In this document: positions 1-64,000 of the stretch, piece by piece | Layout: every line of letters begins with the position of its first letter | Numbering within the stretch: the stretch's first letter is position 1 | From: Spiroplasma monobiae MQ-1 | GTDB lineage: Bacteria; Bacillota_I; Bacilli_A; Mycoplasmatales; Mycoplasmataceae | Direction: 5' to 3' | DNA length: 64,000 nucleotides | Assembly: GCF_002865545.1 (NCBI RefSeq) | Contig: NZ_CP025543.1 | Span: 434,001 to 498,000, forward strand | The notes under the pieces: generated by a model | What the model saw: the letters and a program-made list of their open reading frames with translations, nothing else | Database searches by the model: none | What the model was told of the DNA's origin: nothing | Position numbers and translations under genes: made by a program

Positions 1-1403
1 TTTGAAAAAAATTACAAAGCTCAGCGTATTTAAGTGATTTATTTTTTGGTGGAATAAAAACTTTTAATTCTGGGGTTTTGGGTGGTATTTTAATAGGGAC
101 TTATGTAACATTAATATTTAATAGATTTAAAGATACAAATTTGCCAAAAGGTTTAGAGTTCTTTGCAAAAGAAAGATTTGCAATAATTTTAAGCATTATT
201 TGTTCAATTGGTTTTGCATCAATTTTTATAATAATTTGACCTCTAATAGGTTATGCATTGATTTTTTTGGGAAATGGTGTTGCAAAATCACCAATAGGTA
301 TAGATTCATTTATTTTTAGAATAGTACAAAGAATGTTGATTCCTTTTGGTTCTAGTTTGCTATGGCAATCTCCTATGTGATATTCACAAGTTGGAGGGAG
401 TTTAATAGAATATCAACAAGACTTATTAATTCAATATTTACTAAGAACACAAAGTGATCAATTAAGTGCTGAACAAGTAATTAATTTAATTGGTTTAGCT
501 AAAGTTACTGGGCAAGAAAATATTACAGAGAATATTTTAAAAGTATTAGGTTCTGAATTTGACAGAAATATAATAGATAATTGATTTAAAAATACTACAG
601 ATATATTCTCAGCAACAGGAGATCAACTTATTTGAAGTGCAATTGTTGGAAATTCTTACATTACAGCTGATGATTGTTGAAATGTTGGTTTCAGAGTAAG
701 TAGATTTATTTCTGGAGGGTATGTTAACTCGATTTTTGTACTACCAACACTAAGTTTTACAATGTTATTTTTAACTCCAAAAGGTGAGAGAAGAAGTAAA
801 ATGGGTATGTATATAACGGCAGCACTAAGTGCAATGTTAATAGGAGTAACTGAACCAGTTGAATATTTATTTTGTTATTCAATGCCATTATTTTATTTTG
901 TGATATATTGTCCTTTTAATGGAATTATTGCAGCAATAACTTCATTGAGTAAAGTAAAAATAGGAACATCATTTTCTACTGGTATTTTTGATCTTACTTT
1001 AAGTGGTGTAATACCAACAATAAAAGGTTCTGATACAAAGATATATTTAATTCCAGTAATTGGTGTAATCTCTTCAATTACAATATTTACAATAGCTTTC
1101 TTTTGATTTAGATTTTTTGAAAGAAAAGAAAAAGCAATGAATATAGCAGCTATAAATTTAAGAGACTCATTGCACTTATTGATTGATGAACTTGGAGGTA
1201 TTAAGAATATTAATAAATTTGATTTAATAGAAAATAATTTAAAGATATCATTTAAAAGAAATCCTGAAGCATCTAAATTACTTAATAATTTTGATTTAAT
1301 CAAAAAAACAGAAGGGGAGTTCAATCTTGCAATAAGAGATGATAAATTAGAATTATTAAATTTAACAAAAGAAGTTATTCTATACAAACAAAAAAAGGAT
1401 TAA
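1..1403 (+). CDS. PTS sugar transporter EIIC with degenerate EIIB-like tail (5' partial)
   Basis: Membrane permease of the glucose/N-acetylglucosamine PTS family; its start lies left of the window. Reading TGA as Trp, the frame is open from base 3. Visible EIIC hallmarks are the hydrophobic segments, the stretch NSGVLGG near the start, the IPFGS-type loop, and GVTEPVEYLF near 850-880, which matches the conserved G-[IV]-TEP-[IV]-E-[FY] sugar-site motif. After a short linker (about 1137) an 80-residue EIIB-like domain follows, with LIDELGGIKNI recognisable. The phosphorylated Cys of the EIIB CxTRLR motif is replaced: the aligned codon 1227-1229 is Ile and the neighbouring Thr and Arg are Asn. 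Phosphate would therefore have to come from another EIIB, or the domain is structural. Sugar specificity cannot be told from this fragment. A bidirectional terminator follows. Confidence 0.88.
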
Positions 1404-1416
1404 CAATCCTTTTTTT
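1391..1416. terminator. Bidirectional terminator between the PTS gene and coaBC
   Basis: Stem AAAAAAGGATT / AATCCTTTTTT with a 3-nt loop. It serves the PTS gene on + and, read the other way, the end of coaBC, whose stop codon lies inside the 3' arm. Confidence 0.85.
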
Positions 1417-2590
1417 AAATATTTTTATCTATTATTTTTAAAATTTTAAATGCAACTTCGCTTTTTCTTAATTTTTCAAATTCAATAACTTCATTACCTT
1501 TTGCTAATAAAATCTTTACTTGATTATAATTAGATTCCATTGCTTCTGTTAAATTGACAACAAGCATATCTAAATTTTTTTCTTTTATCTTATTTCAAGC
1601 CTTTTCAAGATTAAAATCATTTGCCAATGAAAAACCAACTAAAAATTGCTTTTTCTTTTTATTTCCCAGTTCTTTTAAAACATCAATAGCAGGAGTTAGG
1701 TTAATTTTTAAATTTTCTTCAGTACTTGATCTTTTATCTATTTTTTTATCTTTATAATTTTCAACTTCAAAGTCATATAATGCAGCTGAACAAATAACAA
1801 CATCTGAATTATCAAAATTTTTAATCATTTTATCTAACATTTCTTGATTTGTTTTTACATAATAATTGTTATGATCTTCTAAAATGGGAATTAATGTGTC
1901 TCCAAAGACTGTTTTAAGGCTCTTTGAGTTGTTTTTTAATATATTTATTAATTCCATACCCATTTTGCCACTACTTGCGTTTGTAATGTATCTTACTTTA
2001 TCTATATAACTTCTTGTTTTACCTAAGTTTATTAATACTGTTTTTTTACTTAAGTTTTCAAATTTGTATAAGTGACTTTCAACTATTTCAACAACTTCAA
2101 TTGGCTCTAAAGCTCTACCAATACCTTCATGACCACTTGCTAATCTCCCAAATTTTGGTTCAATTCATTCTACTCTTTGTGTTTCTAAAAGAATTTTCTT
2201 ATTTTTTTCTAAAATTGGATTTAAATACATATTTGTATTCATGCTTGGGAAAAGAATTGTTTCATAGTTTGAAACTGAAAAAATTAAACTCGCCATATCA
2301 TCAGCAATTCCACTAGATATTTTTCCAATATAGTTATAACTTGCAGGATAAACAATGTTTAAAGTGCTTTCAAAAGCTAATTTAATATGATCTCCATAAT
2401 GATGATTATCATAAAAATCATGATCAAAAATATTTTCTAAGTAATCTAATCCACTAAAATCTACAAATTTTTTAGCATTTTTAGTTAAAATTAACCTAAC
2501 TTCATACTTTTTAATTAATAATTCATATAATTCTCTTGATTTACTAGCAGCAATTCCACCAGTTACTATTAAATTTATTTTTTTCTTCAT
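1415..2590 (-). CDS. coaBC: Bifunctional phosphopantothenoylcysteine decarboxylase / phosphopantothenate-cysteine ligase
   Basis: Catalyses two steps of coenzyme A synthesis, joining cysteine to 4'-phosphopantothenate (CoaB) and decarboxylating the product on FMN (CoaC). The 391-aa length fits the family. The CoaC half begins VTGGIAASKS, has a His-Ile pair (HI in DHIKLAF), PASYNYIGKISSGIADD and the FMN-site motif PSMNTNMYLNP. The CoaB half shows ITNASSGKMG, the nucleotide/dimer signature, and an ACSAALYDF-like segment. The C-terminus runs through one in-frame TGA (Trp) to a TAA at 1415. Odd point: the conserved Cys of the CoaC substrate lid (LACG...GRM; Cys158 in E. coli) is Ser152 here (LASGHEGIGRAL). 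The gene stands alone, convergent with the PTS gene. Confidence 0.92.
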
Positions 2591-2669
2591 AATTTATCTT
2601 ACTTTCAAAGTTATTATCTTACTTTTTAACTTATTTTTTTAACTTTTTTTAATTTTTTTGTCTTTTTTA

Positions 2670-2698
2670 TTGCAACAAATTAAATAAGTATCTATAAT
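2670..2698 (+). promoter_or_regulatory. Sigma-A type promoter of rpsU
   Basis: TTGCAA, 17-bp spacer, then a perfect TATAAT, 25 bp before the rpsU start codon. It is preceded by a T-rich tract that could act as an UP element. Confidence 0.8.
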
Positions 2699-2722
2699 TA
2701 TTTTTGACTAGGAGTTGAAATA

Positions 2723-2887
2723 ATGGCAAGTGTTGTTGTACGCGAAGGTGAACCAATCGAAAAAGCATTAAAACGTTTTCAAAAAGTAGCTGCTTCTAAT
2801 AAATCTGAAGCAAGAAGACGTGAATATCACTTAAGTAAAAAAGAAAAACGTATTTACAAACAAAAACAAAACAGAAAATTTGGATAA
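2723..2887 (+). CDS. rpsU: 30S ribosomal protein S21
   Basis: Small basic protein of 54 residues beginning MASVVVREGEPIEKALKRF and ending in a Lys/Arg-rich helix (KKEKRIYKQKQNRKFG), the usual S21 pattern in Firmicutes and Mollicutes. It binds the 30S platform near the anti-Shine-Dalgarno and assists initiation. A GGAG site lies 8 nt before ATG. The gene is monocistronic with its own strong promoter. Confidence 0.95.
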   Translation: MASVVVREGEPIEKALKRFQKVAASNKSEARRREYHLSKKEKRIYKQKQNRKFG

Positions 2888-2921
2888 TTCCAATTTTTTT
2901 TTTAACTTTTTATGTATTTTT

Positions 2922-2950
2922 TTGTTTATTATTAACAATTAATATATAAT
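2922..2950 (+). promoter_or_regulatory. Promoter of the Lys/Ala-rich protein gene
   Basis: TTGTTT, 17-bp spacer, TATAAT, 33 bp before the ATG at 2984. Confidence 0.7.
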
Positions 2951-2983
2951 ATATTTGTTTAGATAGTATTTAAGGGGGCAATT

Positions 2984-3631
2984 ATGGCAGCAAAAGGTAC
3001 ACCAAAAAACTCAAAAACAAACGCAATTCAAAGTTTAAGAACAACAGGATCAAGTAAGAAGATGACAAGTGGTAAAGCATTTGAAAGACCTAAGTTACTT
3101 TTCAATGAAAGTGTTTCTAAAGTTGAATTGTTAAGACAATCAAACTACTTGTCTTCAACTAAAAAAACTAAAACTGGAAGAGATCTAAGTGCATTACCTC
3201 CAGGAGTTAGAAAATCAATTGAAGAAAAAGAAAGAATTGCAGCTGCGTTAAGTTTTGGTACAAGTAACGATATTGAAGATATCAGAAAAAGATTCTTGAT
3301 AGAGAAAAAACCTCTAACAAAAGCAAGAGCAACTGAAATTAGAGAAGAAAGAATGAGATTCTTTCAAAACAATATTGAAAAATCAAAATCAGGTAAAAGT
3401 AAATTAAACTCATTAAATTATGGTTCTGATAAAGATCCGATAAGAAAAATGAGAGAAGAAGAAATGGCTAGAAATAGTAAAAAAGTTCAAGATTCTGTAG
3501 CTGCAACTAAAATTAAGGCAACTGGGAAATCAAAAATTACTAAAGCTGCTTCAACTGCTAAAACTACTACTAAAAAAACTACATCAGCTGCTAAAAAGCC
3601 AGCTGCTAAAAAAACTACAGCAAAAAAATAA
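2984..3631 (+). CDS. Conserved Lys-rich hypothetical protein with histone-H1-like tail
   Basis: 215 residues, strongly basic, with no membrane segment or signal peptide. Residues 1-160 are charged and probably helical (IEEKERIAAALSFG, REERMRFFQNN). The last 45 residues are almost only Lys, Ala and Thr (KKTTSAAKKPAAKKTTAKK), the composition of eukaryotic H1 and bacterial Hc1/HU-tail proteins. This suggests nucleic-acid binding, but no fold is recognised and the function is unknown. A strong AGGGGG ribosome binding site and its own promoter suggest good expression. It sits between rpsU and ruvAB. Confidence 0.85.
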   Translation: MAAKGTPKNSKTNAIQSLRTTGSSKKMTSGKAFERPKLLFNESVSKVELLRQSNYLSSTKKTKTGRDLSALPPGVRKSIEEKERIAAALSFGTSNDIEDIRKRFLIEKKPLTKARATEIREERMRFFQNNIEKSKSGKSKLNSLNYGSDKDPIRKMREEEMARNSKKVQDSVAATKIKATGKSKITKAASTAKTTTKKTTSAAKKPAAKKTTAKK

Positions 3632-3639
3632 TTATATAA

Positions 3640-3667
3640 AAGAAACCAAATTTGGGTTCTTTTTTTT
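3640..3667 (+). terminator. Rho-independent terminator
   Basis: Stem AGAAACCAAA / TTTGGGTTCT with one mismatch, followed by seven T. Confidence 0.8.
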
Positions 3668-3699
3668 ATTTTAATCGATTAATTGTTTGAGGTGATTTT

Positions 3700-4251
3700 A
3701 TGTATTATTTGAAATCAAAAATAAAGGACTTTAATGGTGAATATATAACTGTAGAAATTAATGGAATTGGTTATAAGGGTATTAAGATGTTCAAAGAAGA
3801 ATTGTTAATAGATCAAGAAATATTAATGTATACTATCAAATATGAAAATGATTATATAAACGAAATATTATTTTTCTTAGAAATAAAAGCAAGAGAAATA
3901 TGTGAAATAATTTTGAATATTAAAAATATTGGAATAACTACAATAAAAAAACTGTTTACAAATCTTAATTATAAAGAGGTTATAAAAATTTGTAAGGAAC
4001 AAGATATTAACCGGTTAATGGTTTCTACAAAATTATCTGAATCAATCTGCAAAAAAGTTATTCAAGAAGTTAGAAGTAAATTATTTAAAGTAAAATATAA
4101 TTCAAAGCAAATGAATATTATAAACACATTAAACAAACTTGGATATAAAATATCAGACATTTATAAATCAATTAATAAAATTGATTTTACTTTAAGTGAA
4201 GACTTAATTCTAGAAAGAGCCATTTTAAATTTAAATTCATATGGAAAATAA
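3700..4251 (+). CDS. ruvA: Holliday junction branch migration protein RuvA (divergent)
   Basis: RuvA forms the tetramer that holds four-way DNA junctions and loads RuvB motors. The 183-aa protein is slightly shorter than the usual 190-205. The N-terminal OB-fold strands are recognisable (MYYLKSKIKDFNGEYITVEINGIGYKG). The two helix-hairpin-helix motifs (near KNIGITTIKKLF) are eroded, and the C-terminal domain III helices fit RuvB contact (NTLNKLGYKISDIYKSI). The assignment is strengthened by the downstream ruvB, whose ATG overlaps this gene by 11 nt. A GAGGTG ribosome site precedes the ATG. Confidence 0.85.
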   Translation: MYYLKSKIKDFNGEYITVEINGIGYKGIKMFKEELLIDQEILMYTIKYENDYINEILFFLEIKAREICEIILNIKNIGITTIKKLFTNLNYKEVIKICKEQDINRLMVSTKLSESICKKVIQEVRSKLFKVKYNSKQMNIINTLNKLGYKISDIYKSINKIDFTLSEDLILERAILNLNSYGK

Positions 4252-5179
4252 TATTTTTAGACCTTCATGTCTTGATGAATTTATAGGACAAAAAAATATA
4301 ATTGATAACTTAAATGTCTTTGTTCAGTCAGCTAAAAAGAGGCAAAAGAATTTAGATCATATATTAATATATGGTGCATCTGGTCTTGGTAAAACAAGCC
4401 TGGGGCTCCTAGTTTCTAAAATAATGAATAAGAAAATATATATTTTAAATGGACCCAGTCTTCAAAAACCAAGTGACATAATCTCTCCATTAACTGCAAT
4501 CAAAGAAAATGAAATATTATTCATAGACGAAATTCATTCTGTTTCAAAAGAAGTATTTGAAATACTTTATCCCGTACTTGAAGATAACAAGTTGAATATA
4601 ATTATTGGAAAAGATTATAATTCTAAGGTTGTTAACATTAAAATACCAAATTTTAGCTTGATAGGTGCAACCACGGAGATTAACAAACTCGCAACACCTT
4701 TTATTAATAGATTTCCAATATCATTTCATTTCAGGCATTACAATGAAATTGAAATTTCTGAAATTATAAAAATAAATTGTAAGAAATTGAATGTTAATTT
4801 AAAAGAGGAAGTTATAAATTTTATTTCAAAGTTTTGTCAAAACACTCCTAGAATAGCAATTAATTTGTTAAAAAGAATTTATGATTACATAATCATTTCT
4901 GATATAAAAGAATTGAACATAAATCTAATTAAAGATATTTTTAATAAAATGGAAATATACGATTCAGGTCTAAATAGTCAAGAAGTATTGTATTTGAAAT
5001 TAGTAAATGAACATAATTATTTAGGAATAGAAACTATACAACAAGTTTTAGGTTTATCTCAACAAATTATAATTAAAAACATTGAACCCATATTAATTAG
5101 GAATTTTTTAATTGAAAAAACAATTAAAGGAAGAAGGATAACTTCTAAAGGAAAAGAATGACTTAAAAATAATTTGTAA
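4241..5179 (+). CDS. ruvB: Holliday junction branch migration ATPase RuvB
   Basis: AAA+ motor that drives branch migration with RuvA. It starts with FRPSCLDEFIGQ, equivalent to the RP-LxEFIGQ family start. Walker A is GASGLGKTS (usual GPPGLGKTT), Walker B LFIDEIHS, sensor 1 GATTEINKLATPFINRF, and the arginine region TPRIAINLLKR. A winged-helix domain follows (LGIETIQQVLGLSQ...). At 312 aa it is a little shorter than typical (about 330). One TGA near the end encodes Trp and the stop is TAA at 5177. It is translationally coupled to ruvA by an 11-nt overlap. Confidence 0.95.
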
Positions 5180-5249
5180 AAACATTTACTTTATTTTTTA
5201 GCTAATTAAAGCAACCATAATGGTAAAATCATATTTAAGAGGGAAAAAT

Positions 5250-6098
5250 ATGAAAATAGCAGCTTTTAATATTATAGATAGTATAGAAGAATCTGATATA
5301 AATGATTTCAAACAATCAGTGGAGTTCTTTCAAGGCAAAGGATTTAATGTTTTAGTTCCAAATGATTCCTACACAGAAAACAAAGAGCAAGAAATTAAAG
5401 AGGACTTTGAAAGACTTATCGATAGAAAGCCGTTAATAGCAATTCCAACATTTTGTAAAAAGAATGAAATTAACTTTATAAAAAAAGTTAATTGAAAAAA
5501 AATATCAAAGTCACAAACTATTTTTTGTGGTAATTCTTTTGTAACTCCTTTTTTAAATTCGATTATAAAATTTACCAACAATACAGTTTTGTATGGTCCA
5601 AACTTTATAAGTAACTTTAATTTAGATTCTAAAGAAACTATTTACATTGATCTAATTCAAAAATCTACAAAACAAAATAAGTTAGAAGAACTAAACACTC
5701 AGAGTGCAAAGTTTTTTGGTAAAAAAGTAGTAAAGGGAAATTTAGTTGGAGGAGAAATAAATTCATATATAGAAATGTATTCAACTGGATACATCAATAA
5801 GGTATCTAAAAAAGATGTTCTATTGATTGATGGTATATTTGAAACCAAAAAAGATGTAGAAGAAGTAATTGAAAAATTAACTAAATTAAAAATAATAAAT
5901 AAATTAAAAGCAATAATTATTTGTGAATCTGTAATGGAAAATCAAGAATTATTAGAAAGTTTCTTGCTTGGGTTTAAGAAAATAGCAAAAGCAAATTTGG
6001 TTGCGGGTATAAAAGGTATGATGTCTGAAGATATTGAAATAGTTAAATTGAATAGGGAAGTAATTATAGATTTTAAAAATAATAAAATTACACAATAG
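5250..6098 (+). CDS. S66 (LD-carboxypeptidase / MccF-like) family protein, probable pseudoenzyme
   Basis: 282 residues (with one TGA Trp) that follow the S66 layout. The N-terminal half ends in IFCGNSFVTPFLNSI, aligning with the nucleophile-elbow motif G-[YF]-SD-[IV]-T and giving Ser96. A second half has GNLVGGEINSY (usual GGNLS) and LLIDGIFETKKDVEEVI, aligning with LFLEDIGE. The last catalytic His, normally in a GH motif near the end, is Met257 (IKGMMSE). S66 enzymes cleave L,D bonds in peptidoglycan or the microcin C7 amide; this cell has no wall. The ATG at 5250 follows AAGAGGG; an upstream in-frame ATG at 5220 lacks such a site. Family assignment is moderate. Confidence 0.55.
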
Positions 6099-6128
6099 CA
6101 TTAACTTTAGATAGAACGTTGGGAAGTC

Positions 6129-6902
6129 TTGAATAAAGTTTATTATAAAAATTTAATATGATGAAGTCACTTAATAATTTTAATCACTTCTATAATTTTT
6201 CTTTTTTGAGGATTATATTTATGTGTATTTAAGGAATTTTGATATATAAAAGAAAAACCAAATGGTTTTAAACTCAAATATTTTGTTAATTTTGATGTAT
6301 TAATGAGTTTCTTTTCTGTGCAAGTAAACATAATGACTATATTTTGGTTAATATTTTATGTAATAAATCACAATAAAAGAAAATATGGAATATCGAGCGA
6401 CAATTTTAGAATGGTTATAATGAATTGGAACTTAATAGTATTTATAATATTTTGATCAGGAATTATATATTATTTAAATTTAAGTGAAGATGATGTATTA
6501 CAATACACAAAGGGTCAAGCAATATGCACATTGGTCACTCATTTTATAGCTCCTTTAAGTTTATTATTGTTATATTTTTTTACAATGGGAAATGAACTTT
6601 ATAAATACAGTGATTTATATAAGAAAAGTGGTATCTATTTAACAATACTCTATCCTTTTTTGTATATGATTTATATATATTTAAGAGGTGAGATGTATAT
6701 GAAAGATGGTTGAATTGAACCTGCTTGACCGTATCCTTTTTTAGATTTTTCAAATCCGTTTATAGGAACTTCAACAATTCTTTATATGTTATTGCTTACT
6801 GTAGTATTTACAGTTTGAATTATCTTACATCATGTATTTTTACTATTTTTAAATAATACTTTATTTAAGTCTTTTCATAAAAAAATAAAGCATAATCAAT
6901 AA
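6129..6902 (+). CDS. Pr6Pr (FAR-17a/AIG1-like) family membrane protein
   Basis: About 257 residues with six hydrophobic segments. The family signature is clear: a His-Pro pair in a membrane helix (LVTHFIAPLSLLLLY), then LYPFLYMIYIYLRGEM, then WPYPFLDF. The product is homologous to the gene at 58871-59773, sharing the pattern SFFSVQ-NIM...INHNK as well. AIG1/FAR-17a proteins in animals are FAHFA hydrolases; the bacterial role is unknown. The start is uncertain: the frame is open from 6111 and holds no early ATG, so I chose TTG at 6129, giving a hydrophilic start like the paralogue's. The ribosome site there is poor. Many TGA Trp codons split this gene in standard-code searches. Confidence 0.7.
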
Positions 6903-6928
6903 ACCTATAAAAACTTAAAAAAATAGTG

Positions 6929-6934
6929 TATAAT
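6929..6934 (+). promoter_or_regulatory. -10 box of the 6966 gene
   Basis: Perfect TATAAT directly preceded by TG, 32 bp before the ATG; no good -35 is seen. Confidence 0.55.
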
Positions 6935-6965
6935 ATTGATAAATACATTTTGGAGGGATTTAAAA

Positions 6966-7481
6966 ATGGAGAAAAAAATTTATAATTTAAAAAAATCTAG
7001 TTTAGGAAAAGTTACATTTTCAGATGGTACATCATTTTGTTTAATTCAAGGAAAAGGTGACAATGGTCAAACTTTTAGAGATGTTTTAATAGTTAGATCA
7101 GCTGAAGAAGCTATTAAAAAATTTCCACAATGATCATCAGAAGTTGTTTATTCAAATATAGCTGATAAATTAGGAACACACAACAAAATTATAGATTGAT
7201 TAATTGAAAACTGAATGGAAAATGGTATCATTTCATTTAAAAATGAAATGTATGAGAACTTTGGATTTGATGAATTCAAAAATATGGACCCAATTACTTT
7301 CATTAAATCAGAACCTGAAATGGTTGCATTAACTTTGGTTCACATTGCAGCCAGATATACAAATGGTTACTTAAAAATGCCAATTAATGATATTGAAATT
7401 TCATTAAGATTTATCAAAAACGTATTAACTATTAACTTCTGAGAAGAAGGAAATCCAAAAACTGAAATTCCTCAAATGTAA
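6966..7481 (+). CDS. Conserved hypothetical soluble protein
   Basis: 171 residues, no signal peptide or membrane helix, with four Trp encoded by TGA. A GGAGGG ribosome site 6 nt before ATG fixes the start; an upstream in-frame codon at 6936 is ignored. The N-terminus is beta-like (KSSLGKVTFSDGTSFCLIQGKGDNGQ) and the rest helical (PEMVALTLVHIAARY). I recognise no family. It has its own promoter and a strong terminator, so it is monocistronic. Confidence 0.85.
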
Positions 7482-7504
7482 GAGATTAAATAATCTCTTT
7501 TTTT
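7481..7504 (+). terminator. Rho-independent terminator
   Basis: Perfect 8-bp stem AGAGATTA / TAATCTCT with a 2-nt loop and a T tract; the stem begins at the last base of the stop codon. Confidence 0.85.
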
Positions 7505-7532
7505 ATTTGCTATAATTTAGTTGGTGATAAAT

Positions 7533-8402
7533 ATGAAAAAGATGCTCAATCTGATAGCTACCATTACTATGGTAAGTTCTTCAACTTTAGCTGTTACTGC
7601 CTGTGGCAATACTGGAGTTGTAACAGGTTTTTATGAAACTGATTATAATAAAGCGTTTAGTTTAGCATTTTATAACGAAGATGGTAATTTTGAAATGCTA
7701 CCTAATTTAAACAAAAAGGAAAACACAACAGATAACATTGAAATAAATGATTTATTAAAGAGTGATGGAATTAATTTAAAGATAGATTGTGAAAAATATG
7801 AATGCGTTTCAAAAAATTCTTTTAAAGGCAAAAGTATATTAAAAACACAATACAAAGAACAAGACCATGAAACACAATATGCTTTTGATGATTTAGCACA
7901 GTGATTCTTAATTTCACCAGAATCTAATCAAGATGTTTTCTATGATTATTCAAGTTTGGAGATGAATTTAAATCATTCAAGTACAAATTATTACTTCAAT
8001 AATAAAAAAGAAGGGGATGAATTAATACTTTGATCCCAACAAAATTCAATGATTATTAAAGATAACAGTAAAACATTAGAAAATATTTTTTTGATGTTTG
8101 ATAGTGATATAAAACTTGATTTGAATACATTAACTTATTTTTTAGGTGCAAATAGCAACTCAAAAATTGAAAAAAATACTTTAAATTTGATTTTTGAAGT
8201 AGATAAAGAAAGTGAAATTGATGAAGAGATTTTTAAAGTACAAAACTTCTTTGAACATTACCAAAGTGATCTAAATTTTTCTAAAAAAGAAGAGGGAAAT
8301 AAATTTGAATCAAATAATTTAAAAAACTTTTTAATGGGGAATGATCTAATTGAAAATATTACTATAGAGTTCACCATTGATGGTGACAGGGGTGTTGAAT
8401 AA
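7533..8402 (+). CDS. Lipoprotein, tandem copy 1
   Basis: 289 residues. It starts MKKMLNLIATITMVSSSTLAVTACGN, a Lys-rich n-region, hydrophobic core and lipobox ending at Cys28, so it is exported and lipid-anchored on the outer face of the membrane. The mature part is acidic, Asn/Lys-rich and not recognised. The stop overlaps the next lipoprotein start as TAATG (8400-8404), so the two are translationally coupled. A TATAAT at 7511-7516 lies just before the start, partly inside the upstream terminator region. Confidence 0.85.
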
Positions 8403-9157
8403 TGAAAAAGTTTCTTACAATACTTTCTAGTTTTTTAATTGCACCATCATTTTCTACACTGACTGTTGCGTGTGACCCTATAGAATCTATTCCTTCAAAA
8501 AGTTATCAAGGAACAACAAAGGAAATAAATGTATTATTCAATAACGATAATGGAGATGTTATAAAACCTTATGACTTGAATTATTTATTTTTTATAAACG
8601 ATTCATGAGAACACTTTGGATTTGAATCATCTTTATCTTCAAATAAGATTGATAATCCAAATATAGTAAGTGATGATAATGAATTTATAAATATTTTAAA
8701 TGAAATTTATAAATCAAAAACTCCAAATGATTTTACAGGAATGACAATTGTTGTTGAGAATATATTTGTAAATTCAATTGATGTAAAAGTTGATGGAGAG
8801 AATTACGAAACAACATTGCAATCAGATCTTGCTTTAACAATTAAAAAAGGTTGAAAAGAACAAGGGAAAATATTAGCTTCTATTAATAATTCCCCAAATC
8901 CTCTCAATAAAGAAGAAACCTTTTCCTTTATTAATAAAATAATTGAAGGTATAGGTTTTGGATTAAAAGTTAGTGATAAAAAGATAGATGGGGCATATCA
9001 AATAATTGGAAATATTGAAAATAATCAAAAAGAGAGATTTATTTCAAGATTATCATCTAGCACTTTATCTAAAATGAATTTAAACTTAGATGGCAAAATT
9101 ATTTTTTCTGGAAATAAGACAATGACAATTGATGGGGTTGAATATAAATTTGTATAA
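8402..9157 (+). CDS. Lipoprotein, tandem copy 2
   Basis: 251 residues with signal MKKFLTILSSFLIAPSFSTLTVAC, lipidated Cys24. It is coupled to the previous gene by the TAATG overlap. Both mature parts end in a similar short motif (ITIEFTIDGDRG in copy 1, NKTMTIDGVEYKFV here), suggesting an old duplication that has diverged strongly. The function is unknown; proteins of this kind form the variable surface coat of spiroplasmas and mycoplasmas. Confidence 0.85.
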
Positions 9158-9160
9158 AAA

Positions 9161-9188
9161 AAAATAATGTCTAAGCATTATTTTTTTT
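9161..9188. terminator. Bidirectional terminator
   Basis: Stem AAAATAATG / CATTATTTT with a 6-nt loop, flanked by A and T tracts. It ends the lipoprotein pair on + and the 9171-10004 gene on -. Confidence 0.8.
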
Positions 9189-10004
9189 GAATAAATCACT
9201 ATTTTTATAAATTATAGAGATAAGTTCAATTTTTCCTCTTAACTCTTCACTTATCATAATACCTTTGTTGAAAACTATTATTTTTGATCTCTCATTTAAG
9301 TTTTCTACATCAATATCTTCCATTTCTTTTTCATCAATTTCCTCACCAATTACATTAGAAAAGAAGTGTTCGATAATTTCGCTAGCTTCTTTCTTTTTAT
9401 CAAAGTCCGCATCACTTTCAAGTATCTTCATTTCTTCTTCATAAAATTCACTGTGTTTTGGATTTTCTAAATTCCATCTTCTTATTTTATCCAAACTCTT
9501 TTGTAAGTTGTTATCCAGAATATAAATTAGGTCTTCATATTCTATATCTTCAATAGCGGTATCTTCTCCAAGTTTGCTCGCCAATATTTCTATTACATTT
9601 AGAGACTTTTCTAAGTTTTTTGTAATATTGTTGATTTGCATTTTCATAATTAATTCAGTAATTTTCTCTTGAATATTATCAGGATTTTTTTGAATTGTTT
9701 CAATGAGTTCCAATTGCGCTGCGTCTCCAGCGCTTTTTAAATCCTCTTTTCCATCAACATTCAAACTGTATTTTGAAATAAATTTTTTTATTTCATTGTA
9801 GTTACTAATACTTTCAATGTCAGCTTTTACTTTGTTTAAAATGTAAGATGTAACATTAACATCTGGTTTAAAATCACCAAAACCTTGATCGTTATCTTCT
9901 AAAAAACCATTTCTAAAAATATCAATTTTCTCATTAATAAATTTTTTAAATCAATCTGTTGAAATTTCATCAATGTATTGTTTAAAATTCTTCTTGTTTT
10001 GCAT
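9171..10004 (-). CDS. Acidic helical hypothetical protein
   Basis: 277 residues, Glu/Asp/Lys/Ile-rich, predicted mostly alpha-helical, cytoplasmic (no signal or membrane helix). Start MQNKKNFKQYIDEISTDWFKKF follows AAAGGTG. The C-terminal part alternates acidic clusters (GEEIDEKEMEDIDVENL) with a GKIELISIIYKNSDLFKKN end. No family is recognised. It is divergent from the exonuclease-like gene at 10093, with 88 bp between them. Confidence 0.8.
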
Positions 10005-10092
10005 TTAAATCACCTTTAGAAATATAATATCTTATATTCACTCATTTTTGTACTTAAAAATATGATATTATCTAACTAAAGTAGGTATTAAT

Positions 10093-11028
10093 ATGAAAAG
10101 AAATTCAATACAAATTATTGATGATGGATTCTTTTTATTAAATGAAAATCAAAATTTTAGATTTGACAGAGAAACTTCTAAAAAAATATTAGAAAACATT
10201 CAATTCCCAATTATTGTATTAGACACAGAGTTTTTTAATCACTCTCATGATAATGGAAATAATGACAAAAAATTGTATAGTGATTCTAATAAGGACTTAG
10301 TTTATGTTATTCAATATTCATTTGCCAAATCATTAAAAGAGATTTCTAATAGAGATAATAAAAAGGCTATCAAATCAATTACAATTAAGCGTAACTTTAA
10401 TGATAAAACTTATGATTTTTTTGATCAATATTCAAAAATGATTATTTCTTTTTTGAATATGTGCAGAAACAAAGAGATAAGAACCATTGTTTGTGCTGGA
10501 GCTAGCAATGATATTAAAATAATTAATCAATGAATTAATGAAAACAAAAAGCTATTTGCACGAAAAACTTTAAAAATGGCTTTTTATAATAAAGAAACAA
10601 AAGAGTTAAATGCCAATTACTTTGACATATATGATATCTTAGAAAAAACATTTTCATTTTCAAACACAACTAAAACGGGTGAAGAATTTTGAAAAAGAGA
10701 GAACTTGCCAAAAGGTAAACAAAGTGATGAAATGATAGCTTTAACTGGAACCAAAAAATTCTTTGACTGATTTGAAGAGATAAATCAAAACCTTTTAAAA
10801 GACGAAAAAGAAGATATTTATACAATGTGTTGTAATGCTTATTCATTTTTTTCAAAAGATGTAAACGCAAAAATTGATTTTGAAACATACAAAAATATGA
10901 ACAAAAATGTTAAAAGGGTTATTGATCATTGTTATAATGATGTGCTTAAGGTTTTAGAATTTTTATCATTTGTATATGAATTTACTCATGTACCTTATTC
11001 AAAAAATAGTTACATTAAGAAATATTAA
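10093..11028 (+). CDS. DEDD-type (RNase H-fold) exonuclease-like protein
   Basis: 311 residues. Motif I is IVLDTEFF (D-x-E) near residues 41-48. Motif II is in CAGASNDIKIINQW (Asp near 140). Motif III is IDHCYNDVLKVLEFL near 276-290, with His and Asp spaced as in DEDD nucleases. These carboxylates bind two metal ions for 3'-5' exonucleolysis. The inserted middle region is unlike DnaQ/PolC epsilon and RNase T, so the substrate is unknown. Five TGA Trp codons are present. It is monocistronic, divergent from the 9171-10004 gene. Confidence 0.6.
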
Positions 11029-11058
11029 ACTTATCAAAAACATATAATTCAATAAAAT

Positions 11059-11067
11059 TGGTATAAT
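11059..11067 (+). promoter_or_regulatory. Extended -10 promoter of yqeGH
   Basis: TG-G-TATAAT, 25 bp before the yqeG ATG, without a clear -35. Confidence 0.65.
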
Positions 11068-11092
11068 TATATTATCAATTAGAGGTGAGAAG

Positions 11093-11677
11093 ATGGCAAA
11101 TAAAAAAGGTAACAATTTTTTACTATTAAACTACTTCAAACCCTCAATTTATCTTGAAAGTTATAGCAAGGTTAACTTAGCTTCTCTAAAAAATAGTGGT
11201 ATAAAACTTGTTATGTGTGATATGGATAACACACTAATAGGATGAAATGAAAGAATACCTTCTCCAGATGTAATAAACTTTATTAAAAATGTTTATTCTC
11301 AAAATATGGAGTTTGTACTTTTTTCAAACAACATTAGAAGTAGGGTTGAGAACTTTGCCAAAAAAGCAGGGATTAAAAATTACTTTTGAGATTGCAAAAA
11401 ACCACTTCTTGGTAAAATGAAAGTTGTTAAAAGACTTTTTAATTACAAAGAAGAAGAAATGATTTTAATAGGTGATCAACTTGTAACCGATGTATTAGTT
11501 GCCAATAGAGCTCATATAAAGAGTATCTTAGTATCACCTTTAAGTAGAAACAAAGAAGAGAGTAAAACGGTTCAATTCTTTGAAAAATTTATATCAAAAA
11601 AACTATCACAAAAGAACATCTTACATGAAGGGTTCTATAACGAAGGGGAAATAGGGGGCAATTATGAAATTCTCTAA
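11093..11677 (+). CDS. yqeG: YqeG family HAD-superfamily phosphatase
   Basis: 194 residues of the HAD IIIA phosphatase fold. HAD motif I is VMCDMDNTLIGW (nucleophile Asp in DxDxT), motif II is VLFSNN, motif III Lys lies in CKKPLLGKM, and motif IV is LIGDQLVTDV. In Firmicutes yqeG is always next to yqeH and the pair is tied to ribosome assembly; here the genes overlap by 14 nt. A GAGGTGAG ribosome site lies 5 nt before ATG. Confidence 0.92.
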
Positions 11678-12962
11678 TAACGATAAAATAAATGAAATTG
11701 AAAAACAAATAGAAGAACTTGAAGATCAAGCTTTACAAATGAATGCAGCAGCAGAACCGGTTATAAAAGTTAAGCAGAAAAATAAAGTTACTTTAACAGA
11801 GGCTAAACCAGGGGTGGGAAATACTACAAACTTTAATTCAACAGGTCCTAAAAAGTGTATTGGTTGTGGAAGAGAACTTCAAACTGTTGATGACAGACTA
11901 CCTGGATTTAGTTTAAATATTGAAAAACAAGATTTGTGTTTAAGATGTTTTAAAATAAAATATTACAACAAACTTGTTGAACAAGAAATAAATGACCAAG
12001 ACTTTATTAATATTATTGATGAAATTAATTCAACAAGTAAAAAAATTAGATATTACTATGTTGTAGATATTTTTGATTTACCAGGAAGTAGATTAACTTG
12101 ATTGGAACAATTAATTTCCAAAAAAGAAGTTATTATTGTTGTGAATAAAATAGATTTATTCCCTAAATCAGTTAAAAAAACAAAAATATTTAATTATGTT
12201 AAAAAGTTCTTTTCAGATTCACCAATACGTGATTCAAAAATATTACTTACAAGTTCAATTAAGCAAGATTATGTTTATGCACTTGTAAATGAACTTAAAT
12301 CAGTTGAATATGATCAATATATTGTTGGTATTTCAAATGCTGGTAAATCAAGTTTGATGAATGCATGTTTAAAATTAAATCAGCAAATACCTTCAATTGT
12401 TACTTCTAAATATGTAAATACTACTTTAGATAAAATCAAAATTAACTTTACAGAAAAAAACTTTGTATATGACACACCAGGACTTGTAAAGCACAATCAC
12501 ATCGCTATAGCAACAGCTCCTAGTTACTGAGACTTCTTCTTTTTCCAAAAAGAAATTAAACAAGTTACTTATCAATTAAATCAAGGTCAATCAATATTTT
12601 ATGGAGGACTTGCTTGATTTACATTTGAAGAGGGTCAAGCTTATAACGAAAAGAATGGTAAAGAGGCTAAAACAGGTTTCCATTTATATGTAAACAAGCA
12701 ATTACCATTGCATAGAACAAAAGCTGAAAATGCACAAAGATACTTTAAAAAGAATCGTCACTCACTAGCTCCAAGATTATTGGACAAAGATATAGATTTT
12801 GAAACTCATACATTTAGTTATGATAAAGAAAAGAAAGTGGATATCCACATTTCTGGATTAGGCTGAATTAATTTTAAATCTTATGATGGTATGAAATTAT
12901 CAGTTACTGTTCCAAAAACTGAATATGGTGTAAAAGTAAGCGAATTAGAAGCTCTAATTTAA
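11664..12962 (+). CDS. yqeH: Ribosome biogenesis GTPase YqeH (circularly permuted)
   Basis: 432 residues. An N-terminal acidic extension precedes a zinc finger (CIGCGRELQ...CLRCF, four Cys). The GTPase motifs appear in permuted order G4 (NKIDLF), G5 (TSS), G1 (GISNAGKSS), G3 (DTPG). A C-terminal RNA-binding region follows (HISGLGWINF). Family members help 30S subunit maturation. The reading frame crosses several TGA Trp codons. It overlaps yqeG. Confidence 0.93.
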
Positions 12963-12967
12963 TACGC

Positions 12968-13005
12968 AAAAGCAATCATAAGGGTTGCTTTTTTTTTTTT
13001 TTTTT
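12968..13005 (+). terminator. Terminator of yqeGH with a T17 tract
   Basis: Stem AAAAGCAA / TTGCTTTT followed by 17 consecutive T (12989-13005). The tract ends only 28 bp before the next ATG, so it also lies in the promoter zone of the GH85 gene. Confidence 0.8.
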
Positions 13006-13033
13006 GTAAAAATAAAAATATACGGGGATGAGT

Positions 13034-15568
13034 ATGAAGAAATTAGTTATAGGTTTACTTTGCATAGCAACCACAATGCCTTTTTTGGCATATACAGTTT
13101 CTTGCGGTGATAATTACAAAAATTACGGTATTGATTTAGCTTCAATTAAAGACTATGATTGAAGTTCTGAAGAACCATATTATAAAGGTCATGAAAATAA
13201 TCTAAAATGAGATTTACCAAATGAAGCACAAGAAAGTGTTTTAAAAGTTAGTGAAGTCAACAATTATTTGGACTATAAAAACTTTAACACAGGTTTTAAA
13301 ACTTACAATGAAGTTTTAAAACAATCACCAACTGGTGTTCCATTGAACTCAAAATTTTTGCCTAATGGTAGCAGAAAGAAAAATATGATGGAAATAAGTC
13401 GACAAGAAATTTTTGATGAGGTAAACAGTATCTTGGACTGAAATTACAATAACGATATTGATGCCAAGTACAATAAGTCAAGAATTGATTTACAAAAAAC
13501 CACAAAAACAGCATCTAAGTGAGTTGAATCACAAGATCCGACTGTAAAAGAAATGAATATGCCAGTTATTATTAATAGCACCTCTAAAGAAAACACAATA
13601 ATTGGTAAAAAAAGATCTTACAATAGGAGTTTTAATAATTATCAATACAATGATGTTATGGTTAGTTGAGCTGGTGCTATTGATGAAGGTATAATTGTGC
13701 CTCCTGGTAAAAATGAAGTTGAAAAGGCTCATATTAATGGGACAAAAATATTAGGTAATATATTTTTGGATGGTTATCACGGACTTAAAAAATCACACTT
13801 AAGAGATTTTTTAAAACAAGACTCTCAAGGCAACTACTTGATTATAGATGTTTTAATAAATATGGTTGTTGATTTAGGCTTTGACGGTTGGTTTTGAAAT
13901 AATGAACCAAATGGATATTTTCAAGATGGTTATATACTAAAATATTCTATTGTAATAGAAATGATGAAGCAATGGAATGATAAAATAAAAAAATCTAACG
14001 ATCCAAAAGTTAATGAATTAATTTTATTTACATATAAAAATAATGGAAGTTTGGAAATTGATAAAAATGGAAATCCAATAAGTAGCGAATCAACAGAGTT
14101 ACAAAAGAATAGTGATAAATTTTTAAGTGATTTTGGAGTTACACCAAATAACTCAGAAAAATATTTAGATAAAGAAAATAAGTGAGATGAATCTAAAGAA
14201 ATATATAACATGTATAACCTAGGTGGTTGAATTAATAGTGAGATATTCTATAACAAAGATAGAATTGGTAGAAGAGATTTGAGAGATTTAGTTTATTACC
14301 ACTTAGATGAAAATTGTAACAAATATGAAGATAACATAGCTAAAGAAAAAGCTGATAAGAATGAAAATAAATGAAAATATGATACTTCAAAAACTATAAA
14401 TTCTTTAGCAATTTTTGCTTCTCACACTTCAAGCGATCTTGCCGAAATGGAAATGAATGAAATTGGAAAAGATAGAAATTCTGATACCTATGGACTTGCA
14501 AAACAAAATTATTATGATGACATGATATATACGGGTCACAACAGACAACTATCAGATGAAGATTTTGGTTCAGTCTCATATGATCCAAAAACTTTTCACA
14601 AAGACAGTAGTTATGGTGTTGGAAACATAGTTCAAGAGAAAACGGTTTTAAATGACTTTAATGAATCATTTTTTACAAATTTTTCAACTGGTAATGGAGA
14701 TAAATTTGTCACTTTAAATAATAGTGATGGTTATCAAAAAAGAATAGTTGAAGATAATTATACTTGAAGTAACACGAACATTGCAGATGTGCAACCAACA
14801 TATAAATGAATGGTTAATATTTTGGAAAATAATGGGAAAATCTCTTCAGTGGATTCAGAAAAGATATCTGGATATTATGACTATAAAGATCCATATCTAA
14901 AAGGAAATTCAATAGCTTTAGGAAGCGGGATCGAAAAAGATGGGTCCATAGCTAAAGCCGAATTTGAAAAAGATGCAACTTATGATTGAATGATAATGGG
15001 AACTAATTATACAAAAAATCAATCATTGGATATTTCTATGATTATAAAAAGTGATAGTGATGATATTAGTCCTTCAATAATTATTGAAGGCATAGATGGT
15101 AATGCAAAAAGTTTGGCAACCAATTCAAAAGATCTTGGTGATGGTTGAAAAGAAATTAGTGCTACATTAGAACCAAATGAAACAGTTGCAAAAATAGGTC
15201 TTAGATTTAAAGCAACTAATTCTAAAATGAAAGTAAATGTGGGTCAATTTTCAATTAATAAAAATAAATTAACAAAGGAAAATGATTTAACAAAAAGCAT
15301 AGAAGCAAAATCAGAATTAGTTATTGAAAGAAACAATGAATATAAAAATATAAGAATAAACTTTAAAGATTTATTCAAAGAAAATGACATTTATTCTTAT
15401 TACGAAGTTTATTATGAAGATAAAAATAACCTTTACAGAGTTGGTGAAACTAATTCAAACAATTATTTTGTAAAAAATATACCAATCGAGACAAATAATT
15501 TGTATATTAAAATTCAAAACAATGCTACAAATAAAATGGAGTGGGTTAAATTGAAGATTGGAGTATAA
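13034..15568 (+). CDS. GH85 endo-beta-N-acetylglucosaminidase, surface lipoprotein
   Basis: Predicted to cut the chitobiose core of N-linked glycans outside the cell. The 844-aa product has signal MKKLVIGLLCIATTMPFLAYTVSC with lipidated Cys24. The GH85 barrel is seen at about 195-305: VMVSWAGAIDEGIIVPP, NGTKILGNIFLDGYHG, then VVDLGFDGWFWNNEPNG. The last stretch carries the family's catalytic Asn-x-Glu as N289-N290-E291 (Asn positions the acetamido group, Glu is the acid/base). A C-terminal beta-sandwich carbohydrate-binding-like region is likely (SIIIEGIDGNAKSL, TVAKIGLRF). It contains 19 or more TGA Trp codons. The start follows GGGGATGAGT. An ABC transporter pair begins 4 bp downstream, suggesting one operon. 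Confidence 0.82.
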
Positions 15569-15572
15569 AACA

Positions 15573-16289
15573 ATGTTAGAAATTAAAAATTTAACAAAAA
15601 CAATAGGTAAAAATAAAATAATAAAAAATATTAATATAAAAATTAAAAAAGGTGAATGTGTAGGAATACTTGGTTCAAATGGAGCTGGTAAAACTACTCT
15701 AATGGAACTTATCGTTGGACAAATAAAACCAACAAGTGGTGAAATTCTTATAGATGGTGAAAAGAATACTTATAAAAAAGTTGGAATTCAATTTCAAGAG
15801 GGTAGTTGACCAATGGGGGTTAATTCAAAAATTTTAATTAAATTCTTTAAATCTAATTGATTTAAAGAAACAGACGAAATCACTAAAGAACTTATTAAAA
15901 TTTTTGAAATAGAAGAAATACTTAAAAAGGATTTGAATAACCTTAGTGGAGGTCAAAAACAAAGAATAAATACATTTTTGGCTGTAATTAACAATCCCGA
16001 ATATATATTTTTAGATGAGATGGTAACTGGTTTAGATTTAAAGATGCAACTAAAATTATTAGCTTTCTTTAAAAAATTAAAAAGTGAAGGAAAAACTATC
16101 ATTGTAATTTCACATATTCCAGAAGAAGTTGAAGAACTTTGTGACAGAGTAATAATTTTAAAAAAAGGCGAAATATACATTGATAAAACAACTAGTGAGA
16201 TTATTAAAACTAATGGCAGTGTAAGAAAACTTTTAATTGACTATTATGATAGTGAGGACAAAGAATATGCAAAAAAAATACAGCGATAA
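15573..16289 (+). CDS. ABC transporter ATP-binding protein
   Basis: 238 residues. Walker A is GSNGAGKTT, the Q-loop lies in VGIQFQEGSW, the signature is NLSGGQKQR, Walker B is YIFLDEMVTGLD, and the H-loop is VISH. The type is that of ABC-2 (drug/antibiotic or lipid) exporters of the CcmA/NatA class. ATG at 15573 follows GGAG. The gene overlaps the permease gene by 23 nt, so the pair forms one transporter. Substrate unknown; it could export or protect rather than import glycans. Confidence 0.93.
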
Positions 16290-17130
16290 ATTTCTAAAAT
16301 TTAATAAGAATTTTGCAAATAATTTTTTATTAATTTCTGGATCAGTTTTAAAAAATTTCAGAACATATGTATATTTATTCTTTATTCCAATTTGTTTCAT
16401 GGCTGTTTTTTCTTGATTTACTGGTGGAAGTGATTCAAATTTTAGACCACCTCAATTATTTTTATTTATGATGATTCCAACTTATGCAATAGTATTTTTA
16501 GTCAATATTTCTATTTCGGAATGAAAAAATTCAGTATTTTTAAAAAGAATACACAGTGCTGGTATTTCAAAAATTGAGTTTCTAGCTAGTATATGAATAT
16601 TTAATTTTATAGCTGGATTTATAGCTTTTCTTTTTGGATTACTTACAATTTATATACTTGGTTTCTTTTATGTAAAACCAGCTGAGGAATCTATATCAAC
16701 AATGTTGGGATTAATTAGCTTTTCTGAGTGATTAGGGATATTATATGCAATAAGTTTAAATATAATTATTTCAATATCGATTGGCACAATTATTAGCGGA
16801 CTTGTTAGAAGTGTATCTTTATCACAAAGTATAAGCATCATAGTTATAATGGCTTGCATAGTTTTTTCAGATAATCTTTTATCAATAAGTTTGATGTCAG
16901 TTAATGAGGGACTTGTTATTTTTAGTTACTTTTTCCCTCAAAAACATACTGTTTGAATTGGTTTGATTTCAGCATCTTCAGGACAAGTTGGTTGAGTTGT
17001 TGAAAATCCAGATAGACTAGTAATTAGTTTTGATTTTAATTTACTTTTAGTTTCATTTACAGGACTTTTTTATACAATGATATTAATTATAGCTGCTTAC
17101 TTTTCTTTTGGTTGAAATAACAAAAAATAA
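16267..17130 (+). CDS. ABC-2 type transporter permease
   Basis: 287 residues with six predicted membrane helices and the ABC-2 pattern: a long soluble N-terminus, an interfacial element (VFLKRIHSAGISKIEFLAS) and late helices. It is the partner of the upstream ATPase. ATG at 16267 lies inside the end of the ATPase gene. About ten TGA Trp codons hide it from standard-code ORF finding. Confidence 0.88.
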
Positions 17131-17157
17131 TAAACATTTTTAATTAAAATCTATAAT

Positions 17158-17186
17158 TTGGTTAATAAAAGTGTTATATTTATATT
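17158..17186 (+). promoter_or_regulatory. Promoter of the ROK kinase gene
   Basis: TTGGTT, 17-bp spacer, TATATT, 23 bp before the ATG. The kinase can thus be expressed apart from the GH85/ABC genes. Confidence 0.6.
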
Positions 17187-17209
17187 AAATATGTTTATGG
17201 AGGTTCTAG

Positions 17210-18172
17210 ATGAAATTGGTATTGGCTATTGAAATTGGTGTAAATTCATCAAAAGTTGGACTAGTTAATCAATATGGGGATTTACAAGCTAAATTTTCTG
17301 TTGATCATGACATAAATAATCTTATTTCAAACTTATATAACAAAATAATAGATGGTTTAGAAGCTATTGGAATAAATTATGAAGAAGAAATTGACAAAAT
17401 AGGTCTAGCAATGGGTGGTTACATTGACCACATGTTGGGAATAGTTAGATATTCCGCTAATTTAGACTTAAAAAACTACAACATAAAACAAATTGCAGAA
17501 GAGTTATTCAAGAAACCTATTTTTGTAATAAATGATGCTAATGCAAGTGCTTTAGGAGAATTTTGAACTGGTGTTGCAAAACAATATGACTCAATTATCT
17601 TTTACTGATTAGATGGTGGTATTGGTGGGGCTATAATTACAGAAGGTAAATTAGCTCCAGGATCAAGAGGTTTTGCAGGAGAATTTGGTCATGGTGGAGG
17701 AGTATTTCAAAACAAATACCCTTGTCCTTGTGGTCTTGAAGGGTGTATTGAACCAATGTCTTCAATGCCTGGAATTGAAAATCATTTTAGAACTACATTT
17801 AAAAGTAAGAAAAATCATCCAGCAAGCGATTTCTTCAATAACCCCGAAACAGTTACTTTTAAAGAAATTGTTGAGGCCTATGAAGAAAAAGGTTATCCTT
17901 ATGAAATAACTGATTTATTATCAGAAGCTTTAGAACCATTGGTAATGCACATGGCATCAATGATTAACGCATTGGACCCAGAAGCAATTATTCTAGCTGG
18001 TGGTTTAACAGATTTAGATAGTAAATTAATTGAAATAATTGAAACAAACATTAAAAAATACATAATTGAAATGTTTGCAGAAGAATTAACTATTGAAATT
18101 GCTGAATTAGGAAATGATTCAACAATGATCGGTAGTGCTTATTACGCATTAAATGATTGAAAAATATTCTAA
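17210..18172 (+). CDS. ROK family sugar kinase (glucokinase-like)
   Basis: 320 residues. Phosphate-1-like AIEIGVNSSKVGLV starts the protein; NDANASALGEFW and the zinc motif CPCGLEGCIE (residues 172-181) follow GEFGHGGG, whose His is the fourth zinc ligand. ROK kinases phosphorylate glucose, GlcNAc, ManNAc or fructose with ATP. Specificity cannot be read here, but proximity to an endo-beta-GlcNAc-ase makes GlcNAc or mannose plausible. GGAGG ribosome site, own promoter. Confidence 0.88.
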
Positions 18173-18205
18173 TTTTCAATCATTTTTTTATGAAAGGATA
18201 TTATT

Positions 18206-18406
18206 ATGGAAAAGTTATTAAAAAGAATTAATGAACTTGCAGCAATCAAAAAACAAAGAGATTTAACCACTGATGAGTTAGAAGAAAGAGTTAAGTTGAG
18301 AGAAGAATACATAAAGTTATTTAGAGCAGGTTTTGAACAACAATTGGAAAATACAGTTTTTATTGATGAAGATGGAAATGAAATAAAAAGAAAAACTAAA
18401 AATTAA
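18206..18406 (+). CDS. DUF896 / UPF0291 (YnzC-like) protein
   Basis: 66-residue protein matching the family pattern MEKLLKRINELA, KKQRDLTTDELEERVKLREEY, FRAGFEQQLENT. YnzC-type proteins are three-helix cytoplasmic proteins of unknown function, some in SOS operons. It lies 34 bp after the ROK gene and shares a terminator, so it is probably co-transcribed. Confidence 0.9.
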   Translation: MEKLLKRINELAAIKKQRDLTTDELEERVKLREEYIKLFRAGFEQQLENTVFIDEDGNEIKRKTKN

Positions 18407-18420
18407 CTTTTAGTTTTTTT
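18391..18420 (+). terminator. Rho-independent terminator
   Basis: Stem AAAACTAAAA / TTTTAGTTTT with a 6-nt loop and a T tract, overlapping the end of the DUF896 gene. Confidence 0.85.
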
Positions 18421-18488
18421 TCTTTTTTTAAAGTTTTTTAACTCTTATAGGTGTAAAATTATATTTGGAATTTAAGGGGAAAGAAAAT

Positions 18489-20162
18489 ATGAAAAAATTA
18501 TTAGGACTTTTAGCAGCTACAGGTTTAGTTGCAACTACAAGTGCTACAGTTGTAGCTTGTGGTGAAAAACAAGAAACAAGTACAACAAGTGTTACATTAA
18601 AAGATGGTTCACTAGAAGCAAACATTAAATTAGTTAATGCAGAAATGCTTGATGGTGGAACAATTACGGTTACTGGTAATGTTGGAAATTTAAATGTAGA
18701 CTTAAACAACAAAACAGTTAAAGATGGTAAATTCTTGACAACTATTTCAATAGAACAAGCAAATTTACCAAAATTAGAAGATATTAATGAAGTATTAACA
18801 TTTACTTACGTTGCACCAATCGAAGGTGGAGCAACAAAAAGCGAAACAATTACTTTTGAAGTTAATGTTAAAGTTATAGCTAAAAAAGATCAATTAAGTA
18901 CAGTTATCACAACTACTGATTTAGGTGAATTAGAAGATAACAGTCAAGAAACAATTACAGAAGCAATTAATGCCAAAAATGTAAATGCATCAGGTAAATA
19001 CGAATTGTCTAACATAACTCAAAAAGGCGCTATTGCTACAGGTATTGGTACTTTTGAAGGTAAAGTTAATTTATCATTCACAGTTCAAAGTGAAGAAAAC
19101 AAAACATATGACATAAGTTTAGACAAAACTTCAGTAAATTTAGATTTAAATGGAAATGTTAGTTCAACAATTAAAATAGAGAACTTTTCAGAATTAAAAG
19201 ATGTTAAAGTTGAATCAAATAATGCAACTATTGCATCAGTTAACCATGCAAACGGGACAATTACAGTTAATGCAAAGGCAGAAGGAACAGCAAACATTAC
19301 AGTTTCTGCTTCAAATGGTAAGTCAACACAAACAATATCAATTACTGTTGCAGACACAAGAACATATGACATAAGTTTAGACAAAAATTCAGTAAATTTA
19401 GATTTAAATGGAAATGTTAGTTCAACAATTAAAATAGAGAACTTTTCAGAATTAAAAGATGTTAAAGTTGAATCAAACAATGCAACTATTGCATCAGTTA
19501 ACCATGCAAACGGGACAATTACAGTTAATGCTAAAGCAGAAGGAACAGCAAACATTATAGTTTCTGCTTCAAATGGTAAGTCAACACAAACAATATCAAT
19601 TACTGTTGCAGACACAAGAACATATGACATAAGTTTAGACAAAACTTCAGTAAATTTAGATTTAAATGGAAATGTTAGTTCAACAATTAAAATAGAGAAC
19701 TTTTCAGAATTAAAAGATGTTAAAGTTGAATCAAAAAATGCAGCTATTGTATCAGTTAACCATGCAAACGGGACAATTACAGTTAATGCTAAAGCAGAAG
19801 GAACAGCAAACATTACAGTTTCTGCTTCAAATGGTAAGTCAACACAAACAATATCAATTACTGTTGCAGACACAAGAACATATGACATAAGTTTAGACAA
19901 AACTTCAGTAAATTTAGATTTAAATGGAAATGTTAGTTCAACAATTAAAATAGAGAACTTTTCAGAATTAAAAGATGTTAAAGTTGAATCAAAAAATGCA
20001 GCTATTGTATCAGTTAACCATGCAAACGGGACAATTACAGTTAATGCTAAAGCAGAAGGAACAGCAAACATTACAGTTTCTGCTTCAAATGGTAAATCAG
20101 TAGCTGAGGTTTCAGTTACAATTGTAGATACAACTCCAACTGAACCAGAAGAAACTTTATAA
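18489..20162 (+). CDS. Spiralin-like surface lipoprotein with four Ig-like (BIG2) repeats
   Basis: 557 residues. The signal MKKLLGLLAATGLVATTSATVVACG is very like spiralin's and is lipidated at Cys25. Residues 26-205 contain two spiralin-like modules, the second DQLSTVITTTDLGELEDN...KGAIATGIGTFEGKV. From residue 206 four near-identical 86-aa domains follow, each YDISLDKxSVNLDLNGNVSS...NGTITVNAKAEGTANITVSA, typical bacterial Ig-like group 2 (intimin/invasin-type) folds. It ends in an acidic tail TPTEPEETL. There is no Trp or TGA. The surface location and stalk-like array suggest adhesion or a protective coat. The AAGGGGAAAG ribosome site before 18489 sets the start; an in-frame codon at 18465 is ignored. 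Confidence 0.9.
   Translation: MKKLLGLLAATGLVATTSATVVACGEKQETSTTSVTLKDGSLEANIKLVNAEMLDGGTITVTGNVGNLNVDLNNKTVKDGKFLTTISIEQANLPKLEDINEVLTFTYVAPIEGGATKSETITFEVNVKVIAKKDQLSTVITTTDLGELEDNSQETITEAINAKNVNASGKYELSNITQKGAIATGIGTFEGKVNLSFTVQSEENKTYDISLDKTSVNLDLNGNVSSTIKIENFSELKDVKVESNNATIASVNHANGTITVNAKAEGTANITVSASNGKSTQTISITVADTRTYDISLDKNSVNLDLNGNVSSTIKIENFSELKDVKVESNNATIASVNHANGTITVNAKAEGTANIIVSASNGKSTQTISITVADTRTYDISLDKTSVNLDLNGNVSSTIKIENFSELKDVKVESKNAAIVSVNHANGTITVNAKAEGTANITVSASNGKSTQTISITVADTRTYDISLDKTSVNLDLNGNVSSTIKIENFSELKDVKVESKNAAIVSVNHANGTITVNAKAEGTANITVSASNGKSVAEVSVTIVDTTPTEPEETL
19104..20135 (+). repeat. Four tandem 258-bp repeats encoding Ig-like domains
   Basis: Unit starts at 19104, 19362, 19620 and 19878, exactly 258 bp (86 codons) apart. 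Units differ by only a few bases; units 3 and 4 share the KNAAIV variant while 1 and 2 share NNATIA. The last unit diverges after about 215 bp. The near-identity implies recent duplication or gene conversion and a likelihood of length change by recombination. Confidence 0.97.
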
Positions 20163-20174
20163 TAAAAAATTTAC

Positions 20175-20202
20175 AAAAAACCTTATCAATAAGGTTTTTT
20201 TT
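20175..20202 (+). terminator. Rho-independent terminator
   Basis: Stem AAAAAACCTTAT / ATAAGGTTTTTT with a 2-nt loop and a T tract. A TATAAT at 20214-20219 for tkt follows directly. Confidence 0.9.
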
Positions 20203-20250
20203 ATTTTTAGAGATATAATAATTTTGAATATAGACGAGGTTTTAAAATAA

Positions 20251-22218
20251 ATGAATAAGAACAACAAAAATTTAAATGCTTTAAGAATGTTAGGAATTGA
20301 AGCTGTTAACAAAGCTAATTCAGGCCACCCTGGAATAGTTTTAGGAGCAAGTCCAATAGTATTTACACTTTTTACTAAGTTAATGAACTTAAATCCAAAA
20401 AATCCATCTTGATTTAATAGAGATAGATTTGTTTTAAGTGCAGGACATGGTAGTGCACTTTTATATAGTGCTTTACACTTATCTGGTTTTGATCTTTCAA
20501 TAGAAGATATGAAAAAATTTAGACAATTAAACTCAAAAACACCAGGGCACCCAGAATTTGGTCACACACAAGGTGTTGAAGCAACAACTGGACCTTTAGG
20601 TCAAGGTTTTGCTATGGGGGTAGGTATGGCACTTGCTGAAAGTCATTTAGCAGGTAAATACAATACTGAAGAATTTGAAATTGTAGATCACTTTACATAT
20701 GTGTTGTGTGGAGATGGAGATTTACAAGAAGGTGTTTGTCAAGAAGCAATAAGTTTTGCTGGAAGATATAAACTAAATAAATTAATAGTTTTGCATGATT
20801 CAAATGATATTCAATTAGATGCTCCAGTTAATGTTGCACAAAGCGAAGACATTCAAGCTAAATTTAAAGCTGCTGGATGAAACACATTATTAGTAACCAA
20901 TGGTGAAGATTTAGATGAAATTGAAAAAGCTATTCATACAGCTCAAAATAGTGATAAACCAACTTATATTGAAGTAAAAACAATTATTGGTATTGGAGCA
21001 ACTAACCAAGGAACTACAAAGGTTCATGGAGCTCCTTTGGGAAATGATATTTCGGCTGTAAAAGAATACTTCAACTGAACCGAAGAAGAATTTACAATTC
21101 CAAGTGATGTTTATGAATTTTGAAAAGTAAATGTTTCAAATAGAGGATTTGCTCAAAACGATCAATGAAATAAAATGTTTGAACTTTATGAAAAAGAAAA
21201 TCCAGAACTTGCAAAACAATTGTTAAATTCTATTAATAAAGAATGAAATATTGATTTAAAAGAGTTAGAAACTTTAAATAAAGGCACAGAACAAGCAACA
21301 AGAGTAAGCAGTGGAGAAGTTTTCAACTTATTGAGTAAAAACATTCCTGCAATCATTGGTGGAAGTGCTGACTTATGTGAGTCAACAAAAATCAAAGGTG
21401 CTGATGGAAATTATGACTTTGATAATACTCAAGCAAGAAATATTATGTATGGAGTTAGAGAATTTGCTATGAGTGCAATAAATAATGGTATTGCACTTCA
21501 CGGAGGGTTACTTCCAGTTGCATCAGGATTCTTTGTGTTTGCTGATTACTTAAAACCAGCTTTAAGAATGAGTGCAATAATGAACTTACAAACTCTAAGT
21601 GTATTCACTCATGATTCAGTTGCAGTTGGAGAAGATGGTCCAACTCACCAACCAATTGAACAACTTTCAATGTTAAGAAGTATTCCTAACATGAGTGTTT
21701 ATAGACCTTGTGATATGGCAGAAACAATTGCAAGTTACTACAATGCATTAAATGATAAAAAACATCCAAGTGCAATTATAGCAACTCGTCAAAATTTAAA
21801 AGAATTAGACCACTCAAAAAACATTGTTGATGATGTTAAAAAGGGAGCTTATTTAATAAGCGAAACAAAAGAAGCTAATATAACATTAATAGCTACAGGA
21901 AGTGAAGTTTCACTTGCATTAGATGTTAAAACTAATTTAGAAAAAAACGGACAAAAAGTAAACGTTGTTTCAATGCCAAATATGAATTTATTCTTAAAAC
22001 AATCAAAAGAATATCAAGATTCAATAATAAATAAAAACACACAAAGATTTTCTATAGAATTAGGTTCAACTTATGGTTGACATAGATTCTTAGGAGATAA
22101 TGGAAAAGCATTTGGAATTGATACATTTGGTTACTCTGCACCAGCACAAGATGTTATTGAAGAAATCAAATTTACTTCAAATGAAATTTCAAAAGAGATT
22201 TTAACTCAAATCAAATAA
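20251..22218 (+). CDS. tkt: Transketolase
   Basis: 655 residues, full family length. It moves two-carbon ketol units between sugar phosphates using thiamine diphosphate. Features include [11 protein letters not shown], a substrate-site loop with GHGSALLYS, the ThDP motif GDGDLQEG...DSNDI, GPLGQG, and in the PYR domain [19 protein letters not shown] with [11 protein letters not shown] carrying the catalytic Glu. The C-terminal domain includes GSTYGWHRF. In a cell with a reduced pentose pathway it feeds ribose for nucleotides. The UPF0154 gene 49 bp downstream is likely co-transcribed. Confidence 0.95.
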
Positions 22219-22267
22219 TAAAAAATATGTTAATATTAAAAAAGTAATTGTTAAAGGAGAATTTATT

Positions 22268-22489
22268 ATGGAAATTGCATGATGAGGAGCACTGTTAATT
22301 GCAATAGGTGCAGCTGTAGTTGGTGGTATTATTGGTTTTATAATTACAAGAAAAGTTATCCAAAAACAACTAAGAGATAATCCGCCAATTAACGAAAATC
22401 AAATTAGAGCTATGTATAGAAGTATGGGAAGAAAACCAACTGAAACAGATATCAAAAAAACAATGAATGCAGTAAAAAGAGGAAAATAA
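22268..22489 (+). CDS. yneF: UPF0154 (YneF-like) small membrane protein
   Basis: 73 residues: one N-terminal membrane helix (GALLIAIGAAVVGGIIGFII) then a cytoplasmic tail with the family motif NPPINENQIRAMYRSMGRKPTE. Bacillus yneF also lies next to tkt, so the pair is an old linkage. Function unknown. Two TGA Trp codons occur at positions 5-6. GGAG ribosome site. Confidence 0.92.
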
Positions 22490-22532
22490 TTTTTAAAGTA
22501 ATAAATAAAAAAATTTTATTCGACAAAAATTA

Positions 22533-22567
22533 TTTTTTTTTTTTTTTTTACAAATTTCATATATAAT
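22533..22567 (+). promoter_or_regulatory. T17 tract and -10 box upstream of the MBL gene
   Basis: Seventeen consecutive T (22533-22549) end 12 bp before a perfect TATAAT (22562-22567). The position expected for a -35 box lies inside the T tract, so the tract may serve as UP/-35 element or vary by slippage. The ATG is 74 bp further on, giving a long leader. Confidence 0.5.
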
Positions 22568-22641
22568 CATTTAGGAATTTAACAACAACTTATCAACTAT
22601 AAAAGAAATACAGAAAAAATAAATAGGTAGGTGGACATAAC

Positions 22642-23322
22642 ATGATACAAGTATTCACTTGTGATGAATTTAAAAGAGTAAATGCATTCTTAATGCATAA
22701 TAAAGACAAAAAAGCTATCTTGTTTGATACAGGATACTTTGCATATAAAGATATAATTAAATTTGTAGAAGAAAATCAAATTCAAATTACAGATATTTTT
22801 ATAACACATGGACACTTCGCTCATTTCTATGGAATAAATGAGATATGTAAAAGTCAAAACAATCCTAATGTTTTTGTGGGAAAAGAGGATTTATTAAATC
22901 TATTTGATCCAACAAAAAACATGAGCGACTTTTTTGAAGGTGTTGAAAAATATATAGCAAGCCCAATAAAAAATTTAAAAGTTATTTCAGCAGAAACAAC
23001 TGTTGAGCTAAATGGATATAATGTAAATATTTATAAGAAAGATTCTCATACTGAGGGTTCATTGATGTTTTCAATCCCTGAGAGAAAACTAATCTTTACA
23101 GGAGATTTTATTCTGAAAGATGAAAGTTATTTAATTGATGGAATTATGCAATTACAAGATGAGAAAGAAAAAAATGCTAAGCAAATATTTAATTGATTAA
23201 TTAGCAGTTTTGATGAAGATTATTCTATTTTTTCAGGACACTATCATTTTGGTTTCAAAATCAAAAATATTCTTGAAGACAAAGAAGCTGAATTATTAAG
23301 AAAATATATTGAAAAAAAATAG
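22642..23322 (+). CDS. MBL-fold hydrolase-like protein with altered metal site
   Basis: 226 residues with metallo-beta-lactamase fold order: ILFDTGY, THGHFAHFYG (usual THxHxDH), a late His in KDSHTEGSLMF, FTGDFIL, and the final His in FSGHYHFG, as in glyoxalase II and related hydrolases. The Asp of the HxHxDH motif, a ligand of the second metal, is Ala60. It may hold a single metal or be inactive. The start ATG at 22642 follows GTAGGTGG. Monocistronic, with a terminator at 23333. Confidence 0.82.
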
Positions 23323-23332
23323 GCTATAAATT

Positions 23333-23358
23333 AAAAACTCTCTTATGGGAGTTTTTTT
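23333..23358 (+). terminator. Rho-independent terminator of the MBL gene
   Basis: Stem AAAACTC / GAGTTTT followed by T. Confidence 0.75.
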
Positions 23359-23380
23359 AATAAAATTTATTTTCATGAAA

Positions 23381-23417
23381 AATAAAAGCACTACTCATTT
23401 GCAGTGCTTTTATTTTT
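23381..23417. terminator. Terminator at the end of plsY
   Basis: Stem AATAAAAGCACT / AGTGCTTTTATT with a 10-nt loop, flanked by A and T runs. The plsY stop codon lies in the loop side, so it mainly serves the - strand but could act both ways. Confidence 0.8.
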
Positions 23418-24230
23418 ATTATTTTCTTTTTTAGTTTTTTCTGTTTTAGCTGTTTTTACTTTAGTTTCACTTTTAGATTTTCTTTCTTTTAAGAAGGCTG
23501 GTTCAGTACCCTTTATTAAACGTTGAATGTTTTGTCAGTGTCTTGCCAATAATATAATCATAGAAATTGTTGTTATTAAATTAATAATTAGGAAACTATC
23601 GAAAACTCCCGATTCATTTATAGTGTGGTATTTATTAAATCAAACAGCAGAGTAACTTCCAGTTGCATAAATTGTTGCAAACCCAGATCCATCAATATCA
23701 AATGAACTTAATCCCGAAATTTGAGGAACTCACATTAATATTGCTGTAACTATTGCAGCAAAGATTGACCCAATACTTACTTTTCTTGTAACAAGAACAA
23801 GTGTTAGTCAAGTTGCAAACATTACAAGTCCCATTAAGTAATTTATTGTAAACATTAAACCAATGAAACAACTAACAGCTTTTCCGCCTTTGAATTTGTA
23901 GTATATTGGTCAACAGTGACCAATTAGTGCAAATAATCCAGGAACCAATAATAATGTTCCTTGGAAAATAGGGGTAGGTATTTGACTTAACCCTAAAGCT
24001 ATAGAACTTGCTAGAATAATTTTTAAGGCATCAAATATCATGATAGCAACCCCTCATTTTTTACCTATTATTCTACTTGCGTTTGTTGCTCCAGCATTTT
24101 TACTTCCTTCATCTCTTACATCTTTTTTTGTTTTTAATTTAACAATTGTAATTGAGAAAGAAAAACTACCTATTAAGTAAGCTATAACAGAAGCAATTGC
24201 CGTTCCAGCCAACATCTCTCATCAGTTCAT
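23391..24230 (-). CDS. plsY: Glycerol-3-phosphate acyltransferase PlsY
   Basis: Polytopic membrane enzyme that acylates glycerol-3-phosphate with acyl phosphate, the first step of phospholipid synthesis. 279 residues. Catalytic motif 1 is DEGSKNAGATNASR, motif 2 GHCWPIYYKFKGGKAV (usual FKGGKG), motif 3 includes KVSIGSI. A large insertion (about 165-210) and a Lys-rich C-terminal tail of about 35 residues exceed the usual 200 aa. Start MNWWEML has two TGA Trp codons; several more fragment the gene in standard-code translation. Divergent from the 24360 gene. Confidence 0.92.
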
Positions 24231-24359
24231 ATCTTAGTACTCCTTTGTTTAAAACACATTAATAATCATACTATAAAGTTGTAGCAATATGCAAGAAAAT
24301 AGGTTAAAATAAATTAATAACACTTCGTGAAAAGTCAATTATAATGGGGGTTTTTAACA

Positions 24360-25043
24360 ATGAAACTAATTGAGAAAATAAATTTGAAAAAAATAATATT
24401 CAGTTTATATAAGAAAGACTTAAGTGGATTAATTAATAATAATGAATTTAAATTGGATAATGATCAAAAAGATGAATTAATTGCTTTAGGTCAAACTGAT
24501 GAATGCAAAACTTTATTTGAAGGTATTAATAACTTTTTTGAAAAAAACATAAACAGTGAACAATTGGAATTAAGTCTTATGCTAACATTGATCTTACAAA
24601 GATACAATTACTTTTATAAGACAGAAATACTTTGAAACGAATATTGTAGTAAATATGAAAACTTAGTTGAAAAAGATCCGGGACAGTTCTTTTTAACTTA
24701 TATAAGTGATTTTTTTGATGCTCAAATCAATTTGTATAATAAAAGTTATTCAGATATAGTTGAAGATTTTAATATAGAAAAATGAAATGAAAAATTTTCA
24801 AAAGATATTAATAAACTTGTTAATAACATTGATAATTCAAAAGATTTTCAAGATAAGCTACAAAATTGTGAAAAAATGATATTCTTCTTACAAGATACCA
24901 AGAATATTTACTCGAGTTTAGAATCTGTTGGGGTCGAAAATGAAAAGCAACAATTTTTAGCTCACACTAATGAATTAAAAATAATATTTCAATCATTAAA
25001 TCACTTAGTAAATGAAATATTAAAACAGTTAATAGCTGTTTAA
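24360..25043 (+). CDS. Hypothetical helical protein
   Basis: 227 residues, acidic and helical, no signal or membrane segment, not recognised. GGGGG 9 nt before ATG is the ribosome site, and TATAAT at 24340-24345 lies directly upstream of it, so the leader is either very short or the true promoter is elsewhere. The next gene begins 13 bp after its stop. Confidence 0.75.
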
Positions 25044-25056
25044 AAGAGGTAATGAT

Positions 25057-25350
25057 ATGTTTGAAAAATATGCAAAAATGTCTAAAAATGAATTAGAAAA
25101 AGAACTTTTAAGAATTGAAGATAGTTACAAAGAGCTTTTAAATGAGGAAAAGAAAATAGATAGAAAAATAAAAAGAAACCTATGATTGTGATTTATTTTT
25201 CCATTCTTTGGTTTGTTTATCTATGGTATTCATTTGAAAAAAAGAAGAGAAAGCGATAAAAATTATTACACAATCAAAGCAAAGAAAAAAGATCTTATTT
25301 ATGTTGAATTAGAAATTCAGTTCTTAAAATCAAAAATAGAAAAAATGTAA
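25057..25350 (+). CDS. Small membrane protein with coiled-coil flanks
   Basis: 97 residues. A Glu/Lys-rich helix (1-40) precedes one membrane hairpin or helix (NLWLWFIFPFFGLFIYGIHL), followed by another charged helix. GAGG ribosome site. Probably an operon with the upstream gene. Function unknown. Confidence 0.78.
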
Positions 25351-25443
25351 TATTAATTGCATTTTTTTTGACCATAAATAGAGGGTCAACTCACATCAGA
25401 AACTTGTCAAAAATATGATAAAATATTTAAAAGGTGCAGAAAT

Positions 25444-25728
25444 ATGAAGAAAAGTTTATTAAGTTTAAATGAAAATTTAGAACATCAAGTTGATTATATT
25501 TACTATAATCAAAGTCTTGATATGTGTGTGCACAAAACTATAGCTATGGATTCAAGAGATAATAAATTCAAATGCATTGATTGTTTTGTTATTTTTGCTA
25601 TTAAAACTAAAAAGCAAGTATTAAGTTTTAATAAAAGATTAATCAAAGAATTTAATTTTGAAAAAGCAGAAATTACTTTGAAAAAGAAAATTAAAAAACA
25701 AAGACTTGAGGAAGACGATGAAGAATAA
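25444..25728 (+). CDS. Hypothetical protein upstream of ribF
   Basis: 94 residues, basic C-terminal helix (KKKIKKQRLEEDDEE), three Cys in the middle (MCVHKT, KCIDCF) resembling a partial zinc site. It overlaps the ribF-like gene by 11 nt. No family recognised. Upstream is the weak inverted repeat TTGACC/GGTCAA (25368-25389). Confidence 0.72.
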   Translation: MKKSLLSLNENLEHQVDYIYYNQSLDMCVHKTIAMDSRDNKFKCIDCFVIFAIKTKKQVLSFNKRLIKEFNFEKAEITLKKKIKKQRLEEDDEE

Positions 25729-26605
25729 TACATTAACTTTTTTCTATAACAATATGACCATGATAATGATGAATCTAGAAGATTCTGTGGGGCTAATTGC
25801 TGATTTTGAAAATTGAAGTCAAAAAGAAGATAAGCAAATTGAAAAGTTAAAAACTTTATCAAAAGAAAGCAATCTAAGTTCAACTTTATTTGTTGTTACA
25901 AGCAGAGAAATGAATTACGGACTTTGAAATGCTCAAAATATAATAAAAAAAGCAGAACAAAACAATATTGACTATGTCATCTTTTATCACACAAATGCAA
26001 TGATGAATCAAATGACAGATGAAGCTTTATTTAAAAACATCGAAGACTTCTTGAGTATTAGAAAAATGATTGTTACAAAAGACTATATTGATTCTAATTA
26101 TTCAAAATTTTCAACAAAATTTATAGAAGATAACTGAAAAGAAAATTCAATCGTTATAGATTCAATAACAACAAATGATTTAGAACAAAACTTGAACTTA
26201 TTGAAAGAAAGTAATTTTAAAGAATTTGAAAAAATAAATGGTTTATCTTACAAATTTGATGCACGTGTCAGCGAAGGAAAAAAACTTGGAAGAACAATAG
26301 GTTTCCCAACAATTAATTTAATAACAGAAGAAAGAATAGTTTTAAAAGATGGCGTTTATGCTTGTGAAGTTTACATTGATCACTTAAAAGAAACTTTCTT
26401 AGGAGCAGGATGTTATTGAAAAAATGAACTCAATCAAGATGTTTTTGAAATATTCTTAATAGATTTTGATCAAGAAATTTATGGATGAAAAGTATCTGTA
26501 AAACCACTTGAAAAATTAAGAGAAAACATAAAAGTTAATGGTTTAGATAAATTAAAAGAATTATTAGCAAATGATGTAAGACAAACTTTAAAATATAAGA
26601 TTTAA
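25718..26605 (+). CDS. ribF: RibF-like riboflavin kinase with degenerate FAD synthetase domain
   Basis: 295 residues. The C-terminal riboflavin kinase domain is good: GRTIGFPTINL (191-201), DGVYACEVYI, and the catalytic Glu context FEIFLIDFDQEIYGWKV. It makes FMN from riboflavin and ATP. The N-terminal half has the right length for the FMN adenylyltransferase domain (IEKLKTLSKESNLSSTLFVVT matches the helix-strand after the active site), but the GxFDGxHxGH motif is absent: the place reads LIADFENWSQKEDKQ. FAD formation by this protein is therefore doubtful. The start ATG overlaps the upstream ORF. Confidence 0.8.
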
Positions 26606-26635
26606 AAACAACATAAAAATTTATGTTGTTTTTTT
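26604..26635 (+). terminator. Rho-independent terminator
   Basis: Stem AAAACAACATAAA / TTTATGTTGTTTT with a 3-nt loop and a T tract. Confidence 0.9.
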
Positions 26636-26669
26636 ATGCTAAAATACAAGTGAAAAGAGTGAGGTTATT

Positions 26670-27575
26670 ATGGAAAAACCAAAATTTTATTTAGGAAGTC
26701 ACGTTGGTATGAATTCTGCAAATGATTATTTAATAGGAAGTGCACAAGAAGCTATTAATAATGGAGCAAATACCTTGATGTTCTTTACAGGTGCTCCACA
26801 AAACACAAGAAGAACCGAAACAAGTAGATTAAACATAGATAAATTTAAATCAATGCTAATAGAAAATGAAATAGATATAAATAAAGTTATTTGTCATGGA
26901 CCCTACACAATAAACCTTGCAAATACAGTTAAACAAGAAACTTTTGATCTTGGTGTAAGACTTTTAAAAGAAGAATTATTAAGACTTGAAGAAATTGGAG
27001 TGCACACTGTAGTATTGCACCCAGGGGCGGCTGTGGGGGCACCTAGAGAGCTTGCTTTAAAAAGTATTGCAAAAGGACTTAATATGGTTTACAAAGAGCT
27101 TCCTAACACGCCCGTGAGAGTTGCTTTAGAGACAATGTCAGGAAAAGGTACTGAGGTTTGTATAACTTTTGAAGAAATAAAAACAGTACTTGATTTAGTG
27201 GAAGCAAAAGATAAAGTAGGGGTTTGTTTTGATACTTGTCATATGCACGATTCTGGCTATGATGTAAAAAACAACTTTGAAAAAGTTGTAGAAGAATTCG
27301 ATAAAGTGGTCGGTTTAGATAAATTAATGGCAATACACTTAAATGATAGTAAAAATCCAATTTCTAACCACAAAGATCGTCATGAAAACATTGGTTATGG
27401 TTATATTGGTTTTGAAGCACTTGCAAATGTTGTTCATAACCCTTTATTTAAAGATTTGCCAATAATTTTAGAAACACCATATATCGATGGAAAACTAAGT
27501 CCTTATAAAGTTGAAATTGAAATGATTAAAAATAATAAGTTTACAAATCCTTTCAAAGATAAAGAATTAATATAA
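26670..27575 (+). CDS. nfo: Endonuclease IV
   Basis: AP endonuclease of base-excision repair, 301 residues. The TIM-barrel zinc ligands are all visible: GSHVGM, CHGPY, VLHPGA, LETMSG, FDTCHMHDSGYD, HLNDSK, DRHENIGYG and ILETPY. GAGG ribosome site. Monocistronic between two terminators. Confidence 0.96.
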   Translation: MEKPKFYLGSHVGMNSANDYLIGSAQEAINNGANTLMFFTGAPQNTRRTETSRLNIDKFKSMLIENEIDINKVICHGPYTINLANTVKQETFDLGVRLLKEELLRLEEIGVHTVVLHPGAAVGAPRELALKSIAKGLNMVYKELPNTPVRVALETMSGKGTEVCITFEEIKTVLDLVEAKDKVGVCFDTCHMHDSGYDVKNNFEKVVEEFDKVVGLDKLMAIHLNDSKNPISNHKDRHENIGYGYIGFEALANVVHNPLFKDLPIILETPYIDGKLSPYKVEIEMIKNNKFTNPFKDKELI

Positions 27576-27598
27576 AAAACTGCTAAATAGCAGTTTTT
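27575..27598. terminator. Bidirectional terminator
   Basis: Perfect stem AAAAACTGCTA / TAGCAGTTTTT with a 2-nt loop. The stop codon of the - strand gene lies in its T tract. Confidence 0.88.
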
Positions 27599-28022
27599 AT
27601 TTATTATATAAATCCAATCTCAATCTTAAAACTTTATCTAAAACTCTGATGTTTTTGTCTATTTCTTTAATGTTTTCTCTATAGTTTGCTTGCATGTATT
27701 CATCTTGTATATCTATCAATATTGAAATTTGAGTTAAAAGTTCCACTCAAATAGCTTCATTTTCAATATATTGCTCCATTTCATTTAAGTCAATATTTGA
27801 ATCATTAAGAATCGTTTCTAATTTAAACTTGTATTTTTTAATACAAAATTGATCAAACAAGTCTATTATCTTTTGATCTTCATACATCTTATTAAAGTTC
27901 ATTAAAACCTTTAAACACATATCATTAATTTCTTTATTTGTCACTTCTGGTCTTTGGTTATCTCCTAAAAGGTGAAACAACGTTTTCATATTGACTCCAT
28001 CATCAAAAAAATCATCTTTCAT
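27597..28022 (-). CDS. Hypothetical helical protein
   Basis: 141 residues, acidic, all-helical, cytoplasmic. Start MKDDFFDDGVNMKTLFHLL follows AGGAGAA. One TGA Trp joins the two halves. A C-terminal heptad-like stretch (NIKEIDKNIRVLDKVLRL) may form a coiled coil. No family recognised. Confidence 0.78.
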
Positions 28023-28087
28023 AGGTAAAATTTCTCCTTACATTAATAATATATTAATGTAAAATAATAGAGAATTAAGGTGAAAAG

Positions 28088-29008
28088 ATGAAAAAATTAC
28101 TTACAATATTAACTGGACTTTCAGTTACTATTACTCCAGCAACACAAATAGTTAGCTGTAAAATTACTGTTGATAATACATATAGAAATCCTTCTGATAT
28201 ACAGAAGTTTTGAAATCATAAGATGTTTAGCACAATAAGTGTTGATCCAAAAACAATAGACATTTTAAGTTTTGAAAATGATTTAAAGGCATTAATTTCA
28301 AATAATTTTAAAAACCAAAATGAAGTAAATGAAATACTTGGATTAAATTTACCTTGAAAAAGCGATGATCAATCAACAAGAGATGGTGAAAAAATTATTT
28401 TTGAATATTATTCATCTCAAAGCGGTCAAGCAAGCACAAAAATTAATGACTTAAGCGACTATCTAACAAGTAATTTAAACGAAAAAAACCCAGCAACAAC
28501 AATTTATTTCAAATATAAAATAGGTGAAGAAGCATTGAATGGAAGCGCTTTAAAACTAAATGTTACAACTTCACCTAAAATGGCCAAAGGAGTATTTAGT
28601 GGGGTTGAATTGTCCAAAGAAACTTTAAGGGTTAGTCCAATATATTCAAATGATTTGAAAATAAGAATTGGTTCTAATAAATCGGTTGATCGTGATTTTT
28701 TAGAAAAAAATTCAGATGTAACAATACAATTACTAAAAGGCATTTTAAATACAATAAAGATGGAAACAGGAACAACTCTTTTAAATGATTTACAATGAGT
28801 TAAAAACCAAAATCCTCATTCACAAAATGAAATACCATATTTATGAAAATTAATAACTCCAGAAGAACAGATGTATAAATTATTAATGAATGAAAGTAAT
28901 GAATCATTGGTTAATTTTGTTAATAAAGTGGTTATTGAAAATGGAACATCGAATGACTTAAATTCATTTTTAGGATTATCAAATGATATTAGATTTCAAT
29001 TAGGTTAA
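28088..29008 (+). CDS. Lipoprotein
   Basis: 306 residues; signal MKKLLTILTGLSVTITPATQIVSCK with lipidated Cys24. The mature part is Asn/Lys/Ser-rich and not recognised. Start follows AAGGTG. nusB lies 43 bp downstream without a visible terminator, so some read-through is possible. Confidence 0.83.
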
Positions 29009-29051
29009 ATAGATCTTTAAAAATTAAATAAACGAAAGGCGAAAGAAGATA

Positions 29052-29462
29052 ATGGAAAAAAAAATAAGCGAACTAAAAAATAGAAGAAGAAAAGCGATTC
29101 AAATCTTATATCGTCTTTTTTTATTGGATGAAAACACAAACAAAATAAAACAAGAAGTATTAGATGGTTTTCAATTAGAAACGTTTGATGAAGAATTAAA
29201 TGATTATATTTTGGATTTATTAGAAAATACAGAAGAATATAAAGATATTATTTCTGAATTACTTCCTGAAACATGAAATTGAACTAGATTGCCAAAAGTA
29301 ATTCAATCAATTCTAATTAATGCAATATATGAAATTAGAAAAGAAATTACGCCAAAAGCTGTAGTGATAAACGAGAGTATAGAATTAACAAGAGAATATT
29401 TACCAAGTTTTGAAACTAGTTTCGTAAACGGATTATTAGATAATGTGAAAATAGAAAACTAA
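29052..29462 (+). CDS. nusB: Transcription antitermination factor NusB
   Basis: 136 residues, all-helical NusB fold. It starts with KNRRRKAIQILYRLFL (usual RRRAREAALQALYQ) and ends with AVVINESIELTREYLPSFETSFVNGLLDNV, the family C-terminal signature. It binds boxA RNA with NusE in rRNA antitermination. First gene of a cluster that in Bacillus runs nusB-folD-xseA-xseB-ispA-dxs-tlyA. Confidence 0.93.
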
Positions 29463-29475
29463 GGGGATTAAAAAA

Positions 29476-30951
29476 ATGAGTATATCAAACTTTACAAATT
29501 TTAAAAGTGAACTTAAAGATCATTTACAGTCATTAAAAAGTGAAATAAAAGTTTTAGTTTATAAGGAATTTAGAAATTATATTTTTAAAACAAAATTAAA
29601 TGCACAACAGGAATTTTCAAAAAGTTTTTTAACTAAAGCTTTTTGTGAACTTGCTACATATTGTTACTTACAAAACTTTAATGCTAAACTTTTTAATTCA
29701 AAAAACTATAGTTTAATAAAAGATTATTTAAAAAATTCTGAAGACCAATTTATAAACAAGGATTTTAAAAAAGTTGTAATAGTAAGTGCAAGTAAGTTAT
29801 CAAAAGATAATGCTGAATTAAATCAATTTATAAATACTTTAACAAACAAATTAAAGGTTAATGTATCAATTAGAAATTTAGATTGATACAACAATGAACA
29901 TTTCTTAAGAGAAGTTAAATTAGATAAAAAAGTAAGTGAGTATCAAGAAGAATTATTCAAAATGATGAAAACTTATGACAAAGAACTATTTGATTTAATC
30001 AGTGAAGAAAAGTTCAGATCAACTAGATTAAGTTTTAAAGAAGATTGAAATGTATTTTTAGAAAAAAAAGTTGCATATAGTTTAGAAAAATTTATTTTTA
30101 CACCGATTAATTATGATGAAGATAACTATGACAAAAAAATGAACAAGTTATCTGAATTAGTTGCTCATGATACAATTTTTATATTTGTAAACAACATTGA
30201 AGTTGAATCAAAATATAAAACAACTTTATTAAATGACTTAAGTTTCTTTTCAGACATAATTAAGTTTGATAGTCCAATTTTTACAATTGATAACAATGAT
30301 TTTTTTAGTTTATTAAACCCATTATCTTTAAGTAACTTTAGAAATTTTCATGACTTAGCAAGTTTCTTAATTGAAAAACCAGCTAGATCAAATTCAAAAA
30401 ATTTAACAGTTGATAATTCAAAATCAGATGATACATTGAATTGATATTGAAATAAAATATTGGATGACGATAATAAACAAGAAGAGATGAAAGAAATCTT
30501 GGGAGAAGAAAAAGATTTAGAGAAGACAGTTACTTTTAATGATCATTCAAATTTAGACGAAATCCTTAAAGAACATAATTCACACGAATTAACAAAAGAC
30601 TTTGAAAATCTTTTAGCAGAAATAACTCAAGAGCATAAGTTATTAGACCTCGAAACTTCTAAGAAAGCAAGTAAAGAGTTTGAAAGATTCATTGCATTAT
30701 TTGATAAAGAAATAAATAGTGTGGAATTATCTTCGAGCGACTTTGATAAAGACAAATATTTATATTTCAGAGATGCAATTAATCAAAAAAATATCGAAGA
30801 GGTTATGGATTTCTTATCAAATAAAATTGATAGCTTAACTGAAATGTTACAAAATAAAAAAATGTCAAAACAAGATGCAATGAACTATTACACATTGTAT
30901 ATTAAAATAAAAAGTTGTCTAAACGAGATTGATTTCTTAAGAATTAAATAA
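29476..30951 (+). CDS. Large hypothetical protein between nusB and xseA
   Basis: 491 residues, charged, soluble. Residues 1-330 alternate helices and strands (KKVVIVSASKLSKDNAELNQF, DTIFIFVNNIEVESK) and the rest is a strongly acidic helical region with likely coiled coil (EEMKEILGEEKDLEKTV, ITQEHKLLDLETSKKASKEF). It occupies the place of folD. I do not recognise a family. GGGG ribosome site, 13 bp after nusB. Confidence 0.82.
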
Positions 30952-30979
30952 TTTTCTTTATGAAAAAGAGGTGATTAAT

Positions 30980-32248
30980 ATGACAGAAATGATTTTTAAA
31001 ATATCAGACTTTGCAGATATTTTAAAAGATTACGTTGAAGAATCAAATGCATTCAAAAACGTAAACATAAAAGGTGAAGTGGCTAACCTCACACACAACA
31101 AAAGTGGTCATATTTATTTTTCACTTAAAGATAGTCAGGCAAAAGTAGATTGTGCAATATGAAAAACTAATGCACATAAATTTACAGATCTAAACATCAA
31201 AGAGGGAACCGAAATAATAGGAAAGGGTTCCCTTTCATACTATAAACCAACTGGTAAATTAACTTTTACAGTTTATGATGTTAGAGTTGATGGGGTTGGT
31301 GAATTAGCATTACTTTATGATAAGCGTTTTAAGGAATTACAAGAAAAAGGTTGATTTCTTGATGAGTTTAAAAAACCAATTCCAAAATTTCCAAACAACA
31401 TCGGAATAGTAACTGCAGCAACAGGTGATGCAATAAGAGATTTAATTACAACAATAAAAAGAAGGTATCCTCCTGTAAATATATTTTTATTTCCTTCATT
31501 GGTTCAAGGAGATGGTGCTGCAAAAGATATTGCTAAAAAAATTAAACAAGCAAATGAATTTTCTATTAAGTTAGATACTTTGATAGTTGGAAGAGGTGGA
31601 GGAAGTTATGAAGACCTATGATCTTTCAATGAAATGGAAGTGCTTAGTGCAATAAGAGAAAGCAAAATACCAATCATTAGTGGAGTTGGTCATGAACCAG
31701 ATATAACTTTAACAGATTATGTTTCTGACTTCAGAGCTTCAACACCAACAGCGGCAGGAGAAAAATCTACTCCAGATAGTGAGAATGTTTTACAAGCTCT
31801 TTCAAATAAAAATCAAGATTTTGCTAAAGCATTAAAAAATAAAATTGAAAAAATACACATGGAAGTTGATAATTTATCTTTAAGACTCAATTCAAATATT
31901 GAAAGTAAAGTTTCTATGTTAAAAAGAAATTTTGAAAATATTTCAGATAATTTAAATTCAGTTATTACAAATAAAATTCATTTAATAAATAATAACTTTG
32001 AAAATAAATTACAAACTTGAAAAGGAGTTCTAAAAAATAAATTAGATAAAAATATTAATGAATTAAAAGTTTTTGAAGAAAAAATTGAACTACAGAGTCC
32101 ATTGTTACCACTTGAAAAAGGTTACTCAATCCTAAAACAAGATGATAAAGTTATTAGATCTAAAGATGAAGTAAGTGAAAATAAATTAATAACAGCCATT
32201 TTAAAAGATGGTGAAATAAATGTTAAATTAGAAAAGGGAAGTGAATAA
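30980..32248 (+). CDS. xseA: Exodeoxyribonuclease VII large subunit
   Basis: 422 residues. N-terminal OB fold ([24 protein letters not shown]), then the catalytic domain with [34 protein letters not shown] and [28 protein letters not shown], then a long coiled-coil tail. It degrades single-stranded DNA with XseB. RBS GAGGTG before 30980. One base separates its stop from the xseB ATG. Confidence 0.96.
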
Positions 32249-32249
32249 T

Positions 32250-32453
32250 ATGAGTGCAAAAAACTTTAACGAATTATTAGATGAAATAAAAAATATTTCA
32301 AATAAATTAAATGATTCTTCAACATCAATGGAAGAATCAATTGAATTATTTAAAAGCGGAACAGAAATGATTAAAGAGGCAAAAGAACAATTAACTAAAC
32401 TTGAAGGTGAAGTTAAAAAAGTTTTAGACAATAGCGAAACTACAAACTTTTAA
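32250..32453 (+). CDS. xseB: Exodeoxyribonuclease VII small subunit
   Basis: 67 residues, two-helix hairpin protein: FNELLDEIKNISNKLNDSSTSMEESIELFKSG and a final helix of the XseB type. Coupled to xseA; the GGGAAGTGA ribosome site lies in the end of xseA. Confidence 0.94.
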   Translation: MSAKNFNELLDEIKNISNKLNDSSTSMEESIELFKSGTEMIKEAKEQLTKLEGEVKKVLDNSETTNF

Positions 32454-32456
32454 TAT

Positions 32457-32487
32457 AAAAAAATGGAATTACTATTCCATTTTTTTA
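32457..32487. terminator. Bidirectional terminator
   Basis: Perfect stem AAAAAATGGAAT / ATTCCATTTTTT with a 4-nt loop; ends xseAB on + and the nagB-like gene on -. Confidence 0.9.
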
Positions 32488-33204
32488 TGCTTTTGCTATT
32501 TTATTTGCATCTTCATCTATTATTAAATTAAAGTAGGGGTGCAATGTTAATAAAGTTGAAGGAACAACTTCAGTAACTGGACCATTTAATATTTGATCAA
32601 TCACTTCAGCTTTACCTTCACCATTTGCAATCATAATAATATTTCTAGTCGCCATAATTTCTCTTGGACCCATTGTAACAAATTCATCATAAAATTTAGT
32701 TTCATCTAACTTAGGAACACTTATGTTGTCTTCTAGATCTTTCATTTTTATTGTTCTAGTTCTATCACCAAATTTTGTAGTTCCTGACATATTTCCACAA
32801 AAGTGTCCATCAATTCCTATACCTAAAAGTACAAGATCAAGACCACCATCTTTTTCTAATTGAGTAATGTGTTCTTTTCAATTTAAGTAATTCATTCTGT
32901 GTATATTTTCTTCGTTTATGTTTCCTGGAATATAGAAAATTTTATTTAAATCTTCAATTGTCATACCTGTTTCTAAATTATCTCTGTAAGGTATTTCATC
33001 AAAATTATAAAAATGAACTTTATTAATTGATTTAATATCTTTTAAACTTTCTATAAGTTGTTTATAAAATAATAGTGGACTTTTTCCTCCTGTAATTGCA
33101 ACATTTATTCTATCTTTGTGTGCATTATCATCAATGATTTGCATAAATAAAGAAAGTGCTTCTTTTGTCATTTCTTCATAATCTTTTGTTTTAATTAATC
33201 TCAT
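32485..33204 (-). CDS. nagB: Glucosamine-6-phosphate deaminase / 6-phosphogluconolactonase family protein
   Basis: 239 residues of the NagB/RpiA/6PGL fold. GGKSPLLFYKQL is the phosphate loop, NFDEIPYRDN aligns with the NMDEY catalytic Asp, and GIGIDGHFCGNMSG with GIGxDGHIAFNEP. The Glu of the last motif (E148 in E. coli NagB) is Met, while Asp and His are kept; this DGHFCGN variant marks a separate NagB-like branch. The likely reaction is GlcN-6-P to fructose-6-P and ammonia. It is divergent from a membrane gene, with a palindrome between them. Confidence 0.8.
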
Positions 33205-33253
33205 CGAATCATTCCTTTCTGCTTATTATTATTTTATTCCTATATAATTAATC

Positions 33254-33278
33254 TTAACTTTCCAAAATGGAAAGTTAA
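33254..33278. promoter_or_regulatory. 25-bp inverted repeat between divergent genes (putative operator)
   Basis: Perfect 10-bp arms TTAACTTTCC / GGAAAGTTAA around AAAAT. It lies 50 bp before the nagB-like start and just upstream of a TATAAT (33289-33294) for the + gene. No T tract follows, so it is not a terminator. Confidence 0.55.
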
Positions 33279-33314
33279 ATTATTTTGTTATAATTTTAAA
33301 AAGAGGTAATAAAC

Positions 33315-33950
33315 ATGCAAAGAAAAAGCATAAGAACAATAATGATTTGAAATATATTAATGTCTTTAATTACCTTAACTTCATTTGAGTTATTTATTTA
33401 TTTAAATATAATTACTTTAGTTTCAATTTATCTTTGCACGTCTTTTATTGCCGCTAAGTTTATTAACCTATATATAAAAGATGTTAAAAACATAAATAAT
33501 AAATCAGTATTTAAAAAATCAAATTCATTTAATGAAATTAGCAATTTATTAATTTTGATACTGCCAATATGTTTTTTGAATCAGGGATATAACTCCATTT
33601 TTACAAATGATTACTCAGAAATTATTTTGAAGATGAATTCATATTCAATATCTTTTGTATTTTTCCTTTTCTTATTAAGTAATATTTTTTTTAATTTAAT
33701 ATTAGACTCTGTTAAACAAGTGATTATAATATTTAAAAAAATGATAAATAAAATAGTTTATTTATATAAAAAGTACTTATTTAAAGTGAATTATTTTATT
33801 ATTGAACTAATAGTTTTTAAAGAATTTAATAAATTATGAGGAATTTTTTCAAAAATCTTTTTATCATTTCAAAAAGTAAAGATATATAAAATGAATTTTC
33901 ACAGATCTGTAAAAAGGGTAAATTATCATTCTAGACTTCTAATTGTATAA
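33315..33950 (+). CDS. Hypothetical membrane protein
   Basis: 211 residues with about four hydrophobic segments (SLITLTSFELFIYLNIITLVSIYL, LLILILPICFL, SFVFFLFLLSNIFFNLIL) and a basic C-terminal tail. AGAGG ribosome site before ATG. Not recognised. It interrupts the xseAB-dxs cluster together with the next gene and nagB. Confidence 0.78.
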
Positions 33951-33972
33951 AAAATTAGAAGGAGAAACATTT

Positions 33973-34410
33973 ATGAAAAAATCAAAAAATTTTGATACTT
34001 ATACCAAATTATTTTTATCTGGAGTTTTTATTGTTACTATATTCGATTTAGCTTTAGTACTATCAATTTCTATTAGAAGTGTAATTTATGCAATAGAAGG
34101 CAAGTGGCTTATAATTGCAATACAAGCATTACCATTAGTTTTCTTTTCAACATTATTAATATTTGAAACTAAACTACTAATAAAATTCTTTAAAAACCTG
34201 AAAAAGGCAAAACAAGAAGATGAATTTGAAAAGTATATCAGAGCACACGATTTAACTATTAAAGATAATATGAAAGGTTATAAAAAAGAAATGATATTTG
34301 TGTACTTATCGTCTTCATTTATAGTTTTATTCGGAGGAATCGGCGTGATTCCTTTGGTATTTCTTTTAAAAGGTGAAAAAGCTTATAAAATTTGATCAAA
34401 AGATAAATAA
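33973..34410 (+). CDS. Hypothetical membrane protein with three to four helices
   Basis: 145 residues: two N-terminal membrane helices (FIVTIFDLALVLSISI, WLIIAIQALPLVFFSTLLIF), a charged loop (KKAKQEDEFEKYIRAHDL), and a C-terminal helix (SSSFIVLFGGIGVIPLVFLL). AGAAGGAG lies before the ATG at 33973. Likely co-transcribed with the preceding gene. Function unknown. Confidence 0.78.
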
Positions 34411-34414
34411 TTGT

Positions 34415-34439
34415 AAAACCCAAATAATTGGGTTTTTTT
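34415..34439 (+). terminator. Rho-independent terminator
   Basis: Stem AAAACCCAA / TTGGGTTTT with a 4-nt loop and T tract, directly before dxs. Confidence 0.88.
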
Positions 34440-34474
34440 ATTCTCAATATTGTAAAATATGAATGGTGAGACAT

Positions 34475-36133
34475 ATGAAATTAGCACAATTAAGCAATTT
34501 TAAAGATCTTTATAAACAAAGAGATAATGAAAACTTAACTGAACTAGCACAAGATATAAGAGATTTTCTAAATGATTTTGTTAATAAAAACAAAGGGCAT
34601 ATAGGAAGTAATCTTGGAGTTGTTGAGTTAACATTATCTATTTTGTCATATTTTGATCTAGATAAATCAATTGTTCTTTTCGATACAGGTCACCAGTCAC
34701 ACGTTTATAAATTACTAATTCATGGAGTTGATAAATTTAGAACTATTAAACAATTCAATGGTTTAAGTAACTTTCAAGAAATTAGTGAATCAGATTATGA
34801 CTGAATAAGCACAGGACACAGTTCAACTTCAATTGCATATCAATTTGGCTACGCAATAGCTAGTGATAAAGATAATATTATCTCTGTAATTGGAGATGCT
34901 GCTTTTTTTGGTTCTTACACTTTACCTGGTTTAATTAACTTACAAAATACAAATAAGAAAACAATAACTATTTTAAATGATAATAATGAAGCTATTGGTG
35001 ATAATTCACTTGCTATAAAAGATATTAAAATGTACGTAGAATCATTAGGATTAAAATACATTAAATGTAATGACGGACATGACTTTGAAGAATTATTTAA
35101 ATCTTTATCTGAAGCAGATAACTCAAATGAACATGTATTTATTCATTGCATAACAAAAAAAGCTAAAGGTTATGTTGGAGAAAATGAATTATTTCAAAAT
35201 CATTCAATTGAAAATGAAATTAATAAAAGTTATTCTAAATTAGTTGCAGAAGAATTTGAAAATCAATTTACAAAAGAAGATTATTTAATTTGTCCTGCAA
35301 TGTTGAATTCATCAAATTTTACAAATTTGAAAAATAAGTTTGACAAAAATGTAATAGATGTTGGAATAAATGAAGAGTTTAGTATTTTAGTTGCAAGTGC
35401 AATTTCAAATTCAAATAAAAAGACATTTGTTTCTATATATTCAACTTTCTTTCAAAGAGTTTTCGATCAATTAGCTCATGATGTGTTTAGAAACAATTTA
35501 CCTATGACATTTTTAATCGATAGGGGAGGTTTAAATTATAGTGGGGGAGTTAGTCATCATGGAATTTATGATATTTCACTTATAAATAATTTTTCAAACG
35601 CAATAATTTGTCAACCTTATAGTTTAAATGACTTAAAAGTATTAACTAAACAATCCTATTTAAATAAAGATAAGCAATTTTTCTTAAGATACGAAAATTT
35701 ATCTGCAGTTGAAGATGGTTTTAATGAAAAGTTTGAAATTGGACAATGACGAGAGTTAATTTATAAAAAGAATAACACTTTAACACTGATCAGTTATGGA
35801 AATATATTAAATGATTTTAAAAAATATATTGAAGAAAATAATTTGAGCATAAATTTAATTAATGCTCGTTATATTAATCCAATCGATAAAGAAATTATAA
35901 CCAAACACAAAGAAAATAATATTTTTGTTTATGAACAAGTTGTTAATAAAAATAACTTGTATTCAAATATTATTAATGAATTTAAAGATATAAATATAAC
36001 AAGCTTTGCTTTTGATAGAAATGTTATTAAACACGGTAAAAAAGATTTGTTACTAAAAGAAATAAATATGGATGTAGAATCTGTTATGAAGAAAATATTT
36101 GAGGGACAAAGAAATGCAAAGGATAGTAGATAG
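34475..36133 (+). CDS. dxs: 1-deoxy-D-xylulose-5-phosphate synthase (short form)
   Basis: Condenses pyruvate and glyceraldehyde-3-phosphate on ThDP, the first step of the MEP isoprenoid route. 552 residues, about 70 fewer than usual. Kept motifs are GHIGSNLGVVEL, DTGHQSHVYKLL, STGHSSTSIAYQFGYA, ILNDNNEAIGDN, VIDVGINEEFSI (catalytic Glu) and DRGGLNYSGGVSHHGIYD. The ThDP motif GDG reads GDA (VIGDAAFFGSY). Start ATG 34475 follows GGTGAG; a nearer upstream ATG at 34463 overlaps that site. The gene overlaps the next ORF by 20 nt, as in a tight operon dxs-hyp-tlyA-dinB-sprT. Confidence 0.88.
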
Positions 36134-37034
36134 AAATTACTTTTTAGATAAACTTTCAAAAGATAGAGAAATCAATGACTTAATTTCAAAACAATCAGAT
36201 AAAGAAAATCTAAGTTTTTTTGAAAACTTAAAAGAATTAAGAAGAATACTTCACTTAAAAAACCAAACAGATAGAAAAATAATAAATGAATATAATAAAT
36301 TGATAGTAATACCAACAGGAACAGAAGAAACTTTAATAAGAGAACTGAATCAATTTAACAAAGAAATGTATAAAGATTTGCCAGAACATTATACATTAGA
36401 TTTTGGAGTAGAGTTAAGCAAAGAAAATAAACCAGTAAATAAAAGACAAACTAATTTAAAAACAGATTACAAAAAAAATATTTTAAATTTATCAAACCCA
36501 TACATTCAAGAGTCATCTGTTGTTTTAGATGAAACAAGTGATGTTTTAAATAAAACTTCAATAGATCCTTTTTTAGAGAAAACTATTCAAGATTTTGAAA
36601 CTTTATTGTTAAATCAACCCGTTGATAATAAAGACAAAGAAAGTTATATTGATAAAATTTTAGAAGAAGAGAATTATACTTCCGAAGTTTTAAAAGATGA
36701 TGAAGAAATTTATGTAGAATCTATAGAACAAAAAGAAAAAATGATTTCTGACATAAGAGATTCGTTGACTAATGGTAACTATGGTAAATTAAACTTAAAC
36801 AAACCAATTTCACTTTCTACAACAAAATATATGAAAAAGCTTGAATCACTAAAAAAAGGATTTGTAAAAACTTACGGAAGTGAATTATTTAAAAAAATAA
36901 GCGAATGAGTACAGCAAGAAGATGCTTTGTATGAAAATGTTGAAAGAAGTAGAAAGATTTCTAGTTTAAGAAAGCAAAAATTAAGCTTTAATAAAAAAAG
37001 AAAATTTAATGTTAAAACAAAAAGAAAATTTTAA
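36114..37034 (+). CDS. Hypothetical charged protein between dxs and tlyA
   Basis: 306 residues, soluble and very charged: an acidic middle (ILEEENYTSEVLKDDEEIYVES) and a basic end (SFNKKRKFNVKTKRKF). GAGGGA before ATG 36114 favours this start over TTG 36099. Its start lies inside dxs and a GGAG for tlyA follows its stop. No family recognised; the basic tail could contact nucleic acid. Confidence 0.8.
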
Positions 37035-37048
37035 GGAGATAATTTTAT

Positions 37049-37870
37049 ATGAAACAAAGACTTGATCAAATTTTATTAGAGTTAGAGTTAACTGAAAACA
37101 GAAATAAAGCAAGAGGTCTTATAATAGATGGAAAAATTTTAGTTAATGAAGAAAAGGTAACTAAACCAGGAACGTTATTTGATCAAGAAAAAGTAAAAAT
37201 AAAATTATTAAATCAGGAAAATGAATTTGTAAGTAGAGCTGGTAAAAAACTTCACAAAGCAATTAAACATTGAAATATTAACTTGCAAGACAAAGTGTGT
37301 TTAGATATTGGTTCATCTACAGGAGGTTTTACTGATTGTTGTTTACAACACGGAGCAAGTTTTGTTTATGCAGTAGACGTGGGAACAAATCAATTGGATT
37401 GAAAAATTAGAAGTAATGAAAAAGTTAAATCTATGGAAAAAACAAATTTTAGAAATGTGACAAAAAATTTCTTTGATAAAGAAATTAATTTCTTTTGCTG
37501 CGATGTTAGTTTTATTTCTGTTAGCAAAATTCTACTACCACTAAAAGATATTGTTGATGAAAATGTTAATGGAGTAATTTTAATAAAACCTCAATTCGAA
37601 TCAGATAAAGAAGATGTCAAGAATGGAAAAATAAATTCAAAAGAAGGGCATATAAAATCAATTAATAGAGTTATAGAATTTTGCAATGAAAATAATTTTT
37701 CTGTTAATGATGTTAATTGATCTCCAATACTTGGTAATAAAAAGAAAAATATTGAATACCTTTGTTACATAAAAAAAAGTAATATAGTTGAAAATATTTT
37801 TGCAAAAGAAACAATTTCAAAACTTGTAAATGATTGTTGAGAATACTTTGAGAATTACAATGAAGAATAA
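37049..37870 (+). CDS. tlyA: TlyA family rRNA (cytidine-2'-O)-methyltransferase
   Basis: 273 residues. An N-terminal S4 RNA-binding domain ([22 protein letters not shown]...LVNEEKV) is followed by an FtsJ-like SAM domain with [19 protein letters not shown] and later CCDVSFISV and LIKPQFE (catalytic Lys region). It modifies 16S/23S rRNA in actinobacteria, and homologues are also called hemolysin A. It overlaps dinB by 11 nt. Confidence 0.93.
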
Positions 37871-39170
37871 AAAAGTAATTTTTCTTCTAGATATGGATGC
37901 TTTTTTCGCAAGTTGTCACATGGCAGAAGATCCAAACTTAAGGAACAAGAATTTGGTTGTGGCGTCACCAAACAGAAGAGCAATCATTACAACAGCAAGT
38001 TATAATGCAAGAAAATTTGGAATTAGAGCTGGAACTCCAGTATTTCAAGCAAAAGAAATGTGTCCTGATTTATATGTGGTAAACTCTGATTTTAGTTTAT
38101 ATATAAAGTATTCAGAGCAGGTTTTTGATATTATTTATAATAACTTCACAAAAGATTTTGAAGTTGCTTCAATCGATGAGTGTTACATAGATATGACTAA
38201 AGTCTGAAAGAAATTTGGTTCTGTAAAGCGTACAGCACAATCTTTGATTGATATGATTTATGAACAAACAGGTTTGACAAGTTCAATTGGTATTAGTACA
38301 AATAAATTTTTGGCTAAAAGTTGTGTAGACTTCAATAAACCAAAAGGAATTTCTTTTTTACTTGAAAATGAAATAGAAGAAAAACTTTGACCATTACCAA
38401 TAAAAGAAATGTATATGATTGGTTCTGCAACAGAAAAAATACTAAATGATAATAATATTTTTACAATAAAAGATTTAGCACTATCTGATTTAAATAAAAT
38501 TATAGATTTACTCGGAAAGAGGGGACTTACTCTTTGATATTGAGCAAACGGAAAAGGTGATGATCAGGTTTCAAGAGAAGCAAGCGAATTTAAATCTATT
38601 GGTAATGAATTAACTTTGAACTTCACAACAACAAATTATGAAGAGCTTGAAGAAATAATATATGAGGTTAGTATGAAGATTGCCGACAGAGCAAAGAAAA
38701 GATATTTGCAAGGAACTACAGTTACAATAGTTGTTAAATATCTTGATGATTCAAAGACAGAAATTTATAATAACAAAGATAGAAAAAAGCATTTAACAAA
38801 ACAAGAATCATTTCAAACTCCAACAAATGATCCAGAAATAATTTATTCTATAGCTAAACAATGTTTTTATGAATTATGAAAAGGCCAACCAATATTATTA
38901 TTGGGAGTTAGATTAAGTAATCTATCAAATCAAATTGAGCAATCAAAACAACTTTCAATTGATGAAATAGATTTAAATGAAGGAATAGATTATAATGAAA
39001 TTGAACAAATAATTTATAATCTAAATTTAAAATTCGGTAAAGATAAAATTTTTACAGGAGATAAATTAGTTAAGTATATGGATAAAAATATAGTTCAATC
39101 AAAATTTTTAAAAAATGATGATGTACATATTTCAAATCAGCAAATAGTTGATAAATGAAAAAACAAATAG
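37860..39170 (+). CDS. dinB: DNA polymerase IV (Y family)
   Basis: 436 residues. The palm motif is LLDMDAFFASC, the catalytic SIDECYIDM (usual SIDEAY), and the fingers include SPNRRAIITTASYNARKFGIRAGTP. HhH/thumb and little-finger domains follow, ending in a hydrophilic tail. It performs translesion synthesis. The ATG at 37860 lies within the end of tlyA. Confidence 0.95.
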
Positions 39171-39182
39171 GGGAGTTATATT

Positions 39183-39800
39183 ATGGAATATAGAATTGAT
39201 GATTTGATTTTGGAATTACATTCAGTTCACAAACAATTAAATGAATATCTATTTTCAAATTCCCTATCAGAAGTTAAAATTGCAATTGAAACAAGCAAAA
39301 GAAGAAATAGTTTAACTTTAGGACACTTTGATCCATCAAGTGATTGATCAGACAAAAAAAATCAAATTTCTATTTGAACTTTAACCCTAAATGGAGATTA
39401 TATAAGAACAATTGGTGTGTTAGTGCACGAAATGGTTCATCAATATAATCATGAGAGAGGCATTAAAGATGTAGAAAATAATCAAAGGCATAACAAGAAA
39501 TTTAAAGAAATAGCTGAAAATAAAGCTATGTTATTAGTAAATTCAACAAAATCTAATAGAGGTTTTTCAAACACAAAACCAAACAAAGAATTAATCTATT
39601 ACATTGATAATGTATTAGATTTTAATAAAGATGTATTTAAAAAAATGATTCACAAAGATGCTCTTGAACATGAACCAAAAGGTTACAATAAGACAAGTAG
39701 ATATATATGTAATTGTGGTACAGTAATAAACAACTCAAGAAAAGAATCATTAAATATAAAATGCATGGATTGCAATAACATCTTTAAAAAAGTAAAATAG
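39183..39800 (+). CDS. SprT-like zinc protein
   Basis: 205 residues. The metalloprotease motif HEMVHQYNH starts at residue 82 (HExxH plus a third His), preceded by IRTIGVLV. A C-terminal zinc ribbon is present (ICNCG...CMDCNNIF). SprT/Spartan proteins cleave DNA-protein crosslinks in eukaryotes; the bacterial role is less clear. Its place behind dinB fits DNA damage tolerance. GGGAG ribosome site. Confidence 0.88.
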
Positions 39801-39909
39801 TGTATATTGCAATATGCACTTTATAAAAAATATTGTATATATTTATTAACTTGCTTGTTAGCAATGTTAAAATTATTTTAGTAAATATATTTAGATTTCG
39901 GAGGTTCTA

Positions 39910-40776
39910 ATGGCAGGATTTGCACCAAAGTTTTGTCCAACCCACCTACAAATACATGTCTGTGAGTTACAAAACGTATTTAACAAAAATAAAACAATTG
40001 AAGATGATCTTGGGGCAAAAGTTAGAAGACTGCATGGAACTCAAACAGAAGAAGAGTTAGCCCAACAAGAATCAAAAAGAAAGCATCAGCCAGGTACTTT
40101 AGGAGATATTTTAGCAAAAGCAAGGCAAAAAATAGATCAAGAAAAAGAAACTATCGCACAAAATGATCCAGATAATAAAGTAGCTTCTGGTGAAGAAATA
40201 AATGATAGAATGGCTGCTTTAAGGGCTAAAATGATGGGCGGAAGCACCCCATCCCCTTCCAACGACCAACAATTCAAACAACAAGAATCAACAGGATTAC
40301 AAAAAGTTATACAAAATGCTCAAGAACACCAAAAAGAAAACCCACAAGAGGTATTTAAAGCCCCTGAAAGGTCAACTATGGGTGAAAATAAGTATAAAGA
40401 CTTGCCTAGAGGTAACAAACCTTCAGCAGTATTAAAAGATTTAGATTTAGATTTAATTACTGCAGATGACGTTGTTGGAGAACCAACTTCTAAAAAAGAA
40501 GATAAATTAAAACTTAAAAAAACAAAAGAAGAACGAAAAGAAAATGCTGAAAAGTTGTTTAGTCAAGAAGAAACTCAAGAATTAATTCAATTAGCAGTAA
40601 AAGAGGCTTTAAAACAAGTTGGAATAATTGGTGAAAATGAAAAACCAAAGAAAACAACAACAAAAGCAAAAAGCAAAAATGTAACTACATCTTCTAAGAG
40701 AGCCAAATCAGAAGATGAAGATAATCAAAAAATAAGCGAAGAAAAGAAACCAAAAATTAAAAAAGAGGAAATATAA
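39910..40776 (+). CDS. Conserved Lys/Gln-rich hypothetical protein
   Basis: 288 residues, hydrophilic. Start MAGFAPKFCPTHLQIHVCELQ has two Cys and two His that could bind zinc. The middle is low complexity (NDQQFKQQES) with an internal helix (QEETQELIQLAVKEALKQVGII), then a tail rich in Lys, Thr and Ser (KKTTTKAKSKNVTTSSKR) recalling the 2984 gene's tail. GGAGG ribosome site. Function unknown. Confidence 0.8.
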   Translation: MAGFAPKFCPTHLQIHVCELQNVFNKNKTIEDDLGAKVRRLHGTQTEEELAQQESKRKHQPGTLGDILAKARQKIDQEKETIAQNDPDNKVASGEEINDRMAALRAKMMGGSTPSPSNDQQFKQQESTGLQKVIQNAQEHQKENPQEVFKAPERSTMGENKYKDLPRGNKPSAVLKDLDLDLITADDVVGEPTSKKEDKLKLKKTKEERKENAEKLFSQEETQELIQLAVKEALKQVGIIGENEKPKKTTTKAKSKNVTTSSKRAKSEDEDNQKISEEKKPKIKKEEI

Positions 40777-40790
40777 ATATTTCCTCTTTT
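40761..40790. terminator. Bidirectional terminator
   Basis: Perfect 14-bp stem AAAAGAGGAAATAT / ATATTTCCTCTTTT with a 2-nt loop, shared by convergent genes and overlapping the + gene's stop. Confidence 0.92.
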
Positions 40791-40793
40791 TAT

Positions 40794-41402
40794 TTAATAA
40801 ACTATAAATTCATGACCATTGAAGTCCCCTTCAATGCTTTCTATAAAACACTTTGCTGCATTTTTTACAGGTACTGGTTTAACTCCGATGAAATATTCTC
40901 CATAATCTTTCATAGATTCATCAAATACAGATGGACTTACACAATTAATCCTAATATCTTTTTTAAAATCTATTGCAGCTCCTTTTACAAATGAAGCTAC
41001 AGCACCGTTTGTCATCGATAACATTGAACCCATCTTTATTGGTTGGTCTTTAATAACTCCAGTTGTCAAAGTAAAACTACCCTTTTCATTCAGATAATTT
41101 TGTCCAATAAGAACTAAATTTAATTGTCCAAGCAGTTTATTTTGAACAGAATAAAGAACATCTTCATTTGTAAGATCTTCAATAGGTTTCATAGCAGCAC
41201 TTCCTGCTGCAGAAATCACATGATCCACACTTCCCAATTTTTCAAACATTTCTTTTATGCTATCGATAGAACTCATATCAACCCTTAAGTCCCCTGAGTT
41301 TCTCCCAGCAGTTATGACTTCATAACTATCTTCTTTTAATTTTAGTTCGTTTTGGATTGCAGAACCTAAAGTACCACTGGCTCCAACTAAAAGTATTTTC
41401 AT
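40794..41402 (-). CDS. Atypical short-chain dehydrogenase (Lin1944-like)
   Basis: 202 residues. The Rossmann start LLVGASGTLGSAI binds NAD(P), and SAAG and RINCVSPSVFDESM are also SDR-like. The catalytic YxxxK is absent; the place reads MLSMTNGAVASFVKGAA (127-143). This matches the SDR subgroup of Listeria Lin1944, known for lacking the active-site residues. Activity is therefore uncertain. AGGTAATAC precedes ATG. Confidence 0.85.
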   Translation of the reverse strand: MKILLVGASGTLGSAIQNELKLKEDSYEVITAGRNSGDLRVDMSSIDSIKEMFEKLGSVDHVISAAGSAAMKPIEDLTNEDVLYSVQNKLLGQLNLVLIGQNYLNEKGSFTLTTGVIKDQPIKMGSMLSMTNGAVASFVKGAAIDFKKDIRINCVSPSVFDESMKDYGEYFIGVKPVPVKNAAKCFIESIEGDFNGHEFIVY

Positions 41403-41505
41403 AAGTATTACCTCAATTTTCTAACAAAATAATTATATATAAAAAAATCTTTATAAATAAAATGATTAAACATCAAAATATATAATAGTTATATTTAAAT
41501 CAATA

Positions 41506-41820
41506 TTACTCTTTTTTTTCAGTTTTTAAAAAACTAAACTTATTATTTTTATCTAAAAAATTAAAAGCTATAAATATTAATAAATTTATTATAAAAAAGA
41601 ATGTATTTAAACCGAAATTAACCCCTCAAGAAGTTTTTCATAAGACGAAAGTAAATAAATAGATTAGAATTAATCAAATAACGTTTGCAGTGCAAATAAT
41701 TGAATATGCATACTTTAATTTTTTTGCTTTTCCAAATAAATTAATTATAGAAAAAGAAATCATGAACAAAGCAACAATATTTATAAATATAAATTGAAAT
41801 ATTTCCGTTATAGATCACAT
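41506..41820 (-). CDS. Small membrane protein coupled to the deacetylase
   Basis: 104 residues with three membrane helices (IFQFIFINIVALFMISFSI, AYSIICTANVIWLILIYLFTF, LNTFFFIINLLIFIAF). Four TGA Trp codons. Its ATG overlaps the deacetylase stop (TAATG, 41818-41822) and GGAGG lies in the end of that gene, so translation is coupled. Function unknown. Confidence 0.75.
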
Positions 41821-42569
41821 TAGAATACCAATCCTCCATAGTTTTTATAATTAAATTCCCCTTCTTCAAAGTTTGCAGTTTTATATCCTTCTTTTTTAAA
41901 AAAATCTAATAAATCAGGTAATCACTCTGTTGCATAATCTCTTGTGTGAGCAACCAATATTTGTCCCTTTTTTAAGTGACTTTTATATTGTTTTAATATC
42001 TTATCTTTACCACATATAGACTCATCATAATCACAACCCAAATATCCCCTTACAAAATAATCAATTTCCAATTGTTTTTGTAAATAACCCATTCCTCTAT
42101 GATATTGCAAATAAGGCATTCTTACTGGTATATCTGATATTTGTTTTTCAATTCCATTTATTTTATAAATTTTTACAATCATATCACTTGTTTTATGAAA
42201 TTCTTCATAAGCTTCCTTGGTATTTAAAAGATAATTATTATGATAATAAGAATGATTACCTAAGCTATGACCTTCATCTATCATTCTGTCAACTATTTTC
42301 TTTGTTTTTCCACCATCTTCAAAGTATTTTGCATAGTTTATACCCGTTCCAAAAAAAGTTGCCTTATAATTGTATTCCTTTAATATGTCCATTATATTTT
42401 CATCAGTAGGACTTGGACCATCATCAAAAGTGATCATTACAACTTTTTCGTTTGTACTAATTCTATTAACTTCATAGTTAACTTTTAAACTAGATAAATT
42501 AAAAGCAAAACAAAAAATCAAAGTAAATAAAAAAAATATATTCACAAATTTAAATCTAGATTTATTCAT
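41820..42569 (-). CDS. Secreted polysaccharide deacetylase (NodB domain)
   Basis: 249 residues with an N-terminal signal anchor (KFVNIFFLFTLIFCFAFNL). NodB motifs in order: TFDDGPSP (metal and catalytic Asp), GHSLGNHSYYH (metal His), RMPYLQYHRG (R-x-PY), and QILVAHTRD near the end. Family members remove N-acetyl groups from peptidoglycan, chitin or poly-GlcNAc. The catalytic residues look intact. With no cell wall in this group, the target could be host chitin or glycans or a capsule. Confidence 0.87.
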
Positions 42570-42612
42570 ATTTTTTCCCCTCTATTATATTAACTTAAAA
42601 AAATAAAAAAAT

Positions 42613-42639
42613 AAAAAAACAAGACTAAAGTCTTGTTTC
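42613..42639 (-). terminator. Rho-independent terminator of the SDR gene
   Basis: Perfect stem ACAAGACT / AGTCTTGT with a 2-nt loop; on the - strand it is followed by seven T. Confidence 0.85.
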
Positions 42640-42644
42640 AATTT

Positions 42645-43478
42645 TTATTCGAAATGTAAATTTGTAGCTAATGATTCTAAATCATTTAAGTCTTTTTCAA
42701 CTGATTTGATTTTGTTTCTAGCCATTTCATATGAATCTCTACCTGTAAAGATATGCATTGGAATTTCGTCTCTGTTAGAAAGATCAACTAATAATTGCGC
42801 ATATTTTTCTGGATTTCCATCTTGGTATCCATTTCAAGATTTTACGGTATTAACTCATTCGTCTCTTCCAGCAGTGTAATCTTCAATAATTGAATTTCCA
42901 GTTACTAAAGAGTCATTTGTTAAGAAATTAGTTCTAAATCCACCAGGTTTAATACTTGATATAGTTATTCCTAATGGTCTTAATTCATTACTAATACTTT
43001 CAGCAAATCCGTCTAAAGCAAATTTGCAAGCGGCATATAGTGAATTGTAAGGAACTGTTGCATAACCTCATCCTGATGAAGTTACATAAATATGTCCGCT
43101 TTTTTGACTTCTCATTGTTGGTAATACGGCTCTAATTACATTTAAAGTACCTAGCAAGTTGTCGTTGATGTATTTTTGAGCTTCTTGTGAAGATGTTTCT
43201 TCAAAAGTTCACATTTGACCGTATCCAGCATTGTTTAATAAGATATCAATTGAACCAAATTTAGCAACTCCTTCTTCCACTGCTTTTTTAATACTACTTT
43301 CATTTGTAATATCAACATTAACAGCTAATAAATTAGGGTGTCCACTGAATTTAGCTTCTAATTTTTCTTTGTTTCTTGATGTTGCAATTACTTGATGTCC
43401 ATTTTCAAGTAATTTTTCTGTAACAACTAGACCAAGCCCTTGGCTTGCTCCAGTTACCATTCAAACTTTGTTTTTCAT
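42645..43478 (-). CDS. Short-chain dehydrogenase/reductase (classical)
   Basis: 277 residues. VTGASQGLG is the cofactor motif, NNAG follows, and the catalytic Ser-Tyr-Lys is intact (VTSSGWGYATV, then LYAACK). Long C-terminus (about 40 residues beyond the core), as in NADP-dependent SDRs of the YusZ/retinol-dehydrogenase-like type. Start MKNKVW has GGAGG before it. Transcribed after the merR gene with a promoter between. Confidence 0.92.
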
Positions 43479-43510
43479 TTTATTTACCTCCTTCTTTATA
43501 AGAATAAAAC

Positions 43511-43526
43511 ATTATAGTAGGTATAA
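43511..43526 (-). promoter_or_regulatory. SDR promoter with possible MerR operator
   Basis: On the - strand a TATAAT (43516-43511) overlaps the inverted repeat TTATA-N5-TATAA (43512-43526). No -35 at 17 bp is seen, as expected when MerR-type activators act on long spacers. Confidence 0.45.
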
Positions 43527-43559
43527 GGCAAGTAAAAAAGTAATTTTTTTTAAAAAAAA

Positions 43560-43988
43560 TTACTTTATGTTCTTTTCTCGTAAAACTTCATCAAAATTGA
43601 TTGGATTTCAGTCATCCACTTGACCAGTTTCTAATATTTTTTTGTAATGAGTCTCTTTTAAAGTTAATAAATCTAATTGTTCTTCTAGACTTAAAATCTT
43701 ATTTTTTAATAGTTGCTTTTGCTTCATGATGATTTCAAATCTACTTTCAATAGTTGAATCACCAACCATACATAAATCTATGTACTCTTTAACGTTATTA
43801 ATTTCCATACCAGCATTTCTTAGTATAAAAACCATTTTAAATCATTGTAAATCATCAATTAAAGCATATCTATAATTGTTATCTTCTCTTTTCATGAAGG
43901 GAAATAGTCCTTTTGAATCATAGAATCTAAATGTTTGTTCACTAACTTCAAATATATTTGAAAGTTCTTTAACTCCAAGTTTTTCCAT
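43560..43988 (-). CDS. MerR family transcriptional regulator
   Basis: 142 residues. The MerR winged helix is clear: GVKELSNIFEVSEQTFRFYDSKGLFPFMKREDNNYRY, followed by a long dimerisation helix (IMKQKQLLKNKILSLEEQLDLL). It lacks the Cys pairs of metal sensors, so it belongs to the small-molecule/stress type often next to oxidoreductases, which fits the adjacent SDR gene. It overlaps coaE by 20 nt. Confidence 0.92.
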
Positions 43989-44568
43989 TTTTTTTATCCT
44001 CTCTTATTTTTTCAATTAAATTATCAATATTTTTATAAAACATCTCTTTATTTAAGTTATTTTCTAATACAAAATCAAATTTGTATTTTCTTAATTTCTT
44101 TCTTTGAAATTCTGTAATAGAATCAATTTCTTCGATTTTTCTGTTATCTCTTTTATTAACTATATCAATTCTTTGTTTATGATCTTTTATTAAAAGAATG
44201 GTTTTGTCGAATTTAACTTTGATACCACTTATCACAGCTGCTTCAACAAATATTAGTTTAGCATTTTTTTCTTCTTTTATCTTCTTATTAATTTCATTCG
44301 AAATTAATGGTCACGCTATTTTTGTAAATTTATTATTTAATTTATGATTACCAAATAATGCAGTTCTTAGTTTTGATCTATCTATTTTTCCATTTTCCAA
44401 AACTCCTGGTATTTTTTTTGAGATAAATTTTATAATTTTTTCATCATATAAAATATCTTTAGATACCTTGTCAGCTTCAATAATTTTAAAATCAGGATTT
44501 TTAACTAAATGTTCTAGCATTGTAGATTTACCACTTCCAATAAACCCACTTACCCCTATTATTTTCAT
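43969..44568 (-). CDS. coaE: Dephospho-CoA kinase
   Basis: 199 residues. P-loop GFIGSGKST, EADKVSKDILY (the D in the substrate motif), WPLISNEI and FVEAAVI (usual PLLFE). It performs the last step of CoA synthesis, completing the route begun by coaBC at 1.4-2.6 kb. AGAGGTG precedes the start. Confidence 0.92.
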
Positions 44569-44589
44569 TACAATACACCTCTTTTATAC

Positions 44590-44620
44590 AAAAAAATCAT
44601 TTAAGAATAAATGATTTTTT
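44590..44620. terminator. Terminator downstream of the 44630 gene
   Basis: Stem AAAAAATCATTT / AAATGATTTTTT with a 6-nt loop, located between the 44630-46132 gene and coaE. Confidence 0.85.
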
Positions 44621-44629
44621 ATATTATAT

Positions 44630-46132
44630 TTAATTATAGATTATTTTATCAACATAACTTGTAATTATTGGTTTAATTGGTGACATTTCCTTGATTACTT
44701 CTGCACAAATTTCTCTATACTTTTTGTAATCTCTGTTATTTTTAGCCATTTCTAAACGAGTTAGTACATTAATTCTTTGATCAATGTTTTTTCAACTAGA
44801 AGAAACTCTATTTTTCAAGCAATATCCAACTTTTGGTAATAATTCTTCATTTCTAAATGCTATTGCAAATATTTGCTCTAATTTAATTTCAGCCGCCAAT
44901 AAATCTCATGTTTTTATTGCAAATTTATAACCTTCAATTAATTCTTCTAAATCACTTTTGTATCTTCCAAATAAATTAATTCTTGGATTAATCATCAATT
45001 GTTCAATTAATTCAACAAATTTTCTATCTGTTTCAGTTATTAAATTCATTTGAGTTTCTATTTCCAAAGACACTGAATTTCAATCTATGTTTTGAGTTAC
45101 AGTAAGTTGTTCAACTCTTTCAATTGTTTGTTTGTATAAAATTGAATCTGTATTCTTTGAATCTTCAAGCATTTTTGTAAGATTTTTAAAGAATAATGTA
45201 CATTTTCTTCCTAGATTTTGTAAATATTCTTGATTATCTTGCTTTTTATCTTTTAATTTAGGTTTTTCTACTGGAGTTTCAATAATTTCTTCTTCTTTAG
45301 TTTTGGCAATTTTTATTTTTGGTTTTTCAACCTTTTCATAATTTTCAACTAAATGAGCTCCGGTTTGTAAATCTATATCTCTTAATACTATTAAGTTAAT
45401 TGTTCATCAACTACATTCACCACAAATTGTCCCAACAAATCCAGTAACCAAAGCGATGAATGGAATAATAATTGGTAATAATAATCAACCAATTAATTCA
45501 GCTGTTCTTCCAGATTGCATTGCAGCAGCAGCTCCTGCTAATTTTGAAAATAAACCAAATGATAATCAATATATTTGACCAAATTGACCTGCTAATTTAG
45601 GTAAAATTTCTGAAGTTATTGCTTGATCAATTGAAATAAAACTAGTTGGGATAAACTTTATAACTATACCCATTAAAAATGGTGATGCAGAAAGAAATGA
45701 AAGGAATGAAGCGAATATCAAAAGAACTAACATTGTTCAAGCTAAAACCATTGTCAATTGATAACTTCTAATAGGTCTTACAATTCTTGCAACACCCTTT
45801 TTAGTTTTTGCCTTATAACCAACCAAATGTATAGTTAATCTAAGTAACATTAAGATAAAAGTTAAACCACTTAAAGCCAGTGGTATTCAATAAATTAATA
45901 TATTAGATGACGCTACAAATAATTCTTTTCCATTAAATAAAAAGAAAGCAAGGAATTTTTTATACCCTTTTGTAGCAATTGCAATATTTACTAAATCAAA
46001 GTTTGTTTTAGAGATTATTGGTGAAAACATCATTGTTAATGAATAAGTCATCATAACAACAGAAAAAACTATCAATGAAATTATCATAAATAGTGATTTT
46101 TTATTATTTTTTAATAACTTTATTTTGCCCAT
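44630..46132 (-). CDS. Polytopic membrane protein with cytoplasmic helical domain
   Basis: 500 residues. About five membrane segments in the first 270 residues (FMIISLIVFSVVMMTYSLTM, IPLALSGLTFILMLL, YQLTMVLAWTMLVLLIFASF, LLLPIIIPFIALVTGFVG), a Lys/Glu-rich linker, then a helical domain of some 190 residues. I chose the ATG at 46132 because GGGGAT lies 8 nt upstream; the earlier in-frame ATG at 46147 overlaps that site. No family recognised. Confidence 0.8.
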
Positions 46133-46231
46133 TTGTCTAATCCCCATAAAACCAAATATATTATATAATATTTTCAGCTTAATTATTCTTTAACTTTTAC
46201 AAAAAAATGCTTATTTAAAGGTTTTTTATAT

Positions 46232-46257
46232 AAAAAAAGTGAAATTAATATTTCACT
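46232..46257 (-). terminator. Terminator of the 46256 gene
   Basis: Stem AGTGAAA / TTTCACT; on the - strand seven T follow. It overlaps the gene's stop codon. Confidence 0.8.
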
Positions 46258-47299
46258 AATACTTAATAAATTGATCAAAATCAGATTTTAAATCCCTATA
46301 AGTTAAACAGTCATTGATTAACTTAACTTGATTTTCAACTAACTCAAATGTAGAAAATTTAAATCTTTGTTCTCCAGATAAATAAATACCATCTTCTTCG
46401 ATTTTGTGTTCTGGAGTTAAACAGTAAGGCATTATTTCTTTATTTATAATACTTTCATTAAAATATTTAAATAAAGGTCTGTATTCACCTCTTCCAGGTC
46501 CAAGATTAACTAAACCTAGAGCTATCCTTGGATCAATTATAAATAAACTTAATATATTTATTTTAGTTCTATCATCAATAAAATTAGCAATAGTTTTATT
46601 TGTTAATAAGAAAGTTTCTCTATCTAAATCATTAATTCTAAAGAATTTAAAGAATGTATTATTAACAACATTGTGGAAATAAACATCTAAAAACTTATAA
46701 TTTTGATTAATTAGAATATCTCTTGGAATATTAATAGTTTTTTGATATTCTTGTAAATCAAAGTTAATTGGAGAATTTTCAACATATTCATAAAGACTTT
46801 CAAATGTTCTTTTACTGAAAATGTAATCATACATTTCAAACAATACATAACTAACGACATTTAATATTATTATTCTATATTCTTCTTCTACTTCAAAGTT
46901 CAAAGCATCAAAAACTCTGTATTTTTTATTAGAATCTGGTATCACATATTTGTATTCCCCATTTATTATAGTCACTAAGAAATAAAAGTATTTTAGAAAT
47001 AACACTTCTTTTCCTGTCATTTCTACAAATTCATTATCCTTTTTAATTCTCTTATCAACAATAGCTTTTGCAACTTTAGAAATTTGATTAAATTGTTTTG
47101 AAATTTTATTTACGTCAAAACCTTCATAGTCTTTAAATAAAACTTCTATAAAAGGAACATTTTCAACTTCAATTTCTTCAACTTCATCACTTACAAAGTC
47201 GATGTACTTAAAACAAAATGAACCATCTTCATTTTTTGTTTTTCAGTTATCAAGAAACTCACTTGGAAGTATTAAATTTCTTTTCATTTTCTTTTTCAT
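46256..47299 (-). CDS. Hypothetical protein
   Basis: 347 residues, soluble, rich in aromatic and acidic residues, with mixed helix and strand. Start MKKKMKRNLILPSEFLDNW after AAGGTGAATTT. No known motif. Downstream partner of the 92-aa gene (12 bp gap), so likely an operon. Confidence 0.8.
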
Positions 47300-47311
47300 A
47301 AATTCACCTTT

Positions 47312-47590
47312 TTAATCGTTTTCTATTAATCACAATTGCTTTGTTGGAGAAATTGGAGTTGCTGTTATTATTGTCTTTTGGAACTTATCAACAACAAAAT
47401 AAACTTCATTTTTTGGTGTTTTGATATATATGTTTCTAGAAGTTTCAAAACTAGAAGTAGATTTTTCAATCATTTTTAGTATCTTTTCTTTTAGTTTAAA
47501 TTCTTCTTCATCTGCAAGATTTAAACGTTGTCTAATTCTTTGGATTGAATGAGTCGAAAACCCATATTCATGTTTATAGTAGTAACTCAT
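47312..47590 (-). CDS. Small hypothetical protein, DUF4258-like pattern
   Basis: 92 residues. FSTHSIQRIRQRLNL near the start and VYFVVDKFQKTIITATPIS near the end recall the HAxxRxxxR helix plus beta-strand layout of DUF4258/RelE-like small proteins. This is resemblance only. GAGGTG ribosome site. If it is a toxin-like protein, the antitoxin is not evident; the 347-aa gene downstream is far too large. Confidence 0.7.
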
Positions 47591-47661
47591 TCAAATCACC
47601 TCAAATATAATTATAATGAATTTTTGCTTTACATTAAAGTCAAAAAAATAATATATGAAAT

Positions 47662-47683
47662 AAAAAAACTCCCTAAGGAGTTC
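47662..47683 (-). terminator. Terminator of the RDD gene
   Basis: Stem GAACTCC / GGAGTT with a 4-nt loop; seven T follow on the - strand. Confidence 0.85.
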
Positions 47684-47693
47684 TGATATATCA

Positions 47694-48002
47694 CTATTTT
47701 GAGATAACCAAGAAGTTACCTGATCATCTTTCAGCAAAAGTACCTTTTTTCATACATATCATAACTAAATCTCATAATAAAGTTACTATTAATAGGTAAA
47801 ATAGGCCAGCTAACAATCTAAAACCAAATAATTTTAATTGTTCTTTTGTTGAATATTCCATATCCATAACCTTCATACCAATTGATGGTTTTGCTTTACA
47901 GAAATTAATAATTAAGAATATTCAGTAAATACCAAAAGTAATACCAATTAAAGCATTATTAACTAAGCCCGCAACAAACCTTCTTCAAAATCCTGCATTC
48001 AT
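47694..48002 (-). CDS. RDD family membrane protein
   Basis: 102 residues, with start MNAGFWRRFVAGLVNNALIGITFG. The FWRR and late Asp/Lys pattern (KAKPSIGMKVMDMEYS) fit the RDD domain, which has two to three membrane helices. Six TGA Trp codons explain its absence from standard-code translation. RDD proteins include Na+(Li+,K+)/H+ antiporters and many of unknown role. GAAAGAAAG before the ATG. Confidence 0.78.
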
Positions 48003-48098
48003 ATTTTCTTTCTTCCTTTTCTATATTAATAAATATAACATTTTTTAGTGTTATATCAAGAGAAATTAGAAAAATTTTTTTAGATATTTTAACTTCTT

Positions 48099-48596
48099 TT
48101 AATAATTATTTTGAAGTAAAAATTTTTTTAATTCTGATCCACTTCTATATTTTGCTTCGTTGTTTTTAGAAATTAATCTGTGACAAGGTATTAAAAGCAA
48201 TATAGGATTTTTAGACATACAAGTTGCTATAAAACGCGTGAAAGAAGCCTTATTAATATGTTTTGCAAATTCAGAATAACTCATATATTGACCATAATTT
48301 AATTTAGAAAGTTCAAATAAAATATCTATTTGTTTATCTGTTAAGTTCACTAAGTTTAAATCTTTAAAATCAAGATTTATAGGTTCTTTTAATTCAAATT
48401 TTTTTAATAAATTAATATATTTTTCAAATTCTTTTCCACCAATAACATTCCTTACTTTATATGATTTATAAAAGTCATGAATATTATCCTTTTCAAATCC
48501 TACATAACTTAATTTATCTTCTATTAATCCAATTTTAATAACCTTATCTTTAAATAAAACTATTTTAAATACTCTTATTACCTTTTCTTCCATCAT
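48099..48596 (-). CDS. ogt: Methylated-DNA-protein-cysteine methyltransferase
   Basis: 165 residues. The acceptor motif is IPCHR with Cys138, preceded by the helix-turn-helix MSYSEFAKHINKASFTRFIATCMSKNP, whose Arg flips the base, and followed by NEAKYRSGSELKKFLL. It repairs O6-alkylguanine by irreversible transfer to the Cys. Two adjacent ATG codons at the start; AGGTGA precedes them. Confidence 0.93.
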   Translation of the reverse strand: MMEEKVIRVFKIVLFKDKVIKIGLIEDKLSYVGFEKDNIHDFYKSYKVRNVIGGKEFEKYINLLKKFELKEPINLDFKDLNLVNLTDKQIDILFELSKLNYGQYMSYSEFAKHINKASFTRFIATCMSKNPILLLIPCHRLISKNNEAKYRSGSELKKFLLQNNY

Positions 48597-48618
48597 TTAT
48601 CACCTAAATAAATTATAT

Positions 48619-48645
48619 TAAAAAAGCACAACCTAAGTTGTGCTT
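48619..48645 (-). terminator. Terminator of the 48681 gene
   Basis: Perfect 9-bp stem AAGCACAAC / GTTGTGCTT with a 4-nt loop and T tract on the - strand, just upstream of the ogt start. Confidence 0.85.
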
Positions 48646-48680
48646 CATTATAATTAAAATATTTTTGAATATTATAAAAA

Positions 48681-50123
48681 CTAATTATCTCCGTGATTTT
48701 TATCTTTATTTTTCTTATCTTTTCGATCTTTAAGTTCTTTTAAGAAAGCGTCAATTTCTTCTTGAGGTTCATAAATACTTGGATCTATTTCGTATTTTCT
48801 ACCTTGCATAGCTTCTGCAATCATAGTTTGATATTCGTTATTTGCTTTTGCAATTTTTTCTCTATCAATTTTAGGATTAAGCGCTAATACAGCAACTATT
48901 GAAATTGAAGCCACAATTAATGAAATAAAGAAAAATCATAATAATATTTTTATTGGCAATAAATTAAATCCCTCTGACATTATATTTATAAGATTATTTA
49001 CACCTGCATTATTAGCAGAAATTCAATTATCAAGTGCTTCTTGAGTTTGAACACCTGCCACTGAAACTGCAAAAGTTCTTTGTAATAATTCAGAATGAAC
49101 GTCACTACCAAATATGAAACCTAAAGGTTTTGCCAAATTAAATATCATCATAAATATAAACATAACTGGAATTACCAAATTAATTCCAGGAATTATAAAT
49201 TTTTGACGATAAGTTTTAGGAGGTTGAACTATTGTATAAATAATTCATGACATCATAGCAATTATAAGTATCAAATAAATATAATTTGTTCCACCAGTAA
49301 CTATTCCTAAAAAATTACCTAAACTTCAATAAACTCCAGCTCTATCCTTTAAATACTCATTTCATTTAGAAACAAAATCAGTTGATCACCCATTATCAAC
49401 ACTAATCATTTCTTTTGTTATAAAGAATCTAAATGTTGTTAATAATATAGATATCAAAACAAACATAATTGCACAAACGCCAAGAGCTATACCTAATGAT
49501 AATTTCAGTCATTTAGTATATTTTGGTTTTGAATTATAAGGATAAAACCTAACATCTTGTAATGGATGTGGGGGCACACTTCCCATGAAAGGATTACCTT
49601 GTGCGCTTTGTGCTCCAGCAAAACCCTCAAATCCAGTTTGCTGAGTATTTGGTTTTTCTTTTGTTTTATCCACTACTTCTGGTTCGGGTTTTGAACTTGT
49701 TGTAGATTTCAAATATTTCTGTTTTAATTCGTCAGTAATTTTTGAGTTTTCTTTCACAAATTCATCTGTTAATTCAAAACTTTGGTCAGTTAATGAATCT
49801 CTTGATATTTGTAAATTATTAAAACAATAAGTTTGTAAAAAAGTGATATCACTAAGCACTTCATCTGTTTTTTTGCCATCTGGTTTGATAAATTTGATTT
49901 TTTCTTTAGTGATATTTACTAAAGCTTTTCCAAAAACCGGACCCCATTTTTGATCTTTGAAAGTACAATTTTCATCTATTTCCAAAAGCAATAAGTCATT
50001 AACCAATTCTATAACTTGTTTTTTAAGTTCAGAATCATTTAATAATTCAACTCTTAGTTTTTCATTTTTTATTAAGTTTGCTAATAAAAATATAGAATCT
50101 TGATATATTTTGTTAGCTTCCAT
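48681..50123 (-). CDS. Hypothetical membrane protein with N-terminal soluble domain
   Basis: 480 residues. Residues 1-145 are helical and soluble; 146-200 are Pro/Gln/Gly-rich (NTQQTGFEGFAGAQSAQGNPF, VPPHPLQ), disordered. Then about four membrane helices (LSLGIALGVCAIMFVLISILL, IYLILIIAIMSWIIYTIV, INLVIPVMFIFMMIFNL, LLWFFFISLIVASISIVAVL), ending in a charged tail. Adjacent to holA (19 bp). Function unknown. Confidence 0.82.
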
Positions 50124-50142
50124 TCTTTAACCTCTATTCTCT

Positions 50143-51096
50143 TTAAAAATTAAACATTTTTAAAAGTTCTATTTCAGGAATTATTTTATTATCATAAATT
50201 CCACCTTTTATATTTTTTTCAAGTAAATATAACACTTTGATTTTATCATTTATTTGATTAATATTTAGTTTATTTTGTTCTAGTAACTTTGATACTCTAT
50301 AAGGATTAACTACTAAAATTGAAGCTATCTCTGAATTATTCATTCTTTTTTCCTTAAATAAAAGTACATTTCTTAAAGTTACAAGATTACTTGCCAATAA
50401 AGCTAAAAACGAAAATATATCATTGTTCATTTCCATATAACTCGATCATTGTTTTAAGAATGTATTAACATCATTTGAAATAAAGCAATTTGCAATTTCA
50501 AATGTATCAAAGTTGTTGTATTTAGTTGTTATTTCATTAACAAGATCAACTGTTAATTCCTTCTTTAAAGAGAGAATTTTGTTAATCTCGTTTGTAAAAA
50601 CTTGCATATCATTAGGTAATCTTTCAATAAATAAATCTAAAGCATCTTTTTGATAACTTATATGATCATTTTCTAACTTTTTGATAACAATTTGCTTTTT
50701 TTGCTCAACTGTTGGTTCATCTAATTTTAAAATCTTAGATTTTTCTTCAGTTAATTTTGCTATTTTAAGTTTTTTAGAAAACTTATCTGAGTTAACTGTC
50801 ATTATTATTTCTACTTCTTTATTTTCTGAATTAAGAATTTGTTCTACCAATTTAACATCATAACTTTTATGTAACTTAACTTTACTTTCATTAACAAATC
50901 AACAATCATTAATAACTATTATTTTTTTTGTTGAAAATATAGAGTAAGTATTTATTTCTTCTATTATTGATGAAATCGGATCATCAATTAATGAATAGTC
51001 AAAAATTTCATAATCACCATTTATATTGGCTTTCTGAATTAGTTTTTCTACTTGTTTTTTAATTAAAAAGTTATCATTAGAATATATAAAGAACAT
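50143..51096 (-). CDS. holA: DNA polymerase III subunit delta
   Basis: 317 residues, clamp-loader subunit that opens the sliding clamp. MKNMFFIYSNDNFLIKKQVEKLIQ matches the N-terminal YGxDxFLI-type start; FSTKKIIVINDC and the helical collar domain follow. ATG at 51096 is chosen since AGGTG lies 8 nt upstream; a GTG at 51105 sits within that site. It is next to rpsT and comEC as in Bacillus. Confidence 0.88.
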
Positions 51097-51154
51097 ATTT
51101 TTCACCTATCTATATTAATTTAACATTAAAAAAAGAGAAAAAAATTAAATTCTT

Positions 51155-51183
51155 TTGAATTAACTAGGTTTTTACTATATACT
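51155..51183 (+). promoter_or_regulatory. Promoter of rpsT
   Basis: TTGAAT, 17-bp spacer, TATACT, 42 bp before the rpsT start. Confidence 0.7.
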
Positions 51184-51225
51184 TTATTTGTATATTAAAT
51201 ATCTTGTTTAAAGGGGTGAAGTCAA

Positions 51226-51468
51226 ATGGCAAATATTAAATCACAAGAAAAACGTATTTTAACTAATGAAAAATCACGTTTAGCAAACAAAGCTTTTAGA
51301 AGTTCAGTTAAAACAGCAATCAAAAAAGCTTTAACTGCAAAAACAGAAGGTTCAAAAGATAAAGAAGTTCTAATTAATGAAGCAGTTAGTTTATTAGATA
51401 AATCAGTTACAAAAGGAATTTTCAAAGCTAACAAAGCTGCAAGAGAAAAATCAAGATTAATGAAATAG
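51226..51468 (+). CDS. rpsT: 30S ribosomal protein S20
   Basis: 80 residues, basic and helical: MANIKSQEKRILTNEKSRLANKAFRSSVKTAIKKAL and the C-terminal KANKAAREKSRLMK typical of S20. AAAGGGGTG ribosome site. Only + strand gene in this half, flanked by convergent comEC and divergent holA. Confidence 0.96.
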   Translation: MANIKSQEKRILTNEKSRLANKAFRSSVKTAIKKALTAKTEGSKDKEVLINEAVSLLDKSVTKGIFKANKAAREKSRLMK

Positions 51469-51486
51469 TTAATTAAATAGATAATA

Positions 51487-51516
51487 GAAAAAACTCTTTC
51501 TAAAAAGAGTTTTTTT
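51487..51516. terminator. Bidirectional terminator
   Basis: Stem AAAAAACTCTTT / AAAGAGTTTTTT with a short loop; serves rpsT and overlaps the comEC stop. Confidence 0.85.
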
Positions 51517-53575
51517 GTATTTTAATTGTCTTTTCGCTATTAACTTTATATTTATAACTTGAGTCCCCATTAGTTACATAGGTCTTACATTTATATTTAT
51601 TAAGAGTATCTAATGTTTCTTTGCTTGGGAAATCTAAAGTATTTGATTTGTGTCCTGATATAAAACAAGTTTTTGGTTGAATTACTTTCATGAAAACTTC
51701 AGAAGTACTGGTTTTGCTTCCGTGATGTCCAACTTGTAAAAAGTCCACACCCCCTTTTACCTTATTCAAAAATAATTCATCTTTGATTAATCTGTATTCT
51801 CTAAGTTTTGTTGTGTCACCTGTAAATAATATTTTTTTATTTTTTACTTCTATTAAAGAAACTTGTGAATTATCATTTTCATCTGAATTTCCTAATTCTA
51901 TAAAATTGGTTATATTTAAATCCTTATAATTAAAAGTCTCTTTTAAATGATAGTTATAAAATACATTTTTTAATTTGTATGTATTTGCTACATTTCCTAA
52001 TTGATCAAAATGATCTTGATGGTTATGACTAATAAAAACTGCTTCAATTTTTCTAACACCACTATAAACTAGGTATTGTTCTAAACTTGATTTACTAAAA
52101 CCATTTCCTCTTCCAGCATCAAATAAAATTGTTTTGCCTTTATATTGAAATAAAAAACTGTTTCCATTCCCCACATTTAACATAGTAACCGAAGGACTTA
52201 TTTTAGTAAACTGATTTGATTGCAATATCCAAAAACAATTTAAAGTAAATATAAATATAATTAACTTTTTAATTTTAGTTTTATCAAAACTAAATGAAGT
52301 TATTAATTTAAATAGAACAAAATAACTTATTAAGTAGATAAAATTAAAACTTCCACAAATAGTTGTTAAATTCAAATATGTAAGACCTTTAGAGTAAAAG
52401 TAAAATAATTTATATATTAAATTTAATATATAACTTGAAAACGGAATAAAGAAAAATAAACTAGTTATAAAGCTAAACGTTACTAACGGAATCAATAAAA
52501 CTTCAAATAAAGAACTAAATCAATAAATTTTGTAATTATAAAATATTTGAACAGGAGTAAATACAGCATTAACTATTAAAAAATTATATATAACATTTGT
52601 TGCGGGCTTTTTATTTTTATATTTTTTCAAAAAAATAAAAGCAATAACAGAAAATATAAATCCAATATTAAATATGAATAATGGATTTATAAATAAGCAA
52701 GCAATTCACAAAATAGATAATTTTGTGATTTTTGAAAATTTAAATTTTTTATTTTGTTCAACTCAACCAATGATCAGTAGAATACAAGATTTCAATAAAA
52801 AAAGTTTAAAGTTTAATAGATAACAATAATAGAAAAGAAAAGTTATTGGAATTATTCGATACTTTTTATAATTTTTTCACTTAGCAAATACTTTTTTATT
52901 TAAAATCCCACTCAATAAGTAAACATTCATTCCACTCAAATTAATTAAATAACCTAAAGAATATGAATTTAAATTTTTATAAATCAAACTATTAGTTTTT
53001 TGTTGAAAAAACATCAACTTAGTAAGATTATTTGTAGAATTCACAATTTTAAAGAAAAAATACTGTAGAGATTTTATATTTTTGATTTCAATTACAGCAT
53101 CTATAATTTTGTATTTAACATTTTTGTTAAGAAGATATGAATTAAAATCAAATTCTCAAAAGTTACCTTTAATACTGACTTTTTCAAACTCCCCTACCAG
53201 AGATACAACCTCCCCTACCGATAACTTAAACTCCCCTACCGGTACATAGTAGAGCGAACCAAACTGTCTTATAAGGAAATAATTCGAATTTACCTCTACT
53301 ACCTTATAAAAATTTAAATTGAAGAACTTATTTATATCAAACTTATAAAATAATAAGAATCAAATCAAAAATAAGCTAACAAATATTAAAAAAGGATAAG
53401 ACCTTTTAATTTCTATAGTAAAAATTATTAAAATTATTAAGTAAATTGCAGAACATAAATAAATATTTTCCACTTCCCTACTTAGAGCTATACAAATAAA
53501 AGCTATGAATGTAATTGTAAAATAATTCTTATTAGTAAATCAACTTAGGAATCGCTTTACTATAGAACTCTGCAT
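51500..53575 (-). CDS. comEC: ComEC/Rec2-like DNA uptake channel
   Basis: 691 residues, close to full length for ComEC. An N-terminal membrane pair precedes an OB-fold/DUF4131 region (IKGNFWEFDFNSYLLNKNV). The competence domain has many membrane helices (SYSLGYLINLSGMNVYLLSG matches the HLxxISGxHV-type motif). The C-terminal MBL domain has ISHNHQDHFDQLG, FTGDTTK and VGHHGSKTS intact. In transformable bacteria ComEC passes one DNA strand into the cytoplasm. About 13 TGA Trp codons hide its first 360 residues from standard-code searches. Start ATG 53575 lies inside the upstream gene (44-nt overlap). Confidence 0.9.
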
Positions 53576-54065
53576 TAAATGTTCCTTTATAAATATTTTT
53601 TAACTCATTCATACAATCTTCATATGATTTTTTTTGATCATTAAATATATCAACACTTTTGATTGATACATTCTCACTTACACCTCTAACCAAAAAGAAA
53701 TCTATATCAACATCAAATCTAGATGTCCTTACAACTTCAATATGTTCCTTAGGATAAAAATATATTGTATTGCTCTTATTTAAATTTGTATTTGATTCGA
53801 TATCAAATAAAGTTTCTAAATATTGAAAGCCGCTAGTTTCTAATAATTCTTTAGAATTATTTGTTCCTATATCATTTTTGATTTTGACAGGAAGTAATGT
53901 TTTATTCTCTAATTGAATGTCATATTTCACTTTAAAATAAATGTAGTTTTGATCTACTTCCTCCACTTTTATTTCATCATGATTTGTTATGTTGGCTATA
54001 AAAAGTATAGTCAAACCAATTAAAAGTGAAAATAATAATATTGTAATGTACTTGATTTTTTTCAT
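53532..54065 (-). CDS. Membrane-anchored protein, probable divergent ComEA
   Basis: 177 residues with one N-terminal membrane anchor (YITILLFSLLIGLTILFIA), then an extracellular beta domain. The end VVRTSRFDVDIDFFLVRGVSENV...SYEDCMNELKNIYKGTFNAEFYSKAIPKLI matches, at the same length, the ComEA helix-hairpin-helix pattern of (K-V-N-I-N-T-A...L..I-PGIG....F.S.EDL..V.GIG...). The glycines are partly lost. Position (directly before and overlapping comEC, as comEA is in Bacillus apart from comEB) supports the call. Alternative: an unrelated anchored protein. GAGG before ATG 54065. Confidence 0.5.
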   Translation of the reverse strand: MKKIKYITILLFSLLIGLTILFIANITNHDEIKVEEVDQNYIYFKVKYDIQLENKTLLPVKIKNDIGTNNSKELLETSGFQYLETLFDIESNTNLNKSNTIYFYPKEHIEVVRTSRFDVDIDFFLVRGVSENVSIKSVDIFNDQKKSYEDCMNELKNIYKGTFNAEFYSKAIPKLIY

Positions 54066-54114
54066 ATGATACCTCAAATACATTTATCGATTAAAAAAAT
54101 AAAAGTATTAACTT

Positions 54115-56766
54115 TTATTTTTTTAAATCATTAAGTTTTTCAACTAAAAGATTATGTTGCTTTTTATAATCTTCATATTTATTTTTTTCTTCTTCAACTT
54201 TTTCTACTGCTGCACGTTTAACAAAGTTATCATTAGATAACATCTTTTCACTTCTTTCGATTTCTTTTGAAAGTAAAGTTATTTTTTCTTGAGTCTCCAT
54301 TAAAACTTTTTCTTTATCAAAGAAATCTTTATTAGGAATATCTAAAAAATAATCATTTACAGGAAGTGAAGTAAAATCATTTTCTTCTATAGAATTAATT
54401 GATAAATTACAATTAACAATTTTTTCAATAAATAATTTTATATATTCTATTTCATTATTTAACTCACTTTTAAAAGCTGATTTTGAAATATTTAGATGAG
54501 CATTTAAACTTATTGAGTTCTTAATTATTTGGTTTGCTCTAAACTCTCTTAAGCTAGTTATAATATCAAATATATGTTTAATTGAATCAGTTTTTGAATT
54601 ATATTCTTTTTCTAATCATCTTTCTTTTAAAATTGATGATTCTAAATCAAATGATTGATATATCTCTTCGGTTACAAACGGCATAAATGGATGTAACATA
54701 ATTAAAATGTTTTTTAAAACAAATCCAAGAGTTAATTTACTAAACTCTTTTTGTTCATTTGTAACTAAATCATTTTCTCCAATTTGTGCTTTTGCCAGTT
54801 CGATATATCATGAACAATAGTCATCTCAAATAAAATTATATAAAACTTTTCCTGCAATTGTAAATTCATATTTATCAATTGCTTCTTTAACTTGCTTTTG
54901 AGTATTGGTTAACTTATTTAAAATTCATAAGTCTACTTGATTATTTAATAAGTCAGCTTTTTCAAAAGCAGCATTAAATTCACTGTTAGTAGGAATTTTT
55001 TCAATATTCATCATAACAAATCTTGATGCATTTCAAATTTTGTTAATAAAGTTTCAAGTACTTGTCAACTTCTCTTCACTATATCTTAAGTCTTGGCCTG
55101 GTGATGAATTAGTTAGCAAGAAGTAACGTAATGAGTCAGCTCCATAGTTTTCGATCACATCCATTGGATCAACACCATTTCCAAGTGATTTAGACATTTT
55201 TCTACCTTGCTCATCACGAATAAGTCCATGAATTAAAACATCATTAAATGGTTTTGAGTTTGTAAATTCCAAACTTTGGAAAACCATTCTAGCAACTCAA
55301 AAGAATATAATGTCATAACCAGTTACCATTGTAGAAACAGGGAAGTATCTTTTCATCATCTCTGATTCACTTTCTGAAGTTCAATCCATTGTTGCAAATG
55401 GTCAAAAAGCACTTGAAAATCAAGTGTCAAGAACATCAGGGTCACGAGTTCAATTATTTTCATCACTTGGAGGGTTTATTCCCACATAAACCTCTTTAGT
55501 TTCATTGTGATATCAAGCAGGTATTTGATGACCTCATCACAATTGTCTTGAAATTGTTCAATCATGAGAGTTTTCCATTCATTTATTTAATGTATCATTA
55601 AATCTATTTGGAAAAAAGTTAATAGCATCACTTGATTCTTGTAAATCAAGAACTTGTTTTGCAAGAGGTTCCATTTTAACAAATCATTGATCTGAAATAA
55701 ATGGTTCAACAATGGCATTACTTCTTTCTGAGTAACCAACTTGGTGAGTGATTTCTTCTTTTTTAATAAAAGTTCCCTCTTTTGTTAACTTTTCAATTAA
55801 TTGTTTTCTTGCTTCAAATCTATCTAAACCATTAAACTCTAATGCCTTTTCATTCATAGTTGCATCATCGTTCATAACAACTATTTGTTCTAATTTATGT
55901 TTTAAACCAAGTTCAAAGTCATTGATATCATGAGCTGGAGTACACTTCATAACTCCTGTTCCAAATTCAATTTCAACATACTCATCTGCTATAACAGGTA
56001 TTTCTTGTCCATTTGAGGGGTTTATAACTATTTTTCCGACAAATTTGCTATATCTATCATCATTTGGGTTAACAACCAAACAAACGTCTCCAAACATAGT
56101 CTCAGGGCGTGTTGTAGCTACTTCTAAGAACTGTGATCGATTTTCTTTTAAAGAATACTTGAAATGATACATTCCACCTTGAGTTTCTTTATATATAACC
56201 TCTATATTTGAAAGAGCTGTTTTTTGTTTTGGATCTCAATTTATTATTCTTTTTCCCTTATAAATCAAACCTTTTTTATACATATCAACAAATACATAGT
56301 TAACTATTTTATTCAATTGTTCTGAATAAGTAAATTTCTCTTTTGAGTAATCTAAACTTAAACCAAGTTTAGCTCATTGACTTCTAATAGTTGAAGCATA
56401 TTCTTCTTTTCATTCTCATACCTTTTCAATAAACTTCTCTCTTCCCAAATCATATCTAGAAATACCTTGTTCTCTTAAACGTTCTTCAACTTTTGCTTGT
56501 GTAGCAATTCCAGCATGATCCATTCCAGGTATTCAAACTGTATCAAAACCATTTATTTTTTTAAATCTAATAAGTAAATCTTGTAGGGATCCATCTCAAG
56601 CATGTCCTAAGTGAAGTTTACCAGTAACATTTGGAGGCGGAATAACTATTGAGTAGGCTGGTTTTTTAGAATCCAACTCAGCTTTAAATAATTCTTGTTT
56701 TATTCACATCTCATACTTATTTTTTTCAACATCTAAATGACTATATTTTTTTTCCAACTCTTTCAT
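54115..56766 (-). CDS. valS: Valine-tRNA ligase
   Basis: 883 residues. HIGH motif [17 protein letters not shown], editing (CP1) domain with [10 protein letters not shown] and [17 protein letters not shown] motif [14 protein letters not shown], anticodon domain, and a C-terminal coiled-coil arm ([17 protein letters not shown]...EKLNDLKK). Charges tRNA-Val. Numerous TGA Trp codons. Start [21 protein letters not shown] follows GGAGAAATTGAA. Expression is controlled by the T-box leader upstream. Confidence 0.97.
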
Positions 56767-56788
56767 TTCAATTTCTCCTTTTAATAAA

Positions 56789-56995
56789 AAAATCCTATTT
56801 TTTAATTACTAAATTAAAAAATAGGAACGAATTGTTTGTCAATACGCGGTACCATCCTAATTGGCCATTTAAAGCCCACTCAATTTATAAAATTTTAAAT
56901 ACTTATACAACATTCAAAAGTGATAATTTCTAGTTCACACCACCCACTAGATCTCTGATAATTAACAACAATTTACTCCTTATAAGTTTATTTAC
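56789..56995 (-). ncRNA. T-box riboswitch of valS
   Basis: On the - strand the leader starts near 56995. Stem I base ACTTATA/TATAAGT pairs 56981-56987 with 56901-56907. Inside are GGAGTA, the AGAGA S-turn motif, and an apical GGTG...GAAC loop. GUU (56911-56909) is unpaired just inside the basal helix and is the likely specifier, a valine codon. The T-box sequence AGGATGGTACCGCG is at 56858-56845; its UGGU can pair with the ACCA end of tRNA-Val. A strong terminator (56793-56826, arms of 14 bp, then seven T) ends the leader. Uncharged tRNA-Val should favour read-through. Confidence 0.9.
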
Positions 56996-57001
56996 TTTTT
57001 T

Positions 57002-57007
57002 ATTATA
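57002..57007 (-). promoter_or_regulatory. Extended -10 promoter of the valS T-box leader
   Basis: On the - strand TG-C-TATAAT, just before the T-box start. Upstream lie three TTTGC repeats and no clear -35. Confidence 0.7.
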
Positions 57008-57023
57008 GCAAAGCAAAGCAAAA

Positions 57024-57045
57024 AAATAGCACAAAAGTGCTATTT
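57024..57045 (-). terminator. Terminator upstream of the valS promoter
   Basis: Stem AAATAGCAC / GTGCTATTT with a 4-nt loop and T tract on the - strand; ends the 57153 gene. Confidence 0.8.
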
Positions 57046-57074
57046 AATCTTTAAAGTTCCGACTCAATAAAGAT

Positions 57075-57098
57075 TTATTATTATTATTATTATTATTA
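57075..57098. repeat. (TTA)8 trinucleotide tract
   Basis: Eight uninterrupted TTA units lying between the 57153 gene and its terminator, about 70 bp upstream of the valS -10. Confidence 0.95.
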
Positions 57099-57152
57099 TT
57101 TTACTAATTCATACTATTTTAGATATCTACACTTGTTTTAACTAAGTAAAAA

Positions 57153-57929
57153 TTATTGAACTAGGTTAAAGTGTGGTGGTGTAGTTGATTTTTTAACTTG
57201 TTTTCAAAAATCAGAAAATCTGAATGCAAGAATTGCATATAAGTTATTAGATCTTTCGTTTTGATAAGAAATTTCTTTTAATTCATTTTCAATAACCATT
57301 TCTTCAAATAAAACTTTTTCTAATTTAGCTTCTTTATTTTTTAGAGCTTTTGATATTTTATTAAAGTTTCTATTAATTCTTTTATAATATTTATTCATTG
57401 AAATTTTGAAGATCAAATAAATAAACAACATTATTACTGATGAAAAAATAGCAGTTGTCAATAATAGTGATGTAAAAAAGGCGATTTCCTTATTATTGTT
57501 TAAAACAACTTCAAAAGCACTTCTATTAGTTAATTCATCATATATTCTCATAAAATCTATTCTTAAATCTATATCAAACTTAGATATTTCAACAATAACA
57601 AATATTAAAAATGGTGTCATAGATAATGTAGATTTTATAAATGCATAGATATTAGCTTTCCTCAACATTCATTTTAATGAGTTTACATTTTCTTCACTAA
57701 CATCCAATTTAGTAATGTATTCTTTATATCCCTTAACATATTTAATAACAATGGCTAACATGGCAACAATACCAATTAACATTTTTATTAAAATTAAATA
57801 TTCTGATTTGTATAATGTATTTCTAATATAATCCACTGAAGGCAAAATGAAAAAAACTGCAAATAACATTAAAATTGCACCATAAATTATGAAGTTAGTA
57901 TAATCAATTCTTCTTGCCTTTAATCTCAT
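57153..57929 (-). CDS. Hypothetical four-helix membrane protein
   Basis: 258 residues. Two helices near the start (FIIYGAILMLFAVFFILP, YLILIKMLIGIVAMLAIVI), two in the middle (STLSMTPFLIFVIVEI, FFTSLLLTTAIFSSVIMLFIYLI), and a cytoplasmic helical tail ending PPHFNLVQ. An in-frame TGA at 57669 joins its two halves. No family recognised. Confidence 0.8.
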
Positions 57930-57990
57930 AACTTTTTTCCTTATTAATTAATATTATAAGACTTTAAATTTATATTGCAAATCACAATTT

Positions 57991-58019
57991 AAAAAAGGAC
58001 CTTTAAAAGGTCTTTTTTT
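57991..58019 (-). terminator. Terminator of the Pr6Pr operon
   Basis: Stem GACCTTT / AAAGGTC flanked by A and T runs; overlaps the stop codon of the 58018 gene. Confidence 0.82.
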
Positions 58020-58899
58020 AAATATTAAAGAAGTCCAAAAATATGTGATCATATATTCTTTCAAGTCAGAATAGATTTTTTACTTTTCTTTTTGAAAATT
58101 CTAAAGATGAGCTAGATTCTAATAGATCATAATAGTTTGCCCATATTTTTTTATAATCTTCTAATATGTTTTCATTTAATTTTTGAAGTTTTTCAACCTC
58201 TTTTTGATTTAAATCCTTTTTATTAGTAAAAACAAAAATTCCATTTTTTGAAGTTAAATCATTTTTACTGAAAACCGCATTTAAACAATGTTCTGAAAAT
58301 TTTGCTTCCTCAAATAAAGATTCATTTGAAAAATATTGATTTTTAATTACATTTAAATAATTAGAATCAACACCATCATTTTTTTCTGTTAGTTTTTGAA
58401 ATGAATTCAAGAATGAAGGAACCAAAAGAACGTTAAGCATAGACATTGAAATTGCTTCCAATATTTTGTGTTCCTCTAAGAAACCCTTTAATTCATAATT
58501 AATAAATATAACAGTTATAAAGTTTGCTCCAATAATATAAATTCAAAACCAAATGGGTGTGAACTCCATTGCTCTTTTCGCTTTAAATTTATGACTTTCT
58601 AATTTAACATCATATTCAAAAACATCTATACACCTGAAAAATTTGTTTTTTGCAAATCAGTTAGTGTAAGTAAATTTTAATAATAAGAATAAACATATTG
58701 AAATAATTGAATATGAAATTCATTCAACATCTTTAATGAATAGGTTCAAAACAAATAAAATAAAAGATATACCAAATAAAATTTGCTCAAATAAGAATCA
58801 AAACAACATTATATAATTGGTTTTAAAAAATTTACCAATTATTTTGTTATGCTTCTTTAGTAAATCAATACTATTTTGCTTTTGTTTTTGTTTGCTCAT
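58018..58899 (-). CDS. Hypothetical membrane protein, end of the Pr6Pr operon
   Basis: 293 residues. Two membrane helices at about 30-75 (LFWFLFEQILFGISFILFVLNL, ISYSIISICLFLLLKF), a charged loop, two more near 115-140 (FTPIWFWIYIIGANFITVIFI), then a long cytoplasmic helical domain. Its ATG lies 29 nt inside the preceding Pr6Pr gene. No family recognised. Confidence 0.8.
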
Positions 58900-59773
58900 T
58901 GTTTGCTCAATTATTTCTAATATTACTTGTTTTTGAACCTATATATAAATAAAGACTTCCTAAACCAATGATAATTCCAACAATAATAATAATTGCCATA
59001 AACATTCAGAATAATCCATTATTCAATAATGTTTCTCCCATTTTATCAGACAATGCTTGTTTGTTATGTATTTCTAAAAAGAAATATGGGTAAGCTTGGT
59101 GTTTACGCGCTAAAACAGAATCACCACCATACGCCCTATAAATCATTTCACCTTTTAATAAAGATCCAATTAGGTATATAACCGGATAAATTGCCAGGAA
59201 TAAAAAATCTCTTGAAATAAATTTCTTAAAGTTAAATTCTAATTCTTGTTTCATAAATAATAAGAAATAAACAACTGCAGCAATTGGCCCAAATGTATGT
59301 ACTACCATTTGTTCAACTCATCAAAGAGCTCCAAATTCTTTACCTGTTGCTAATACTTGAGGTAATAACATACCATTAAATATCAAAGCAGTTACAGTAA
59401 TGTAAGTTACAACACTTAATGAAAAAGCCTTTTGTAATAATTTGATTTGACCTTCTTTGTTATGATTTAAGAATCCAACAAACATTCAAACAGCTATTAA
59501 TATATTTGATTGAATTGTAAAGAAACTAAAGAAGTTAATTACATAACCAAAGTAGTCATATCCCAAAATTTCTACTTTACCATCTTCTCCTATTGTATTT
59601 CCATAAATTGTTCAAATACTTGGTGAAGTTGTTCCATCAGAGTTTTTAATATCTTCAGAAATATTGACCATACCTTTTATCAACATTTCTAAAAGAAAAA
59701 TAGTTATCAATAAAGAAAGAGTTAATTTATATCATAATCTTCAATCTTTAAGGTTTTGCTTTGTTATAAACAT
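58871..59773 (-). CDS. Pr6Pr (FAR-17a/AIG1-like) family membrane protein, second copy
   Basis: 300 residues with six membrane helices. Family signature: VVHTFGPIAAVVYFLL, IYPVIYLIGSLLKGEM, then QAYPYFFLEI. It shares with the 6129 gene the segment SFFTIQSNILIAVWMFVGFLNHNK. GGAGA precedes ATG. Compared with copy 1 it has an insert before YPYFF and a longer C-terminus whose tail runs into the next gene. Possible role in lipid ester hydrolysis is known only for eukaryotic relatives. Confidence 0.78.
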
Positions 59774-59830
59774 TATTTTCTCCTCTTTTTCTATATAAAA
59801 AAATTATAGACTAAAATATTCTATAATTTA

Positions 59831-60193
59831 TTATTTTTTAATTGCTTCTTTTTCTGTAAGATCAGATAATTTCTCTATTTTATTTGAAATTATAAAATAG
59901 AATAGACCTCAGTCTAAGGCACTTTTCTTTCTTACTTTAGGTATTTCTTTTCATTCTTTATTAGAGTTTAGAAATGTAAATCCACCAGCTAGAGAAAATA
60001 AAGTGAAAATTGTAATAATTAAAGTTAAAACAGCAAGTCCCAATCATAAAAATGATATTTTATCTTCTAATCTATCAATCATTAATAGCGAAACAAAAAC
60101 ACCACTTAAAACTAATGAGATAAGGAATAAAACCATTGAGCAAACAGCAATTTTAAAAACACTTTGCTTAATTTTTTGAATTTTATTGTCCAT
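59831..60193 (-). CDS. Small two-helix membrane protein, first gene of the Pr6Pr operon
   Basis: 120 residues. Helices VFKIAVCSMVLFLISLVLSGVF and LWLGLAVLTLIITIFTLFSLAG, then a charged tail. Three TGA Trp codons. GAGG precedes ATG; a strong promoter and a perfect palindrome lie upstream, and the Pr6Pr gene follows after 57 bp with no terminator. Confidence 0.78.
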
Positions 60194-60221
60194 ATTTTTT
60201 CCTCATTTTCTAGTTAAATTT

Positions 60222-60250
60222 ATTATAGACTATTTTAAAGCACTTGTCAT
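60222..60250 (-). promoter_or_regulatory. Promoter of the Pr6Pr membrane operon
   Basis: On the - strand ATGACA (60250-60245), 17-bp spacer, TATAAT (60227-60222), 29 bp before the start of the 120-aa gene. Confidence 0.75.
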
Positions 60251-60280
60251 TTTTTATACAACCTCAGGTTGTATAAAAAA
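60250..60280. promoter_or_regulatory. Perfect 31-bp palindrome abutting the -35 box
   Basis: Two 15-bp arms (AGGTTGTATAAAAAA and its exact complement) around one base (C60265). It touches the -35 at base 60250. The T runs are on the outer 5' sides, the reverse of a terminator, so a protein-binding operator is the better reading. Confidence 0.6.
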
Positions 60281-60590
60281 TGTGGGGTATTATTATTGAT
60301 TGTTGAATTAAATAAAATATTAAGTTACTTGATTAAATTAATTATAATACTGGATTTCATTATTTACAATAAGAAAATAATGAAATTTTTAAGTTTTCTC
60401 AATAATCATATCATTATCTATAAAACCTAAATTATATTGATCTTTTTTATCAAGCTAAATGAAGATATTTATTTACTAAATAAAATAATTAAAAAAAACA
60501 AGAAACTAGTCAGTTTTGACTTATTTCTTGTAGAATAATTATTTTATATACTTTTTATAATTAGTAAGTTTTATACTATAATTACCTTAT
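60281..60590. other. Gene-free AT-rich stretch
   Basis: About 310 bp between the palindrome and the end of the exported-protein gene. It holds only the terminator at 60491-60531 and very AT-rich sequence with many short TATTAT-like boxes. I see no ORF of credible length, tRNA or structured RNA. Confidence 0.7.
60491..60531 (-). terminator. Terminator of the 60591 gene
   Basis: Long interrupted stem: outer ACAAGAAA / TTTCTTGT, inner AGTCA / TGACT; followed on the - strand by eight T. Confidence 0.78.
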
Positions 60591-62021
60591 TTAATTATTA
60601 AGGTTTGGTCGATTTCAAGGTAATATACTTTCTTTCCATCCTGCTTTTGGATCATTTGAAACAAAAATTGTAACTCCATGATCACTATTTTCTCTTGCAG
60701 GTCGATAAGTATCAACAAGATCATGTAGACCTCCAGAAAAATGATTTGCAATAGTATCCATTAGAGTGTTAATTAAATAGTCTTTGTATTGTGACTTTCA
60801 TAAATCAAATGTTCCAAATATTGAATTAAAAACTGAAAGTAAAACTTGTTTATCATTCTCAGCTATAAATGTATCATAATGTGCTCACATTACATTTAGT
60901 AATTGGTGATTTATATTTAATGCAAATCAAAAATCAGATGGAGATTTAAATGCAAAACCAAGTTTTGAAAGTCTTCTATTATCTTCTTCAGGTGGTAATT
61001 GTCTTTTTGCTTTCTCAAAGTCTTGCAGAACTTCTCTCTCTGTTTTTATATTAAATAAATTAAAATGATCTCCATAACTAATATCAAAACCAGTGTTTGA
61101 ATTTTTTTGAAGAGCTGTTGCTTTAACTTTAAAATAAATTTGCATTCTAATTGATCCATTTTGAACTATAGCATGATAACTAACATTCATTTCTAATTTA
61201 TTGGCTTTATGATTAACTTTGAAATTATCTGATTGTAAAATAAATGAATGGGTTTCTGAAAGATAATTTGTAGAAAAAACTTTGTTTGTTCATTCCACTG
61301 ATAAAGACTGAGCATATCTTTCTTTTGTTGGAAGTGTGAAATAATAATACATTTCTGCTTCAGGTAAACTAAAATAATCAAAATCACTTTTTATTGTATC
61401 AATATCTCCATATCTATCGTATTTTGGCATGCCAATAGTTGAACGTCAACCATCATCATCTATTTTCTTTTGATTATTTCAATTCATAGCTTCACTTCAA
61501 GGTTGACAATAAGCTGGTATACCAGGTAAATTTTCTGGCAAGTTTCTTCATGAATCAAATATACCATACTGTATTTCCATTCCAGTATATTTTTCATTAA
61601 CTGTTATAAAAAAACCACTTATACTTTTGTTTTCATATTTTAGAGACTCAGTCATAAATGTTTTTGTAATTAACTCCTTAACATGCTCATCATCTTCTTC
61701 TGCGAAACCAGGTATTGTATAATCTAAAAATTTTTGAACTCTATTAAAATTATATCTTCCCGTATCTTCTCTTGTAGCTCAATCATAGTGAGCATTAACA
61801 AGCCATTGATCCACATACATAGTTTTTTTAGGTCATCCAATTTCATTTACACCACTGTCGTAACTATTAAGAAGCTCATCTCCACATGATCTTGCTTCTT
61901 TTAATAATTTATTATTGATACTAGAATTATTAGTATTATTATCTGAGATGCTGCTTGCAATAGATAAAGGCACGGTGGCTCCTATTATTGCTATCCCAAA
62001 TAGATTTAAAATACTTTTCAT
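60591..62021 (-). CDS. Secreted protein sharing a leader with the 62211 gene
   Basis: 476 residues. Signal peptide MKSILNLFGIAIIGATVPLSIASS without a lipobox Cys, so it is probably cleaved by signal peptidase I and secreted or left anchored. The mature part is Trp/Tyr-rich (at least a dozen TGA Trp) with many polar and acidic residues; ENSDHGVTIFVSNDPKAGW closes it. No family recognised. ATG 62021 follows GAAAGGAAAG in the shared leader; TATAAT at 62089-62084 is a probable -10. Confidence 0.8.
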
Positions 62022-62024
62022 ATC

Positions 62025-62067
62025 TTTCCTTTCTTTCAACTACCCACCCTACCAACCTTAATTGATA
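62025..62067 (-). repeat. Shared 43-nt G-rich leader, copy 1
   Basis: Identical or nearly so to 63001-63043. On the - strand it reads through AATTAAGG and the G-rich core GGTTGGTAGGGTGGG, then GTTGAAAGAAAGG, ending at the ribosome site directly before the ATG. It lies in the 5' untranslated region. Confidence 0.88.
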
Positions 62068-62210
62068 TATTCCTATATTTTTAATTATAAAATCAAAAAT
62101 ATATAAATAATTTTTAAAAAATATAATTATATATTTTTATTTAAGAAAAAAAGAAAAGTATTTATAAACTTTTCTTTTTTAAAAAAATATTAAATTAATT
62201 TATTTAAAAA

Positions 62211-62990
62211 TTAATCACAACAAATATATGTTTTTACATAAACAAAGTTAACTTGGAAAGATCCAGTTACACCTCTACTTTTACCCTCTTCTGTTGCATA
62301 AAAAACTGTTGATAATGCAATTCTTGTACCAGGCTCCATAAAAATTAAATCTCTTTGTGTAAAAGGTGTTCCATCAGAAATTTTTGTTGGTAATTTTGGT
62401 GCTCCTAAAGTTTCTGGGTGAACAAATGTTGGATACTCTTTATAATCACCAATTCCTTTTCAAATACTTCATCATAATTGTCAAATAATTTCTTCAACTG
62501 TTCAAACTAGATAAACTAATTCATTTGTAAATCTATTTTCAAAAATTGCTAAATCTAATGATTGATGTGTAATTGTGTAAATATAGTACATTTCTCCATA
62601 GATACCTTTTTCAATACCTGATTCAGTTGGAGCTATTCTAACATTAACATATGTTTTTCCAGCGCCATATTGCCCCATTACATCATCATCATTTAATTCC
62701 CTATTTTCATTTATGTTAAAAGCTGATAAAACTTCAACATCATCAATACCTACATCAATACCAGATGCTTTCTTAATCATGCTTGCAGCATTTCCTCTTG
62801 CTGAAATATAAAAATTATATAAAACATCTTGATAATAGTTATAAGTACGCTCTATTTTAGTTGCATTTAAAGCACTTATATCATACTCTTGATTAACTCT
62901 GTTGTTTACATTTATTATAGTTTGACTTAATGGCAAAATTGCTGATGAAGTCAAAGATAACGATCCAATTAAACTTAATAATTTTAGCAT
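62211..62990 (-). CDS. Exported protein with signal peptide
   Basis: 259 residues. Signal MLKLLSLIGSLSLTSSAILPLSQT lacks a lipobox. The mature part holds NATKIERTYNYYQDVLYNFYI, a GAGKTYVNVRIAPTESGIEKG stretch and a Trp-rich segment (WTVEEIIWQLWWSIWKGIG, all TGA), and ends YICCD, two adjacent Cys that could form a disulfide. Not recognised. Preceded by leader copy 2, so probably co-regulated with the 60591 gene. Confidence 0.8.
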
Positions 62991-63000
62991 AGTATTAAGT

Positions 63001-63043
63001 TTTCCTTTCTTTCAACTACCCACCCTACCAACCTTAATTGATA
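63001..63043 (-). repeat. Shared 43-nt G-rich leader, copy 2
   Basis: Second copy of the leader, ending 10 bp before the start codon at 62990. A TATAAT lies further upstream on the - strand, as for copy 1. Confidence 0.88.
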
Positions 63044-63095
63044 AATATATTTATATATTTAATTATAAGTTTAAAAATGTGTAAAATATTTTTTG

Positions 63096-63144
63096 AAAAA
63101 ATAAAAAATAAACCCCCTTACACTGAGTTATCTCATAAGAGGAT
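63096..63144 (-). terminator. Possible terminator of the last gene
   Basis: On the - strand CCTCTTA-TGAG-ATAA-CTCA-GTG-TAAGGGG folds with a small bulge and is followed by GTTTATTTTTTATTTTTT, an imperfect T tract. Confidence 0.5.
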
Positions 63145-63172
63145 TTATAATAATTAATATATTATTTCAAGT

Positions 63173-64000
63173 TTATTGTTTCTTTACTAAATCAATTTCA
63201 GAAATCATTAACTTAGTTTTATTTATGTTGTATTTTAATTTTATATTAAAAATATGTACAGTATTTCCATCACTTACAGTGTATTCAAAATCATTTATTG
63301 AATTTTTCTTTGTAGAAACACTTATGTTTTTAAATAAATTATTTGCTTCTTGAGTTAAAGCATTAATTTCTTCATTATCTTTATCTGCTCATTGTTTGAA
63401 AACAGAATTACTTTGTTCAACTATTTCTTTTGATTGTTCTAAGAATTTAAAGAATTGTTCTAAAACAGACCCTTCTTTCAATGACCCATCTTCGTTATAA
63501 CCTAAAACTTCAAACATTTTAGAAGGGTTTTCTAATGCTCTTTTTACTGTATCATCTTTTCTTAATCGTTTAATTAATTCACCAATTTCATTAAATTCAA
63601 TTTTTGACTTATTAGTTTTAGTAAAAGAATTAGAGAAGTCATTTATTAATTCTTGTACGCTTTTGTTGGTAATGTATTCATCTCCTCTTGGTTTTGGTTG
63701 ATTGAATCTACTTTCTCCATCACTTGATTTTATTGTGAAATTTGATTCTTTTGAACTGATTTTATTCATAGGAGTTTTTAATATATTCATTATTGAGAAA
63801 CCAAGTTTATCATTATTGTTGTTTCATAAATAACCCATTCAATCATTTTTGAATTTTTCTGTATCTTTATTATTTTTGATTGCATCTATAAATGGTTTTA
63901 TTGTATCTGGCAGCATTGATGTAAATCCGAATAGTAAACTATTTACTAAACCAATCATTTTGCCACCATTTTCATTGCCAAGACCAGAATTCACATAACT
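63173..64000 (-). CDS. Probable surface/exported protein (5' end beyond window)
   Basis: At least 275 residues, with its start beyond the right edge. Visible are NSGLGNENGGKMIGLVNSLLFGFTSMLPDTIKPFID, then Asn/Lys/Ser-rich sequence and a C-terminal beta-like stretch (FEYTVSDGNTVHIFNIKLKYNINK). The style and neighbourhood match spiroplasma lipoproteins, but the signal peptide cannot be seen. Confidence 0.7.

What the first reader, a model, noticed from the sequence alone, without database searches (positions are those of the whole stretch)
13034..18172. Surface GH85 endoglycosidase linked to an ABC exporter pair and a ROK kinase: a host-glycan attack module
Seen: an 844-aa lipoprotein with the GH85 catalytic Asn-x-Glu (N289-x-E291), followed 4 bp later by an ABC ATPase/permease pair, then a ROK sugar kinase. 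Known: GH85 enzymes release N-glycans from glycoproteins. Inference: the cell trims host N-glycans for food, adhesion control or antibody/lectin evasion; the ABC-2 pair may serve export or self-protection rather than sugar import.
Basis: partly seen in the sequence, partly recalled or inferred. Interest (0 to 1): 0.75.

Follow-up and report, generated by a model that had tools for sequence, protein, structure and literature searches.

The report
Surface glycan-cutting enzyme with dedicated exporter
This wall-less, spiroplasma-type bacterium carries on its surface an enzyme that probably cuts sugar chains off host proteins, and nearly every relative that has the enzyme keeps it next to its own exporter-type ATP-driven membrane pump, a pairing I found in no other bacteria looked at and in no paper searched.

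Summary
Read with TGA=Trp, 13034-15568 encodes an 844-aa GH85 lipoprotein (Cys24, Asn289-x-Glu291), followed 4 bp later by an ABC ATPase and an overlapping ABC-2-fold permease.

In the same GTDB family 33 of 60 genomes have GH85. Of 57 GH85 genes, 53 have this permease within 3 kb on the same strand, against about 1% expected. GH85 subfamilies match operon layouts, and the GH85 and ATPase trees agree (r=0.88; swapping ATPases between modules inside genomes never exceeds 0.65). Two-permease modules add an accessory protein family unknown to Pfam. I found no such permease beside GH85 genes outside the family; in the loci identified there, GH85 sits with sugar importers and mannosidases.

Two parts of the interpretation fail. 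The ROK kinase is a resident gene of a yqeH-ROK-tkt backbone into which the module was inserted. Feeding is unlikely here: the genome has no GH38, GH92, GH125 or GH130.

Best reading: a non-nutritional host-glycan-trimming surface machine with a dedicated ABC-2 transporter, comparable in logic to the mycoplasma MIB-MIP/ATPase system, which is reported absent from Spiroplasma and Mesoplasma. What the transporter moves is unknown.

The parts
12968..13005 (+). Terminator-like hairpin after yqeH (12968-12992) running into a T17 tract (12989-13005) that ends 28 bp before the GH85 start; candidate boundary, and possibly a length-variable promoter tract
   Evidence: Hairpin scan; tract length and its presence in relatives. 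Function inferred
13034..13105 (+). Lipoprotein signal peptide of GH85, residues 1-24, ending at lipobox TVSC (Cys24)
   Evidence: Sequence; Cys24 nearly invariant in 24 relatives
13034..15568 (+). GH85 endo-beta-N-acetylglucosaminidase-like surface lipoprotein, 844 aa (table 4); catalytic Asn289/Glu291 at 13898-13906
   Evidence: Pfam PF03644 81.8 bits; Endo-A match; fold; residues invariant
15573..16289 (+). ABC transporter ATPase, 238 aa, with Walker A GSNGAGKTT, signature LSGGQ and Walker B motifs
   Evidence: Pfam ABC_tran 91.6 bits; sequence; best PDB match an ABCA-type ATPase; tree congruent with GH85
16267..17130 (+). ABC-2-fold permease, 287 aa, about 6 transmembrane helices
   Evidence: Fold Z 14-17 to ABCG25, KpsM, Wzm, NosY; found beside 53 of 57 GH85 genes
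17210..18172 (+). ROK sugar kinase: neighbour only, NOT part of the module
   Evidence: PF00480 164.1 bits; yqeH-ROK direct neighbours in 9 genomes of the genus without a module at this site
11664..12962 (+). yqeH-type GTPase: left flank of the insertion site, not part of the module
   Evidence: Pfam; synteny

Best explanation
13034-17130 is a three-gene module made of an outer-surface GH85 endoglycosidase lipoprotein plus its own ABC-2 transporter (ATPase and permease, presumably a homodimeric pump with two copies of each). It is one of several ancient paralogous GH85-ABC modules spread through Spiroplasma and related mollicutes. Shown: linkage, co-diversification of GH85 and ATPase, conserved catalytic residues in the aligned sequences, and absence of the pairing in the GH85 loci examined outside the family. 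Inferred: the lipoprotein cuts host N-glycans at the chitobiose core at the cell surface, and the ATP-driven transporter works directly with it, either powering or resetting the surface complex or moving a membrane-associated partner of the reaction, rather than importing the released sugar. The role is host-surface or host-glycoprotein modification (adhesion, protection) rather than feeding. The ROK kinase is not part of it.
For: 53 of 57 GH85 genes in the family have the permease within 3 kb on the same strand, in at least four gene orders. GH85 and ATPase trees agree, r=0.876; 0 of 5000 within-genome swaps reach it. Catalytic pair invariant. No such permease beside GH85 outside the family; a feeding locus there has importer permeases, GH38, GH130 and ROK. 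The own genome lacks GH38, GH92, GH125 and GH130. Permease fold is exporter type. The parallel system MIB-MIP needs an ATPase partner and is reported absent from Spiroplasma and Mesoplasma (PMC12994834).
Against: No activity, transcription, localisation or interaction data. Direction and substrate of the transporter are unknown. The permease is below Pfam's cut-off. Other glycan-degrading enzymes not searched for could exist. Two trees of linked genes agree partly because linked genes are inherited together, although paralogs within one genome could have exchanged partners and did not.
Confidence: 0.55

Rival explanations
1. Nutrient module: GH85 releases host N-glycans and the ABC pair (or another transporter) imports them, with the ROK kinase feeding the sugars into glycolysis.
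For: GH85 elsewhere serves feeding, as in S. pneumoniae EndoD/NgtS (PMC5215778) and a Lachnospiraceae locus with GH38, GH130 and ROK. ROK is next door. GH38 occurs in 15 of 60 genomes of the family.
Against: Exporter-type permease fold, no binding protein or importer permease in the unit. No GH38, GH92, GH125 or GH130 in this genome. ROK belongs to the resident backbone. The one GH85 gene found beside GH38 (L032) has no ABC-2 pair.
Confidence: 0.15
2. Self-protection: the ABC-2 pair expels a host antimicrobial peptide or lipid-active compound, in the manner of bacteriocin-immunity pumps with one ATPase, two permeases and a lipoprotein; the GH85 lipoprotein recognises or disarms a glycosylated attacker.
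For: One ATPase plus one or two permeases plus lipoproteins is the layout of such pumps; the lantibiotic-protection ATPase model is among the generic ATPase matches. Wall-less cells need membrane protection (general knowledge).
Against: The ATPase match is generic and far below the curated cut-off. Nothing ties the GH85 domain to peptides.
Confidence: 0.15
3. Glycan cloaking: the ABC-2 transporter flips a glycolipid or other acceptor to the outer leaflet, and the GH85 domain transfers host N-glycans onto it, coating the cell with host sugar.
For: GH85 enzymes such as Endo-A are known for transglycosylation (general knowledge); the permease fold is closest to glycolipid, polysaccharide and lipid transporters such as KpsM, Wzm, TarG and ABCA1.
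Against: No acceptor known. The Endo-A aromatic residues Trp216 and Trp244 have no counterpart here. The ABC-2 fold alone does not give a substrate.
Confidence: 0.08
4. Neutral hitch-hiking: the GH85 gene and the ABC pair merely move together as cargo and have no common function.
For: The module sits at a variable insertion site; a DNA methylase and an unknown gene occupy it in the close relative G039.
Against: Linkage in 53 of 57 cases over many genera with at least four gene orders, and congruent trees across deep paralogs.
Confidence: 0.03

Closest known systems
GH85 enzymes Endo-A (Arthrobacter protophormiae) and Endo-D (Streptococcus pneumoniae)
   Same: GH85 domain, catalytic Asn-x-Glu and Tyr, overall fold
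   Different: Lipoprotein of a mollicute with its own ABC-2 pair; residues equivalent to Endo-A Trp216 and Trp244 lacking; about 130-residue N-terminal region of its own
N-glycan utilisation loci (S. pneumoniae EndoD/NgtS, PMC5215778; Lachnospiraceae locus L136)
   Same: GH85 acting outside the cell, sometimes a ROK kinase nearby
   Different: There: binding-protein-dependent importer plus GH38/GH92/GH125/GH130. Here: exporter-type ABC-2 pair and none of those enzymes in the genome
MIB-MIP with F1-like X0 ATPase of mycoplasmas (PMC12994834)
   Same: Works-like comparison: mollicute surface system acting on host glycoproteins, genetically tied to a dedicated ATP-driven complex
   Different: No shared components known; F-type ATPase rather than ABC; acts on antibodies; reported absent from Spiroplasma and Mesoplasma
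ABC-2 transporters NosFY-NosD, KpsMT, WzmWzt
   Same: Permease fold; NosFY also serves an extracytoplasmic protein (NosD)
   Different: No detectable sequence similarity of the permease profile to any PDB chain; different substrates and partners

Membership tests
GH85 endo-beta-N-acetylglucosaminidase | Sequence match to the family profile | tested here: met
   PF03644 81.8 bits, cut-off 22.2
GH85 endo-beta-N-acetylglucosaminidase | Catalytic Asn-x-Glu pair and partner Tyr | tested here: met
   Asn289, Glu291 and Tyr334 aligned to Endo-A Asn171, Glu173, Tyr205; invariant in 24 and 31 sequences
GH85 endo-beta-N-acetylglucosaminidase | GH85 barrel plus beta-sandwich fold | tested here: met
   Foldseek best matches are all GH85, E 1.3e-32, although mean pLDDT is only 61.9
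GH85 endo-beta-N-acetylglucosaminidase | Cleavage of the chitobiose core of N-glycans | not testable with these tools
   Needs the expressed enzyme
ABC-2 (exporter-type) transporter | ATPase with Walker A, signature and Walker B motifs | tested here: met
   GSNGAGKTT, LSGGQ, YIFLDE in 15573-16289; PF00005 91.6 bits
ABC-2 (exporter-type) transporter | Permease matched by a Pfam ABC2 profile over its cut-off | tested here: inconclusive
   PF12698 13.7 bits against 31.6
ABC-2 (exporter-type) transporter | ABC-2/ABCG permease fold | tested here: met
   Z 14-17 to ABCG25, KpsM, Wzm, TarG, NosY over most of the model (model pLDDT 74.6)
ABC-2 (exporter-type) transporter | Transport out of the cell | not testable with these tools
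   Direction and substrate unknown
N-glycan utilisation locus | Importer permeases and binding protein beside GH85 | tested here: not met
   Neighbours are an ABC-2 pair, yqeH and ROK
N-glycan utilisation locus | Alpha-mannosidases or mannoside phosphorylase in the genome | tested here: not met
   No GH38, GH92, GH125 or GH130 in G000
N-glycan utilisation locus | ROK kinase as a member of the unit | tested here: not met
   yqeH-ROK adjacent without a module in 9 genomes; module on either side of ROK
[quoted passage not shown]
   Not searched here; PMC12994834 reports none in Spiroplasma or Mesoplasma. Used only as a functional parallel

The most novel reading that the evidence does not exclude
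A previously undescribed class of ATP-powered surface glycan machine: an ABC-2 transporter physically coupled to an extracellular endoglycosidase, in its two-permease form with an unnamed accessory protein, that strips or transfers host N-glycans at the surface of arthropod-associated mollicutes. It would be the counterpart of MIB-MIP in lineages whose hosts lack antibodies, and in some species it may be switched by a poly-T promoter tract.
Probability: 0.25. Interest if true: 0.85.

Novelty: new variant of a known kind. Interest (0 to 1): 0.62.

Why it matters
Spiroplasmas and their relatives live on and in arthropods and plants, yet the molecules with which these wall-less cells handle host glycoproteins are poorly known. 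A GH85 enzyme kept for deep evolutionary time with its own exporter-type pump, multiplied into several subfamilies per genome and absent as a pairing from the other bacteria examined, points to a dedicated machine with a testable role at the host interface. It would also be a second mollicute case, unrelated in its parts to MIB-MIP, where a surface enzyme acting on host glycoproteins is tied to a dedicated ATP-driven complex.

Tried and rejected
Rejected: ROK as a module member; the feeding interpretation for this genome; chance linkage. Considered and kept only as weak leads: poly-T phase variation, because the genome has 25 T15+ tracts upstream of diverse genes, not only lipoproteins, and the T run also follows the yqeH terminator hairpin; and the accessory proteins, because families B, C, D and E are related to different degrees (C-D 98.7%, B-D 93.6%, B-E 84% probability; D-E not detectable) and none is present in the window.
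Full report
WHAT IS THERE. The window lies in an 891,575-base single-contig genome that must be read with TGA=Trp. The reported features are real. GH85: 13034-15568, 844 aa, lipoprotein signal (Cys24). ABC ATPase: 15573-16289, 4 bp after the GH85 stop. Permease: 16267-17130, overlapping the ATPase gene. ROK kinase: 17210-18172. Pfam confirms GH85 (81.8 bits), ABC_tran (91.6) and ROK (164.1); the permease is a sub-threshold ABC2 match. By sequence the nearest solved protein is Endo-A, with its catalytic Asn171/Glu173 aligned to Asn289/Glu291. The same pair is invariant in 24 relatives from the family and in 31 sequences that include Lachnospiraceae, Acholeplasmataceae and Kitasatospora. Tyr334, equivalent to Endo-A Tyr205, is also invariant. 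The tryptophans equivalent to Endo-A Trp216 and Trp244 have no counterpart in residues 334-370, so glycan or acceptor preference may differ. The AlphaFold model (pLDDT 61.9, N-terminal 25-130 unreliable) still finds only GH85 structures at the top. The permease model (pLDDT 74.6) has the ABC-2/ABCG fold (Z 14-17 to ABCG25, KpsM, Wzm, ABCA1, TarG and NosY).

A FAMILY-WIDE MODULE. A search of 60 genomes of the GTDB family found GH85 in 33. I read 13-20 kb around every hit except one on a 6.8-kb contig and mapped the genes. Of 57 GH85 genes, 53 have a relative of the window's permease within 3 kb on the same strand, usually overlapping or close by; 49 have the ATPase there too, and three more have an ATPase beside them on the other strand. 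Permease relatives number about 110 over 60 genomes, so a random gene would meet one in roughly 1% of cases (my estimate). Four main layouts occur: GH85-ATPase-permease (the window's), ATPase-permease-GH85, ATPase-permease-GH85-permease, and ATPase-permease-permease-GH85. The GH85 tree sorts by layout, not by genome. The ATPase tree repeats the same main clades. Patristic distances correlate at r=0.876 over 52 modules; when ATPases are swapped only between modules of the same genome (14 genomes, 33 modules), none of 5000 trials reached that value (maximum 0.654). GH85 and transporter have therefore diversified together as units. Two-permease modules also carry an accessory membrane-anchored or lipoprotein gene (about 250-455 aa) with no significant Pfam match; the B, C and D families are related by profile comparison and E more weakly.

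CONTRAST OUTSIDE THE FAMILY. GH85 genes of Lachnospiraceae, Acholeplasmataceae, Kitasatospora and other Bacilli show no such permease nearby (loci). In a Lachnospiraceae example the neighbours are two binding-protein-dependent permeases, a DUF3502 protein of the size and position of a binding protein, GH130, GH38 and ROK: a feeding locus, like the pneumococcal EndoD/NgtS system (PMC5215778). Inside the mollicute family the only intact GH85 genes without the ABC-2 pair are L032, L033 and L042. L032 and L033 form the deepest branch, and L032 lies beside GH38; L042 is a duplicate within the window's clade. A fourth, L082, is broken.

WHAT IS NOT PART OF IT. In nine genomes of the genus yqeH and ROK are direct neighbours, mostly followed by tkt. 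In the window and four relatives (G034, G040, G041, G043) the GH85 module stands between yqeH and ROK; in G035 and G042 it stands after ROK. In the close relative G039 a DNA methylase and an unknown gene occupy the yqeH-ROK gap instead. The ROK kinase is thus a resident of the insertion site. The genome has no GH38, GH92, GH125 or GH130, so degradation of a released high-mannose glycan by known routes is not supported.

MECHANISM. Shown: linkage, co-diversification, catalytic residues, lipoprotein signal, exporter-type fold, intact ATPase motifs. Inferred: the GH85 domain faces the host and cuts N-glycans; the pump is dedicated to it and does not import sugar. The best parallel in logic is MIB-MIP of mycoplasmas, whose antibody processing needs a co-occurring ATPase cluster and which is reported absent from Spiroplasma, Mesoplasma and Entomoplasma (PMC12994834). 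NosFY-NosD shows that an ABC-2 transporter can serve an extracytoplasmic protein. Host glycans matter to these bacteria: S. citri spiralin acts as a lectin for insect glycoproteins (cited in PMC5874924). What the pump moves is unknown.

A POSSIBLE SWITCH. A T17 tract ends 28 bp before the GH85 start. Homopolymer lengths in the window jump from 10 to 17, so this is a separate class. T15-17 tracts stand in front of GH85 in 7 loci of the window's class, including all five with the yqeH-module-ROK order, and in none of the other classes, against a background of about one such run per 19 kb. The genome has 25 such tracts before diverse genes. Phase variation is a reasonable but untested reading; the tract may also serve as the terminator tail of yqeH.

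NOVELTY. The open papers searched mention Spiroplasma endo-beta-N-acetylglucosaminidase only as an annotated or expressed gene (PMC9666726, PMC7187355); none found describes the ABC-2 pairing. Subscription journals were not searchable. Each component belongs to a known family and the combination appears new: a new variant of a known kind.

Noticed in passing
window 18489-20162: Lipoprotein with four near-identical Ig-like (Big_2) repeats of about 80-90 residues: candidate size-variable surface protein.
   Followed up: no
window about 40000-41000: GC skew changes sign and the main coding strand switches here, near the middle of the genome coordinate range: likely replication terminus region.
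   Followed up: no
window 12989-13005 and 22533-22549; 25 places genome-wide: Discrete class of T15+ tracts (none of exactly 14; lengths 16-20 at the places read) upstream of diverse genes, several of them lipoproteins: possible slippage-controlled promoters.
   Followed up: partly
L193 3806-6836 (G039): In the close relative the yqeH-ROK gap holds a DNA methylase gene and an unknown 591-aa gene instead of the GH85 module: a variable insertion site.
   Followed up: partly
L054 and L121 (Spiroplasma poulsonii MSRO_BK): GH85, ATPase and one permease of the module are broken into pieces in this assembly: gene decay or sequencing indels.
   Followed up: no
L074 10149-11447, L046 8124-9218, L036 5008-5781, L119 5146-6429: Accessory protein families with no significant Pfam match, found with two-permease GH85 modules; function unknown.
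   Followed up: partly
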